In this document: piece by piece, positions 1 to 64,000 of the stretch
Position numbering within the stretch: position 1 is the stretch's first letter
Layout: every line of letters starts with the position of its first letter
NCBI GenBank assembly: GCA_028702695.1
Contig: JAQVOH010000001.1
Span: 1 to 64,000, forward strand
From: Desulfotomaculaceae bacterium
GTDB lineage: Bacteria > Bacillota > Desulfotomaculia > Desulfotomaculales > Pelotomaculaceae
Direction: 5' to 3'
Length of the DNA: 64,000 nucleotides
The notes under the pieces: model-generated
Told to the model about the DNA's origin: nothing
The model's input: only the letters and a program-made list of their open reading frames with translations
Databases searched by the model: none
Position numbers and translations under genes: made by a program

Positions 1-111
1 TGTGAAAGGGATAATAAATTGGCAGCAGCAGACACTAAATATATAACTAAAAGTATCATAGGATGCCTTGATTATGATATTCACAAAAAGACAAGAAGAA
101 AAGGAGCTACG

Positions 112-1584
112 ATGACAGAGGAAAAAGCAATAATAGAAACAGGCTGGAACTTGGACAACAGTTATGCCCGTCTGCCGAAATCATTTTTCACCCAACAGAG
201 CCCAATCCCTGTTCGCTCCCCGAAGTTGCTCCTACTCAATAAACCGCTGGCAGCAGTCCTGGGGTTGAACGTCCAGGCGCTGCAAAGCCAAGATGGTATA
301 GCGACGCTTGCTGGCAACCTGATTCCTAAAGGCGCTTTGCCTCTTGCTCAAGCTTACGCGGGGCATCAGTTCGGGCGTTTTACCATGTTAGGGGACGGCC
401 GGGCTCTGCTGCTTGGCGAACAGATCACTCCCCAGGGTGAGCGCTTTGATATTCAGCTCAAGGGTTCAGGTAAAACCCCCTACTCCCGCGGGGGTGATGG
501 CCGGGCGGTACTTGGACCAATGCTGCGTGAATACATCATCAGCGAAGCAATGCATGCGCTTGGTTTTGCGACCACACGCAGCCTGGCGGTGGTGATAAGC
601 GGTGAGTCAGTGCTCCGCGAAACCGAACTGCCTGGTGCAATTCTGACCCGCGTGGCGGCCAGTCATCTGCGCGTCGGCACCTTTCAATACGTTTCCCAAT
701 GGGGCAGCGTTGAGGAACTCCGGGTGCTGGCTGATTATACCCTGCAGCGACATTTTCCAGACGTTGACGCTACCCCGAACCAATATCTTACGCTGCTTCA
801 AGAAGTGATTAAGCGTCAGGCCGTGCTGCTTGCCCAATGGCAACTGGTTGGCTTTATTCACGGGGTGATGAACACAGACAACATGGCCCTTAGTGGTCAA
901 ACCATTGATTATGGTCCTTGCGCCTTTATGGATACCTATGACCCGGCAACGGTATTCAGTTCAATTGACCTGCAAGGCCGCTATGCCTATGGCAATCAGC
1001 CGCATATGGCCGGGTGGAATCTCGCCCGATTTGCTGAGACCTTATTGCCGCTGCTTCATGACAATCAGGAGCAGGCTGTCAAACTGGCCCAAACAGCGAT
1101 TTCAGATTTTACCGAATTGTATCACTGTAATTGGCTCACGGGAATGAGAGCAAAACTGGGATTATTTAACGAAGAGCTGCAGGATGAAGCACTTATTGAA
1201 GACCTGCTCAGTATGATGCAAAAGTATCGTGCGGATTATACCAATACCTTCCGCACATTAACTTTTGATAAGCCCGAGGATACGGCCCTGTTTGGCAGCA
1301 CAGAATTTACTCAGTGGCAGGAGCTTTGGCAGGCGAGGCTAGGCAGGCAGCAGGAACCGAAAACCACCTCGCAGCAGTTGATGCAAAGCTGCAATCCTGC
1401 GCTAATCCCTCGCAACCACCGGGTAGAAGCAGCACTAGCAGCCGCAGAACAAGGAGACTACAGCGTGATGGAGCGGCTGCTTGATGTTCTATCCCGCCCC
1501 TACGCGCACTCCCCCGAACAGGCTGCTTACGCCACACTGCCTGAGCCATCACCCAGCAATTACCGAACCTTTTGCGGTACTTGA
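112..1584 (+). CDS. selO: Protein adenylyltransferase SelO (YdiU/UPF0061 family)
   Basis: ORF 19..1584; motifs [85 protein letters not shown]-terminal YRTFCGT. Start moved to ATG 112, preceded by aaggag. Confidence 0.93.
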
Positions 1585-1623
1585 TAAGGAAAGCATGAGG
1601 AAAGAAGCAGGAGGACGGTTTAG

Positions 1624-2103
1624 TTAATACCCCATCTCTTTTAGAATCCTTGATAATGTACGCAATCGTTCTCCAAGAAGCTCATCATCATTACTGAGGG
1701 CCTGGCTGAATAGCTTAATATCCTCATTGATCTTTTCATTGTCGGTACATACAGCCACGGTCATAGCGTCACCCTGTAAGCCCACTCTGTCTATCATGGG
1801 TTTGTCCGGATCATATAATTTCTCATACCGATAAGCTTCTTGAAAATGCAGTTTTGCTCTACAAACTAGAATCGCCAAGTCGAGCACACGGTGCAACGGC
1901 AATTCTTCAGACTGTCTGGACCATTTTTCACCTGTGTATCTCCATACTTTGGCGGATATATCTACCTTACCCCGGTCATTCCACTGCGCTAACCCTAATG
2001 AAAGGCCTTTGGTATCTGAATCATAAGCATTTCTGCCGTCAATCTTATCATAATCTTCAGCTACAATAACCGGTTTATGCTTTAAAGTAGTTGGTACTTT
2101 CAT
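1624..2103 (-). CDS. Conserved hypothetical protein (DUF6530-like)
   Basis: 159 aa ORF, RBS-like ggaggta upstream; family suggestion from memory of the sequence style. Confidence 0.6.
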   Translation of the reverse strand: MKVPTTLKHKPVIVAEDYDKIDGRNAYDSDTKGLSLGLAQWNDRGKVDISAKVWRYTGEKWSRQSEELPLHRVLDLAILVCRAKLHFQEAYRYEKLYDPDKPMIDRVGLQGDAMTVAVCTDNEKINEDIKLFSQALSNDDELLGERLRTLSRILKEMGY

Positions 2104-2232
2104 TATCTTACCTCCTCGGTTTTACTGGTTTACTAATTTAGTAAATTACTCATTTGATTATAGCCATGTCAACACTTAATGTCAATGCTAGAGATATTCC
2201 AAAGCGAAACATAAAAAACACAGCCAAAAGAC

Positions 2233-2266
2233 ATGACAAAAAAACAAGCCCTGTTAGAGGCTTGTA
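2233..2266 (-). terminator. Intrinsic terminator downstream of MutS-like gene
   Basis: Minus-strand acaagcctctaacagggcttgt followed by ttttttt. Confidence 0.7.
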
Positions 2267-2317
2267 AAGATTTAATGAACAATCAGGCCCTCCCTGGCTA
2301 TAAAACTCAACAAAGCG

Positions 2318-4153
2318 TTAAAGTTTTTCAATACCTGAAAGCGTATTTTCATCCACATCAATCCCTGCTAGCTGCATCAGGTAAAGGGCATTGCGTGTTG
2401 TAGAAGGACCTGGACGTAATTGATAATCAAAATAAATCCTTCCATCTTTATAATACTCCTGAAAGTGATAGTTTGCTATTCTGTTATTTTCCCGTTCAAG
2501 TTCACAAAGTTCAAGATCGTGAGTAGAAACCAGGCCAATGGAGTTGGTAAGACTTAACTTGTTAATGAGCACCTTGGCACCAGTATGTCGGTCCAAAGAA
2601 TTGGTGCCTTTGAAAATCTCATCTAATAAGAAAAAAACCTTTCTCCCAGTTTCAGCTTCCTTGACAATTTTTTTGATTCTTAAGAGTTCAGCATAAAAAG
2701 AAGATATGTTGTCTCCAAGATTATCGGTAACCCTCATGCAGGTATTTATTCCCATGATAGAAGCCTGAAACCATCTTGCACATACCGGAGCCCCGGCATA
2801 AGCAAGCACCAGGTTGATACCTGCTGTCCGTAAAAGTGTACTCTTCCCAGACATATTGGAACCGGTAATTAACAAAACTTTTACTTTATGATCAATGGCG
2901 AAATCGTTATGTGTGCTCTTTTCTGTCAGCAGCGGATGTCCTATACCTTTTGTTTCGAAAACCGCTTCCTTCCCATCAGAAATCATGGGCATTACCCAAT
3001 CTGAATTTTCAAATCTTATTACTGCGAGACTTGCCAGCGCTTCCATTCTTCCCAGTGCATCAAACCAGTCTTCTAGCACATGTTCCGACTTCTGTTTCCA
3101 ACGTTCGAGGGCAATAATATTTTGGAAATCCCACAGTGCTAATATATTAAAAAAAACATAAAAGAGATTTCTTCTGTTGGAGATCGCCTCTATTATTGAA
3201 GATAGCTTATCAATCTGTTTAAAAAACTCCAAACCCTCTTTATCTTTAATCCCGTCTTTTATATCCTTAATGTGTGGAGATTTGAAATTACGTTTTTCAA
3301 AAAGCTTCATCATTTTATAATAAACCTTCAAATCATCAGCGTAATTCTCTGATATACTAAACATCTGGTACCGCTCTTTCTTTTTATAGGAAAGCAACGC
3401 AAACTGAAGTACTAGTGCAGCTACTGGCAAGTAGTAAGGTATTTTATTTAGCACAAACCCTGTTAAAGCGAGCAGGATGGTGACCACTGGGCAAATTCTA
3501 ACGATAAAGATTACCCAAGCTTTCCTGAAGGCCTCACTACTTTCTCTGGTCCAATGGATAAGCGCTGCTGGATCCTGCATCTTACCTTTTGCCAACATTC
3601 CTTCTGCTACAAACCTTTGCCTCCACGTAAGCATTGTTGCCATTTCATCCACTGCTTCTTGTCTTTCACGAATATCGTCACTGTTTCCTATTATCCCTAA
3701 TAACAATTCACTGAGCTTGTGCCTTCCTATAAACGTATTAGCTGTGTTTATCCACTGAAAAAGAGAATTCTTACCGAAAATATCGAGATCACCTGAATAG
3801 TTATGACTACTATCCACAAAATCTTCTCCATCATCTATAAATGTATTCCATTCACCCTTCAGCCGCTTAAGCGAGAGGGTATTGATATCTCGAAGTAAAG
3901 TGGTGTATTTCATGTTATCTTTAATTCTTCCATGACGCACCACAAAATAAATAAATATTGCTGTAAACAAAACGAGAACAGCAGTAAAAAGGATGTAATT
4001 GTGAACCATATACATTAGTACAGCTGCACTAATTCCTATGATAAAAATCGCTGGCCTTAAATTGCTTATCTGCCGATCTACCTTTTCCTGTTTTCGCAGC
4101 AGTTTGTTATAACTGCCTTCTCTTCTTTCATATCTCAGTTTTATATCCACCAA
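2318..4153 (-). CDS. MutS-family (MutS domain V) ATPase with N-terminal membrane segments
   Basis: 611 aa; Walker A ITGSNMSGKSTLLRTAGINLVLAYAGAPVCA, Walker B FFLLDEIFKGTNS, STHDLEL; hydrophobic N-terminal segments. Confidence 0.88.
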   Translation of the reverse strand: MVDIKLRYERREGSYNKLLRKQEKVDRQISNLRPAIFIIGISAAVLMYMVHNYILFTAVLVLFTAIFIYFVVRHGRIKDNMKYTTLLRDINTLSLKRLKGEWNTFIDDGEDFVDSSHNYSGDLDIFGKNSLFQWINTANTFIGRHKLSELLLGIIGNSDDIRERQEAVDEMATMLTWRQRFVAEGMLAKGKMQDPAALIHWTRESSEAFRKAWVIFIVRICPVVTILLALTGFVLNKIPYYLPVAALVLQFALLSYKKKERYQMFSISENYADDLKVYYKMMKLFEKRNFKSPHIKDIKDGIKDKEGLEFFKQIDKLSSIIEAISNRRNLFYVFFNILALWDFQNIIALERWKQKSEHVLEDWFDALGRMEALASLAVIRFENSDWVMPMISDGKEAVFETKGIGHPLLTEKSTHNDFAIDHKVKVLLITGSNMSGKSTLLRTAGINLVLAYAGAPVCARWFQASIMGINTCMRVTDNLGDNISSFYAELLRIKKIVKEAETGRKVFFLLDEIFKGTNSLDRHTGAKVLINKLSLTNSIGLVSTHDLELCELERENNRIANYHFQEYYKDGRIYFDYQLRPGPSTTRNALYLMQLAGIDVDENTLSGIEKL

Positions 4154-4399
4154 AGCTTTAAAGCCTCCATTTCATAAAGAACAATAACCTACCCCTTAAT
4201 ATTTTTGCCGGCATTTATTTAGCATTATATCAGCAGTTTATTTGTGAAGCAAAAAAAGTATCGTCCCTCTTGCTCCCACAGAAATAAACTCCGCTCATTA
4301 TGATCCATAATTTTTTTTACATTCTCTTTACGTTGTGAAACGTATTATAATAATTCATAACATGTTTACATACAAGTTAAATCTGAGGTGAAATAAAGA

Positions 4400-5149
4400 A
4401 TGATTGAAGTTAAAACCGCGCAACAAATTGAGTTGATGGTTAAAGCGGGTAAAATATTAGCCGCCTGCCACCGGGAACTCCGCAAGCTCATCCGTCCTGG
4501 CATCACGACTTTGCAAATCGATCACTTTGCAGAAGAATTCATTCAAGCTCACGGGGCTAAAGCCGAGCAAAAGGGTTACCAGGACTATCCTTTTGCGACG
4601 TGTGCTTCAGTCAACGATGAAATCTGCCACGGCTTCCCGACTCAAACCCCTCTCCGGGAAGGCGATATCGTCACCATTGATATGGTTGTCAATCTCGATG
4701 GGTGGCTGGCTGATTCCGCTTGGTCTTACCCTGTGGGACATATACCCGACCGAGCTAATAATCTCCTCAAGGTGACAAAAGAGAGCCTTTACATCGGTAT
4801 AGCCAAAGCTGTTATCGGCAATCGGCTTGGTGATATCTCACATGCGATCCAAAATCATGCCGAAACCAATGGGTTTTCCGTGGTGCGTGATTTTACAGGA
4901 CATGGGATAGGACGTAAGATGCATGAAGCGCCGCAAGTCCTCCACTATGGTCGCCTCAACAGTGGGATTAGGCTCTTTGAGGGGATGGTTTTTACCATCG
5001 AACCGATGATCAATCTGGGTTCCTACGACCTGACAATTGATTCAAACGGATGGACGGCTAGAACGGCGGACGGCAACCTGTCAGCTCAGTATGAGCATAC
5101 CCTTGCTATCACCAAGAACGGTCCGCTGGTTTTAACTGAACAGGACTGA
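4400..5149 (+). CDS. map: Type I methionyl aminopeptidase
   Basis: 249 aa; EICHGFPTQTPLREGDIVTIDMVV, DFTGHGIGRKMHEAPQVLHYG, GMVFTIEPMI metal-binding motifs; RBS aggtgaaa. Confidence 0.95.
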   Translation: MIEVKTAQQIELMVKAGKILAACHRELRKLIRPGITTLQIDHFAEEFIQAHGAKAEQKGYQDYPFATCASVNDEICHGFPTQTPLREGDIVTIDMVVNLDGWLADSAWSYPVGHIPDRANNLLKVTKESLYIGIAKAVIGNRLGDISHAIQNHAETNGFSVVRDFTGHGIGRKMHEAPQVLHYGRLNSGIRLFEGMVFTIEPMINLGSYDLTIDSNGWTARTADGNLSAQYEHTLAITKNGPLVLTEQD

Positions 5150-5188
5150 TCTGCCAGATGATGAGAGGAATGACTTTAGTACAAAAAA

Positions 5189-5214
5189 GGGGGAAGGGGT
5201 TAGCCCCCTCTCCC
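5189..5214 (+). terminator. Putative terminator hairpin downstream of map
   Basis: gggggaaggggttagccccctctccc GC-rich dyad just 3' of map; weak T-tract. Confidence 0.4.
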
Positions 5215-5278
5215 ATATTTATCGAACCTTATTATCACTTTGCCGTGTGCTATCGCTCTGAGCATCCTGGGGCTTGAG

Positions 5279-6031
5279 TTACCATTTTCTAGAGCTGCCC
5301 CCGCCGCCGCCTGAACCACCGCCCCCGCCAAAGCCACCACCACCGCCGCCTCTTCCGCGCAGGAGCATTCCTATAACCATCCCGAATATAAAACCGTTAA
5401 GGAAGCGCCAATCTAAATAGAACAGCACGACGAGCAGGATGCCGATCAAAATTTTAGCCCAGGTTGGCATAGGAAACTGGTTTGTGGGTGTCTCCTCCAG
5501 AGGTTGCGGTGAGCCTATCTCCAGGTTTACTTGATACTCCTTGGCCACCTCCTGGACGATCGCGCTATAACCATTCAGGATCCCCTTATTATAGTCACTA
5601 TTTTGGAAATACGGGATCATGTACGTATCCTGAATCTGGCCTGTCTTGGCATCCGGCAAGGCGCCTTCCAAGCCATAACCGACCTCAATCCGGGATGCCC
5701 GGTCTGTTGGAGACACAAGTATCAGCAGCCCATTGTTTAGAGTCTTATCACCAATCCCCCAACCCCGCAGAATTGCCAACGCATATTCCTCAGGCGCTGT
5801 TTCGTCTAGGCTGTTGATGGTGACAACAACGACTTGGGCCTTTGTTTGTTGCGCCAGCGCAGCAGAAGTTTGAACAATGGTTTGTTCCGTACTGTCATCA
5901 AGTACATTGGCCTGGTCTAAGACATAAAATTGACTGCTGGGCTGCGGCACAGTAGGGGCGGCTGCCGCTATGGGAGAAACCACCGCCAGCAGCAAAAAGG
6001 TTAGCACAACAAGAAGGGATAGCCTCTTCAT
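5279..6031 (-). CDS. TPM domain (YgcG-type) membrane/secreted protein
   Basis: 250 aa; signal peptide, FYVLDQANVLDDST, GWGIGDKTLNNGLLILVSPTDRASRIEVGYGLEGALPDA, Gly/Ser-rich C-terminus GGGGGGFGGGGGSGGGGGSSRKW. Confidence 0.9.
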   Translation of the reverse strand: MKRLSLLVVLTFLLLAVVSPIAAAAPTVPQPSSQFYVLDQANVLDDSTEQTIVQTSAALAQQTKAQVVVVTINSLDETAPEEYALAILRGWGIGDKTLNNGLLILVSPTDRASRIEVGYGLEGALPDAKTGQIQDTYMIPYFQNSDYNKGILNGYSAIVQEVAKEYQVNLEIGSPQPLEETPTNQFPMPTWAKILIGILLVVLFYLDWRFLNGFIFGMVIGMLLRGRGGGGGGFGGGGGSGGGGGSSRKW

Positions 6032-6059
6032 GTGGTTTCATCCCCTTCGTTTTACTTAC

Positions 6060-6617
6060 TTATTTAGAGAAATCAACGTTTGGCACATCTTTGGCGCTTT
6101 CAGCCGCTTCGAAGTAATCCCTTGGGCCAAAGCCCAAGATTCCGGCATAAATCGAAGTGGGGATAACCTTGATTTTGGTGTTATAAGCCTGAACCGTATT
6201 GTTATAGTCCATGCGAGCTGTAGCGATACGGTTTTCTGTACCGGCGAGCTCGTCTTGTAAGGCTCGGAAGTTAGCATCCGCTTTCAACAGCGGATAGTTT
6301 TCAGCGATCGCCAATAATCTTCCCAAAGCGCTGTTTAAAGCCTGATCCGCCTGGGCTGCCTCTCCCACAGTCGCCGCTCCCGCCAATTTTGCTCTGGCTT
6401 CGGCAACCTGTGTAAAAATTCCTTCTTCATGCGCTGCATAGCCCTTCACCGTCTGCACCAAATTCGGGATCAAATCTGCTCTTCGCTGCAGCTGGTTTTC
6501 CACCTGGCTCCAACTGCTATTAACACTTTCGGAGAGCTTAACCAGGTTATTGTAGCCAGAGCTCAGAATCATAGCCAGGATTACAATAATACCAACCGGG
6601 AGTAACCACTTTTTCAT
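6060..6617 (-). CDS. lemA: LemA family protein
   Basis: 185 aa; SSWSQVENQLQRRADLIPNLVQTVKGYAAHE, NYPLLKADANFRALQDELAGTENRIATARMDYNNTVQAYN; adjacent to TPM gene. Confidence 0.95.
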   Translation of the reverse strand: MKKWLLPVGIIVILAMILSSGYNNLVKLSESVNSSWSQVENQLQRRADLIPNLVQTVKGYAAHEEGIFTQVAEARAKLAGAATVGEAAQADQALNSALGRLLAIAENYPLLKADANFRALQDELAGTENRIATARMDYNNTVQAYNTKIKVIPTSIYAGILGFGPRDYFEAAESAKDVPNVDFSK

Positions 6618-7050
6618 GTTAAATCAATCCTCCTCTTTGGGCTTTTCAATACCTGTATTTCAAAAAAAAACCTTAGATAATATTATATCATTTCAATGTA
6701 CTATAAGTGATTAATTTATTGACGATGAAGGATTTGTCCAGTGGTTTTCAGACTTTTCCTGTTTCATATAAGGGGGGCTTTCTTAGCACATGGGGACGAT
6801 TCTCATGTGCTTGCCCCTGCGAGGCAAAACGATGTATGGAAGATAAGGTGACTGGCAAGGCATTGATATTCCACAACAAACATTTTCCAGTATTATTTTT
6901 CACCGGGGCTTCCGAATAGTGATTGCAGCCAGTTTTGCCGTCCATGGCTCCTCTAAAACGTGAGATTGCCTTGACATTTCTGTGTTGAGTCTTATTTTGA
7001 TGTTCCCAATTATATTTTAGGTATTTTAAGCATAGGCTTATTTTTACCCC

Positions 7051-7242
7051 TTAAATATACATTGGTTGTTCACTAAAATAAATTCGGAATAATGAGTAAA
7101 TAAATAATAATACTAAAAAACAAGCTAATCCGATGAAAACTTTGCGTTTTATACTACTTTCTGATGAAATACCAATAAGCAGGCATAGCAAGGATGCAAA
7201 ACCAGTGATAGCCGGGTTTATTAAGTAATATAAAACAATCAA
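7051..7242 (-). CDS. Small hydrophobic (membrane) protein
   Basis: 63 aa ORF with two hydrophobic segments; start overlaps the decayed region upstream. Confidence 0.35.
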   Translation of the reverse strand: MIVLYYLINPAITGFASLLCLLIGISSESSIKRKVFIGLACFLVLLFIYSLFRIYFSEQPMYI

Positions 7243-7245
7243 TAA

Positions 7246-7765
7246 TAAAACCTCCCAGCATCTTTAAAAGAGTCAGCCACAATGTCGACGCTCGGCTCAA
7301 ACCCATAGTCTTCAATCCGCGCATACATATAGGCTACTTTTTCACTACAGCCTTTATCAATCTGACACAACCCTCTTGGTTCAATCACCGGGCTGAGACC
7401 TAATCTGGGCGCATACGAATCTTTATTCAGTTAATCCATTGGTTGTCCCGCCCTGTTTAGTATAACTGACTGCTGAAGTTGCGGCTAAACCAATTCCACA
7501 GGCGTACTTCACTTCACCTAAAGCTGGAGAATGGATATATTCTAATTCGCGTAATTTTAACAGCTCTTTAAAAGCATGCTCTCCATTATGTTTCTTGTAA
7601 TTATCTTAGATCTCGCTTGCTTTGCCTGTGTGAAACTTTTCCCGCGTAGCTATTCAACATCGGTTCTCATATATCCTCCAGCAACTTGCCGGCTGTTTGC
7701 AAATCTTATGCCGGGGTCGCAACCATAATTTGGCGCCGCCTTTATATGTGAACCACCTGGCGATT
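7246..7765 (-). pseudogene. Decayed coding remnant of unrecognised family
   Basis: Minus strand translates as GGSHIKAAPNYGCDPGIRFANSRQVAGGYMRTDVE*, then (different frame) GKASEI*DNYKKHNGEHAFKELLKLRELEYIHSPALGEVKYACGIGLAATSAVSYTKQ, then (frame change) GQPMD*LNKDSYAPRLGLSPVIEPRGLCQIDKGCSEKVAYMYARIEDYGFEPSVDIVADSFKDAGRF; coding-like but broken by stops and frameshifts. Confidence 0.55.
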
Positions 7766-7812
7766 CCTACCGTCAAACATTAAAAATAACAAAACTACAA
7801 AAGAGGAGAAAG

Positions 7813-8514
7813 ATGAGCAAAATGAAAAGAACTTTGTGCAGTGTTGTGTTAGCAGCGACCATTCTAATTGCCCCAGGCGCAGGTTTTGCCCAGACACCAT
7901 TTGACGACATTCAGTCAAGCCAGGCTCTGGCCGATATTGAAGCCGTTCATGAAAAAGGTATCATGCTTGGTACCGGAGATAACAAATTCAACCCGGATGA
8001 TATTGTTGACCGGGCACAACTGGCAGTATGCCTGGTGAGAACCTTTGATTTGAATTATGATTATTTAAAGCTTATCAAAGCGCCTGTCACATCTGACCTG
8101 TATGACGATGTGGAAAATAATTTATGGTACAGTAAAGATTCAATGATTATAGGCCATAATAATATCTTTGACATCGCCGGTAGAGAATTCAAACCTCAGG
8201 AAGCTGTTACCAGGATGGAAGTAGCCAGTGCCATTGCCGACTCTTTTGCTGCCAAAAAGCTATCTGTTATTACCACATTAATGTGGCCGAATTATGCTGA
8301 CATGACTAATTTAACCCAGGAACAACAATCTGACATCAGTTTTATGTTTAACACCAGTATCATGAGGTACGAAGGAAACGAGTTCAAACCCAACGAAAAA
8401 ATAACCCGGGCGGAGCTGGCAACCATTTTAAACCGGACCTTAAAAACCCTGGCTGTTGCCACACCTCTTCCAGAGGCCGAACCGGCAGAAAGTTCACCTG
8501 CCTCCAACAATTAA
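7813..8514 (+). CDS. S-layer homology (SLH) domain protein
   Basis: 233 aa; signal peptide and three SLH-type repeats (GIMLGTGDNKFNPDDIVDRAQLAVCLVRTF; REFKPQEAVTRMEVASAIADSF; NEFKPNEKITRAELATILNRTL). Confidence 0.9.
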   Translation: MSKMKRTLCSVVLAATILIAPGAGFAQTPFDDIQSSQALADIEAVHEKGIMLGTGDNKFNPDDIVDRAQLAVCLVRTFDLNYDYLKLIKAPVTSDLYDDVENNLWYSKDSMIIGHNNIFDIAGREFKPQEAVTRMEVASAIADSFAAKKLSVITTLMWPNYADMTNLTQEQQSDISFMFNTSIMRYEGNEFKPNEKITRAELATILNRTLKTLAVATPLPEAEPAESSPASNN

Positions 8515-8592
8515 ATCCTCAGTTCACCGGATGTGTGCTTTAGTAAACCTGTGGGGAAACTGTATCTATCAGAACATGAAATTGTTGGTAAA

Positions 8593-8630
8593 GCAGAGGG
8601 CTGTCCTAAACAACAGGAACAGCCCTCTGC
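8593..8630 (+). terminator. Strong stem-loop downstream of SLH gene
   Basis: gcagagggctgt-N14-acagccctctgc 12-bp stem; T-tract poor. Confidence 0.5.
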
Positions 8631-8792
8631 ATCTATTTAAACTGGATGAACGACATCGCCTATCTGGAAAAAACCCTGCCTTAGGTTCATAAGGATTTTT
8701 TTTATCTACCCGCAGAAGAGTTTCACAGGCAGTTAAAAGAACTGAAAATCAAGGGCTCTTAAATCAATTATTTTACTAAACAAACGACCGGT

Positions 8793-9701
8793 TCAGACAC
8801 TAACCACCCGGCAGGGTTCTTCAGCCTCCGGCTTGCTTAGGATGATCAAAGCGGCCAGCACCATCACCATGCCGGTAGCCTCGTAAAAGGACAGGGTTTC
8901 ATGATAAAGCAGGTAGCCCAGAACAGTGGCGCTAACCGGTTCGGAGCATAACAGGATCGACGCCCGCCCGGTATCAACATAGTTTAACGCCACGGTGTAT
9001 AAAATGTAGGGGGCTGCCGCGCCAATCAGGGCATGTAAGAACAGCAGGCCCCCCATGGAAAGCGGCGCCGCGCAAATTAGCGTGGCGAGCTGTCCCCAGT
9101 CGGTAAATAGCACCAGGCTCAGGCTGGCCCAGATAAAAAACCAGGTGTTAATGGTTAAGCTATGATAGCCTTTGTTAATGGCCATCCTGACAAAAATGCT
9201 CAAAAAAGCGCAGGCGATACCGGCCAGAATACCAACCAGAATACCACGGACGGAAAAGGTTGCTCCATGATCAAAAATACCGCATACCAGTACACAGCCG
9301 CAAAAAGCTAAAAGCAGGGTTTTGATTTTCAGGGAGGTAATTTTTTCACCAAAGAAAACGTTGGCCAGCAGGATAACAAAAAAAGGCGCTGTACATATAA
9401 GAATTGCCGCCAGTGACAAAGTCAGCTCGTTAATAGCGATATTGTAACAAGTGCCCAAGAAAGCCGTGCATAATATTCCGGCGACGGCAAAGATCCATAT
9501 GTCTTTGACCTTGATTTTAAGCAGGCTTTTATCATATATTAAAAGGCCGGTGACCAGCATGAGCATGGCGCCGAGTAACCGGCATTCGACAATAGTCATA
9601 GAATCAAGGCCATTTGCGCCCATGATTCTGACAAATATACCGATTACCCCCCACATAAATCCCGCAAGGATTACTAATAACGGTGCCGTCTTTTTTAACA
9701 T
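8793..9701 (-). CDS. EamA/DMT family transporter (copy 1)
   Basis: 302 aa, two EamA repeats; near-duplicate of 9919..10827. Confidence 0.92.
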   Translation of the reverse strand: MLKKTAPLLVILAGFMWGVIGIFVRIMGANGLDSMTIVECRLLGAMLMLVTGLLIYDKSLLKIKVKDIWIFAVAGILCTAFLGTCYNIAINELTLSLAAILICTAPFFVILLANVFFGEKITSLKIKTLLLAFCGCVLVCGIFDHGATFSVRGILVGILAGIACAFLSIFVRMAINKGYHSLTINTWFFIWASLSLVLFTDWGQLATLICAAPLSMGGLLFLHALIGAAAPYILYTVALNYVDTGRASILLCSEPVSATVLGYLLYHETLSFYEATGMVMVLAALIILSKPEAEEPCRVVSV

Positions 9702-9918
9702 GATGTTTTGACCTGTATCTACGCTTTCATGTATTTGAGCGAATTATGCTAAGTTATAATACTATATCATATAATTATTATACTGGAATATAGGGTTGTT
9801 TTACACCCGCGAAAATCAGCATCATTTCAGTCAATTATATTTCCCTACTTTTTGTTCTTATGATAAAATCCGTGCGGCTCCAATGGAAAAGGCATTAGCG
9901 ATAAGCCCCCCTACCGGT

Positions 9919-10827
9919 TCAGGCGGCAACATCCCGTGCTGGTTCTTCAGCTTCCGGTTTGCTTAAGATAATCAAAGCCGCCAGCACCAGCATCATGCCG
10001 GTAAGCGCATAAAGGGACAGGGTTTCATGGTAAAGCAGGTAGCCCAGAAGAGTAGCGCTGACCGGTTCAGAGCAGGACAGGATCGCAGCCCGTCCGGTGT
10101 CAATGTAGTTTAGGGCTACGGTGTATAAGATGTAGGGCGCTGCCGCACCAATCAGGGCATGTAAGAACAGCAGGCCCCCCATGGAAAGCGGCGCCGCTGT
10201 GACCAGCGTTGCGAGCTGTCCCCAGTTGGTGAATAACGCGAGGCCCAGGCTGGCACAGATAAAACTCCAGGTATTGATGGTCAGGGTATGGTAGCCTTTG
10301 TTAATGGCAACCCTGGCAAATATGCTCAAAAAAGCGTAGTCGATACCGGCCAGAATACCAATAAGAATACCCCGGACGGAAATGGTGGCTCCATGATCAA
10401 AAATGCCGCACACCAGCACGCAACCGCAAAAAGCCAGGAGCAGGGTTTTGATTTTCCGGGAGGTGATTTTTTCACCGAAAAAAACTTTGGCCAGCAGGAT
10501 GACAAAAAACGGCGCTGTGCACAAAAGGATTGCCGCCATTGATAAGGTCAGTTCGTTGATGGCGATATTGTAACAGGTGTTAAAGAACGCCGTGCACAAT
10601 AATCCGGCGCCGATAAAGATCCATATGTCTTTGATTTTGATTTTAAGCAATCTTTTATCGTATATCAACAGTCCGGCGACCAGCATGAGCATGGCGCCGA
10701 ATATGCGGCATTCCACAATAGTCGTAGAATCAAGACCCATTGCGCTCATGATTCTGACAAATGTACCAATTGCCCCCCACATACATCCCGCAAGGATTAC
10801 CAAAAACGGAGCTGTTTTTTTAAGCAT
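9919..10827 (-). CDS. EamA/DMT family transporter (copy 2)
   Basis: 302 aa, same length and largely identical to 8793..9701. Confidence 0.92.
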   Translation of the reverse strand: MLKKTAPFLVILAGCMWGAIGTFVRIMSAMGLDSTTIVECRIFGAMLMLVAGLLIYDKRLLKIKIKDIWIFIGAGLLCTAFFNTCYNIAINELTLSMAAILLCTAPFFVILLAKVFFGEKITSRKIKTLLLAFCGCVLVCGIFDHGATISVRGILIGILAGIDYAFLSIFARVAINKGYHTLTINTWSFICASLGLALFTNWGQLATLVTAAPLSMGGLLFLHALIGAAAPYILYTVALNYIDTGRAAILSCSEPVSATLLGYLLYHETLSLYALTGMMLVLAALIILSKPEAEEPARDVAA

Positions 10828-11255
10828 GATGCTTTACATGTACCTGTGCTTTCTAGTATTTGACCAGGTTGCTAGCGGTCATGAATTAGCCTGGATTATA
10901 GTATGATTATACCAGATGAGCAGGTTACTTTGGGTATTTCAAGTCGAAAAGCCATGAAAACCGGCACATTCTGTCTGAACCCGGCAAATGAATACGGTTT
11001 TGATGCAGCTTTTATTTTTAGTCAACAAATGCTTATTTCAAAGTTCATCCTGACACTTTAGCTTCTGGGAATTGTTCAGCAACCGTATTACGGCGGGTTC
11101 GTCCTCCATAATTGGCACAGCCTTTATATGTGAACCACCTAAGCTTTTTTAAGTTATATTTTATGTAAAACATACTAAAAAGAGCGCCGGAGTTTTTAAT
11201 CCCGACGCTCGTTAAGAAACAACACCTGACTTGATTGTATCTGCAGTTATTACAA

Positions 11256-11534
11256 TTAATCTTCCTCGCTATCTTCCTCATTATCTTCCTCAGGTTCTGC
11301 ATTGTTATCGTTAGCTCCGGACTCCCCTGAACCACTTGTTTCCTTATCAGGAGATAGCGGATTTCCTACATCCTGTATGCCTTTGTTGACATCCTCAACG
11401 GCTTTGTTAACGTTCTGGATACTGTCATTAACATTATTAATGCCGTCGGTAAGGTCCTGAGCAGTGCCACAACCTGAAACAAACAAAGTAAACACAAACA
11501 TAACAGCAATTGCGAAAAATAATTTTTTCATCAC
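11256..11534 (-). CDS. Small lipoprotein with acidic C-terminus
   Basis: 92 aa; lipobox-like FVSGCGTAQ, C-terminal NNAEPEEDNEEDSEED; RBS ggggggtggt. Confidence 0.65.
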   Translation of the reverse strand: MMKKLFFAIAVMFVFTLFVSGCGTAQDLTDGINNVNDSIQNVNKAVEDVNKGIQDVGNPLSPDKETSGSGESGANDNNAEPEEDNEEDSEED

Positions 11535-11743
11535 AAACCACCCCCCTCATAATGGTATATATTCCTGCTATTTAAATTATTCCTTTTTTTTTACTGGAGC
11601 ATTCCCTTTGATATGCCTTTCAAGAGCTTCTATTTGCATAATTTGTTATATCTGCTCCAAAATGCATATAATACCAAGTGCACCGAGAAAAGACCATGCA
11701 ATGGTCTTATGGGTATTAAAATAATTATGGAGTTCTTGGTATA

Positions 11744-12823
11744 ATGCTAAACAAAAATAAGATTTCCGACGGGCAGGCAATTGTACTGATCGTGCTTGCC
11801 AGTATTTCATCAGCGCTTTTTTTCGTTCCCCTGGGGGTAGTCACCATTGTCGACCAGGATGCGTGGATAGCAATGATCCTGGCAACATTTTTAGCTATGT
11901 TATTGGTTTATTACCCGCTGGCGGATTTGGGAAGGCGATATCCTGGGAAAACAATAATTCAATACAGTGAAAACATTCTGGGCAGATTCGCGGGCAAGCT
12001 GGTTGGCGCGATCTTTGTTTATTATTTTTTCCAGAACCATTGCTGGGCTTTAAGGGAATTTGGTGAGGTAACAGCTGTTTTCTTACCAAAAACCCCCATG
12101 CTGGTAATTATGCTCCTGCTTTCTTTGTTAACAGCCTATGCTGTAAATAGCGGCCTGGAGGTAATTGGCAGGTGTGCTGAGCTTCTTTTTCCCATAGGCG
12201 TTTTTGCCCTGGTCTTTATAGTAGTGGGCAGTGCCGGATTAATGGATTTTACCAAAATTATGCCGGTTATGGAAGGCCCAGTGCTGCCGCTTTTATGGGC
12301 AACCTTGATTCCTTTGGACTGGCTGTCCGTCGGCTTTGTTTTCAGTGTAATTACGGCGTCGGTAAACAAACGGAGTATTGTGAAAAATGGTTTGACAGCA
12401 GTGGGGATGGCCGGAGTCATTCTCACTGTTTTCAGCTTGGTCAATATAATGGTTATTGGTACCCCGCTGTTGAAGAAAATAAGCTTCCCTCTCCTTGAGT
12501 TGGCAAGATATGGGAAGATACCTGTCTTTGAGAGAATGGAAGTACTGATTGTGGTGTTTTGGAGCAGTTGGATTTTTGTTAAAGGGGCTCTTTTTTCTTA
12601 CGCCACTGTATTAAGTTTATCACAGTTCTTCAATCTTGCCGGTTACCGCTTTCTTATTCTTAGCGAAACTGTGCTGGCCATAGCCTATGCTGTTTATCAG
12701 TATAATAGCTTTGTTGAGATGTCTTATCTTTTTAATACAGCCACGTTATATTATATTTCTCTATCTGTAGGCCTTCCATTTACCCTTTGGCTGGTTTCCA
12801 TAGCCCGGTCCAAATCAGGATAA
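11744..12823 (+). CDS. GerAB/ArcD/ProY family (endospore germination-type) permease
   Basis: 359 aa, ~10 hydrophobic segments; KISDGQAIVLIVLASISSALFFVP, YFFQNHCWALREFGEVTAVFLPKTPMLVI style typical of GerAB proteins. Confidence 0.85.
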   Translation: MLNKNKISDGQAIVLIVLASISSALFFVPLGVVTIVDQDAWIAMILATFLAMLLVYYPLADLGRRYPGKTIIQYSENILGRFAGKLVGAIFVYYFFQNHCWALREFGEVTAVFLPKTPMLVIMLLLSLLTAYAVNSGLEVIGRCAELLFPIGVFALVFIVVGSAGLMDFTKIMPVMEGPVLPLLWATLIPLDWLSVGFVFSVITASVNKRSIVKNGLTAVGMAGVILTVFSLVNIMVIGTPLLKKISFPLLELARYGKIPVFERMEVLIVVFWSSWIFVKGALFSYATVLSLSQFFNLAGYRFLILSETVLAIAYAVYQYNSFVEMSYLFNTATLYYISLSVGLPFTLWLVSIARSKSG

Positions 12824-13042
12824 GATTTTCTCAAGCATATTCCATGCCGGCACAAACAGGTACTCCATTCTTTTGGTGGGATTGGGCAACTGCCAGCGGT
12901 AAATTTGCCCCACACTATAGATCAGCCCGAAGGAAAGCATGATTGAAAAAACCGTCAGTTCTTTCCACAGCCTTCCTTTTATTAAACCCGGCGCCTGCAA
13001 GGCAATTATGGCTGCGAAAATTAAAATTATTAAGCTTACCAT
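12815..13042 (-). CDS. Small membrane protein, convergent with the GerAB-type gene
   Basis: 75 aa ORF; two hydrophobic segments; 3' end overlaps the GerAB-type ORF by 9 bp. Confidence 0.5.
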   Translation of the reverse strand: MVSLIILIFAAIIALQAPGLIKGRLWKELTVFSIMLSFGLIYSVGQIYRWQLPNPTKRMEYLFVPAWNMLEKILS

Positions 13043-13140
13043 TTTAGCTTTCCTTCATCCTAAATTTTTGTATTAAGTATATTATGTAAAAAGGAACACA
13101 AATTATGCCTACACATTGAATACCGTGGTATTAAATTTTA

Positions 13141-13184
13141 AAACACAAAAAAAGCAGCGCAAAAATCGCTGCTTTTTTGTGTTT
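13141..13184 (-). terminator. Intrinsic (bidirectional) terminator downstream of csp
   Basis: acacaaaaaaagcagcgcaaaaatcgctgcttttttgtgt. Confidence 0.85.
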
Positions 13185-13211
13185 TAATTATATATAAAAG
13201 AAACCCTTTAT

Positions 13212-13409
13212 CTATAATTTAATAACATTTGAGGCTTGAGGGCCACGGTCGCCTTGAACAACTTCAAATTCAACACTTTGACCTTCATCGAGAGTTTTGA
13301 AACCTTCAGTTTGGATGGCAGAGAAATGTACAAATACATCATTGCCCTCTTCAGTTTCAATAAACCCAAAGCCTTTGTCTGGATTAAACCATTTTACTTT
13401 ACCAGTCAT
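13212..13409 (-). CDS. Cold-shock protein (CspA family)
   Basis: 65 aa; [33 protein letters not shown]. Confidence 0.96.
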
Positions 13410-13792
13410 ACTTTTACGTTACCTCCTAAATTTACCTCTTATGAGATCTAATTATTAATTATACACTATAATCATCAAAATGCAAGACAATATTTAAAAA
13501 TGCTTATCTTATTTTCTTCCTAAGAATCCCACAAGGGGTTCTTAGCTTTTATAGACTTTCATTTTGATGCTTTGATTAGGGTCACTCACCAGTATTCTGC
13601 ACCACATCCAGCAGCTCATGAATATCTACCTGCCAATCCAAGTTTACATCCGACTTCCAGGCATTCCAATCTAAAAGGAAGGAACTGAAAGAACGGACTA
13701 TCCAGGGACTACCTTTTTTTCTAGCCAGTTGATAATAATTGACAATTATTGCAAAAGATAAAACCCTTGAGTTTTTCAAGGGTTTCAGGCTC

Positions 13793-13869
<77 letters not shown>

Positions 13870-13873
13870 ATAG

Positions 13874-13947
13874 TGGAGCGGGTGAAGGGAATCGAACCCT
13901 CGTAATCGGCTTGGAAGGCCGACGCTCTACCATTGAGCTACACCCGC
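13874..13947 (-). tRNA. tRNA-Gly (anticodon TCC)
   Basis: Reverse complement gcgggtgtagctcaatggtagagcgtcggccttccaagccgattacgagggttcgattcccttcacccgctcca. Confidence 0.96.
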
Positions 13948-14045
13948 TTGGTAAAACATCTATCCTTTTGATCGATGCTTATACATTATAACTAATAACC
14001 GGCCCCACGTCAAAGTTAATTTACTCCACCAGCAAGATTCTTGTT

Positions 14046-14528
14046 TCAGATGCGGCGAATGGCCGGTCTGACCCCATTCTCGTCAATCTCCAGAATACCG
14101 TAACTGGGCTGGTCATGGTCGCGCGGCCTGGCGATGCTGCCCGGGTTGAACAGCAGCACGCCGTCCTCCCTGATAAACCCGGCGGCGTGGCTGTGCCCGA
14201 ACACAACCGTATCAGCGCCAATTCCTGCCGCTTGCAAAGCCAGTTTACCAAACCGGTGTTTAGACGCAAACGCGTTCCCATGCACTAAAAGGATGCGGTG
14301 ACCGGCCAGCTCGAGAACCAGCTCCTGCGGCCCTTCGTCATAGAGGTCACAGTTACCCATAACAGCCCTGACCGGTAAATTCGTTTCGGCAGCCAGTATT
14401 GCGGCGTCCCGGTAAAAATCACCGGCATGGATGATTAAATCTACGGGGCCTGCCTCTTTGAGCGAACGGACGGCATGATCCAGGTGGCCGTGACTGTCGC
14501 TAAAAACTATCGCCCGCAAGCTCTTCAC
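14046..14528 (-). CDS. YfcE/MJ0936-family metallophosphoesterase
   Basis: 160 aa; FSDSHGH, IHAGDF, VMGNCD, LVHGN, FGHSH. Confidence 0.92.
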   Translation of the reverse strand: MKSLRAIVFSDSHGHLDHAVRSLKEAGPVDLIIHAGDFYRDAAILAAETNLPVRAVMGNCDLYDEGPQELVLELAGHRILLVHGNAFASKHRFGKLALQAAGIGADTVVFGHSHAAGFIREDGVLLFNPGSIARPRDHDQPSYGILEIDENGVRPAIRRI

Positions 14529-15132
14529 TCCCCGCCACCATTTTTTTGAGATCGGAAAGGATGTCGATTGCTCCCTCCAACGCCTTGGCCCGGTGGCTTA
14601 TTTTGTTTTTTATAGCGGGTTCCAGTTCGGCAAAGGTCCGATCGTAGGCCGGGACATAAAACAGCGGGTCATAGCCAAAACCGCCCTGCCCCCGTGGCTC
14701 CTCCACGATAACTCCCTCGCAGGAGCCCTCGGCAATGTGAACCCAACCATCCGGCTCGGCAATGGCGACCACGCATTGGAAGCGAGCGGTCCTGTGTTCA
14801 GCCGGCATGCCTGACAGCAGGTCCAGCAGCTTCAGGTTATTGGCCTGGTCGTCTTTTCCCTCCCCGGCAAAGCGGGATGAGTAGATACCGGGCGCCCCGT
14901 CCAGCGCGTCGACCTCCAGTCCGGAGTCGTCGGCCAGCGCCAGCAGGCCGGTGTGCCCGGAGACAGTCGTTGCTTTAATCATGGCGTTTTCTCTGAAGGT
15001 GTTACCGTTCTCGATGATTTCACCGAGCTCTGGAAATTCACGCAGGGAGATCACCTCGACCCCATGCGGAGCCAGAATATCTGCTATCTCCCGAACTTTG
15101 CCCTCATTGCCGGTTGCCAAAACCACTTTCAA
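14500..15132 (-). CDS. rdgB: XTP/dITP diphosphatase (RdgB/HAM1 family)
   Basis: 210 aa; VLATGNEGKVREI, ALADDSGLEVDALDGAPGIYSSRFAG, GQGGFGYDPLFYVP, ISHRAKAL. Confidence 0.95.
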   Translation of the reverse strand: MKVVLATGNEGKVREIADILAPHGVEVISLREFPELGEIIENGNTFRENAMIKATTVSGHTGLLALADDSGLEVDALDGAPGIYSSRFAGEGKDDQANNLKLLDLLSGMPAEHRTARFQCVVAIAEPDGWVHIAEGSCEGVIVEEPRGQGGFGYDPLFYVPAYDRTFAELEPAIKNKISHRAKALEGAIDILSDLKKMVAGSEELAGDSF

Positions 15133-15135
15133 TAT

Positions 15136-15879
15136 CTAAACCCCCCCGATGCCTTTTGCGGCAGCCCCCAATACTTCTTTCTGGTAGTTGATCAACCATT
15201 CGATCCCCTGCTGGGCCAAATCGATCATCTCATTTATTTCCTGACGGCTAAAGGACGCTTCCTCACCGGTGCCCTGCACCTCCACGAAGCGGCCCGCGCC
15301 AGTCATAACAATATTCATGTCCACCTCCGCGGCGGAATCCTCCTCGTAACAAAGGTCCAGGATGACCTGCCCGGCACTTCGCCCCACGCTGGTGGCAGCA
15401 ATAAAGTCCTTTATTGGCATGGTCTTAAGCAGCCCTTGCTCCCTTAGCTTGTTTACCGCGTCTACCAGAGCGACAAAAGCACCGGTGATCGAGGCCGTCC
15501 TGGTGCCACCGTCGGCCTGGATCACGTCGCAGTCCAAAGTGATTGTGCGCTCACCTAGTGCCGGCAGGTCCATCACCGACCGTAGAGCGCGGCCGATGAG
15601 ACGTTGAATTTCAAAAGTGCGTCCGCCAATCTTCCCCCTGGCCGCCTCTCTGGCGGTCCTGTTCCCGGTGGCGCGGGGCAACATGCCGTACTCGGCGGTA
15701 ACCCAGCCCTTTCCTGCTCCCCTGAGAAACGGGGGCACTTTTTCCTCGACCGACGCCGTGCAAATTACCCTGGTATCCCCGACTTCAACCAGAACCGAAC
15801 CCTCGGCGTGTTTGTTGTATTTCCTGGTTATATGAACCGGCCGTAATTGGCCCGACTCTCTCCCGTCAATTCTCTGCAT
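15136..15879 (-). CDS. rph: Ribonuclease PH
   Basis: 247 aa; [70 protein letters not shown]. Confidence 0.97.
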
Positions 15880-15931
15880 GATACCGCTCCTTTTTTTTGC
15901 GAATAAACCAACCGTAATAGTTCGCTGTTGC

Positions 15932-16702
15932 TTATACTTGATAAATCTCTCTTTCGACCGCAGCTAGAGCCGGCTTGCCGAAGCCGTCGGTAGCCTGCCG
16001 GCACAGTTCGGCAGGCTCATATTCAGGCCAAAAGTGGGTTAGTAAAAGATGTTTTACCCCCGCCTGTCCGGCAATTTCACCAGCTTGCCGCGCGGTCAGG
16101 TGAGAATCTCGCAGATATTGCGCATCGCTATCCAGGCCGCTGGCTTCACACAGGAAAAGGTCGGCGCCGGCGGCCAGCCTTGCAATATTTTCAGTCCTTG
16201 CTGTATCACCGGAGAAGACGAACCTGCCCTCCCCTTGCACTGCTACGGAGTAGGCCGGCACAGAATGCCTGGCGCTGGCAAAGTGGAATACCAAATTAGC
16301 CCAATCAAGCCTTTGCACCTGAAGACCGCTGTCTAGTGTTTCCCCAGCCAGTGATTCTATTGCAGTAACCTCATAAGCATCTTTATAGCCCACAAGCTCC
16401 TGATATGCCTGCTCCGGGAAAGAAGGTACCACCAGCTTGACGGGACCGGTTCTTTCACCTTCCCGCCTGGCGCCCTCCACCGCATGACGCAGCGGAAAAA
16501 GATCCAGATAGTGGTCGTGATGCAGGTGGGTGATAATCACCCCGTCCAGTAATCTAAAGTCCATAAACTCTCTCAACCTGCTCAGGCTCCCATTGCCTGC
16601 CTCCAATAATATGTTCAACCCGCCCGCGCGGAGCAGGTAACCGGAGCAGGCCCCTCCTCCCTTGGGGTAAGGCGCCCAACAGCCCAGGACAATGATTTCC
16701 AC
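15932..16702 (-). CDS. MBL-fold metallohydrolase (RNase Z-like)
   Basis: 256 aa; [52 protein letters not shown]. Confidence 0.9.
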
Positions 16703-16720
16703 AGTATTTCCCCCGCAAGG

Positions 16721-17497
16721 TTATTTTGTGCTGCTCCTGCTTGCAGCAGCGTCTACACAGCAGCCCACCGCTCCGGCGTATTGCGGGTGTGCAGGGACGA
16801 CCACTTCCCTGCCCAGTTCCTCCCTGATGATTTCCACAAGCGCACCGTTATTGGCCACCCCCCCTGTGATAACAATCGTATCGCTGGAGAGTTTGACCAG
16901 CATGGGTTTAATCCTTTTGTAAATGCTGTAATTTACACCCGCCGCCAGGCTGGCTGTGGAATAGCCCTCCACCACGAAACCGATGAGCTCGCTTTCCCCG
17001 AAAACAGCGCAGGTGGAGGTGAGTTCTGCCGGCTCCCGGCGGTGTCGGCTCAATTCTTCCATACTGATGTTTAGTGCCGCAGCCATATTCTCAAGGTAGC
17101 GGCCGGTGCTGGCGGCGCATTTATCGTTGGTCAGAAAATCATTGAGACGTCCCTGACGCACCAGGGCCACTTTGCTGTCCTGGCCGCCTAAGTCCAGCAG
17201 GGTAAAATCGGTCAGTCCGGTCAGGTAAACGGCGCCCAGTACGTGTGCCTTGATTTCTGGAATAATCCGCGCGCCCTTAACGTTTACTGCCTGGCGTCCG
17301 TAGCCGGTGGCAGTGATGATGGGGTCGCCGCTGGACAACTCCAAACTGGCGGCGTCGATGACCAGACGTCCGCCTTCCCTTTTGCCATGTTCACGGTAAA
17401 ACCGCATCGTATCAAATTTATCCAAACGAATTAACAAATCATTTTCCAGCAGCGCCAGCTTCACGCTGCGGCTGCCGAGGTCAAGACCGATAAACAT
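16721..17497 (-). CDS. Acyl-CoA dehydratase activase (BadF/BadG/HgdC ATPase family)
   Basis: 258 aa; IGLDLGSRSVKLALL, LLDLGGQDSKVALV, FLTNDKCAASTGRYLE, CAVFGESELIG, TGGVANNGALV. Confidence 0.93.
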   Translation of the reverse strand: MFIGLDLGSRSVKLALLENDLLIRLDKFDTMRFYREHGKREGGRLVIDAASLELSSGDPIITATGYGRQAVNVKGARIIPEIKAHVLGAVYLTGLTDFTLLDLGGQDSKVALVRQGRLNDFLTNDKCAASTGRYLENMAAALNISMEELSRHRREPAELTSTCAVFGESELIGFVVEGYSTASLAAGVNYSIYKRIKPMLVKLSSDTIVITGGVANNGALVEIIREELGREVVVPAHPQYAGAVGCCVDAAASRSSTK

Positions 17498-17503
17498 CAG
17501 GGA

Positions 17504-18481
17504 TCACCTCAACATATCAAGAAAGACATCCATGCGCATACGCGTGCGGGCATCCAGGCGGGTAGGCTTATCGCCCTCCAGGGTCAAAACAGGCAGGGCA
17601 ATCTTCTGCCTGATAATCAGGTCTTCAATTTGGCGGAAGCAGAAGCTCTGGGCGTAGTGGATGATCCCGTCCAGCCTCCTTCTGGCCGCTTCGCGCTGGA
17701 TTTCTTCGAGACGGAAGAAAATCCCATAGGGATAGGTGTAAAGCTGGTACTGCTCAACCAGGTCACTAGTATCAAAGGGCATGGTAAACTGCCTCTGGGT
17801 CTCGTTGTAGACCACACGGGCGCCCCGCTCCTCCAGGTAGTCATACAATTCCCCGACTATGGGCGGCACACCGATATAGCCCAGGCGGAGCTCCCCTTGC
17901 CGGGGTGGTTGCGTGCGCGCCTTTTCTAGAAAAACAGATGCCTCATCAGCAAATTTCTCAGGCTCCCCGTTGAAATCGCTGCAGCTTACCTGGTAGATAT
18001 GGTTATCCCACCCGCTCACACGGTTTTCCTGCCAGGTCAGCCGGTCAAGCTCCCACACCTTGCTTCTGGCCAGATCCAGGCGCTTTTTCTGTTCATTAAC
18101 CTGCCCCCAGGTTACGCCAAAGCGTGACATCACCTTTTCCATCTGCAGGCGCAGCATGTCGGAATCCCGGTCGTAAGGATAGGCAAACGGCACGACTTCC
18201 AGACCGGCCAGCTGCAGGGTTTCCATGAGAGCATGGGTGTTGCTGCAGTCACCCTGGGTAACAGCGATGATGGTGCGGATATCCGTATGCTTCAAGACGG
18301 TGCTGTATATACCCTTAATCCAGGCGCAAAGGTTGCGGGGATAGCCGGCCAGTTCGGCATCCTCCACCAGGACTTGGGGGTTTTCATCTGTAATAAAGAC
18401 ATTGTTTAAATCCACGGGCACCAAACCGGCCGCATAGATAATTTCCACAGGAACGGTCGTGGTTATACCAACCTTAGACAA
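17504..18481 (-). CDS. 2-hydroxyacyl-CoA dehydratase D-component family protein (possible double-cubane cluster protein)
   Basis: 325 aa; conserved Cys contexts PRNLCAWIKG, TQGDCSNTHALME, YAQSFCFRQIEDL; 6 bp upstream of the activase. Confidence 0.88.
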   Translation of the reverse strand: MSKVGITTTVPVEIIYAAGLVPVDLNNVFITDENPQVLVEDAELAGYPRNLCAWIKGIYSTVLKHTDIRTIIAVTQGDCSNTHALMETLQLAGLEVVPFAYPYDRDSDMLRLQMEKVMSRFGVTWGQVNEQKKRLDLARSKVWELDRLTWQENRVSGWDNHIYQVSCSDFNGEPEKFADEASVFLEKARTQPPRQGELRLGYIGVPPIVGELYDYLEERGARVVYNETQRQFTMPFDTSDLVEQYQLYTYPYGIFFRLEEIQREAARRRLDGIIHYAQSFCFRQIEDLIIRQKIALPVLTLEGDKPTRLDARTRMRMDVFLDMLR

Positions 18482-18749
18482 ACTCTCAGCCCTTTCTTAT
18501 GAAACAGTCTAGATGTGTGCGAGGGCTTTGGCAATTTTAAATCATTATACCCCCGCTTGACGGGCCATAATCCAAAACAAATATTCCGTAGTAATGCTCC
18601 CCCAAAATATTGATAATAAGCCAAGCCTTTTTAAATATTCACGGACAAAAGGCTGTGTTCCTCTTTTTCCCGAAAAAAAAACCGGCACTAGCCCGCGTAA
18701 AAGCGGAAATGACCGGTTCCCTGTAATCATTTACATCTAAAACTCTATT

Positions 18750-20549
18750 CTAAGCTGTTCTTTTCTGTGCAAAATAAGTACCAATACCCTTGACGATGGC
18801 TTCAGCTGCCTTATTCTTGAAGCTGTCGGTTTTAAGTAATTTCTCTTCCGACGAATTCGAGATGAATGCCAGTTCAAGTAGCACTGCCGGCATGTTGGAG
18901 GTACGCACTACCGCGAAGTTGGCTTCTTTGACACCGATGTCTCGCAACCCCAGGGACTTGATCATCTCATTCTGGATAGAGCACGCCAACTTATTGCTTT
19001 CTTGCAGCCTGGGCGTCTCGGTACCGTCGTATATATAGCTGGTGGTACCGCCAATGGACGGGTTCGTGTTAGCGTTGATATGGATACTGACAAGTATGTC
19101 CGCCTTGTTCTTATTGGCGATGTCGGTTATGGCGGACAGGCTGACATCCTTGTCCATGCTCCGGGTCATGATGACCTTGGCTCCCTGCGCTTCCAACAGC
19201 TTGGACACTCGCTTGGCAATATCCAGCGTAACGGTCTTTTCCTGGGTGCCGTTCGGCCCGATAGCGCCAGGGTCGGATCCACCATGCCCCGGGTCGAGCA
19301 CTATAATCCTGTTTTTATAGGCTCCGTCAAGATTGGGGATGTAGGTATCAATGTTTAAAGTCTTTTTGTTACTGGAAAGTGAGACCTCACACATAACCCC
19401 GCTTTTCAGTTCAAATACCAGCCTGGTCACATCAGGATTCTTTTGATAATGACCGGCTCTCACCTTGCTGACTGTTTTAGATGAAACATTTTTCGTTTCA
19501 GGAAGAGCTCCGGGGGAAACTCCCTCAATGTCTACCACCAACCGGTTAGGGTTACTTAAATAAAATGAGTTATAGCTAACCGGCGTATCAGTCTTAACAG
19601 CAAAGGCGGTCTGGTCGGAAGCTGTTTTCTGCACATTCATTGACAGTACCTTACCGGACTCACTATCGTCACTATCGTCACTATCGTCATTATTGTCATT
19701 ATTGTCGGGCCTGTCGCCGCCCCTCGATACTCCAGGGTTGCCAGTCTGTTCAACAGGTGTAGGCGCTGCCGGCACCGGCGCAACATCGTTAAGCGCCACC
19801 AGCCATCCGGCCACCCAGCCATTCCCGCCGGACGGCAGACTGACCTGGCACCAGTCACCCGACTGGCTCAATACCGGCAGGCTGTTCCCCTGGACAACCG
19901 AGCCGACTACCGCGTTGGACGTACCCGGGCCGCTGCGGACATTAACGATACTGCCGTTCACCACGGCCACCTTTGCTCCGCCACTCACTGCAGCCGGCGC
20001 CGGGTTAACAGCTTCTGGTTGGGAAACCACGGGTTGTGCAGTTTCAAGGCTGACCAGCCATCCGGCCACCCAACCGGTCCCCGAACTCAACTGGACTTTT
20101 ACCCAATCGCCACTGCTTTCCAGAACCGGGAAACGATCTCCGCTCCCGCCCTGAGTAATGATCCCGTAACTGGTGCCAGGCCCCCCCCTGACATTGATCC
20201 CATTGCCATTCAATAAGGCAACCTGCCCGGCGCTTGCTGCAGCTGCCTGAGGTTGCTGGATATTTACCAACCAACCGGCTACCCAACCCTGCCCGCCGCT
20301 GTTCAATCCAACGTTATACCAGTCAGTTGATTGGCCCAGGACAGTTAGTTGGTCTCCCAGATTAGCCTGGGCGATGACTCCGTAGTTGGTACCGGGGCCG
20401 TTTCGCACATTAACCGCACTACCCGCCACCACGGCGGTTGTTCCGGCGGCCCCCGCCGGGTTTGCACCAGAGAGGACAGCACCCATCAATAAGGCCAGTC
20501 CTACTAATACTGGTAACAGACCAAATTGTGTCTTAACTTTCATAGGCAT
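18750..20549 (-). CDS. N-acetylmuramoyl-L-alanine amidase with three SH3b domains and an AMIN domain
   Basis: 599 aa; three repeats of VNVRNGPGTNYGVIxQ-type SH3b; AMIN region RLVVDIEGVSPGALPETK; amidase_3 motifs IIVLDPGHGGSDPGAIGPNGTQEKTVTLDIAK, SIHINANTNPSIGGTTSYIYD, LLELAFISNSSEEKLL. Confidence 0.95.
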   Translation of the reverse strand: MPMKVKTQFGLLPVLVGLALLMGAVLSGANPAGAAGTTAVVAGSAVNVRNGPGTNYGVIAQANLGDQLTVLGQSTDWYNVGLNSGGQGWVAGWLVNIQQPQAAAASAGQVALLNGNGINVRGGPGTSYGIITQGGSGDRFPVLESSGDWVKVQLSSGTGWVAGWLVSLETAQPVVSQPEAVNPAPAAVSGGAKVAVVNGSIVNVRSGPGTSNAVVGSVVQGNSLPVLSQSGDWCQVSLPSGGNGWVAGWLVALNDVAPVPAAPTPVEQTGNPGVSRGGDRPDNNDNNDDSDDSDDSESGKVLSMNVQKTASDQTAFAVKTDTPVSYNSFYLSNPNRLVVDIEGVSPGALPETKNVSSKTVSKVRAGHYQKNPDVTRLVFELKSGVMCEVSLSSNKKTLNIDTYIPNLDGAYKNRIIVLDPGHGGSDPGAIGPNGTQEKTVTLDIAKRVSKLLEAQGAKVIMTRSMDKDVSLSAITDIANKNKADILVSIHINANTNPSIGGTTSYIYDGTETPRLQESNKLACSIQNEMIKSLGLRDIGVKEANFAVVRTSNMPAVLLELAFISNSSEEKLLKTDSFKNKAAEAIVKGIGTYFAQKRTA

Positions 20550-20774
20550 CCCTCCGCTTATCCCGGTTAATTAGTTAAGGTGATTAACCTTCAATTTCTA
20601 CATAATCACCCATCATTCCTCTTGTCTGGGAAGAATATTTTAATTTCCAAAATAAAACAAAAACCATATACTGCTGAAGCTTGGCTAATCCTGTAACTTC
20701 AACTCTTATATGGTTAGACATTGTAAAATATCATTTGGTTCGAACTAAAAGCTAGTTTATAAGATAATCTTTGG

Positions 20775-22142
20775 CTACTTTCCCTCCACACCTTCCGCGG
20801 CACGGGATGGACGGCGCCTGGCAGCCGGCCTGCGGGCCTGGTGTTTCTTTTTCAAGTAAGGCACGGCTGTATGCACATAGACCAGGCAAAGCATTAAAGC
20901 AACAGAAATATAAGCCAGCACCCATAGATTGGAGAACAGCAGGGCTGCCGCTAAAAATGCAAAAATAATTGTGGTGAGTATTGGGACCAGATACCCGTAG
21001 CGGATCAGGTAAGGACGTGGCTGATCAGGCATACGGCGGCGCAGGCTGATAACCGCAATGCCTACCAGCGCATAGACGATGGATGTCATGGCGGCCGCCA
21101 GTTCGACCAGCATCATGTAGCGGTGGGTAAGCAGGGTCACCGCGGATACAGTCAATCCGATAGCAAAAAGGGCCAGGATGGACACCCAGGGTGTAAAATA
21201 GCGGGTGCTGACCCGGCTGAAAATATCCGGCAGGACGTGTTCCCTGGCGGAGGAATACATAAAGCGAGAAACGCTGATGATACCGGCATTAAAAGTTTTC
21301 AAGGAGGTAGCCAGGATAATTACGATCATCAAGGAAGCGCCAAAATCACCCAGGATGGTCCGGGCAAATACTAGTTGGGGAGCAGGAGCGGCCAACAGGA
21401 CCTCCTTGGGCACCACGGCGGTCATGGCCACGGTGAATACGGCGTAAACTACGCTCAAGAGCCCCAGCGCAATCATCATGCCCCTGGAAATCTGCTTCAC
21501 CTGGGTGACTTCTTCAACCAGCGGCGTCACCCATTCAAACCCTACGAAGAGGAACACACCCAATGCCACAGCTTGCACTACCCCCGCAGCGCCACCGGGC
21601 GACAAGGGGGCCTCTAATTTAAAGCCAACTTTATACAAGGCCAAGACGCCGATAAAAATCAGGACGGCGAGCAGACTGTAAGTAATCACATCCTGGAATA
21701 CACCTGCCAGCTTAATCCCCCTGAGGTTCATTGCTGTGACCAGCGAGAGCATCACGACAATCCAGGCATAGGGCGGTATGGCAGGAAAAGCATCATTCAA
21801 TACCCTGGACAGAATATAGCTTTCCACCCCTATAACCCCGATCACCACGATGAGCATATAAACCAATGAAACAGTTATGGAGATTTGCTCGTTAAAGGCG
21901 CGATTAAAATATAGACGTATGCCTGCTGCCGAGGGCAAAAGGCCGTTTAACTCAGAAAAACAAGCTGCCGCCAGAAAACACAGAGCCCCGCCAATCAAAA
22001 TGGCGATCCAAGCGGTATCCCCTAAAACATAATTGGCTACCATTACTGCCGCTACAAAAGACGAACTGGCCAAACATAGGCCAGCACTTGTAGCAACTAC
22101 GGTGCGCAGGGTCAGAACCCTTTTTAACTGCAAACTACTCAC
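20775..22142 (-). CDS. APC-superfamily amino acid permease
   Basis: 455 aa with ~12 hydrophobic segments; FSELNGLLPSAAGIRLYFNRAF, FEWVTPLVEEV, MYSSAREHVLPDIFSRV. Confidence 0.9.
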   Translation of the reverse strand: MSSLQLKRVLTLRTVVATSAGLCLASSSFVAAVMVANYVLGDTAWIAILIGGALCFLAAACFSELNGLLPSAAGIRLYFNRAFNEQISITVSLVYMLIVVIGVIGVESYILSRVLNDAFPAIPPYAWIVVMLSLVTAMNLRGIKLAGVFQDVITYSLLAVLIFIGVLALYKVGFKLEAPLSPGGAAGVVQAVALGVFLFVGFEWVTPLVEEVTQVKQISRGMMIALGLLSVVYAVFTVAMTAVVPKEVLLAAPAPQLVFARTILGDFGASLMIVIILATSLKTFNAGIISVSRFMYSSAREHVLPDIFSRVSTRYFTPWVSILALFAIGLTVSAVTLLTHRYMMLVELAAAMTSIVYALVGIAVISLRRRMPDQPRPYLIRYGYLVPILTTIIFAFLAAALLFSNLWVLAYISVALMLCLVYVHTAVPYLKKKHQARRPAARRRPSRAAEGVEGK

Positions 22143-22488
22143 CCCAGATCATCAGGGAGATGAAATCAAGCCGGACAATATCGTCTTCGGAACCCATGAT
22201 GCGCAGGGTGCCGTTGTTATAAGGTTCGGTAGGTGTAATATCTCCGTAAAACATATCAGCCAGCGTTTCACTGTCGGAAATGACCGTGAGGTCAGGCTGG
22301 CCAGAGGCGCCTTCACGCAGCGAAACGACTCCATCCAGCACCGTTAATGTGTGCAGGGAGTCAATATCGGTGGCCTTGACCACGACCACGCGGTTCCAAT
22401 CCCGGTTCATCACTTTCAACCGCTCGTTTTTATTATAGCTGTCCATGAAAGCCTTGAGGCTTTCGGTTAACTCATCATGCGTAGCCAA
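22135..22488 (-). CDS. SCP2 sterol-binding-like domain protein
   Basis: 117 aa; PDLTVISDSETLADMFYGDITPTEPYNNGTLRIMGSEDDIVRLDFI; overlaps the permease start. Confidence 0.7.
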   Translation of the reverse strand: MATHDELTESLKAFMDSYNKNERLKVMNRDWNRVVVVKATDIDSLHTLTVLDGVVSLREGASGQPDLTVISDSETLADMFYGDITPTEPYNNGTLRIMGSEDDIVRLDFISLMIWGE

Positions 22489-22534
22489 TTTACCGCTACC
22501 TCCTTCGCTTGAGCGACCGGCTCATTAAAGTAGT

Positions 22535-23470
22535 CTATTCCTGCAAACTCAAAATGCGGGGCTTGAAATTCAGCCTGTGCAGCAGATCCAGGTATTCCTG
22601 CGGGGTAATCTCTTCCCAGGGTTTACCCAGCACAGCCAACAGGGCCGCTTCCATGACGTTGGTCCCGAAGGACCTGCCCTCATACTCAGGGGTAGTGGTC
22701 ACCAGAGTGCCCGCCCCCTTTGCTCTCAGAAAGTCGATGTCGTCTCTGGTGGTGGTATTGGTGAGAATGGTCTGCCCCTTAAGGCCTGCTGGCATGAAGC
22801 GCCGGATCAGGTGAAAATCCCCTGCGATAACCTCTGCGTCCAGGTAATAGCCGGCGAATTTTTCGACCTTGGCGTCATCCTGGGTATCCTGTTTTTTACC
22901 GGTGGGGTAGATCATATGAAAGGGCATTTGCGTAAATTCAGGCAGGGTCTTGTTGGCAATTTCCTCAAGCTCTACCATCGTCTTGATCGGGTAAGGGATG
23001 CCGGCTGCAAAAATCAGGTCGCCGAAGGTCATATCGCAGTCCATCTCAGCCATCGCCTCGGCCATGCCGAAGCGGTCCACAGAACTGACCATCAGCACTT
23101 TAGTGCCTTTCTTCAACAGGCCGGTTTCCTCTGCCAGGATGCGCACAGCTTCCCTTTCCAGGGTGTTTTTTAGGCCGCTGCCATCCACTACCGGAGTGGT
23201 TTTCACAGCTTCCAGCAGCCTCAAGCCATCCTTGATGGCGTAGCGTTTCTCTTTCACAAATAGGTAAACGTCAATGCCGCCCAAACCGATGGCGTCAACC
23301 TTGCCGTCGAGTTCGTGCAGCAATTCCAGGGCGCGGTTAAAGTCGCCGTCCGTACCCACCCGGGCAATCTCAAATTTCTCTCCCAATAGTTCAGTCACAA
23401 CTTTGTGGTCCCGCTTAGACGAACCCAAGCTGACGCTGACCACACGCTTCAAAATAAGACCCCCAATCAC
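22535..23470 (-). CDS. Quinate/shikimate 5-dehydrogenase-like protein
   Basis: 311 aa; KRVVSVSLGSSKRDHKVVTELLGEKFEIARVGTDGD, GLGGIDVYLFVKEKRYAIKDG; annotation recalled from related Clostridia proteins. Confidence 0.6.
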   Translation of the reverse strand: MIGGLILKRVVSVSLGSSKRDHKVVTELLGEKFEIARVGTDGDFNRALELLHELDGKVDAIGLGGIDVYLFVKEKRYAIKDGLRLLEAVKTTPVVDGSGLKNTLEREAVRILAEETGLLKKGTKVLMVSSVDRFGMAEAMAEMDCDMTFGDLIFAAGIPYPIKTMVELEEIANKTLPEFTQMPFHMIYPTGKKQDTQDDAKVEKFAGYYLDAEVIAGDFHLIRRFMPAGLKGQTILTNTTTRDDIDFLRAKGAGTLVTTTPEYEGRSFGTNVMEAALLAVLGKPWEEITPQEYLDLLHRLNFKPRILSLQE

Positions 23471-23749
23471 TTGCCAGGCTTTCTATTATCTCCGCTTTTA
23501 TACCATATCATTGTATCCAATATAAGCTAAAATTACAAGTTTGCCTACCTTTTTACTACGCCTGCCAACTCACTAAAGAATGGTGCCGGGTACCTAACTT
23601 ATCAACTTATTAATGCATTTTCAGGTTAGCGACCATGCCGCTATGGCCCAACGGCAATGTTAGCATACCAGATCCGGTGTTGGACTGGCTTGACTGGATA
23701 GAATAAACACTGTCTGTCCCTGAGCAAAATATACTCGGAGGTGGTTAGC

Positions 23750-23887
23750 TTGCCAGAAGAAAAAGGCCCGAAAGAAGTTAATGAAGAAGAAATTATAAAT
23801 AAAGAGGCGAACGAAGAGGCTGCCCAGGATTATATCAGGATTATCGAGGAAGAGGAATACGAGGAAGACCCTTTTGACTGGTTCTAA
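23750..23887 (+). CDS. Small highly acidic 45-aa protein (not in ORF track)
   Basis: TTG start 8 nt after gGGAGGtgg; LPEEKGPKEVNEEEIINKEANEEAAQDYIRIIEEEEYEEDPFDWF*. Confidence 0.55.
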   Translation: MPEEKGPKEVNEEEIINKEANEEAAQDYIRIIEEEEYEEDPFDWF

Positions 23888-23908
23888 ATTAGATATATTA
23901 GGCCCCGT

Positions 23909-24418
23909 TTACCAGTGCCCATACCTTACCAACTCGGACAGTGGCTTGCGGTTTTTTGTCCCCCGGGCATCGGCCGGATAGCCCAGCGTTGTTAACACTA
24001 CCGGTTCCACACCAGGCAGTCCTAAAACTTCCTTTGTTGCAACAGGGTCAAAGGCCGCTATCCAGCAGGTGCCCAACCCCTGTTCGGCTGCAGCCAGGAT
24101 CAGGTGATCCATAGCGATGGTGGCATCCACATGACCGAAATTTGCATTGTCCTGCTTGCGGGTCCAGGCCTGCGAGCGTATAGCACAGCTGCAAATCACC
24201 AGAGGGGCCTGGGTGAAAAAGGGCCTTCCGTAGATCCGCACCAATTCCTGCTTGCGTCCGGCGGTTTCAATAATAAGTAACTGGAAGGGCTGGCGGTTGG
24301 CTGCAGTGGGCGCCAGCCGCGCCGCTTCGAGTACATACTCCAGCTTTTCCTTCTCAACCGGATCCGGCTTGTAGGCCCGCACGCTGTACCTGTTTTCAAT
24401 CAGATCAAGAAATGTCAT
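23909..24418 (-). CDS. Nitroreductase family protein
   Basis: 169 aa; NRYSVRAYKPDPVEKEKLEYVLEAARLAPTAANRQPFQLLII, GLGTCWIAAFDP, LGYPAD. Confidence 0.93.
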   Translation of the reverse strand: MTFLDLIENRYSVRAYKPDPVEKEKLEYVLEAARLAPTAANRQPFQLLIIETAGRKQELVRIYGRPFFTQAPLVICSCAIRSQAWTRKQDNANFGHVDATIAMDHLILAAAEQGLGTCWIAAFDPVATKEVLGLPGVEPVVLTTLGYPADARGTKNRKPLSELVRYGHW

Positions 24419-24486
24419 GGCTATCTCTCTCCTTAAATAAATGCAGCAAAATTTCTAAACCGTAGTATGCAATAGTTTAGTAAAGT

Positions 24487-25896
24487 TTATGATAACTCTT
24501 TATCCCCAGTAATGCCCTCCCCTGACGTCAGCAGGTCAGGGGCTTGGATCTGGCGGGTTGCCTTGTCAATAACTTCCAGGGCGTCGATTTCAGCCCCGGT
24601 GGAAGCCCCCAGTTCTTTGAATTTGCGGGCAGTCACCAGCACCCTGCCCTCCATCGAGCCTACCGCTTTGTTATAAGCCTCCACAGAGCGGTCCAGGCCT
24701 TTTTTCAGGTCGGCAAAATGCCCGGTCAGATTACGGACGCGATCGTACAACACTTTGCCCAGGTCACTGATGGCCTGGGCATTTTCAGCAATAAGCTCCT
24801 GTCGCCAGCCGTAGGCTACAGCCCTGAGTAGAGCGATCAGCGTGGTTGGAGTGGCTAAAATTACCCGCTGCTCTACACCAAACTCAATCAAAGAAGGGTC
24901 CTGTTCCAGGGCCGCGCTGAAAAACGTTTCGCCGGGCAAAAATAAAACCGCAAACTCTGGCGTCGGCGTGAACTGGTCCCAGTAAGCCTTACTGGCAAGC
25001 TGCGTCAGGTGGACCCGGATCTGCCTGGCATGGTCTTTCAGCCTGGCCACGCGGGCAGCCTCATCCTTACAATCCAGCGACTCCAGGTAGGCCTGCAGTG
25101 GCGCTTTGGAATCAACCACGATGTTTTTGCTATTGGGAAGCTTGACTACCATGTCGGGACGCAGACGGCCGTGTTCGGTAGTCGAAGATTCCTGCTGCAC
25201 AAAATCGCAGTATTCCACCATGCCGGCCATTTCTACCACCCGTTTGAGCTGGATTTCACCCCAGCGGCCCCGTACGTTGGGCGCCCGCAAGGCTTTAACC
25301 AGATTGGCAGTCTCGGCTTGGAGTTGGACCTGCGTGCCGGCCAGTGACCTGACCTGTTCGGTCAGGGTGGCATAGGCATTCACCCGGGACTTTTCAATTT
25401 CCTGGATTTTGCCGTCTACTTTTTCAAGAGACTCCTTTAATGGCTTTACCAGGTCATCAACGGCCTTCTGCCTGGCTGCCAAATCACTTTTAGCATGGTC
25501 CTGGTATTTTTCCAGGGTTGTCCTGGCCAGTTCCAAAAAAGAATGGTTGTTACTTTTCAAAGCATCGCTTGACAGCGCTTTAAAGGCATCGGATAATTTT
25601 TGCCGGGCCTCGTTCAACATGGCCAGCTTTTCCTCCGTAGCCTTGCGCTCCTCCGTAAGCTGCGTGGTTAGCTGCGAAACTATCCTGGTTTCTTGGATGT
25701 AGGCATTCTTTTGCTGAGCAACTTCACCTTTTAACTCATTGATTTGCAACTCCCTGGTCTGGAGCCGTTCCAGTAAGACGCCCTGCTCAGCCCCCGCCTC
25801 AGCCTTCGCTTGGGCATAAGCTGCCATGATTTTGGCGCGCAAGCTCAACCAGACCACAATACCTCCGGCCGCAATGCCTGCTAGGAACCAATACAT
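24487..25896 (-). CDS. rmuC: DNA recombination protein RmuC
   Basis: 469 aa; coiled coil, [73 protein letters not shown]. Confidence 0.95.
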
Positions 25897-26288
25897 TTCC
25901 GTTTTCTCTCACCCCGTAGCAACAAATAGATTTATTTTAGTTATTCAATTATTGTACTTTACACAGCAGCAACGGACGTTATTGATATTCTCCATTGAGA
26001 CAATAATTACCTTTGCATTGAGAAAGTATACAAGTATAACGATAAACTTCCGAATAAATAAAAAATCTGTTATTATAACAAAATAAAAACAGATTTTCAA
26101 AGCCACACGAAGGAACTATCTCATCGTTTTCAAAATATAAAAATATTTTATGACAATTTTATGACAAATAGAAAGGGTATTATTCAGCTAATCAAGAAAT
26201 ACTAAATTTCTTTACTTATGTTTAAAGACCCGTGACTTGTTTTACTATATTAATAAAATAAGGAAATTACTTGCAAGGAGGCTAACTT

Positions 26289-27953
26289 GTGGGAGAATTC
26301 AGTAAAATTACATTAGATAGAATAATTGATCGTACATCGATAAATTATCCTGACAATGATGCTCTTATTTACCCCGACCGTGGTTTGCGGTATTCTTACA
26401 AAGAGTTTCGGGAAGTCTGCAACCAATTTGCCAAAGGGCTGTTGAAACTGGGGGTAAAAAAGGGTGAGCATATAGCCATTTGGGCTACCAACGTGCCCGA
26501 ATGGGTAATTACCCAGTTTGGCAGCGCCAGGATTGGAGCCGTGCTTGTAGCAGTTAATTTCGGCTTTGAGTTATTAGAGTTGGAGTATCAGCTGAAGCAG
26601 TCAGATGCAACAACCTTGATTATGATAGAAGGTGCCAATAACTCCCATTTCAAGAGTATTATCAATGAACTATGCCCTGAATTAAGTGAATGTAAACCAG
26701 GAGAGCTGGTATCTGAGAGACTGCCTCTTTTGAAGAATGTAATTATGATCGGTAACAATAGACATCCTGGCATGTTTGCCTGGGATGATGTGCTCAAAGC
26801 TGGTGAAGATGTTTCAGATGAAGCACTGGAAGTCAGGCGCGCTACATTGGATCCGGACGATGCAATCGTGATGGTCTTCACTTCCGGTACTACCAGTCGG
26901 CCCAAAAGGGTCATGCTGAACCATCATGCCATTATTGAGAATGCCAGGGCACAAGCGGAATGTTTAAATCTCGGTCCGTCTGACCGGATGTGTATAGCGG
27001 TGCCATTCTTCCATTGCAAAGGAGCCGTGTCTAGCAACTTGTGCTGTGTTGTTACGGGAGCAGTGATGGTCCCTGTTGAAATCTTTGATGCCGCACAAGT
27101 GCTGAAAACAGTTAAAAAAGAGCACTGTACGGTACTGCACGGGGTACCGACCATGTTTATTCTGGAACTGGAGGAGATGGCAAAGGGTAAGTACGATGTG
27201 TCTTCCCTGCGGACCGGGATTGTTGCTGGCGATGGATTTTCCCCTGATGTTATAAAAAAATTAGTTGAAGTAATGAATATGAAAGAGATCATTACTGCTT
27301 ACGGGCAGTCCGAAGCATCGCCATGTATAACCAGCACCAGGACCTCCGATCCAATTGAAATAAGGGCTACCACCGTGGGTCAAGCGCTGCCGGGCGTAGA
27401 AGTGAAAATCGTTGATCTAAAAACAGGAGAAGAAGTACCACGGGGAGTGCATGGTGAAATTTGGGCTCGTGGCTACAATATTACCAAAGGGTACTACAAA
27501 ATGCCCGAAGCCACTGCTTCTAAAATTGACAGTGAAGGTTGGGTGCATACCAGGGATCTGGGTACTATGGATGAGAACGGATATTGCAAGATTATCTGCC
27601 GGTTAAAAGATATTATTATTTGTGGCGGTGAAACTATATATCCTAAAGAGGTGGAGGAATTCCTGCGTATTCACCCTTTGATCAAGGATGCTAAAATCGT
27701 TGGCGTTCCAAGCGAAAAATTTGGCGAGGAAGTGGTGGCCTTTATTCGGGTGAAGGAAGGACATATACTTACCCCTGAATCGGTTCAGAATATCTGCAAA
27801 GGCCAAATCGCCAGCTGGAAAATTCCAAAACATGTGGTTTTTGTTGAAGACTATCCTTATACAACCAGCGGTAAAGTTCACAAGCTTAAACTCCGTGAGA
27901 TGGCGGTAGAGATGCTGGATTCGCAGAAGTGGGTTAAGACGGTAAATATATAA
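26289..27953 (+). CDS. AMP-dependent acyl-CoA synthetase/ligase (fatty-acid CoA ligase-like)
   Basis: 554 aa; VFTSGTTSRPKRVMLNHHAI, ITAYGQSEASPC, GWVHTRDLGTMDENGYCKIICRLKDIIICGGETIYPKEVEE, TSGKVHKLKLRE; RBS aaggagg. Confidence 0.93.
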   Translation: MGEFSKITLDRIIDRTSINYPDNDALIYPDRGLRYSYKEFREVCNQFAKGLLKLGVKKGEHIAIWATNVPEWVITQFGSARIGAVLVAVNFGFELLELEYQLKQSDATTLIMIEGANNSHFKSIINELCPELSECKPGELVSERLPLLKNVIMIGNNRHPGMFAWDDVLKAGEDVSDEALEVRRATLDPDDAIVMVFTSGTTSRPKRVMLNHHAIIENARAQAECLNLGPSDRMCIAVPFFHCKGAVSSNLCCVVTGAVMVPVEIFDAAQVLKTVKKEHCTVLHGVPTMFILELEEMAKGKYDVSSLRTGIVAGDGFSPDVIKKLVEVMNMKEIITAYGQSEASPCITSTRTSDPIEIRATTVGQALPGVEVKIVDLKTGEEVPRGVHGEIWARGYNITKGYYKMPEATASKIDSEGWVHTRDLGTMDENGYCKIICRLKDIIICGGETIYPKEVEEFLRIHPLIKDAKIVGVPSEKFGEEVVAFIRVKEGHILTPESVQNICKGQIASWKIPKHVVFVEDYPYTTSGKVHKLKLREMAVEMLDSQKWVKTVNI

Positions 27954-27998
27954 AAGTGTTAATACAAAGACGTACGAAATTGTCTGGGACCAATGAAA

Positions 27999-28034
27999 GA
28001 AGCCCCACCCAAAACTCTGGTGAGGCTTCTTTTC
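27999..28034 (+). terminator. Intrinsic terminator downstream of acyl-CoA ligase
   Basis: gaagccccacccaaaactctggtgaggcttctttt. Confidence 0.75.
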
Positions 28035-28046
28035 ATCACTCCAACG

Positions 28047-28961
28047 TTATTTTACCGAAAGCATTTTATCTCCCACAGCAATCTTATCAACCACATCCAT
28101 GCCTTCAACCACTTTGCCAAACACCGCATACTGGCCGTTCAACGAGGGAGTGTCTGATTTTAGAATGTAAAACTGCGAGCCAGCTGAATTGGGGTCACTG
28201 CTGCGGGCCATCGCCAGAGCGCCGCGTGTATTATTCAACTGGAGAGAAATTTCAAGTGGAATTGTCCAACCAGGGTTGCCCATCCCATTGCCCTGGGGAT
28301 CTCCGCCTTGAACGACCCAATCTTCAACACGATGGAAAGTCAGTCCATCATAAAAGCTGTCTTCCAACAGTTTTTCAAAGTTGCCTGCAGTGATGGGCAT
28401 CAGTTTTGGGTAGACCTCCACAACGATATTCCCTTTTTCCGTTTCTATGGTTACTTTTCTGACATCTTCTTCATCAGTATCGACTGGCTTTTCCGCCACG
28501 TCAACCCTGCTCTTATCTCCTTCAACGGCAGGAGTATAATTAACTTCTGCTCCAAGGACTTCGCTGATAAACCTGAGCGGTACCATCGTGCGCTCATTGA
28601 CAAGTTCAGGCGGAGCAGTTAACACTAACCTTTGGGCGCCATTGTTATCAATCACAGCCATGTTTGCACCAATGGTAAGATATATGGACAACGTATCTTT
28701 CGTTATCGCTATCTTCTGAGTCTCCTCGGCCCATTGTAGTTCACAGCCGAGAGCCTCGCTGACAAACCGTAAGGGGACGTACGTCCTTCCTATAGCTGTA
28801 TCAATAAACGGCTTCTGGTCCGGGAAGTCAACGATATTGCTGTTTACGACCACGTCCAGGTTATAGTCCGCTGTGCTCAAGTCAATCGCTGCAAAGGACG
28901 CATTCGGAATAAAGGCAAAAGCCAGTGCAAGAATAATTACGACAAACACAGATTTTCTCAA
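28047..28961 (-). CDS. Cyclophilin-type peptidylprolyl isomerase with N-terminal copper amine oxidase N-like (stalk) domain
   Basis: 304 aa; signal peptide; two [13 protein letters not shown] / [16 protein letters not shown] motifs; cyclophilin core [38 protein letters not shown]. Confidence 0.92.
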
Positions 28962-29200
28962 ATATGAATACCTCCTGAAAATTTTTGTCTACCCTTTTTC
29001 AGCAGTGTTCTACATTGCGACAATAATTTCCTTTGCTTTTAAGAAAAATTTGCCTGTAGCTACCGATCGAAGCCGCTCCAAAATCATGTATTGTTCCCTA
29101 TTTTCCAAGGCATACTAACATTGACCCTGAAAGAATTGCCTGGTTTGCTCTCAAGGCTTGGCTACTGAAATACTTAAACATCACTTAGGGAGGGATAAGA

Positions 29201-29359
29201 ATGCAGTTCAACTTACTTAACAAACCGGATGAGGATATTATCATGCTTTCTAATGAAGAATTAGAGCAACTAAGTGAAAATGAGAATAATGCCAGTCACC
29301 TTTCACCAGAAGTGTTAGCTGCAATTAAAACTGAATTAGCCTTGAGAGGATGGTCATAA
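29201..29359 (+). CDS. Small 52-aa protein (not in ORF track)
   Basis: ATG after agggaggga RBS; MQFNLLNKPDEDIIMLSNEELEQLSENENNASHLSPEVLAAIKTELALRGWS*; followed directly by a terminator. Confidence 0.65.
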   Translation: MQFNLLNKPDEDIIMLSNEELEQLSENENNASHLSPEVLAAIKTELALRGWS

Positions 29360-29372
29360 TAAAAAAAGACCA

Positions 29373-29398
29373 GACCTGCCCATTGGGCAGGTCTTTTT
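29373..29398 (+). terminator. Intrinsic terminator of the 52-aa ORF
   Basis: gacctgcccattgggcaggtcttttt. Confidence 0.85.
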
Positions 29399-29404
29399 CA
29401 TGAG

Positions 29405-30022
29405 TTAAATATAAGTAAAATCTCCCGCTTTAATAATGACCTGACCCGCGGTAATATTGATTAGTCTTTTTGACAGAGCTTCTAAAGCATCAGGCCGCAA
29501 GAATCCTTTCAAGCCAACTTTCTCGCCAAACTCCATAGTAATATTTTGAACTCCGGCATTTTCAGTCTCCCGTTTCACCATACCTAACCAATGGTAATCC
29601 AAAACTATGGTGAGCTCTTGGTGCAATAATCTTTCCGCTTCACCGGCTGCCTTAATGCCCTTCACTGCTGCCTCTGAATAGGCCCGCACCAAACCGCCGG
29701 CGCCAAGTAAGATCCCGCCAAAATATCTGGCCACAATAATTACGACTTTTACTAAACCTTTACGGTTAATTACATCCAAAACCGGCCTACCGGCAGTGCC
29801 GCTGGGTTCACCGTCATCACTAAAACGCTGTATTTGCTCATTTATTACATAAGCAAAAACATTATGCTTGGCCTGGCTGTACTTCTTCTCAACTTGGCCA
29901 ATAAAATGAAGAGCCTCTTCCTCATTATTTACTGGAGAAGCCACTGCTATAAAACGTGACTTTTTAATAATAATTTCTGCCTCAGCAGGATTTCTTAAAG
30001 TTTTATACTTATCTATCAGCAC
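29405..30022 (-). CDS. YigZ/IMPACT family protein
   Basis: 205 aa; KKSRFIAVASPV, KHNVFAYVI, RFSDDGEPSGTAGRPVLDVI, VVIIVARYFGGILLGAGGLVRAYSEA. Confidence 0.95.
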   Translation of the reverse strand: MLIDKYKTLRNPAEAEIIIKKSRFIAVASPVNNEEEALHFIGQVEKKYSQAKHNVFAYVINEQIQRFSDDGEPSGTAGRPVLDVINRKGLVKVVIIVARYFGGILLGAGGLVRAYSEAAVKGIKAAGEAERLLHQELTIVLDYHWLGMVKRETENAGVQNITMEFGEKVGLKGFLRPDALEALSKRLINITAGQVIIKAGDFTYI

Positions 30023-30102
30023 GTTTAGCTTCCTAAATTTTTATGTATTTTTAACCACAATATCAAAAAAGCCTTGCATTGCAAGGCTTTCAGGTCTTTC
30101 TA

Positions 30103-30177
30103 TGGTGCGCCTGGCAGGAATCGAACCTGCGCTTCCGGCTCCGGAGGCCGGCGCTCTATCCCCTGAGCTACAGGCGC
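30103..30177 (-). tRNA. tRNA-Arg (anticodon CCG)
   Basis: Reverse complement gcgcctgtagctcaggggatagagcgccggcctccggagccggaagcgcaggttcgattcctgccaggcgcacca. Confidence 0.95.
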
Positions 30178-30307
30178 ATATGCTAAAAACCTATTAAAGG
30201 TCACTTACATATTATATCTTATTTCAGTTTAATTGCAAGGGTCTGCTAAATGTCAATAAATCCACCGTTCCAGCACAGCCGCCAAACCTGTTACTCTCAT
30301 AATCTTA

Positions 30308-31246
30308 TTACAGCTGCAGACAAGCAATTGCCTTCCTCAGAACTTCCGCCGAATGCCGCAGAGCCTCCTCTTCTTCTTGTGTCAATGGCAGCTCCAGCGG
30401 GCTGCCACGTCCCCCAGAGTTGATTACTGAAGGGAGGCTGAGGCAGCAACCCCGGATACCATAAGGGCCGTCGACCAAGCCAGAAACAGAAAGGATGGAG
30501 CTTCCATCACGGATGATACTCTCGCAAATCTGCTTCACCGCCAGGCTAACGGCGTAGTAGGTGGCTCCCTTTCTGGAAATAATCTCGTAGCCGGCATTCC
30601 TTACCTGTTTGTTTACTTCCTCACGGTTGATATGAGGGATACCTACCAGATCGCAGAAATGGTCGATGCGGGTCCCGGCAATATCAGCAAGGCTCCATAG
30701 CATTACCTCACTATCACCGTGCTCCCCAACCACAGTGGCGTGGACGTTCCTGGGCGCGACATGGCAATGTTCGCTGAGGATATGCCTGAAGCGTGAACTG
30801 TCCAGCACCGTCCCTGACCCGAAAATTCTCTCAGGGGACAGGCCTGTTTCTTTCAAGGCAGCGTAAGTCAGTACATCCAATGGGTTACTGGCGATGATCA
30901 GAATATTTTCATCTGTAAGGCTCATTTGGGTAAGGCAATCCTTTAAAATGCCATAATTTGTTTGCAACAGGTCCATTCTGGTTTCACCGGGTTTCTGGCT
31001 CGCTCCGGCTGTATAGATAATAATACCCGCGTCGCGGCAGTCCTCAAAGTTCCCGGCATAAATCTGGATTGGTTTGATAAAGGCCGCGGCATGGGCCAGG
31101 TCCATGGCCTCTCCCTCGGCTTTGGCCTTGTTGACGTCCACCAGCGCCAGTTCTGTGGCGAGCCCACTCACGGCCAAGGCAAAAGCAGTCGAAGCACCCA
31201 CTGCCCCAACCCCCACCACGGCTATTTTACGGCTTTTCATATGCAA
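30308..31246 (-). CDS. ldh: L-lactate dehydrogenase
   Basis: 312 aa; VVGVGAVGASTAFAL, TAGASQKPGETRMDLLQTN, SNPLDVLTYAALKETG, GSGTVLDSSRFR, VVGEHGDSEV; Gln in QKPGETR favours LDH over MDH. Confidence 0.88.
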   Translation of the reverse strand: MHMKSRKIAVVGVGAVGASTAFALAVSGLATELALVDVNKAKAEGEAMDLAHAAAFIKPIQIYAGNFEDCRDAGIIIYTAGASQKPGETRMDLLQTNYGILKDCLTQMSLTDENILIIASNPLDVLTYAALKETGLSPERIFGSGTVLDSSRFRHILSEHCHVAPRNVHATVVGEHGDSEVMLWSLADIAGTRIDHFCDLVGIPHINREEVNKQVRNAGYEIISRKGATYYAVSLAVKQICESIIRDGSSILSVSGLVDGPYGIRGCCLSLPSVINSGGRGSPLELPLTQEEEEALRHSAEVLRKAIACLQL

Positions 31247-31508
31247 TGCCGATCAGTCCCATCAATAATAATGTCTGCTATATTATCCCGATAATAGGCC
31301 TGATTATTCCAGACCGGCAAGGTCTGACTTATGATAGGGTTTCTTGCAATAGGTGCTGTAGCTGAAACGTGTCAAAAAAGCTATGTATCTGTGCAAACTA
31401 GATACTGAAGGGCTATGAAAAGCACCTTGACAAAAACCATCTGGTTCTGTACTCTTATATGTATTATTATGCAGGTTAATCAGTCCTTATGGATGCAAAT
31501 GACAGTAG

Positions 31509-31772
31509 GTGATGAAAATGGGGACCTCAAATAGGTCTGAGATTATTAAGTGGATTGTGGTGATAGTAGTCACCATCGCATTAGGAGCATTTATTCTTAC
31601 ATCAGTATTGGTACCGGAAGAATATAGACTGTGGCTGGGCATATTAGATTATGCTATTTTTACCTACGCTAACTTTAAGATAATCCGTATTAGCAAGGAA
31701 AACCGCGCAAAGAAAGCTCCGGATACTGAAAACAGGGCTTCCAGACGACAAGCGGAACGTTTAAAAAAATAG
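31509..31772 (+). CDS. Small membrane protein
   Basis: 87 aa; two hydrophobic helices, basic C-terminus. Confidence 0.55.
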   Translation: MMKMGTSNRSEIIKWIVVIVVTIALGAFILTSVLVPEEYRLWLGILDYAIFTYANFKIIRISKENRAKKAPDTENRASRRQAERLKK

Positions 31773-31807
31773 ATAGTCTCACGGCTATACTTATGCACTG
31801 TAGCAAC

Positions 31808-31862
31808 AACAAAAAGCCTGCCGCTTTCACAAGATGAGGAAAAAGCGGCAGGCTTTTTGTTG
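31808..31862 (+). terminator. Intrinsic (bidirectional) terminator
   Basis: acaaaaagcctgccgcttt...aaagcggcaggctttttgt. Confidence 0.85.
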
Positions 31863-32041
31863 TATCACCTTAATTGCATCCTTTTGGGGCTGGTGCGAAT
31901 TAATTCGCACCTACACTTATCTGTGGATTTGCTACACACTAAAAACTTAGCAATATGGTATCACTCTGCTTGCGGACCCTTGTTTCCACGGTAATAGCTG
32001 CCGGAATGTATGAAGGGCAGTTGGCAGTCTTCCGGTTCTGT

Positions 32042-32278
32042 TTAGCCACCCTCTAGCTGTGGTATGATCTGAACTTGATCATCGTGGTTCAAGATGACAT
32101 CTCTGTTGCTGAACTTTCCGTTCAACAGCACCACTCCCACATGCCCGGAAGGAAGACCAAGCCTTTCCAGCATTGTTTTAATATCGGTTCCTTCGGGAAG
32201 CTCCAAAAACATCCCGTCTCCGGCAGGGCTCTTAAGGTGTTCAATCAGCTCTCCGAACACCTGGATCCTTAGCCTCAT
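32042..32278 (-). CDS. MoaD/ThiS family ubiquitin-like sulfur carrier
   Basis: 78 aa; MRLRIQVFGEL, VVLLNGKFSNRDVILNHDDQVQIIPQLEGG with C-terminal GG. Confidence 0.88.
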   Translation of the reverse strand: MRLRIQVFGELIEHLKSPAGDGMFLELPEGTDIKTMLERLGLPSGHVGVVLLNGKFSNRDVILNHDDQVQIIPQLEGG

Positions 32279-32291
32279 CGAAAATTCACCT

Positions 32292-33869
32292 CTAACCCAA
32301 GTTCTGCTTATATTTTTTCAATTTCCTGACCACAGTAGGCTGACTGACACCGAGAATTTTGGCGGTCTGGTAGGTATTCTTGCAGTTTTCATAAGCAGAG
32401 AGAAAGAGCTGTTTCTCGACCTCTTCCATCGCTTCCGGTAATGAGACCACGCCTGGAACGGTCACCTTGTCCTGCTTGTCAAGCGGGTTAGGAAGATGAT
32501 GAATATAACCCGGGAGATGCTGAGGTTCAATTAAATCGACAGGCGTGATCACTACCAGCTGCTCTACCATGTTTTCCAACTCCCTGATGTTCCCCGGCCA
32601 ACGATACCTGAGCAGGTAGCTAAAGGCGTCGTTGCTAATCTTTTTATCCATCTGGTGTTTCTTGTTGAACTTGTCTAGAAAACGCCCCAACAAGGGTACG
32701 ATGTCACCTTTTCGCTCCCGCAACGGCGGTATCGTAATTGGAATCACATTAAGACGATAGAAAAGGTCCTCCCGAAACTTCTTATCCTCCACCAGTTTCA
32801 CCAGATCTCTGTTGGTGGCAGCGATAATCCTGATATCTACCTCAATGGGTTTGGTGCCGCCCACCCGGTAGAAGGTCCGCTCTTGAATAACCTGAAGAAG
32901 CTTGGCCTGTAACGCAAACGGCATTTCTCCAATCTCATCCAGAAAGAGTGTTCCCTGGTTGGCCAATTCGATTAAGCCTATCTTGCCCTTTTTCATGGCT
33001 CCGGTAAAGGCGCCTGGCTCATAGCCAAAAAGTTCTGATTCCAGCAAATTTTCCGGAATGGCGGCACAGTTGATCTTCATTAAAGCGCTCTTTTTTCTGG
33101 TGCTGTTGCGGTGGATGAACTTGGTAACCACTTCCTTGCCGACACCCGATTCACCCCTCACCAGCACGGTGGAATCAGTGCGGGCAACTCGCATGGCCAA
33201 CTCGACCACCTGCTGCATCTCCGCCGAACTGGCGATGAAATCGCCCTCTCCCTGGGTCATCTGGCTGACCCGCATCTCTACCAGTTCTGAATAGTACTGA
33301 TCCTTTAAGCGACGTTCCTCTTCGGTCTGATTTTTCCAGCGGTTCAGTTCAGTAATATCCCTGGCTCTACTTACCACCCGCCAGATATTGCCCTGTTCGT
33401 CAAAAAGTGGCGTCCCGGTAACGATCACTACCCTATCTGTCACGTTCTGGAGGATCGTAACCTTTGATTTTGTTTTCAATACCTCCAGAGTGCTCGATTT
33501 ATTAAATAACCCCTTGGCAACGATATCCTTAACGTTCAGCCCGACCACATCATCTTTCTTAAGGCCGGTAGTCCTGTTGCAGGCAGCATTGATCCGCAGG
33601 GTTTTACCTTGGCCGTCAGTGATATACATACTGTCAGAAGAGGTGTCAAGAACCGCAGCAAGTTCCTTGTATGCTTCCTCCATCTTTTTCTGGGCAGATA
33701 TATCCTGGCAAACTACAACTCCCCCAAGGTTTTTTCTTTTTCCTAGTATGACAGGGTCGAATTTAACCAGATAGTGGGTTTCTTTGACTAATATCTCTTT
33801 AACCAGGATATTTCCACCGGCCAAGGCATCCCCAATTTCATCAATACCTTTGATTGTTTCTAATAGCAC
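32292..33869 (-). CDS. Sigma-54-dependent PAS-containing activator, N-terminally truncated
   Basis: 525 aa; PAS region, GESGVGKEVVTKFIHRNS, ESELFGYEPGAFTGAMKKG, GTLFLDEIGEMP, TyrR-like HTH. GTG start lies inside the upstream permease ORF; in-frame TGA 9 nt upstream. Confidence 0.88.
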   Translation of the reverse strand: MLLETIKGIDEIGDALAGGNILVKEILVKETHYLVKFDPVILGKRKNLGGVVVCQDISAQKKMEEAYKELAAVLDTSSDSMYITDGQGKTLRINAACNRTTGLKKDDVVGLNVKDIVAKGLFNKSSTLEVLKTKSKVTILQNVTDRVVIVTGTPLFDEQGNIWRVVSRARDITELNRWKNQTEEERRLKDQYYSELVEMRVSQMTQGEGDFIASSAEMQQVVELAMRVARTDSTVLVRGESGVGKEVVTKFIHRNSTRKKSALMKINCAAIPENLLESELFGYEPGAFTGAMKKGKIGLIELANQGTLFLDEIGEMPFALQAKLLQVIQERTFYRVGGTKPIEVDIRIIAATNRDLVKLVEDKKFREDLFYRLNVIPITIPPLRERKGDIVPLLGRFLDKFNKKHQMDKKISNDAFSYLLRYRWPGNIRELENMVEQLVVITPVDLIEPQHLPGYIHHLPNPLDKQDKVTVPGVVSLPEAMEEVEKQLFLSAYENCKNTYQTAKILGVSQPTVVRKLKKYKQNLG

Positions 33870-34842
33870 AGATAATATTCAAACGGTTGGGGTCGGAATC
33901 AATCTTTTCATCCGGCCTGTACGCACTGGCCTCTCGCAAGACTGTTTCACCAAGGATGATGTTGCCGAAGGCGATGATATAGGCGACCAGGGCCATCGGT
34001 ATTGCAGCCAGCCAAATCTGCGTAGACGGCATTCCTAATCCGACAACTGAATAGTTATTCAATACTTCGCTAAATTGAGGGATAAAGAATAGTCCTGATT
34101 TCATAACCGGCAGAGGAAGCTCGCCTGAGATCCAACCGACAATAATCCCCGCTGCTATTCCTGGTACGATCCCTAAATTGGCAACTGTCATCAAGAATTT
34201 TTTTCCGTCCATTTGGCCGCTCCGGACTTTTTCAGTAAAGCCTTTAGAATATATCAAATAGAGCGCTAATAATCCACCAACAGTGATGCTTAATGGATAT
34301 TTCATGAGACCGGTTCCTGTCGGGGCAAAAACATAGGTTCCAATGAGACCAGAGACACCTGCTCCCAGCAAAACGCCGGACTGAATTGCCTTGGGAGTGT
34401 ATTCTATCATTTTCTTGGCCAGACCGGTGACCCCCAGGATTAAATAAATGAGACCCAGTATTACCTGAAGTGCAATCAGTGCTTCAATACGATCAGTGCC
34501 TACAGTAACAGCACTGAGGTATGCGATGACCAGCGGCAGCGCCGGCGTGATCCAACCAGGAACGGTGGGGTCACCCAATAGTTGGTGAAGACAATACATC
34601 AATTCATGGAAAGCAACGATGGTCATGGCCAGCTCAAAGGGCATATTGAAAACATCTTTCATCACCTGGATGACCCCCATAGCGGTGACGAACATCACCA
34701 TCGCCTGAAGAATCTCCGAGCCTTCAATCCCCCAGTGAACAAACGGCAATCTTAACTTGAAATTGAAAATCTTAAGCGGGATATACGGTGTCTCTTCGCC
34801 ATCTTTCCTTCTGGCGGTTGGTAGCATAAACGCCATACCCAA
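33841..34842 (-). pseudogene. SLC23-like (xanthine/uracil-type) multispanning permease, C-terminally truncated
   Basis: 333 aa; ~8 hydrophobic helices; ends in ASAYRPDEKIDSDPNRLNIICAIRNNQRY where transmembrane sequence would be expected to continue. Confidence 0.6.
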
Positions 34843-34974
34843 AACCCTCCTTTTTTTATGGAACCATTCGCTTCAGTAGGATTGAGGGTGCAGTCCCAGC
34901 TTTTGTGTTGTGAACTGCACCCAGCTAAACCAAATTTCACATGGTAACCTTAACGGTTACCTTAAATATTTTTG

Positions 34975-36138
34975 TTAAATCGCACCCCTGTACAGAGCTT
35001 CTATATCAGCAAGTTTCGTACACCTGGGGTTAATCTTGATGTTGCCGCTGAGCATAGCATCTTTTGACATCTGAGGAATCTTATCTTGAGTAACACCATA
35101 CAGCCCCAAGTTTTCCGGGATCCCTATATCCTTGGATAGTTTTTCCACAGCTTCAACTGCGTAGGGAGCTGCTTCCAGATCAGTCATTCTGCTAACATCT
35201 TCGCCCAACAATTGAGCAATAACCTTATATTTTCCGTGGTCAGCAAGCATATTGTATTTCATGGTATGCGGGAGCAGGATGGAGTTGGCAACACCGTGGG
35301 GGACGTCGAAGAAACCGCCCAGGGGGTGAGCCATAGCATGGCAGTTGCCAAGTCTGACTTGCCCAAAAGCAATACCGGCCAAGTTGCTGGCTACTAGCAT
35401 TCCGGTCGCCGCTTCCAAATCTGACGCTTGGGCTACAAAATGCCTTAGGTATTTGCCAATTAACCTGATCGCTTCTACTCCATAGGCATCGGTAAAGGGG
35501 TTAGCAATAAGGTTGGTATATGATTCGATCGCATGGGTAAGGGCATCCATACCTGTGGAAGCCGCGATAAACGGGGGCATTTTGCCGAAAATCGACGGGT
35601 CCAGCAAAGCAACGTTCGGGAGCATGTTTTTGCCCAGGATGGTCATCTTATAATTCCTGGCTTTAACAGTGATAACGGTCATGGCTGTGGTTTCACTGCC
35701 GGTACCAGACGTGGTCGGCACACAAATGGTTGGCAGGGGAGCATTTTTATACTTTTCAGGACCTTCATAGCTCTCCAGGTCCCCGCCGTTAGTCATCAGC
35801 AATGCTATAGCTTTGGCAACATCTATAGGGCTGCCGCCACCAATTGCTACGATTAAGCCTGCTTCCATCTCTTGAGCCATCTCGTAGCCCCTGTAACAGC
35901 TATCGGTTCTCGGGTTGGGCTCTACATCGGCAAACACCTTGTAAGTGATGCCCCCGTTTTTCAGAGCAACTTCGGCATCATTCAGCAGACCTGCATTCAG
36001 TACGCCAGGGTCTGTTACCAGTAAGATCTTGTCAGCATTAAGGGCTTTAATTTCATCTACCAGTCTGTTTTTGAGGGCTCCAGCCTCCAAAACCGTCTTG
36101 ATAGGATGAGAGTAACTAAAATCTTTGATGGTACTCAT
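34975..36138 (-). CDS. Iron-containing alcohol dehydrogenase
   Basis: 387 aa; GGGSPIDVAKAIALL, PTTSGTGSETTAMTVI, GMDALTHAIESYTN, GNCHAMAHPLGGFFDVPHGVANSILLPH. Confidence 0.95.
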   Translation of the reverse strand: MSTIKDFSYSHPIKTVLEAGALKNRLVDEIKALNADKILLVTDPGVLNAGLLNDAEVALKNGGITYKVFADVEPNPRTDSCYRGYEMAQEMEAGLIVAIGGGSPIDVAKAIALLMTNGGDLESYEGPEKYKNAPLPTICVPTTSGTGSETTAMTVITVKARNYKMTILGKNMLPNVALLDPSIFGKMPPFIAASTGMDALTHAIESYTNLIANPFTDAYGVEAIRLIGKYLRHFVAQASDLEAATGMLVASNLAGIAFGQVRLGNCHAMAHPLGGFFDVPHGVANSILLPHTMKYNMLADHGKYKVIAQLLGEDVSRMTDLEAAPYAVEAVEKLSKDIGIPENLGLYGVTQDKIPQMSKDAMLSGNIKINPRCTKLADIEALYRGAI

Positions 36139-36244
36139 TTAGAAATTCCCCCTTTTGATTTGTTATTTGGACAAATACCGCGAAGCTGATAGACTTATTA
36201 CTCCCCCAATCCGTCCATGTCAATTTCTTCACCGTTATATATGA

Positions 36245-36259
36245 GCAAGAAGCATACCA
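36245..36259 (-). promoter_or_regulatory. Candidate sigma-54 (-24/-12) promoter for Fe-ADH
   Basis: Minus strand TGGTATGCTTCTTGC: GG-N10-GC spacing of TGGCAC-N5-TTGC, ~107 nt upstream of the ADH start. Confidence 0.5.
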
Positions 36260-36488
36260 GCATCGACGATAAAAATTTCATTTTATTGAAAACCTATTGA
36301 GATTCGAGTGATATCAAGATTTGCGGGAATAAGCTATCAATCATTTTCATCCGTAATTACCCATACAGCTGATAAATGCATCTTTACTATTGATTCATGA
36401 GTGAATCATATTAATTCACCCATGATATCCGAAGGTATCAGCAGGGGTAGCCAGTGTTCAATCCTCACGGCCGTTCCTCATCTTTGAG

Positions 36489-36992
36489 CTAATTTGATAG
36501 ATGCTCCAAAATGCCACTGATCTGCCCGGAAAACTCCCGGCATGTCCCACTGTCTTTTAGTTCCAGCAGAAGGTTGTTCTCGTCATTATCAATATCGATG
36601 TAATTAATCCGGGTGAAGTGCCTGTACTTGTCTTTGAAAATCATCGGCGCGAAAGGACCCCAGAAAACAACGCTCTTATTCTTCAGGTTGGCCTTGGTGC
36701 AAGTTGTAAAATGATCAATCTTTTTGATCCGCTGATAGGGTATCGCACCGGCCTCTCCCTTTAGTGAATAAAGCACCAGAGAGCCATCGGCCAGTCCGAC
36801 TTTAAGGGGAGTCGGTCGGGGAATCTGGGGAAACCCCCCTTGGTAGGAAACGGAACCCAGCAATTCATCGATCTGAAACTTTTCGGTGAAATGTTGGTCT
36901 GCTTGTTCCACCTCTCTCAGCTTAGAACGTCCCCGCAAGTAGCTGATCGTTAACACTACCAGTACCGCAACTCCGATCAGTATCGCTTTCAT
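36489..36992 (-). CDS. Hypothetical protein with N-terminal TM segment
   Basis: 167 aa ORF, RBS ccaggaggga upstream. Confidence 0.65.
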   Translation of the reverse strand: MKAILIGVAVLVVLTISYLRGRSKLREVEQADQHFTEKFQIDELLGSVSYQGGFPQIPRPTPLKVGLADGSLVLYSLKGEAGAIPYQRIKKIDHFTTCTKANLKNKSVVFWGPFAPMIFKDKYRHFTRINYIDIDNDENNLLLELKDSGTCREFSGQISGILEHLSN

Positions 36993-37027
36993 TTCCGTCC
37001 CTCCTGGTTTGTTAAACTTGAGGAAAA

Positions 37028-37070
37028 AGGGGCTGGGGAAAAGCCTTCGAGCCTACCCCCAGCCCCTCAA
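37028..37070. terminator. GC-rich hairpin, putative terminator
   Basis: ggggctgggg...cccccagcccc. Confidence 0.55.
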
Positions 37071-37092
37071 GAGGTGTAAGCGACAGCAAACT

Positions 37093-37449
37093 TTAATATT
37101 TGGGTTCTAACCGTTCGTATTTGGCGGTCATATATAGGAGAGCGCCAAGTGCTGACAAAACACACATAACAATCAAGGCGCCGTTGTAACCAAAAGCTGT
37201 ATCTACGATGACGCCTGTAACTATCGGGCCCAGCAGAGAGCCGAAATTGCCGACGAAACTGTAAACCCCACCGACACCCCCGGCCTGTCCGTAAGGAGCC
37301 ACATCGGTGGGAACCGCCCAAACGTTGGAGGCGCCAAAGGAGAATATTCCCATCGAGCAGGTCAACCAGAATATGCACATAGATGGTGAGGCAGCAGCAG
37401 CTTGTGTTCCCCCTTTAAATAGAACAATTATTCTATTGATAAATTGCAT
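37093..37449 (-). pseudogene. MFS transporter remnant (C-terminal part only)
   Basis: FSFGASNVWAVPTDVAPYGQAGGVGGVYSFVGNFGSLLGPIVTGVIVDTAFGYNGALIVMCVLSALGALLYM resembles the last helices of an MFS permease; no upstream domain in the ~480 bp 5' of it. Confidence 0.75.
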
Positions 37450-37816
37450 TCAAAATATCATGCAAAGACACACTTCGCTTCCTGCTCTTAAAAAGGCATG
37501 ACAAAATGTTGCTGTTAACTTTCTGAAAGAGACTCATCCAAGTGTGCTCGAAGTTGGCGAGTATGCCTGTCCTTAAAAAAGGCTACAGAATTTTTGATAT
37601 TATCTAAAATATGCAATAGCTGTGCCTGTAACTTAAAGGGAATTACCCTGGGGAATCAAACCTCATGGTGGGAATAAACCAGGTATTCCGAGGAGTTCTG
37701 CAGTGGCGCCGCCGACTGTCAGATGGATCATACCGGGAAAATTCGATTCATATCTGCATTACTGAAATCAGATCTGTATCATTGTGGAGTTCAGATGGAT
37801 ATTAGAGCATAAAAAA

Positions 37817-37853
37817 ATGGCCGTAAGTAACTTTAACTTCCGGGCCATGTTTT
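37817..37853 (-). terminator. Putative terminator downstream of ABC permease
   Basis: Minus strand atggcccgg...ggccattttttta. Confidence 0.5.
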
Positions 37854-37930
37854 CTAACAACTCTTCAATTGTATTACGAACAAAAATAGCTCGCTAGAGG
37901 ATATGTCTGTTAATTTTGTATTGCTTTTAA

Positions 37931-38758
37931 CTAGATATCTCTCCTGGAAAACACACGTACGGCCATAGCCAGAAAAAACAGCAGATAAAGCCCGGTATAA
38001 AACAACATCCATACGCTTGGTTCCGAACCTGCCCCAAAGGGACCCATCATATAGGCGGAGAATGATACCCCTGGTGCTGACAGTAGGTTGTAGACGATTT
38101 TCCTGTAAATGGCGTCGACCGGCATCACCAGGCTGGAAAATATGCCAATTTTAACAAGCACCTGACTCCCCGCCAGGTGGCCAATTTGCTCCAGCATCCC
38201 ACCCACGAATCCAACGCTGTAAAGCATGAAGGAGGCCACACCGTTGGCCAGGGTGGACAGAAAGGTGGTCCCCAGCAGGGTCACCGCCAGCAGGACCAAT
38301 GGCTGGAGACAAAAAAGCCCCAACGCCCCCAACCGGACCGGTACACTCATGCCGGTATTCCAGCGTATTATAACCAGCACCGCTATGTAAAAAAGGCTCG
38401 CAAAAGCAGACAGGACCAACCCGTAGCCCAGATACTTACCCAGTATAATTTCACAGCGTCTTACCGGCCTGGGTATGATAGCGAAAATGGTACCGTTTTC
38501 AATTTCCCCAGAAATAGACCCAACGGCGGCCATTACTCCCAAAAAGGCTATGATGAAGCTGCCGAAGTAAAGGCCCAGAGCTAAAAACTGGGCCGCCATG
38601 AGCCCTTGAAGCGGTCCGGCGTGGTTAACCATATCCGGGTAACCATAGTGAACCCCGGTAGCGTAAAGTGCCAGGAAGACCACCGTCAAAATTAAGGTTA
38701 CCAGAAGGATACGCCGGCGTATCACTTCTTTAATGGTCAACAGGGCTACTGCCAGCAT
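37931..38758 (-). CDS. ABC-2 type transporter permease
   Basis: 275 aa, ~6 TM; GSISGEIENGTIFAIIPRPVRRCEIILGKYLG. Confidence 0.9.
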   Translation of the reverse strand: MLAVALLTIKEVIRRRILLVTLILTVVFLALYATGVHYGYPDMVNHAGPLQGLMAAQFLALGLYFGSFIIAFLGVMAAVGSISGEIENGTIFAIIPRPVRRCEIILGKYLGYGLVLSAFASLFYIAVLVIIRWNTGMSVPVRLGALGLFCLQPLVLLAVTLLGTTFLSTLANGVASFMLYSVGFVGGMLEQIGHLAGSQVLVKIGIFSSLVMPVDAIYRKIVYNLLSAPGVSFSAYMMGPFGAGSEPSVWMLFYTGLYLLFFLAMAVRVFSRRDI

Positions 38759-39725
38759 CTATTTCTCCTCCTCCCTGAATTAGGTTTACGAACAGGTCCT
38801 CCAGGGAATTATGCTTTGTCTGCAGGCTGTACAGGTGAGCGCCGGAGCGGACCACCGCTGCGGCAAGGGATGGTATCTCCTCCCGTGATCCCAGCGTTAG
38901 CCTGATCAGACCCCCGTTGACACTGCACGACCTGCCCAAGGTGGCAAGTTCGTTAATCAGCGGTGGGCTTAGACCTTCTGCCTGCATTTCCACTTCTACC
39001 GTATCCACCAGTAGTTCCTCCATAGTACCTGAGGCCACGATCCTGCCCTGTTTGATTATGGCCACCCGGTCGCAGATCATTTCGACCTCACTGAGCAGAT
39101 GGCTGTTTAAGAATACCGTTTTACCACGGCTGCGCAGATCCAGCATAATCTCGCGCACCTCACGCCTACCCAGAGGATCCAGCGCTGAAGTGGGCTCATC
39201 CAGGAATACCAGGTCCGGATCGGGCAGTAAAGCGCAGGCCAGACCGAGCCGCTGTTGCATGCCTTTGCTGTAGGAGCCAATTTTCTGCTTGCCCTTGCTG
39301 CCCAGCCCCACCTGTCCCAGGACAGCTGGTATGCGCCTCCTTTTTTCCTCCCCGGCCATCTTATAGAGAGAAGCATGGAAGGAAAGCAGCTCTTCACCGG
39401 TCAGCCACTCTTGGTAGCGAAAATTCTCAGGCAAAAAGCCTGTCTTACGCCTGGCCTCCAGGTCTCCCAGCGGCTGCCCCAGGACCAAGGCTGAACCGGA
39501 GGTGGGAAAAAGAAGCCCCACCAGCATCTTAACCAAAGTGCTTTTACCCGCTCCGTTGGGACCGAGAAAACCGAAGATTTGTCCCTTATTAATCGCCAGG
39601 CAGATATCACTACAACCGGTTTTACTGCCGTACATCTTGGTCAGGTTGTTTGTCTCCAGGATCAAACCGGCCAACACTCCTTTCAAGCAGACATTTAAGT
39701 TAGCAATGGGAGCAATGGGGGACAA
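38730..39725 (-). CDS. ABC transporter ATP-binding protein
   Basis: 331 aa; GFLGPNGAGKSTLVKMLVG, SYSKGMQQRLGLACALLPDPDLVFLDEPTSALDP. Confidence 0.96.
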   Translation of the reverse strand: MSPIAPIANLNVCLKGVLAGLILETNNLTKMYGSKTGCSDICLAINKGQIFGFLGPNGAGKSTLVKMLVGLLFPTSGSALVLGQPLGDLEARRKTGFLPENFRYQEWLTGEELLSFHASLYKMAGEEKRRRIPAVLGQVGLGSKGKQKIGSYSKGMQQRLGLACALLPDPDLVFLDEPTSALDPLGRREVREIMLDLRSRGKTVFLNSHLLSEVEMICDRVAIIKQGRIVASGTMEELLVDTVEVEMQAEGLSPPLINELATLGRSCSVNGGLIRLTLGSREEIPSLAAAVVRSGAHLYSLQTKHNSLEDLFVNLIQGGGEIDAGSSPVDH

Positions 39726-39773
39726 TTCTCATTGTCTGCATCTGACTATGGTAGGCAATGAGAACCGTCTCCT
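39717..39773. repeat. REP/MITE-like imperfect inverted repeat
   Basis: ggggacaattctcattg ... caatgagaaccgtctcc arms; related partial copy tggggacgattctcatgtg at 6791..6809. Confidence 0.45.
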
Positions 39774-40077
39774 GTCTCTAAAAGTGTTCTCGAAAAGGCT
39801 TGACTTGCGGGCTTGGGGTTATCCGGAGCGAACGTAGCACCTGGGTGCGTTCCTTAGCGCGTGCGTAGCTTGCAGCAAAGATCAAATAGCGCGTAGCTGC
39901 CGGATGGCTGTCTGTAGATGCGGTCGGCATGACGCTCTTGTTGCACAAAATGTTTCACATTAATTCACACCTGCATTATCACAAAGGTCATCCAGGACAC
40001 CAGAAAGCCGGGGAACGCCATTTTAAACTTGGGCCACTCCCCGGGCTTATTCAAGTACTTTTTTCTGGTCTTGCTCA

Positions 40078-41232
40078 TTATTTAATTGATGCAGCCATTT
40101 GTTGAGCCTGTTCCAGGTTCAGGCTGCCGGAGATGACATATACAACGCCATCTTCTTGCCATATTAAGCTATTGATGTTGCCTCGCTCGTGATGATTCTC
40201 GCCGGCGCTTGACGTTATAAATACACCCTGCTGGCCAGCCACGCTAACTTCTTGTGATGATCCACCCACATCAGGCACCAGGATGGTATGCTGCCAGTCG
40301 TTAACTGCCGCCAACTGCCTGCGCAGGCTATCCGGCAGGAACGGCAGGTCTAAAAGCGCGTCCCGGATAGCTGCCACATCCGAACCCGGGGCCAGCAGTT
40401 CGGGACTCCGCCCTTGCCACATCATGACCCGGCTATCGTTGGCCCCGGCATATAAGGCCTGTACGGTGGCCGGAATTTTGACCGCGAACATCTTGCCGTT
40501 AAGTTCGTCAGGCAGTAACTTGCTGCTGCCAAGTGATTTTAGTATCTCATTGGTGCTGGTGGTATCCAGGGTAAGGTTCATGGTTACACCGGTGGTTTTA
40601 TTAAATTCCTGGACCTGGAACCCCTCAGGCAAAACAGCGGGCAACCTGAGCTGAAAATCCAGGGCTGCAGCAGCTTCAGCCTGAGTTACCCTGGAAGTCT
40701 CGGCCTTGCCGCTGAACTCAAACTGGCCGATATGTTCAATATCCACTTGCCCGGCGCCCTCGCGAATACTTCTTTCAATATTGGCCATATCCTCAGGAGT
40801 AATACTTACTGTTTTTACCTGCTCAACCCGGAAAATACTCAGCAGTTCACTTGCCGCAGAGCGGACGGAACCAAAACTGAAGCTTGTAGCTATGGCCAGA
40901 ACAAAGACTGCCGCAACGGCAGCTGAACGGTATCTTGCAAACATGTTAAGCACTCCTTTCCTACGGTGCGAGGCGGTCCGATCCTTCAACTTGCCACTGC
41001 TAAACCTGTTCCAGGCCAGACCTGTGTCAACAGAGGCGCTGGTCAGCGAATGGGAATAACCGGTTAGCTTGGCGTTGGCGAAGGTTTGATTATCTCTTAG
41101 ACGCTCTACTATCGAGCTGCATTCATCACAGGCCAGCAGGTGCTCTTCCAGCTGTTTCCTGTCAGCTTCGTAAACTTCCCCGTCCAGGAAAGCCTGCAGG
41201 GTACCGGCATCATAACAACGCACCTCAATCAC
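40078..41232 (-). CDS. Anti-sigma factor with zinc-finger (zf-HC2-like) N-terminus
   Basis: 384 aa; LEEHLLACDECSSIVERL, TM segment, downstream of and overlapping an ECF sigma factor gene. Confidence 0.85.
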   Translation of the reverse strand: MIEVRCYDAGTLQAFLDGEVYEADRKQLEEHLLACDECSSIVERLRDNQTFANAKLTGYSHSLTSASVDTGLAWNRFSSGKLKDRTASHRRKGVLNMFARYRSAAVAAVFVLAIATSFSFGSVRSAASELLSIFRVEQVKTVSITPEDMANIERSIREGAGQVDIEHIGQFEFSGKAETSRVTQAEAAAALDFQLRLPAVLPEGFQVQEFNKTTGVTMNLTLDTTSTNEILKSLGSSKLLPDELNGKMFAVKIPATVQALYAGANDSRVMMWQGRSPELLAPGSDVAAIRDALLDLPFLPDSLRRQLAAVNDWQHTILVPDVGGSSQEVSVAGQQGVFITSSAGENHHERGNINSLIWQEDGVVYVISGSLNLEQAQQMAASIK

Positions 41233-41788
41233 TTCCCTTGAGATTGATGTATTCGACCTTGAATTTGGCGCGGGCCCTGGCCAGCACAGTACCCACTGAG
41301 GTCTCTTTTATACCGGTGGCACGGGCGATCCCGGCATAATCCATGCCGGAAAACCTGAGTAGCAGGCAGGCGCGGTCCCTTTGATGAAGTTGTTCCAAGA
41401 CCCGCCTGGTCAAGGCAATTTCCTCACCTCGCACCAGCGATTCCTCCGGTCCGGCCTCAACCGCTACCTCGGCAAGACCGGCGCCCACCTCGCGACGACA
41501 CCTGCTATGCTCACTGCGCAGGTGGTTATAAGCGAGGTTGGTCGCAACTCTGGCCAGCCAACCTCCCAGATTTGCTGGTTCGGGGGGAGGTGTCTGATAA
41601 AGCCTGATAAACGTTTCCTGGGCAACGTCCTCCGCGGCGGCGCGGCTGCCCAGAAGACAGGTGAGGTGGCGACAGATAGCCGGGTAGTGGCGGTCAAAAA
41701 GCTCTCTAAAGCCGTTATGGCTGCTTTTGGGCTTATCTGCTTTCGACTGCAGGGCCATCCTGTACCTCCCTGGTGCTTTGGCTTTCAT
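41225..41788 (-). CDS. ECF RNA polymerase sigma factor
   Basis: 187 aa; AAEDVAQETFIRLYQ, GGWLARVATNLAYNHLR, DRACLLLRFSGMDYAGIARATGIKETSVGTVLARARAKFK. Confidence 0.93.
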   Translation of the reverse strand: MKAKAPGRYRMALQSKADKPKSSHNGFRELFDRHYPAICRHLTCLLGSRAAAEDVAQETFIRLYQTPPPEPANLGGWLARVATNLAYNHLRSEHSRCRREVGAGLAEVAVEAGPEESLVRGEEIALTRRVLEQLHQRDRACLLLRFSGMDYAGIARATGIKETSVGTVLARARAKFKVEYINLKGSD

Positions 41789-41849
41789 TTATTAAAACAG
41801 AGACAACGGCTTTTTTGTGACAAATACCTGATAAATTATATCACAAAAA

Positions 41850-41871
41850 AAAAGCCGGCTGTTAAGCCGGC
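41850..41871 (-). terminator. Intrinsic terminator downstream of rimI
   Basis: Minus strand tagccggcttaacagccggctttttttttt. Confidence 0.8.
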
Positions 41872-41881
41872 TAATTGACAA

Positions 41882-42355
41882 TTATGAAGTTGAACATTCT
41901 CCCATGTCGGCCAGGTTATTTTTCCACATGATAATGGCATCCTCGTTATTATCCGTATAGTATCTCTTGCGACGGCCTTTTTCCTCAAAGCCCAGCTGCT
42001 CGTAAAGCCGCCTGGCTGCGGTATTGGTGGGGCGGACTTCCAGGGTCATCCCGGTGGAGCCGTTTTGCACCGCCAAATTGATCATTTCCAGCATCAACGA
42101 CTTGCCGATATTTTTCTGCCGGTAGTCCGGGTGGACCGCCACGTTGGTAATATGAGCCTCGTCCAGAATTAGCCACATCCCGCAATAACCCACCACCTTC
42201 TGCCCGGTCAGGGCCACGATGTACTGGGCCATGTTATTCTGCAGAAGCTCGTAAGCGAAAGCATAGTAGGACCAGGGCGCAGGGTAGGAAGCCTCTTCTA
42301 TTTCCAGTACCTGGTTTAAGTGTTCTAGGCACATTCTTTCAAAAATGAGCTCCAA
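41882..42355 (-). CDS. rimI: Ribosomal protein S18-alanine N-acetyltransferase
   Basis: 157 aa; GNAT motifs IEEASYPAPWSYYAF, ITNVAVHPDYRQKNIGKSLM, LEVRPTNTAARRLYEQLGFEEKGRRKRYY; adjacent to tsaB. Confidence 0.94.
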   Translation of the reverse strand: MELIFERMCLEHLNQVLEIEEASYPAPWSYYAFAYELLQNNMAQYIVALTGQKVVGYCGMWLILDEAHITNVAVHPDYRQKNIGKSLMLEMINLAVQNGSTGMTLEVRPTNTAARRLYEQLGFEEKGRRKRYYTDNNEDAIIMWKNNLADMGECSTS

Positions 42356-42359
42356 GTAT

Positions 42360-43070
42360 TTAACCCCCTGGACAATTTTTTCTCTGCCAGGTTAACTCTG
42401 CCTCGGAAAGCCTGATGTACTCGGGTAGCAGGGCAGACGGGTCTATACCACGGCCCTCCTGCAAGGCGGCCAAACCCAGTTCCGCTACTGCCGCACCCCT
42501 GGGAAAGCTCGCGGCCAGAGGCGCCAGACGGGCTATGCTGCCCAGGGCGTCCCGCAACTGGGAGCCATAAACAGGGACTCCGTCACCCAAAAAGGTCACC
42601 GGTCTCATGTAGCCCAAGAGAATTTCGGCCAACTGCAACGGTCCTATAGCCATAGGCTCCTGGAGACAATTTACAACCTCGCTCTGGCAATCATATATGG
42701 CGGTATAAACCTCGTTTTTGCGGGCGTTAAGTATGGGACAGACCAGGCCGCCACCCCCGGTCAGGGGATGCGCCAATGACGCTAGGGTTGAAATGCCCAC
42801 CACCGGTAGCCCCCAGACCCAGGCCAGTGCCTTGGCGGTGCTCATGCCGATTCGCAATCCTGTGAAAGAACCAGGGCCACCTGAAACCGCTATGCCGATC
42901 AGCTTCCGGCGGTCGATCTCTGACTCCTCCAACACAGCCTTGAGCATGGGCAGGAGGTTTACGGAATGTGTCCGCCTGTTTAACACCATCCGTTCAGCCA
43001 GGATCCCCCCCTGGCCGGCTACCGCGACAGAGGCCACCGGCGTGGCGGACTCAATTCCTAGAACATACAA
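42360..43070 (-). CDS. tsaB: tRNA t6A biosynthesis protein TsaB
   Basis: 236 aa; LGIESATPVASVAV, HSVNLLPMLKAVLEES, GPGSFTGLRIGMSTAKALAW. Confidence 0.95.
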   Translation of the reverse strand: MYVLGIESATPVASVAVAGQGGILAERMVLNRRTHSVNLLPMLKAVLEESEIDRRKLIGIAVSGGPGSFTGLRIGMSTAKALAWVWGLPVVGISTLASLAHPLTGGGGLVCPILNARKNEVYTAIYDCQSEVVNCLQEPMAIGPLQLAEILLGYMRPVTFLGDGVPVYGSQLRDALGSIARLAPLAASFPRGAAVAELGLAALQEGRGIDPSALLPEYIRLSEAELTWQRKNCPGG

Positions 43071-43539
43071 CAGCCATCAACTCCTCAACCAGCAGCCGGT
43101 ACCTATCGCCACACGGGATTATCCTGATTTCCCTGCATTCGTCTCCTTCAGTACCCCTGTCTATAAAAATATCCAACCTTTCCTCTGGAAGAACTTCCCT
43201 CACCCGTTCAGCCCATTCCACCAGCGTTACCCCATCTCCGTAAAAAAATTCTTCATAACCCAGGTCGTCCATATCATCGGAGCCGTTAAGGCGGTAGACA
43301 TCCAGGTGATAAAGCGTCAGCTCCCCGTGGTATTCATTAACAAGGGTAAATGTGGGACTGGTCACCGGGCCTTCAATACCCATGCCGCGGGCCACCCCTT
43401 TAGCAAAACAGGTTTTTCCGGCGCCAAGCTCCCCTTGCAGGCAGACTATGTCGCCGGCTCTTAGAAATGATCCCAGCATCAGCCCAATCCGGGCTGTTTC
43501 TTCCGGCGACTTCGTGATCATAGAAAGCAATCTTTTCAC
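43051..43539 (-). CDS. tsaE: tRNA t6A biosynthesis ATPase TsaE
   Basis: 162 aa; GELGAGKTCFAKGVARGMG, VTSPTFTLVNEY, HLDVYRL, VEWAERV. Confidence 0.95.
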   Translation of the reverse strand: MKRLLSMITKSPEETARIGLMLGSFLRAGDIVCLQGELGAGKTCFAKGVARGMGIEGPVTSPTFTLVNEYHGELTLYHLDVYRLNGSDDMDDLGYEEFFYGDGVTLVEWAERVREVLPEERLDIFIDRGTEGDECREIRIIPCGDRYRLLVEELMAVVCSRN

Positions 43540-43664
43540 TCCAGTATATGACGCCTAAGGCATGATATTATCAATATTATAACCTTTGCCTCCAGGGGGC
43601 AATCCCCAATTACTATAATTCACCATAAAAGAACAAAACCCTCCACCAGGAGGGACAATTAAGA

Positions 43665-44084
43665 TTAAGCATATCCTTTAAACAAGGTTTCTTTATTTTC
43701 TTTATAGCTCCCCTGCTTCCACTCCAGCTTCTCCAGAAGTCCCTTGATTTTCTCAACGTCAAAGGGCTTGGCAATGCAGCACAGTGCCCCCCCTTCCATG
43801 GCTCGGGTAACGGTTTCCTCTGACCCGTACGCTGTCATGATAATCACCTCGGTTTCGGGAATCATTGCTTTAATTTCACCAAGCGCCTCAAGCCCCCCCA
43901 TCAGAGGCATCCGTACATCCATGAAAATCAAGTCTGGATGGCTTGATTTAGCAATCTCTATAGCTTCCAGGCCGTTGCGGGCAGTATACACGCGGTGCCC
44001 CACTTCCCTGATTACAATATCGAGTAGGTAACGCACCCCGGGTTGGTCATCAACAATCAAAATATTCAGGGGCTCTGACATCAT
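43665..44084 (-). CDS. Stand-alone receiver-domain response regulator (Spo0F-like)
   Basis: Start moved to ATG 44084 (agaggtgacgaaATGATG); ILIVDDQPGVRYLL, PDLIFMDVRMPLMGG, MTAYG, AKPFD; no output domain. Confidence 0.9.
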   Translation of the reverse strand: MMSEPLNILIVDDQPGVRYLLDIVIREVGHRVYTARNGLEAIEIAKSSHPDLIFMDVRMPLMGGLEALGEIKAMIPETEVIIMTAYGSEETVTRAMEGGALCCIAKPFDVEKIKGLLEKLEWKQGSYKENKETLFKGYA

Positions 44085-44229
44085 TTCGTCACCTCTCAAC
44101 ATAGTATTACATCTAATAACATAACAGTATAATGCTCCCAATATGTAATTACGACACGCGCTAGCAAATTCCTTCCTAGAATACAATTAAATCATTTAAT
44201 TCCTTAATTTACTTTATTTCTCAATTTTA

Positions 44230-45354
44230 CTAGAAACACCTTTGCCCCCCTATAAAAACCTGCTCGACCCGGGCTGAAATATCCAGGGGATAGCCGTCCC
44301 AAATGACAATATCTGCATCTTTGCCTGGCTCGATACTTCCCAGGCGATCGTCCAGTCCAAGGATGGCGGCGGCGCTAATAGTCACAGCTTGCAGCGCCTG
44401 CTCCGCGGACAACCCCCCTTTTTTGGCCAGGGCAGCTGAAGCTGCCAGGTACTGAATAGGAACCGCCGGATGGTCGGTCATAATGGCGAAGGTAACTCCT
44501 GCAGCAGCCAGAACCGCTGCCGTCTCTAGGGTAATACCCTGCATTTCCACCTTTACTCGATTGGTGATAATCGGTCCAACCACAGCAGGTATACCTTTGG
44601 CAGCCAATTGCGTAGCCACCAGATGCCCTTCCGTGCAATGTTCAATCACCAGCCTAACCCCGAACTCATCGGCAATTCGGACAGCGGTCATGATGTCGTC
44701 AGCCCGATGAGCGTGCACGCGCAACGGCACCTCCCGCTTTAGCACCCTGGCCAGTGACTCCATTTTCAGGTCCTTTTCGGGGGAAGCTTTTGTTAAATAA
44801 TTTTGGGCCTTGGTCAGCGCCTCCCTTAAGAGCGCCGCCGCGGCCATGCGGGTGGCTGGCATTTTTTTATCAGGACCGTAACTGCGCTTGGGGTTCTCCC
44901 CCAGCGCCGCCTTTAGTCCGGCTGGGAAGCGGACAATCATCTCATCTACAACGGTCCCATATGTTTTCATGACCACCATTTCTCCGCCGATGATATTAGC
45001 GCTGCCCGGCCCCGTTACTACGGTGGTGACACCACCCGCCAGCGCGTCACGAAAACCAAGATCGGCTGGATTTATGGCGTCAATTGCCCGCAGGTGGGGA
45101 GTCACCGGGTCGGTACTCTCGTTGCAGTCATCTCCCTCCTCCTGGAAAATTTCCTCCACAATACCCACGTGGCTGTGGGCGTCAATTAGCCCTGGCATAA
45201 CAATCTTTCCTGAAACATTTACAACCTCAGCGCCGGAAGGAACGATAACTCCCTCCACCACACTGATTATTTTATCCCCGTCTACCAGGACTGTGCCCCT
45301 GTCAATGACAGGCCCTGCCATCGTTATAATTTTTCCGCCCACTATGGCCAGCAC
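44230..45354 (-). CDS. Amidohydrolase (imidazolonepropionase-like)
   Basis: 374 aa; VMPGLIDAHSHVG, GVTTVVTGPGSANIIGGEM, IMTDHPAVPI, GKDADIVIWDGYPLD. Confidence 0.92.
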   Translation of the reverse strand: MLAIVGGKIITMAGPVIDRGTVLVDGDKIISVVEGVIVPSGAEVVNVSGKIVMPGLIDAHSHVGIVEEIFQEEGDDCNESTDPVTPHLRAIDAINPADLGFRDALAGGVTTVVTGPGSANIIGGEMVVMKTYGTVVDEMIVRFPAGLKAALGENPKRSYGPDKKMPATRMAAAALLREALTKAQNYLTKASPEKDLKMESLARVLKREVPLRVHAHRADDIMTAVRIADEFGVRLVIEHCTEGHLVATQLAAKGIPAVVGPIITNRVKVEMQGITLETAAVLAAAGVTFAIMTDHPAVPIQYLAASAALAKKGGLSAEQALQAVTISAAAILGLDDRLGSIEPGKDADIVIWDGYPLDISARVEQVFIGGQRCF

Positions 45355-45538
45355 TGTATCTACTTCCTTCCATTATATATAATTAATTGAATATTGTACA
45401 AACCCCTAATAAGTTAAGGTACCGGGTCCTGCTCCCACATCTCCTCGGGATGAAACTGAACACCCACGCCCATAAACTAAAACACCCTTGCCGAGTCCGG
45501 CAAAGGTTTTATTGTTGCATCCCATACGGTGCTTAGCC

Positions 45539-45889
45539 TTATAAGTCAACCAGCCCGAGGCTGATTTCAACGGCTTGGTTGACCCTGACCATCATTTCAC
45601 CATCCAGAGCGCTCACCTTCTCCATCAACCTGCTTTTGTCGATGGTCCTGATTTGCTCAAGTAGAATGACTGAGTTTTTTTCAAGGCCCCCTGGCCCTGC
45701 CGGCATCTCGACATGAGTCGGCAGTTTGGGTTTTTCAATACTGGCGGTTATGGCCGCCACAATAGTAGTGGGGCTGTACTGATTGCCGATATCATTCTGA
45801 ATAATAAGCACCGGTCTGGTACCACCTTGTTCGGAGCCGACAACCGGGCTTAAATCCGCAAAATAAATATCTCCCCTCCGGATCAGCAT
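45539..45889 (-). CDS. Type II toxin, MazF/PemK family (EndoA-like)
   Basis: 116 aa; [56 protein letters not shown]. Confidence 0.96.
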
Positions 45890-45891
45890 AT

Positions 45892-46221
45892 TTACTTTAC
45901 CCCCGGAAATGGGAGCTCGTAAATACGTGATACCTCTGCTTCAAGGCGGTAGTGCTCAAGCGCCAGGGACAGGTTAATTTTTGCCATTTCCAGGTATCCT
46001 CTTTTCATCTGTTCCCTTAAAAGTCGCCTTTTGCGCTCCGAAATATAAAGCTTCATGGCCTCGCGGATAAATTCACTACGGTTTAGCTGCTCGGCGGCTG
46101 CAATCCCATCCACTTCTTCCAGAAGCGGTTCGGGCAAGCTAATCATGACTCTCTTTACCTGGGACACAGGCGGTCCTCCCCCACGAAGCTGCATAGAACA
46201 TATATACCATATTATATACAC
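45892..46221 (-). CDS. Ribbon-helix-helix (CopG/EndoAI-type) antitoxin
   Basis: 109 aa [45 protein letters not shown]; 2 bp upstream of toxin. Confidence 0.93.
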
Positions 46222-46250
46222 TATAGCTTCTATTATGTCAATATCACAAG

Positions 46251-46742
46251 CTAATCCTTTACCGCGCCCGGACCTCGCGAGAGGACAACCTTTCCAGTCC
46301 GGACTATTTCTACAATGCCAAAATCCTGCAGTACTTCACAGAAAGCGTCTATTTTCTTTTCGTCACCCAGAATTTCGATAACCATGGTTTCCCTGCTGAC
46401 GTCAATAATATTGGCCCTGAAAACCGTGACCAGATTGACAATTTCAGAGCGGCGGTTTGACTCCGCCCTGACTTTAATCAGAGCCAGTTCGCGGTCCACC
46501 GAAACTTCAGACTTGATTTCAACGATTTTAATCACATCAATCAGCTTGGACAACTGCTTCATGACCTGATCCAGGATTTGCGTGTCGCCGTTTACATCCA
46601 GGGTTATACGGGTAACATCCGGCTGCTCGGTATAGCCAGCGGTAATGCTTTCAATATTAAAGACCCTCCGGCTTAAGAGACCGGATATGCGTGCCAGTAC
46701 ACCCGGTTTATTGACAACAAGAACAGCAAGTGTGCTCTTCAA
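46251..46742 (-). CDS. ilvN: Acetolactate synthase small (regulatory) subunit
   Basis: 163 aa; ACT domain VLVVNKPGVLARISGLLSRRVFNIESITAG, ELALIKVRAESNRRSEIVNLV. Confidence 0.95.
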   Translation of the reverse strand: MKSTLAVLVVNKPGVLARISGLLSRRVFNIESITAGYTEQPDVTRITLDVNGDTQILDQVMKQLSKLIDVIKIVEIKSEVSVDRELALIKVRAESNRRSEIVNLVTVFRANIIDVSRETMVIEILGDEKKIDAFCEVLQDFGIVEIVRTGKVVLSRGPGAVKD

Positions 46743-46970
46743 AATCAGACCTCCAGCTGACGCCCCGGTAGAGGCGGGTTTCTTTAAATTCTACCATAAA
46801 TTTTGCACCCCGCCTACCCATAAGCAAATCAGGAAGCGCCCTCCGGCTTGCAAACAACCTCCCAGGTGATATTTAAATAATGGACAATTCATGGATGCAC
46901 AATAATTTCGTACTCTGTGGGTGCGCTTCAGCGGCATATGCTTGAATTACCTTTAACCATATCATTATTA

Positions 46971-47006
46971 TAAGAGCCGGTAAAAGTTAATTTTTACCGG
47001 CTCTTA
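46971..47006. terminator. Intrinsic terminator downstream of gltD
   Basis: taagagccggtaaaagttaatttttaccggctctta. Confidence 0.85.
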
Positions 47007-47026
47007 TTTTTGAATTTTGATATTAT

Positions 47027-48511
47027 TTAGACCAGACCGGTCGTACCCATCAGAAAGCGATCACACTCTCTGGCTGCCCCACGTCCTTCGTTTATGTTCC
47101 AGACCACCAGGCTCTGCCCCCGGCGCATGTCACCGGCGGCAAATACTCCTTCTACGTTGGTGGTATATTTGCCATATTCGGCACTGGCGTTGGAAAGCCC
47201 ATCACGTGCCACACCAAGTTGGCTTAAAAGGCCATCTTCCGGACCAATAAAGCCCATTGCCAATAGCACCAGTTGGGCCGGCCATAATTTTTCGGTGCCT
47301 GGAATATCACGTGGGATGTTGCGGCCCCGGTCATCTTTAACCCATTCCACTTCAACGGTGTGCACTTCTTTTACCTTACCGTTTTCATCCCCAACGAATT
47401 TTTTGGAGGTGGTGCAGTAATGCCGCGGATCTTCACCATATAGGAACGCGGCTTCTTCCTGACCATAGTCCACTTTGTAAATCCTGGGGAATTCGGGCCA
47501 GGGGTTATGCTCACCGCGCTCCAGTGGCAGCATGGTCATTATTTCCAGCTGGCTGACACTATTGCACTTGTGGCGTATTGCTGTGGCAACACAGTCAGTG
47601 CCGGTATCCCCGCCGCCGATGACAATCACGTCCTTACCCTCTGCAGAAATAAAGTTGCCGTCGGTGAGGTTGGAGTCCAACAGGCTTTTTGTATTAGCCT
47701 TAAGAAAATCCACCGCGAAATGTATACCCTTTAAATTTCTACCTTCAAGTGGTAAATCCCTTGGTTTGGTCGCCCCGCCGCACAGGACCGCCGCGTCGAA
47801 ATCCTGGCGCAGCTGTGCGGCAGGATAGTCCCGTCCGACTTCCGTACCGGTTATGAACGTCACGCCCTCTTCAGTCATCAGGTCAACTCGCCGCTGCACC
47901 ACCCTTTTATCCAGCTTCATATTTGGGATACCATACATCAGGAGTCCGCCCACCCGGTCGGCACGCTCAAAAACGGTTACCCAGTGGCCTGCTCTATTGA
48001 GCCGGTCCGCACAGGCCAGGCCGGAGGGTCCGGAGCCAATCACGGCAACCTTCTTGCCGGTTCGCTTGGCAGGCGGTCTGGGCACAATCCAGCCTTCTTC
48101 GAAAGCCTTGTCGATAATAGCGCATTCGATTGTTTTAGAGGCAACAGGCTTTACGGCCAGTCCCGCAGCGCAGGCTCCTTCGCAGGGAGCAGGGCAGACC
48201 CGCCCGGTAAACTCAGGAAAACTATTGGTTTTTAAAAGGCGTTTCAGGGCTTCTTGCCACAGCCCCCGGTAGACCAGGTCGTTCCACTCGGGATTGAGGT
48301 TGTGGTTGGGACAGCCTGATACCATCCCGTTGATCATAATCCCGCTGTGGCAGAATGGTGTGCCGCAGTTCATGCAGCGCGCACCCTGTTCCTGCAGAGT
48401 TTCTTCAGACAACTTATAATGGAATTCGTTCCAGTCGTTGACCCTCTCCGTTGGAGCGCGGTCCTCCGGGAGTATCCGGTCATATTCTAAAAATCCGTTC
48501 AGCTTACCCAT
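47027..48511 (-). CDS. gltD: Glutamate synthase small (beta) subunit
   Basis: 494 aa; [76 protein letters not shown]. Confidence 0.96.
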
Positions 48512-48539
48512 GATTCATCCCCCTAAACATATATCGTCG

Positions 48540-51500
48540 CTAGTTACCGCTGACTCTAGACACGTCTTTTACGTTTTCTTCAAAGGCAACCATAATCGCT
48601 TCTTCGCCGCTTAGGCCCTTCTGATGAGCGCGCTTGATGGACCCAAGCATGCGCCTGTAATCTACGGGTATTACCTTGACAAATTTTGGCGACATCTGCT
48701 GCCAGCTGTCCAGGACCGCCCCGGCTTTTTGGCTTCCGGTGTATTTCCAGTGCCGGTGAATCATTTCCCATACTTCCTCAAGCTCACCGGCATCATCAAG
48801 CTTTTCTAAATCAACCATCCCTTTGTTGCAACGCCCGGAGAAGGTCCCGTCCTCATCGAGCACATAAGCAATCCCGCCTGACATGCCGGCTGCAAAATTA
48901 CGGCCGGTTGTGCCCAGCACGACCACGCGACCGCCGGTCATGTATTCGCAGCCGTGATCGCCGACCCCTTCCACTACGGCGTTCACACCGCTGTTTCGGA
49001 CACAGAAGCGCTCACCGGCCACACCGCAGACGTATGCCTCACCGGAAGTGGCACCGTATAAAGCCACGTTGCCGGTAATTATATTTTCCTCAGGTACAAA
49101 TGTCGCCCCGGCTGGTGGAAATACAATCAGCTTGCCACCGGAAAGGCCCTTGCCCAGATAATCGTTGGTGTCACCCGCCAGAGTCATGGTGATACCCCGT
49201 GGGACAAAAGCACCGAAGCTTTGGCCGGCCGAACCCTCGAAAGACAAACGGATTGTGTCTTCCGGCAACCCGTCGCCACCGTAGCGTTTGGTGACCTCAT
49301 GGCCCAGGATGGTGCCGACCACGCGGTTGGTATTATTAATCGGCAGTTTGGCTTCTACAGGTTCGCCGCACTCTAAAGCAGACTGGCACAGGTCCAAAAG
49401 TACTTGTCTGTCCAGAGATTTTTCTAAGGCATGGTACTGTTTGGTGCGACAATATCTGCCGATGCTAGCCGGAACATTGGGCTGGCGGAGAAGACCCGAC
49501 AGGTCCAAACCTTTAGCCTTCCAATGCTTGCTCCCATCTTTTTGCTCAAGTACATCCGTGCGGCCGATCATTTCGTTGACTGTGCGGAAGCCCAATTGAG
49601 CCATAATTTCCCGCAACTCCTGAGCAATAAAGCGCATGAAGCTGATTACATGTTCCGGCTTGCCCTTAAAATTCTTGCGCAGTTCCGGGTTCTGGGTGGC
49701 AATACCGCACGGGCAGGTGTCAAGGGTGCACACGCGCATCATCACACAACCCATCACGACCAGAGGCGCCGTTGCAAAACCATATTCTTCCGCGCCAAGC
49801 AAGGCGGCCATGGCGATGTCCCGTCCGGTCATCAACTTACTGTCCGTTTCCACCACAATCCTGTCGCGCAGGTTGTTCATTACCAGGGTCTGATGTGTTT
49901 CTGCCACACCCAACTCCCAGGGGAGTCCGGCATGGTTCGTGCTAGTGCGGGGTGACGCTCCCGTACCCCCGTCAAAACCGCTGATCAACACGACGTCAGC
50001 CTTTCCCTTGGCGACCCCGGCGGCGATTGTGCCGACACCTACCTCTGAAGTAAGCTTGACATTAATCCTGGCACTGGGATTGGCATTTTTCAAGTCGTGG
50101 ATTAATTGGGCCAGATCCTCAATAGAATATATATCGTGGTGCGGCGGGGGGGAGATTAACCCTACTCCGGCCGTGGTCCCCCTGACTTTGGCTACCAGGG
50201 GGTAGACTTTACGTCCCGGCAGTTGGCCGCCATCGCCCGGCTTGGCCCCCTGCGCCATCTTAATCTGTATTTCGCTGGCGTTAGTCAGGTATTCGCTGGT
50301 TACACCAAACCTGCCCGAAGCCACTTGTTTAGTCGCGCTACAGGTTGAATCTCCGTTAGGCAGGATCTTATAACGCGCCGGATCTTCCCCACCTTCGCCG
50401 GTATTGCTTTTACCGCCGAGGCGGTTCATGGCGATGGCCATGGTTTCATGAGCTTCCTGGCTGATAGAGCCAAAGGACATGGCCCCGGTTTTGAACCGCC
50501 GGCAGATTATTTCTACCGGTTCGACCTCGTCGAGCGGGACCGGTGTCCGGTCTTTTTTGAATTCCAGATATCTTCTCAAACTGGTATTTTGGGCGTTTAC
50601 CAGCCCTGAGTATTTCTTAAACAAATCATAGTCGTCGTTGCGACAAGCTTGCTGCAAAGTTACAATGGTCTGTGGGTTATACAAGTGGTCTTCCCCGTCA
50701 TTACGCCACTGATAGTTGGAGCCGGAATCAAGGGTGAGGTCATAGTCGTAGGTAAAAGCCCGTTGGTGGCGAAGCTTGACCTCCTGGGCAATCTCGGCCA
50801 GAGCCACCCCTCCCACACGCGAGGAAGTCCCGGTAAAATACTTGTTAATAACTGACTGATGAATGCCGACAACCTCAAAAACCTGGGCGCCGCAGTAGCT
50901 CTGAATGGTTGATATACCCATCTTTGATGCTACCTTAACCACACCCTTGATAGCCGCCTTGACGTAATTTTCGAGGGCTTCTTTGGCAGTCAGGCCGGTC
51001 AGCATCCCCTGCTCGCTCATATTTTCCAGGGTCTCAAAGACCAGGTAGGGATTGACGGCGCTGGCGCCGTAGCCGAGCAATACCGCAAAGTGGTGGATTT
51101 CACGCGGTTCACCCGATTCCAGCAGGAGGCTGACGCAGGTACGGGTCTTTTCCCTGATCAGGTGGTGGTGCAAACCTGCCACGGCCAGCAAGGCCGGTAC
51201 AGGGGCGTGCTCCGCATCTACCCCGCGGTCAGATAAAATCAACAAGTTAGCGCCACCTTCAATAGCCCGATCAGCTGCAGAGCATAGCTCATCCATGGCC
51301 ATTTCCAGACTGTGGCTCCCTTCCTCCACCTTGAAAAGTATGGACAGGGTTACTGTTTTGAAGCCGTCGAGTTTCAGATGACGGATTTTTGCCAATTCTG
51401 CATTCGTCAGGATAGGCGCCTTTAACCTGATTTTTTGGCAGTTGTCCGGCTCCGGTTTGACCAGGTTCTTTTCAGAGCCGATGGTGGTTCCAACCGCAAA

Positions 51501-53129
51501 AATGATTTCCTCACGAATAGAGTCAATGGGAGGGTTGGTCACCTGGGCAAACAACTGCTTAAAATAGTAGTACAACAGTTGGGGGTTTTCCGACAGCACC
51601 GCCAGCGAAGCGTCGTTGCCCATTGAGCCCACCGGTTCCACCGCATCTTTAGCCATGCGCTCCAGAACTTTAACCAGGTCCTCAAAAGTATAGCCGAAAG
51701 CCTGCTGCCGCTGCAGCATTGTCTCGGGCTCATGTTCAGGGACAGCCACCTCCGGCAGGTCCTCCAGGCCGACTAAGTATTGGTCCAGCCACTGGCGGTA
51801 AGGGTGCTCCGCCACCATGCGCTGCTTCAGTTCATTGTCACTGATAATGCGTCCCTCTATGGTATCCACCAGCAGCATGCGGCCAGGGCGAAGGCGCTCC
51901 TTGAGCACCACATCTTCAGGCGGGATATCCAGCACCCCGACTTCCGAAGCCAGTACAATCAAGTCGTCCTTGGTGACATAGTAGCGGGAAGGCCTCAGCC
52001 CGTTACGGTCGAGAACCGCGCCTATAATGGAGCCGTCGGTAAATCCAATGGAAGCAGGTCCGTCCCACGGTTCCATCATACAGCTGTGGTATTCATAAAA
52101 CGCCTTTTTATCGTCACTCATACTCTCATGGTTACTCCAGGGCTCCGGGATTATCATCATGGCGGCATGGGGCAACGTCCGGCCGTTCAGTGCAAGAAAT
52201 TCCAGGCAGTTGTCAAACATGGCCGAGTCACTGCCGTCGGTATCGATAACCGGAAAAATCTTGGCCATATCCTCGCCGAATAACTCCGACTCGCACATGG
52301 ACTGGCGGGTGTGCATCCAGTTGATGTTGCCGCGCAAGGTGTTGATTTCTCCGTTGTGGATCACATAACGATAGGGGTGGGCCCGCTCCCAACTCGGAAA
52401 GGTATTCGTGCTGAACCGGGAATGGACCAGAGCCAGGGCCGATTCCACAGAGGGATCATTGAGATCAAGGTAATATTCATGAACCTGATCGGGAACAAGC
52501 ATACCCTTGAAAACGATCGTCCGGCAAGAGAAGCTGGCGAAGTAGAAGGTGTCTCTTTCATCCAGACAACTGCGACGCGTCTCATTTTCAGCCCTCTTGC
52601 GGATCACATAAAGCTTACGCTCAAAGGCCAGTTGGTCCTTGAGTTCCGGATTTCTGGCAACTATTACCTGTCGAATGTATGGTTGGGCCAACCTTGCCGT
52701 CTCACCGAGGGTGGAATCGTTGATCGGGACATCCCGCCAACCCAGTAGCGTCTGCCCCTCCTCACGGATGATATTTTCAAGCAGCTGCTCGCATTTTTCC
52801 CTTTTAATCCGGTCGTGGGACAGGAAAAGCATGCCTATGCCGTAGTTGCCCTCCGGAGGCAGACTGATTTCCAGCTTGGCGCATTCCTTTTCGAAGAAGC
52901 CATGCGGGATTTGCATCAGGATGCCGGCGCCGTCACCGGAGTTGAGCTCTGCACCCCTGGCCCCCCGGTGGTCCAGATTAATGAGGACTTTTATCGCCAT
53001 ATTGACAATTTCGTGTGATTTTTTTCCCTTGATATTGGCGACAAAACCCATACCGCAGGCGTCATGCTCAAATCGCGGGTCGTACAGACCCTGTTTCGGG
53101 GGTAGTCCATGGCGTCCATTATGTTGCAA
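48540..53129 (-). CDS. gltB: Glutamate synthase large (alpha) subunit
   Basis: GOGAT large subunit: [45 protein letters not shown]-x5-C-x4-C cluster [13 protein letters not shown]. True start is probably TTG at 53129 (RBS ggagggg); the ORF-track extension to 53243 runs into the leader terminator. Confidence 0.96.
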
Positions 53130-53183
53130 AATATTCCCCTCCCTGTGTCGCTTGCATAAAACTAAAAACAAGGTATAAAAAGA

Positions 53184-53270
53184 AAAAAGCCTAACTACAG
53201 GCGTGTCAAAACACCGTGACTGTAGTATAGGCTTCATTGCCAAACTTTATATGGATACAACACTGTACCC
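53184..53270 (-). promoter_or_regulatory. ANTAR-type antiterminator/terminator leader of gltB
   Basis: RNA P1 gggtac-AGUGUU-gtatcc (53253-53270); P2 ggc-AAUGAA-gcc (53230-53241); terminator aagcctatactacag...ctgtagttaggcttttttc (53184-53234) shares the P2 3' arm. Confidence 0.78.
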
Positions 53271-53316
53271 GAATATTAAATTACCACTTCCTGGGAACGT
53301 ATCGGTGCAATGAAGT

Positions 53317-54648
53317 TTAAAACTTAGGCAGGTATTCTTCCAACTCCCAGGGGTGAACCTGGCTCCGGTAGCGATCCCATTCAATCCGCTTGGCTTCCAG
53401 GTACCGATTAAACACGTGTTCTCCTAGTGCTTCACGGATAACTGTATCCTTTTCCAGCTCCTGCATGGCCTCATAAAGGCTCCCAGGCAGGTTTCCTATA
53501 CCTATTTGGGCTCTCTCGCGCGAGGTCATTTCATAAATATTCCGGTTACAGGGAGCAGGTGGTGTAATCTTATTCTTTATGCCGTCCAAACCCGCTTTAA
53601 GGCTTACCGCTAGAGCCAGATAAGGGTTGCAGGCAGGGTCGGGGCTGCGCAGTTCAACACGTGTGGACAAACCCCGCTTGGCGGGAATCCGGATCAGCGG
53701 ACTCCGGTTTTGCGCGGACCAGGCAACATATACGGGGGCCTCATAGCCTGATACAAGGCGTTTATAAGAATTAACGCTCTGGTTGGCAATAGCCGTAATG
53801 GCGCTGGCATGTTTGAGCAGACCGCCAACATAGTAGAGACAGTCCTCACTCAAACCATCCTTCGCTGATGGATCATAAAAGGCATTTTCCCCATTTCTTG
53901 TCAGAGATTGGTTCATATGCATCCCGGAACCGGCAATGCCAAAAACCGGTTTGGGCATGAAGCTGGCGTGCAGGCCATGCCGCTGGGCTGTGGTTCGTAC
54001 TATATATTTAAAGGTTACAATCTTGTCTGCCGTACTTAAAGCATCCGAGTATTTAAAATCAATTTCGTGCTGACCTGGAGCCACCTCGTGATGCGATGCC
54101 TCTATTTCAAAGCCCATATCCTCCATAATTAAAACCATATCACGCCGGGCATTCTCCCCGAGATCTATTGGAGCAAGATCGAAATAGCCCGCCTTGTCCT
54201 GGGTAACGGTAGTGGGCCTACCATCATTATCCAGGTGGAAAAGAAAAAACTCCAGTTCGGGCCCCACATTCATGCTATAACCCATTTCTTCAGCTTCCTT
54301 AATCGCCCTGCGTAAAACATTGCGCGGGTCGCCTGAAAAGGGTGTGCCATCCGAATTGTAAATATCGCAAATCAGTCTGCCGACTGAGCTGTCCCTGGGC
54401 CGCCAGGGAAAAGTAGCAAATGTTGCTGGATCCGGTCTCAGGTACATATCAGATTCTTCGATCCGGACAAAACCCTCTATAGAGGAACCGTCAAACATCA
54501 ACTCTCCAGCCAAGGCCTTATCCAGTTGTTCCACTGTAATTGCAACATTTTTCAAAACTCCAAAAATGTCTGTAAACTGCAGGCGCACAAACTTGACTCC
54601 CTGTTCCTTGGCAAGTTTACGTACGTCTTCGTTAGTAAGCGCAGCCAC
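53317..54648 (-). CDS. glnA: Type I glutamine synthetase (copy 1)
   Basis: 443 aa; [72 protein letters not shown]. Confidence 0.97.
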
Positions 54649-54714
54649 CCATTACCAGCACCTTTCTTAAACGATGTCCGCCATGGGCGGTAAGTAAAAA
54701 AGACCAGACTAGAG

Positions 54715-54777
54715 GTATATAAATGTATACCCGCTCACCGGCCTCATTGCCCTTGGCTGAGGTACAACGCTGTACCT
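54715..54777 (-). promoter_or_regulatory. ANTAR-type antiterminator leader of glnA copy 1
   Basis: RNA P1 aggtac-AGCGUU-gtacct (54760-54777); P2 ggc-AAUGAG-gcc (54740-54751); followed by imperfect hairpin ggccggtgagcgggtata...tataCCTCtagtctggtc and tttttt. Confidence 0.75.
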
Positions 54778-54858
54778 GCCTCTTGAATTTTTTAATTATC
54801 ATTTAGTATATCATAAAATTCAAAAATAACCATCACTATCTGAAGTTTTTTCTTGCTA

Positions 54859-54894
54859 AAAAGTCCTCTGCCCACGTCGGGCAGAGGACTTTTT
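54859..54894. terminator. Intrinsic terminator downstream of glnA copy 2
   Basis: aaaagtcctctgcccacgtcgggcagaggacttttt. Confidence 0.9.
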
Positions 54895-54898
54895 AAAT

Positions 54899-56230
54899 TT
54901 AGAACTTTGTCAGGTATTCATCGACTTCCCAAGCATGAATCTGGATGCGATAATGATCCCACTCAAGTGTTTTGGCTTCAACAAACTTTTCGAAAACATA
55001 GTCGCCTAAGGCGCTCTTGAGCACGTCGTCCTTGGCCAGTTCCTGCATGGCTTCCGCCAGGCTGCCCGGAAGGCTGTCAATATTCAGTTCTTTGCGCTCT
55101 GCCGCGGTCATATGATAAATATTCTTATCGGTCGGCGGCGGCGGCTGAATTTTGTTCTTAATACCGTCAAGGCCAGCTTTTAAAGCAGCAGCAATAGCCA
55201 GGTACGGGTTGCAAGCCGGATCAGGGTTCCTAAGTTCTACCCTCGTCGAACTGCCCCGCTTGGCCGGGATACGGATCAGCGGGCTTCTGTTGCGACCGGA
55301 CCAGGCAATGTAAACCGGAGCTTCATAACCTGGCACCAGACGTTTATAGGAGTTAACCGTAGGATTGGTTAAAGCCGCCATTGAACGGGCGTGTTTCATC
55401 AGACCGCCAATATAGTATTTTGCCGTTTCGCTTAACTGATCAGGGGTTGAGGGATCGTAGAAGACATTTTTCCCATCCTTAAACAGCGACTGATTCATAT
55501 GCATGCCGGAACCGTTAATCCCGAAAATAGGTTTAGGCATAAAGGTAGCGTGCAATCCATGGCGCTGGGCAGTAGTCCGTACAACCATTTTAAAAGTCAT
55601 GATCTTGTCAGCAACATCCAGAGCTTCAGCATACTTGAAGTCAATCTCGTGTTGGCCGGGCGCCACCTCATGGTGGGATGCCTCGATTTCAAAGCCCATT
55701 TCTTCCAGGGTCAGCACCATAGCACGGCGGGCGTTTTCACCCATGTCAACCGGGGCAAGATCAAAATAACCGGCGCTGTCATGGGTTTCCAGGGTTGGCC
55801 TGCCGTCTTTATCCATGTTAAATAAAAAGAATTCCATTTCCGGACCAACTTGCATAGTGTAACCCATTTCCGCTGCCTCGGCCAATACCTTTTTCAAGGA
55901 ATAGCGGGGATCTCCTTCAAATGGCGACCCGTCAGGATTGTACACATCACAGATTAACCGGGCTACGCCGCCCTCCCGTGGCCGCCAGGGAAATACCGCG
56001 AAACTCTTAATATCGGGACGCAGGTACATATCCGATTCTTCAATTCTGGCAAAACCATCAATGGAGGAACCGTCAAACATCAATTCATTATCAAGCGCCT
56101 TATCTAACTGTTCAACAGTAATGGCAACATTTTTCATAACTCCGAAAATATCGGTAAACTGGAGACGGATAAACTTAACCCCAAGATTTCTGGCCTTTTC
56201 AATAAGCTGTGTTTTTTCAGAAGTTCCCAT
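54899..56230 (-). CDS. glnA: Type I glutamine synthetase (copy 2)
   Basis: 443 aa; same motifs and length as copy 1. Confidence 0.97.
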
Positions 56231-56359
56231 GATAAACCACCTTTCAAAAAATATTATCAGATACCAACCGCTAACAATTTATGCTCAGACGTTTTGTACT
56301 TTGGCAGATTATACCCTAAATACCTGATGCTCCAAATTCACCCCTCCCCAGGATACAAG

Positions 56360-56438
56360 AAAACCCTTAAAAGCGGCGTTAAAAATGCAATGCCAGCTTT
56401 TAAGGGCGCCTTTGCCCGTATGGTACTACAGTGTACCA
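56360..56438 (-). promoter_or_regulatory. ANTAR-type antiterminator/terminator leader of glnA copy 2
   Basis: RNA P1 tggtac-ACUGUA-gtacca (56421-56438); P2 gggc-AAAGGC-gccc (56404-56417); terminator cccttaaaagc...gcttttaagggtttt (56360-56406). Confidence 0.78.
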
Positions 56439-56518
56439 CTTTCATGCTTTTCAATTTAAACAACCTGCATGCTCGCAGCTTAATTTTGATATGGCATGCT
56501 CTTATTGTTGGCTCCGGT

Positions 56519-57127
56519 TTATAAGTTATGAGCGAGTATAATCGCTTCAGCCACAGCCCTCATAGAAAGGCGCTTATTCATACTCTGTTTCTGGATACGT
56601 TTAAAAGCGTCAGTTTCAGTGATTCCCATGGTCTCCATTAAAATACCTTTAGCTCTTTCAATTACCTTCCTTGTTTCCAGGGTTTCTTTCAAATTGTTAA
56701 CTTCATTTTCCAGTCTGATGATTTCCTGATAATTGGTTAAGGCCAGTTCAACCGCTGGAATGAGGTTGTATTCAAGCTCCGGTTTCATAAGAAAGGCAAA
56801 TACTTTTGCAGTTTTCGCTTTTTCGATTAAATTTTGCTTGGTGGAAGAAGCTATCAAAATCACTGGAGCCAGTTTATCTTCGTGAATGATTTGGGCAACT
56901 TCATGCCCGTCCAAGCCAGGTAAAAAAGCTTCGATAATCACCAGGTCGGGTTGTCTGGACCTAACCATTTTCAAACCGGATTGGCCATCCTCGGCCTCTC
57001 CGATAACCCAATAACCCATTTTGGCCAGAATACCCTTGATGTTATTTCTCCAGGTGGCATCGTTTTCAATTACGATCACTCTCTGTTCACCCACGGTACA
57101 TGCCTCCTGTCTTAAGAACACTGCCAC
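56519..57127 (-). CDS. ANTAR-domain response regulator 1 (AmiR/NasR/EutV type) with atypical receiver
   Basis: 202 aa ORF; receiver VIENDATWRNNIKGILAKMGYWVIGEAEDG, ANTAR LETRKVIERAKGILMETMGITETDAFKRIQKQSMNKRLSMRAVAEAII. Confidence 0.94.
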   Translation of the reverse strand: MAVFLRQEACTVGEQRVIVIENDATWRNNIKGILAKMGYWVIGEAEDGQSGLKMVRSRQPDLVIIEAFLPGLDGHEVAQIIHEDKLAPVILIASSTKQNLIEKAKTAKVFAFLMKPELEYNLIPAVELALTNYQEIIRLENEVNNLKETLETRKVIERAKGILMETMGITETDAFKRIQKQSMNKRLSMRAVAEAIILAHNL

Positions 57128-57189
57128 ACCTGAATCTTTTATAAGACATAATCAGCTCATACTTGCTTAAAATTAAACTATAAAGAGAA

Positions 57190-57264
57190 AAAATGCCCTT
57201 TGCAGGTAAAACAAGACCTGTCAAGGGCATCATTGCCTTAATGGATAGGTACTTCTTCGTACCC
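57190..57264 (-). promoter_or_regulatory. ANTAR-type antiterminator/terminator leader of ANTAR regulator 1
   Basis: RNA P1 gggtac-GAAGAA-gtacct (57247-57264); P2 ggc-AAUGAU-gcc (57226-57237); terminator atgcccttgacaggt...acctgcaaagggcattttt (57190-57230). Confidence 0.72.
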
Positions 57265-57339
57265 AATACTGTTGTATCATTATATCTGATCCTTTACAGG
57301 AGCGCAACCTTGTTTTTTAATTTATCTAGCTTTAAATTA

Positions 57340-58983
57340 TTAGCTATTTAACATTCTTTTGGCAAATTCATCCTGAATTTCCGTGATGAAAGGAATGCCT
57401 GTTTCTTTCTCAGTTTCTCTATTACCAGCTGCCAGATCAAATCTGGATATTTCTGCTATGGAGAACCTACGAGCTCCAGCAAGAAGCTGTTGTAAGCCTG
57501 CTGCCAATTTATCAGCGAGTGTCCAAACAGCGATTGCTCCAAACGGAATATTCTTCATTGCATCAGCACCGACTTTTTTCTGAACATCATAGTAGCCTGC
57601 AAAGATTTCTTCAGCCTTTGTACCAACTGCTGATACAGACTTCGCCAATTCATTCCAGTTGCCATTAACAGCTGCTTTGCGCTCAGGTCTCAGTACTCCT
57701 TCGATATTGGCTCCCAAGAAACCAGGAATCATAGTTGCCCTACCAATACAAATCATTTTCGTGAATGGAGCACCCAGAGCCAACGCCTTAAAGATCTGAT
57801 CTTCTCTGGCAATTCCTCCGCCAAAAGCCAGGTCGACTACTTTTTGACCTTTTTGAGCCAGGATACTTGCATATTCATGAGACTTGGCATGGAGTAGAAG
57901 CGCAGGTACGCCCCAGCTCTCCATCATATTCCACGGGCTCATGCCAGTACCGCCACCGGAACCGTCAATGGTCAAAAGATCCAATTTGGCATCCGTGGCA
58001 AATTTGATTGACATAGCCAGTGCTTCCATACCATAGGAACCGGTCTTCAAAGTAATTCTCTTATAACCTTTGCTCCTTAAATCAGCAATCGCCGTCATGA
58101 ATGAATCTCTGACCTGATCATAATTTGCAAGCTCGGTATAGCCCAAGCGGCTATGACGAGCAAAAGAACGGATGGCGCCAGATTTAAATGCTTGCTGCAC
58201 TTCAGGCAGGGTCGGATCCGGGTCAACGATATAGCCTCTGTTTTTCAAGAAAATAGCGTATTCAAGATCAGTTACCTGGATTTCGCCGCCAATATCTTTA
58301 GCGCCTTGACCCCATTTAAGTTCAATGATCACTTTGTCACCGTATTTTTCGAGGACATAATCAGCAACGCCGTTGCGGGTATCCTCAACGTTCATCTGAA
58401 CAATGATGGCGCCGTAACCATCATGATAACGAAGATAGGTATCAATTCTGCGGTCGAGTTCAGGCGATTTCAGAATCTTACCGTTTTCGATAACCGACTC
58501 TTTGTCAACCCCAACTACGTTTTCGCCGATGACAATTGGATAACCCACGAGAGCTGCACCAACTGCAAAAGCCTCCCAGTACTTTGCGGCAACAAAGGTG
58601 GAGCCCAACGCGCCGGACAAGATGGGGATCCTGGATTTTGTCTTGATTTCATTACCAAACTCTGTTTCAATTTTAACATTGGGGAAGATACAATCATCTG
58701 CTTCGTTGGAAAGACCTTGTGCGAGTCCATAGGCGCCATAGTTATAACCTTGAATACGAAGGGAATTATAGGAAACTCCCATATGAGTGATATTGTCACT
58801 TCCTGCCGTGATAGTTCCGAAATCTCGGGGATAAAGCATTTTACGTCCTTGCATACAGGACATAAAGGTTTCACATTTCCCCTGGCAATCTGCCCGACAT
58901 AATGTACACAACCCTGATTCGGCCGGGTTACCGCGATTCACTGTACCCAAAACATCATTAGCCCTCTGCCAACCAATACTCAT
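57340..58983 (-). CDS. Stand-alone FMN-binding glutamate synthase domain protein (archaeal-type GltS)
   Basis: 547 aa; LSGALGSTFVAAKYWEAFAVGAALVGYPIVIGENV, IDGSGGGTGMSPWNMMESWGVP, Cys-rich N-terminus CTLCRADCQGKCETFMSC. Confidence 0.88.
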   Translation of the reverse strand: MSIGWQRANDVLGTVNRGNPAESGLCTLCRADCQGKCETFMSCMQGRKMLYPRDFGTITAGSDNITHMGVSYNSLRIQGYNYGAYGLAQGLSNEADDCIFPNVKIETEFGNEIKTKSRIPILSGALGSTFVAAKYWEAFAVGAALVGYPIVIGENVVGVDKESVIENGKILKSPELDRRIDTYLRYHDGYGAIIVQMNVEDTRNGVADYVLEKYGDKVIIELKWGQGAKDIGGEIQVTDLEYAIFLKNRGYIVDPDPTLPEVQQAFKSGAIRSFARHSRLGYTELANYDQVRDSFMTAIADLRSKGYKRITLKTGSYGMEALAMSIKFATDAKLDLLTIDGSGGGTGMSPWNMMESWGVPALLLHAKSHEYASILAQKGQKVVDLAFGGGIAREDQIFKALALGAPFTKMICIGRATMIPGFLGANIEGVLRPERKAAVNGNWNELAKSVSAVGTKAEEIFAGYYDVQKKVGADAMKNIPFGAIAVWTLADKLAAGLQQLLAGARRFSIAEISRFDLAAGNRETEKETGIPFITEIQDEFAKRMLNS

Positions 58984-59122
58984 AAAACATACACACCCTT
59001 TTCGAGATTTTTATCACTTTATTTGATTTTAATATAGCTTAGTTATCAGCACTAAAGCGCCTCTTTCAGAATGGACCGTTGAAACGTCAATGCTTTTTTA
59101 TTGAAAATCCTCCAGGGCCTTT

Positions 59123-59380
59123 TCAGGCCTCTACCTCTCTTATGCCTCCCTTCCAGTTAGTTAATGTGCTTACAAGTATAAGAAAACGATTGAAAATATA
59201 TTCTCCCAGCGGACGCCAGGGTAATATTTCAAAGGTGGTCGGGTCAGGATACAGGTATATATCGGTAAACTGCAGGCGAATAAATTTCACATTGTACTCT
59301 TTGGCTTTTTCCAAAACCTCTTCTTTGCTAAAAATTTCCAGAATACACACCCTCCAAAGAAAAACAAAAAACGCCCCCAA
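59123..59380 (-). pseudogene. Collapsed glutamine synthetase (third glnA copy) with two large internal deletions
   Basis: 85 aa [20 protein letters not shown] (GS N-terminus), then YLYPDPTTFEILPWRP (GS ~residues 69-84), then LGEYIFNRFL (GS C-terminal [10 protein letters not shown]). Confidence 0.85.
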
Positions 59381-59423
59381 AAGACCATGTTAAAAACTGG
59401 TCTTTTAAGGACGTCGTTGCCCT
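59377..59423 (-). promoter_or_regulatory. Residual ANTAR-type leader (P2 + terminator) upstream of glnA remnant/gltS
   Basis: RNA P2 agggc-AACGAC-gtcct (59408-59423); terminator aacgacgtccttaaaagacca...tggtcttttgggggcgtttttt (59377-59418). P1 not clearly recognisable. Confidence 0.65.
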
Positions 59424-59508
59424 CAAAAATCATTATTGTTGCTAGTATAACACAATATATCTGAAAATCAATGCCTGCATTGTATGAATATTGTATACAC
59501 CATTGAAC

Positions 59509-60084
59509 CTATTTCTTTAAAGAAGTAATAATCTGGCGGGCAACCCTTGCTATCGGTACACAGTTATCCATGCTCTTTCTTTGCATATATTTGTAGGCAT
59601 CCCTTTCAGACAGGCTTTTAACTTCCATCAAAAGGCCTTTTGCTCTTTCAACCAGCTTTCTGTCCTCCAATGTTTGCCTGAGCCTTTTATTTTCCTCTTC
59701 CAGCTTAGTAATCTTTTTATAGCTGGCTATGGCGATTTCTATAGCCATAAAAAGTTGCCTTTCATCAACAGGTTTAATCAGGTAGCCAAAAATCCAGGTA
59801 GTCGCTGCTTCTTCCACTAACTCTTGCTCATGAGCCGCGGTTAGCAAAATCACCGGAGCTGCACGGTGCTCCTCAATAATCCGGGCGATTTCCAAACCTT
59901 CCGCGCCAGGCAACCTGGCATCCATGATCACAACATCTGGTTCGGTCTGAAAAATCACTTTAAGGGCGCTTCGCCCGTCTTCAACTACACCTGCAACCGT
60001 ATAGCCGGCATGAGTCAATATTTCCTTTAGTTTCTGACGATTTTCGGCATCGGCATCGGCGATAACTACCCGGGTTCCAAACAT
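59509..60084 (-). CDS. ANTAR-domain response regulator 2
   Basis: Start moved to ATG 60084 (RBS ggaaggtg): MFGTRVVIADADAENRQKLKEIL, PDVVIMDARLPGAEG, ANTAR LEDRKLVERAKGLLMEVKSLSERDAYKYMQRKSMDNCVPIARVARQII. Confidence 0.93.
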   Translation of the reverse strand: MFGTRVVIADADAENRQKLKEILTHAGYTVAGVVEDGRSALKVIFQTEPDVVIMDARLPGAEGLEIARIIEEHRAAPVILLTAAHEQELVEEAATTWIFGYLIKPVDERQLFMAIEIAIASYKKITKLEEENKRLRQTLEDRKLVERAKGLLMEVKSLSERDAYKYMQRKSMDNCVPIARVARQIITSLKK

Positions 60085-60102
60085 ATGGCGCACCTTCCCA
60101 AG

Positions 60103-60129
60103 AAAAATTACCCACACAAAAGGGGTAAT
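60103..60129 (-). terminator. Terminator-like hairpin immediately upstream of ANTAR regulator 2
   Basis: RNA attaccccttttgtgtgggtaattttt, 7-bp stem plus U-tract, ~20 nt before the likely start codon. Confidence 0.45.
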
Positions 60130-60392
60130 ATTCTCTTGTTTCTATGCTACGGGCTGCTCCTGCTTGTCCGTATGTAGAAGTATTTTAACATGATCACCTC
60201 AAAAATAATAGAACTTGTGAAAGCTTCAGACACCTCCCGATATATATCAAGCACACGGGCCAAGTATTATTCAAGAGGCTCCTATTTTTTTTATTTCATT
60301 AATTTTAAAAGTTTAACATATGGTAATTAGACATGATTTTTATTATAGGAATTAAAACTAGAACATCTCAATAACAAGGGGGTTTTTGAAAA

Positions 60393-61502
60393 ATGAAAGG
60401 AAGGCTGGTTAAATTTTTCCCGGGTGGTAATACGGCCTATGGTTTTTACTCGTTTTATGACAATATTATTAAAACAGATGCAAATCGAATCTATATTTTA
60501 AAGGGTGGTCCCGGCGTAGGCAAATCAACCTTCATGCGTAATATTGGCGAAACCGTGCTAGATATGGGTTACGATGTCGAATATCATTGTTGCTCTTCGG
60601 ATAATGGTTCATTAGATGGCTTAGTTATTCCAGCCATCCAGGTAGCCCTGCTCGATGGTACAAGTCCACATATTGTAGACCCAAAGAACCCAGGTGCAGT
60701 AGATGAAATAATAAACCTGGGAGAATATTGGGATGAGCAAGGAATTCGTGAAAACAGAGATCAAATCCTTGCTGTTAATAAGGAAGTTGGCCGTCTGTTT
60801 AAACACGCTTATACTTACCTCGCGGGCGCCAAAACCTTCCTTGATGAGGTTGAAACCTTCTACCTTGAAAGCGGCGCTTTCAAGGCAGGGGCTTTCGACA
60901 AACTGGTTTACGACCTGACTCTCGAAATCTTCGAAGGCAAACCCAGAATCACCGATAACCCTAAAGCCCGCCATCTTTTCGTAACCGCGAATACCCCCGA
61001 CGGTTCGGTCAGCCACCTGGAAACTATAGTAGGGCACCTGAACAAACGTTATATCGTTAACGGTGATGACGGAACAGGTAAAACTGTACTGGTCCAACGT
61101 TTAATGGATACCGCTATAACCAGAGGCTACAATGTAACCGCCTTTCACTGTGCCCTAAACCCCAATAAAATTGAGCATTTGGTTATTCACGACCTTAGCT
61201 TGGCCATTATTAATAGTGTCGAACCACATTTCTACCAACCAAAAGATAGCGACCGAGTTATCAATACCATGACTTGTGTTGCTCCTGTTACCAATGAAGC
61301 CTATTTAGCCGAGAGGGATACGGCACGGGGGTTGTACCGTCAATGCATGGAACAGGCCGTGTCATTTATCAGCCGGGCTAAAAAGAAGCACGACGAGATG
61401 GAAAAATACTACGTGCCGTATATGAACTTTGATGGTATTAATGCTACGAGAGAAAAAACCCTGCAATGTATTCTGGAACTGCTTGAAGGCAACAGCAAAT
61501 AA
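60393..61502 (+). CDS. PRK06851-type ATPase with two P-loops
   Basis: 369 aa; YILKGGPGVGKSTFMRNIG and YIVNGDDGTGKTVLVQRLMD in two homologous halves. Confidence 0.82.
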   Translation: MKGRLVKFFPGGNTAYGFYSFYDNIIKTDANRIYILKGGPGVGKSTFMRNIGETVLDMGYDVEYHCCSSDNGSLDGLVIPAIQVALLDGTSPHIVDPKNPGAVDEIINLGEYWDEQGIRENRDQILAVNKEVGRLFKHAYTYLAGAKTFLDEVETFYLESGAFKAGAFDKLVYDLTLEIFEGKPRITDNPKARHLFVTANTPDGSVSHLETIVGHLNKRYIVNGDDGTGKTVLVQRLMDTAITRGYNVTAFHCALNPNKIEHLVIHDLSLAIINSVEPHFYQPKDSDRVINTMTCVAPVTNEAYLAERDTARGLYRQCMEQAVSFISRAKKKHDEMEKYYVPYMNFDGINATREKTLQCILELLEGNSK

Positions 61503-62031
61503 GAATAGGCTGCCACTCCGAAAAGACCAGACCACTCCTTGATAAACGCTGCTCCAAACTGAGGGGGATACCACCGCAGTATTTCTGCAGCAGTATCCCC
61601 CTCATACCATCTTGAAAGGCCAAGCCTCTGAAACTCCCCTTTGTAGCCCTGCCTTCTTAATACTTCTTGTAGACGACCTCCACATTCTTTCATTTGCTTT
61701 ATCCGTAAGCTCCTCTGTATTCATTCCATAACCTCATAGACAGTTTTCAATTATCATCCCAGAAATAGTTGACCTGTCCTCTCAAGACAGGGTTTAGTCG
61801 CTTGACGTTTATCCCGTGATTTCTAGAACTCAGCTGTATTATTTTCCATGTCGCATAGTTCCATCCTGAAAACACAGTAGGCATATTTACATTTAGATAG
61901 TAAAAGGAAGGAAATTAAAGATAAATGCTAGAATCCTTAAGTGGAGTAATTTTATAGTTTACGGGGAAATTTAAGCTGGATGTTCTTCGGCCAAAGAGGA
62001 TGTATACTGTAAACACTAAGGAGTAGAGCAA

Positions 62032-63306
62032 ATGAACCCAAAGATGAATTTAAAAATTGATTATCTATTTGATATTTCTATTAAAATGCTCTACTTTGCA
62101 GGTAGATTGTTACAAGAGCACAGTAATTTTAATTGGGTTCCTGGCTGGCTCGTTAGTAATCTGGGCATTAATGGATGTGCTATTGGAATTAATGTGGAAA
62201 AGCGATGTATGGTCTATTTTAGTACCTATGATAAAAACAGTAATGCAGCTAGTACGGAGCTTGATTTAGATGTCCTCCATTGTTTTCAGCAGAATCCATG
62301 TGCAAATAGGAACATTCCATGCCATGTTTTTGATTGCCCTGTTAGACAAAGGGTTATCGAAAAATACGGCCAACCGGAGCAGGAGGTAAGCTGTTTCCCC
62401 ATGGCCGGTAATAAAGGTTTTTTAATGGCTTGCGGAGAAGGCTTGTTGCTGAATTCTTTCCCTGTTACAGAGATACTTAAAGCAACAACCCACGTGCTCG
62501 AATGTAGTTTAGATACCATTAAAAGCACTGAAAAAACCGAATCTTATTTCCTTCCCTCCGAAGACATGGCGCAGTTGTGGTCAGAAATGCTGGCAGGATT
62601 ATCCCATGATTTAAGAACACCTCTGGCCTGTATTAAGGGTTACGTCACAACCTTGCTAAGGGAAGACGTAGCCTGGGAGCCTGTCCTCCAAAAAGATTTT
62701 CTGAATATTATTGTTGAAGAAACAGATCACATTGAGAATTTAATCAACAGCTTACTAGACTCCTCCACCTTTAGTTGGAAAGGCGATATAGAACTCAAGA
62801 AAGAACTGATTTTGTTGCCCCATATAGTAAATAAAGTGCTCCGGGATCCGTCATACCGTAATAAAAATCATCATTTCACCGTATTGTTTCCGAAAGAATT
62901 TCCGCTGATAGAAGCAGACTCTATTCGGCTTGAACAGGTGCTTCGTAACCTTGTAGATAACGCAGTTAAATATTCCGCAGAGAATAGTCAAATTGTGATA
63001 AAAGGAGAACTGGAACCCGGGGAAGTAGTTGTTTCGGTAACCGATCAGGGAATCGGTATTGATGACGAGAATCTAAAACGATTATTTGAAAAGTTTTTCC
63101 GGGTGAATAAAGGCATTCAGGAACACCAAAAAGGAATGGGACTGGGTTTGCCTTTTGCCCGCCAAATATTAATCAGTCACGGTGGCAGAATATGGGTAAA
63201 TAGCAAGTTTAACCAGGGGACTACCTTTTACTTCACGCTACCTATTGGCCCGCAAACAGAAAACATGAGTTTACATCCACAGTGCGACCAGGAGGGCTTG
63301 GTATGA
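62032..63306 (+). CDS. Cytosolic sensor histidine kinase (KdpD-like kinase core)
   Basis: 424 aa; H-box GLSHDLRTPLACIKGYVTTL, N-box LRNLVDNAVKYS, G-boxes VTDQGIGI, GMGLGLPFARQI; N-terminus without TM helices. Confidence 0.93.
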   Translation: MNPKMNLKIDYLFDISIKMLYFAGRLLQEHSNFNWVPGWLVSNLGINGCAIGINVEKRCMVYFSTYDKNSNAASTELDLDVLHCFQQNPCANRNIPCHVFDCPVRQRVIEKYGQPEQEVSCFPMAGNKGFLMACGEGLLLNSFPVTEILKATTHVLECSLDTIKSTEKTESYFLPSEDMAQLWSEMLAGLSHDLRTPLACIKGYVTTLLREDVAWEPVLQKDFLNIIVEETDHIENLINSLLDSSTFSWKGDIELKKELILLPHIVNKVLRDPSYRNKNHHFTVLFPKEFPLIEADSIRLEQVLRNLVDNAVKYSAENSQIVIKGELEPGEVVVSVTDQGIGIDDENLKRLFEKFFRVNKGIQEHQKGMGLGLPFARQILISHGGRIWVNSKFNQGTTFYFTLPIGPQTENMSLHPQCDQEGLV

Positions 63307-64000
63307 AGCGTAAGACGGTCTTAATAGTCGATGACGAACCTCGCCTGGTGCGATTACTAAAAGTTAACCTGCTGGCCAGCGGTTACGAGGTTGGAACAGC
63401 CGCTGATGGGAAAACTGCTATAAATTCATTAGAAGCCTCAAACTACGATTTGATGATTTTGGATATTATGCTTCCCGGCCCGTTCAATGGGTTTGATGTT
63501 TGTAAAAGGATCCGCGAATTCTCCGATATACCTATTATTATGTTAACAGGCCGAGCTCGCGAACAGGACCGGATACGTGGTTTTGACGCAGGAGCAGACG
63601 ATTATTTAACCAAACCTTTTAGCGTTGAGGAATTGCTGCGTCGTGTAAAAGCAGTCTTACGGAGAACTCATCCATCAGAGGATTCTCACAATTGCCCTTC
63701 TTATTCATTTGACGACCTGTTAATTAATTTTGCCCAAAAGCGAGTCTATCTCAGGGGAAGAGAAGTGAGGCTCACCGCTACAGAATATCAAATTCTTTAC
63801 CAGTTGGGCAGTCATGCGGGAAAGGTAATCACTCATGAGGATTTGCTGACCCGGGTGTGGGGCTCAGAATACCGTAATGAGCTGCACTACCTGAGAAATT
63901 ATATCAGCAGTTTACGAAAAAAAATTGAGGATGACCCGGGCAATCCTAAATATATTCTTGGTAAACACGGCATAGGCTACCACATGGCAACAGAATTATA
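63303..64000 (+). CDS. OmpR/KdpE-family response regulator, truncated by window end
   Basis: ATG overlaps kinase TGA (gtATGA); MKRKTVLIVDDEPRLVRLLKVNLLASGYEV, YDLMILDIMLPG, KPFSVEELLRRVKAVLRRT, winged helix YLRGREVRLTATEYQILYQLGSHAGKVITHEDLLTRVWG; no stop before 64000. Confidence 0.95.
   Translation, partial: MKRKTVLIVDDEPRLVRLLKVNLLASGYEVGTAADGKTAINSLEASNYDLMILDIMLPGPFNGFDVCKRIREFSDIPIIMLTGRAREQDRIRGFDAGADDYLTKPFSVEELLRRVKAVLRRTHPSEDSHNCPSYSFDDLLINFAQKRVYLRGREVRLTATEYQILYQLGSHAGKVITHEDLLTRVWGSEYRNELHYLRNYISSLRKKIEDDPGNPKYILGKHGIGYHMATEL

Follow-up and report, generated by a model that had tools for sequence, protein, structure and literature searches.

A glutamine synthetase-like gene reduced to a probable pseudogene behind a conserved candidate ANTAR attenuator in a Pelotomaculaceae genome

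When a gene has lost most of its length and still reads as one open frame, is it a dying gene or the source of a small retained peptide, and what becomes of the control region in front of it? These questions are raised by an open reading frame at 59123–59380 in the 64,000-nucleotide stretch of DNA analyzed here (the window), from the genome of a Desulfotomaculaceae bacterium. It consists of three pieces of a glutamine synthetase (GS) joined in gene order, and an earlier note had described it as a third glnA copy collapsed into an 85-aa miniature: either a dying gene whose leader now serves gltS or a retained GS-derived peptide. Our analysis indicates that it is very probably a pseudogene, left over from a divergent GS-like gene (GS3) that occupies the same place in relatives; as judged by alignment, at least three deletions have removed about 85% of the gene here.

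The remnant and the window features given with coordinates below lie on the minus strand. It is located between ANTAR2 (59509–60117), a conserved neighbor of the leader that encodes a response regulator and ANTAR protein and is a candidate antiterminator, and gltS (57340–58983), the next intact gene behind the leader, which encodes a 547-aa protein with a glutamate synthase FMN domain (PF01645) and lies about 140 nt beyond the end of the remnant frame. An Rfam scan of the window returned tRNAs only.

Examination of related genomes, the check that the earlier note had proposed, revealed that 13 of 25 family genomes have an intact GS-like gene in this slot, with ANTAR2 and gltS as its neighbors. 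The 13 comprise the two congeners, G001 (whose copy contains a run of N) and G002, and 11 further genomes of the family. These intact genes encode proteins of about 434–445 aa, which are 70–74% identical between genera and 97% identical between G001 and G002. The gene order ANTAR2–GS3–gltS is common to the relatives, which places the remnant in the orthologous neighborhood. Moreover, GS3 (intact or decayed) and gltS are found in an identical set of 15 of the 25 genomes (Fisher p = 3e-7, a value that ignores phylogeny and in which some of the 10 genomes lacking both are incomplete). The protein in the gltS slot (L028, L031, L032, L033, L037, L043 and others) is of two types, 88–94% or about 42–45% identical to that of the window, and both types occur even within one genus (G003 and G013), which suggests replacement.

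GS3 is only about 55% identical to glnA1 and glnA2 and departs from them at GS signatures, with GPExE changed to GAQIE or GAEIE, FDGSS changed to FDSS or FDSA, and the E of GYEAP missing. For these reasons the ancestor of the miniature is, on sequence comparison, a divergent GS-like paralog, and the description “third glnA copy” has to be given up. The fold family is nonetheless that of the bacterial type I GlnA proteins (PF03951 and PF00120; e.g., PDB 4lnf), from which the remnant pieces derive; the intact G002 ortholog matches both domains well above cut-off, whereas the remnant, which is down to 54 codons from about 440 and has no catalytic domain, matches PF03951 partially (22.7 bits; cut-off 33.4) and PF00120 not at all. 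A functional glutamine synthetase would require both the beta-grasp domain (PF03951) and the catalytic domain (PF00120) complete, and by its predicted domains the remnant is not one. Just past the end of the window lies a further full-length atypical GS gene with FDSS and GAEVE signatures (64167-65501 of C12, the contig of the window; L008:12167-13501), followed by a glutamate-dehydrogenase-like gene and an ammonium-transporter-like gene.

Alignment to orthologs, at the DNA level to the intact syntenic copy in G002 and to G001, defines the pieces and their junctions. Piece 1 (59258–59341) comprises 28 N-terminal codons counted from the CTG start position, and piece 2 (59210–59257) the 16 codons YLYPDPTTFEILPWRP; DNA identity to G002 is 85% over the leader and N-terminus and 91% over the middle piece. 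Between them 120 nt (40 codons) have been lost in frame at a 6-bp CGATAT microhomology, where two copies of the hexamer would have been joined by replication slippage or an end-joining type of event. Piece 3 (59180–59209), the 10 codons LGEYIFNRFL, follows an in-frame loss of 966 nt (322 codons, counting whole codons between CCC and TTG), the ends of which share no more than about 3 bp. Piece 3 matches GS3 orthologs at the expected position with a best ungapped score of 42, compared with a maximum of 33 and a mean of 22 in 60 shuffles; the match is weak, yet by this measure it exceeds chance. The three-piece structure and the in-frame losses of about 40 and about 320 residues reported in the earlier note are therefore borne out. 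A third loss had escaped it: this deletion took the C-terminus (26 codons) together with the original stop codon, and the final 18 residues, ILVSTLTNWKGGIREVEA, with a TGA (59123–59179) are a non-GS tail read through from the former 3' untranslated region. The sequence around this third breakpoint has diverged from the reference, and its position is approximate.

The best match of the remnant is the GS3 protein of G001 (73% over residues 4–43, E 7e-14); identity to the GS paralogs of its own genome is 47–63%, with E about 1e-5 or weaker. Recombination between the glnA copies of the window was considered as an origin and rejected, since the pieces match GS3 orthologs and not glnA1 or glnA2.

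The translated product would also differ from that first proposed. GS3 orthologs begin, behind a GGAGG-like site, about 8 codons ahead of VLEKA; their start codon is mostly TTG or ATG and in some cases CTG. The window has CTG 59341 at the orthologous position with GGAGG upstream. TTG 59380, from which the 85-aa product was to start, was rejected as a start codon because it sits inside the stem of a terminator (59415–59370). A plausible product is thus one of 72 aa from CTG 59341.

Could such a product of about 72 aa be a retained micropeptide, perhaps a modulator of the intact glutamine synthetases, with its frame kept by selection? Two in-frame deletions have a 1 in 9 chance of arising without selection, which counts against the pseudogene reading, and the usable Shine-Dalgarno sequence GGAGG with a CTG start at the orthologous place and the small number of lineage-specific replacements in the first two pieces would also suit a peptide. 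These few changes, scored against outgroups, fit recent loss as well as ongoing constraint. Replacement and synonymous changes number 11 and 10 in the remnant against 93 and 299 in its neighbors (p = 0.007), a comparison in which the outgroups place several of the replacements on the G001/G002 side. Against a peptide stand its absence from every other genome searched (neither 60 relatives nor a scan of the genome contigs yielded a contiguous miniature), the replacement by L of the invariant F of FPWRP, the sub-threshold Pfam match, and the missing GS C-terminus, with its last 18 residues formerly non-coding. Retention of frame was rejected as a sign of selection, given the 1 in 9 chance and the out-of-frame loss of GS3 in another genome, G006. 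An AlphaFold model of the remnant (pLDDT 46) was likewise set aside as evidence, as an intact GS3 control modeled from the same sequences scored no better (36). Taken together, there is no support for a selected peptide, and this part of the earlier proposal, already weakened by a claimed start within the terminator, is highly improbable. An equally small probability attaches to the idea that the remnant is worthless in itself and that its translation couples ribosomes to RNA polymerase, averting polarity before gltS. An open in-frame remnant with a ribosome-binding site does stand directly behind the terminator and ends shortly before gltS, but the GS3 frame of G006 breaks off early, leaving hundreds of bases untranslated ahead of an intact gltS, so that coupling is not generally needed.

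The miniature might instead be an artifact in which an intact GS3 was collapsed or mis-joined in the contig, as the draft state of the assembly (186 contigs) and the presence of four GS-family genes close together would allow. However, of the words that span a junction, none above 10 bases in length occurs a second time in the 72 kb around the locus, leaving a k-mer assembler with no repeat to jump across. In addition, no orphan GS3 middle or other GS3 piece was found in the whole assembly, where the missing middle is matched only by three intact GS paralogs; both flanks are syntenic with G002, and the tail has diverged from the reference. An assembly collapse would seem, from these features of the contig, very unlikely.

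The pseudogene reading has a parallel in G006, which belongs to another genus. Here GS3 has lost about 443 nt out of frame, with a 6-bp microhomology (AAATAT) at the breakpoints; leader and gltS remain intact in this genome. G021, a close relative of G006, carries an intact GS3, and by the alignments the decay in G006 is independent of that in the window. Both cases resemble microhomology-deletion pseudogenes in the 6-bp repeats at the breakpoints (deletion 1 of the window and the deletion of G006) and in being independent losses of a gene that is altogether missing from many relatives; the frame kept across two deletions is the sole unusual point of the window’s case. The pseudogene is an ordinary one within a nitrogen-assimilation cluster. 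In G006 (L042:12013-12172), fragments of the glnA2 C-terminus lie where relatives have ANTAR1 and glnA2, and several genes have been lost from the cluster. A literature search on glutamine synthetase pseudogenes in Pelotomaculum returned nothing relevant.

In both decayed cases the promoter, the hexaloop/terminator leader and gltS have all been kept, in agreement with the suggestion of a dying gene whose leader serves gltS. A consensus scan identified a sigma-70-type promoter, TTGATT-16-TATACT, at 59444–59471, and the leader alignment shows −35- and −10-like elements at the matching position in most relatives. RNA folding recovered both elements described in the earlier note: an intrinsic terminator (59366–59415; stem 59415–59370 followed by a U tract, z = −4.9) and a P2-type ANTAR hexaloop hairpin, GGGC-AACGAC-GUCC, with A1 and G4 present (59409–59422). 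The companion hairpin, P1, is absent from the window leader, and no consistent P1 was found in relatives, where a few isolated, unconserved hairpin matches occur. The 3' strand of P2 also belongs to the terminator stem, making the two structures mutually exclusive, and these alternatives fold in all 14 leaders tested. The P2 stem is near-invariant among relatives; the loop is AANGRC (AGAGAC in G047) and varies only where the A1/G4 rule allows. Upstream of the promoter, at 59486–59499, lies the motif TGTATACAATATTC, which has one exact match within the window and recurs at the corresponding position in most relatives; it is conserved in the majority of GS3 leaders and could be a repressor operator.

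ANTAR targets carry a hexaloop with A1 and G4, and Ramesh et al. 2012 (PMC3369931) report ANTAR-controlled leaders from Desulfotomaculum reducens, at its glutamate synthase genes. The GS3/gltS leader combines an A1/G4 hexaloop on a short stem with a 3' strand that overlaps an intrinsic terminator, and it adjoins ANTAR and nitrogen-assimilation genes, as in the ANTAR attenuators of eut, nas and ami (PMC3369931). It differs from these in having one hexaloop rather than two. The data have led us to propose a model in which transcripts start at 59444–59471 and by default would terminate at 59415–59370, while an ANTAR protein, in the simplest case the neighboring ANTAR2, would stabilize the P2 hexaloop and allow read-through. 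With GS3 gone, gltS would be the first intact gene behind this switch, and the leader has probably been kept for it on that account. A search for ANTAR-type hairpins between GS3 and gltS in 11 relatives and in the region upstream of gltS in the window found none, which makes the GS3 leader the one candidate recovered here for ANTAR control of gltS. Control of gltS by this leader, judged from position, is favored with some reservation. Since in relatives GS3 and gltS lie side by side and are inherited together, and no ANTAR-type hairpin was found between them, it is probably better to say that the leader still serves gltS than that it now does so.

The leader is P2-only, both in the window and among relatives ranging from Pelotomaculum to Desulfofundulus; the −10 box lies about 20–30 nt before P2 in most cases. 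In the same cluster, the leaders of gltB, glnA1, glnA2 and ANTAR1 contain both a P1 of the GGTAC-hexaloop-GTACC type and a P2; located within 53230–57330 (−), these four make up a candidate ANTAR regulon, and in the ANTAR1 leader a G replaces the A at position 1 of the P1 loop. An ANTAR dimer is described as contacting each hexaloop in turn and thereby preventing termination, and the same work redefined the minimal ANTAR binding motif as one hexaloop and left the role of single hexaloops open (PMC8934654); our literature search on the single-hexaloop question found no paper beyond it. On present comparisons the GS3/gltS leader may be, and we put this forward tentatively at somewhat short of an even chance, a conserved single-hexaloop ANTAR attenuator that lacks the P1 of its siblings, has been retained together with its terminator among Desulfotomaculum relatives and has survived loss of its first gene twice.

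These observations portray GS3 as a dispensable, atypical GS paralog that can be lost without loss of the leader or of gltS. If the proposed nature of the leader is correct, one hexaloop can be enough for ANTAR antitermination, contrary to the published requirement that an ANTAR dimer touch both to prevent termination. Standing beside dual-hexaloop siblings, the conserved single-hexaloop leader offers a natural test of how many hexaloops are needed, the question left open in PMC8934654.
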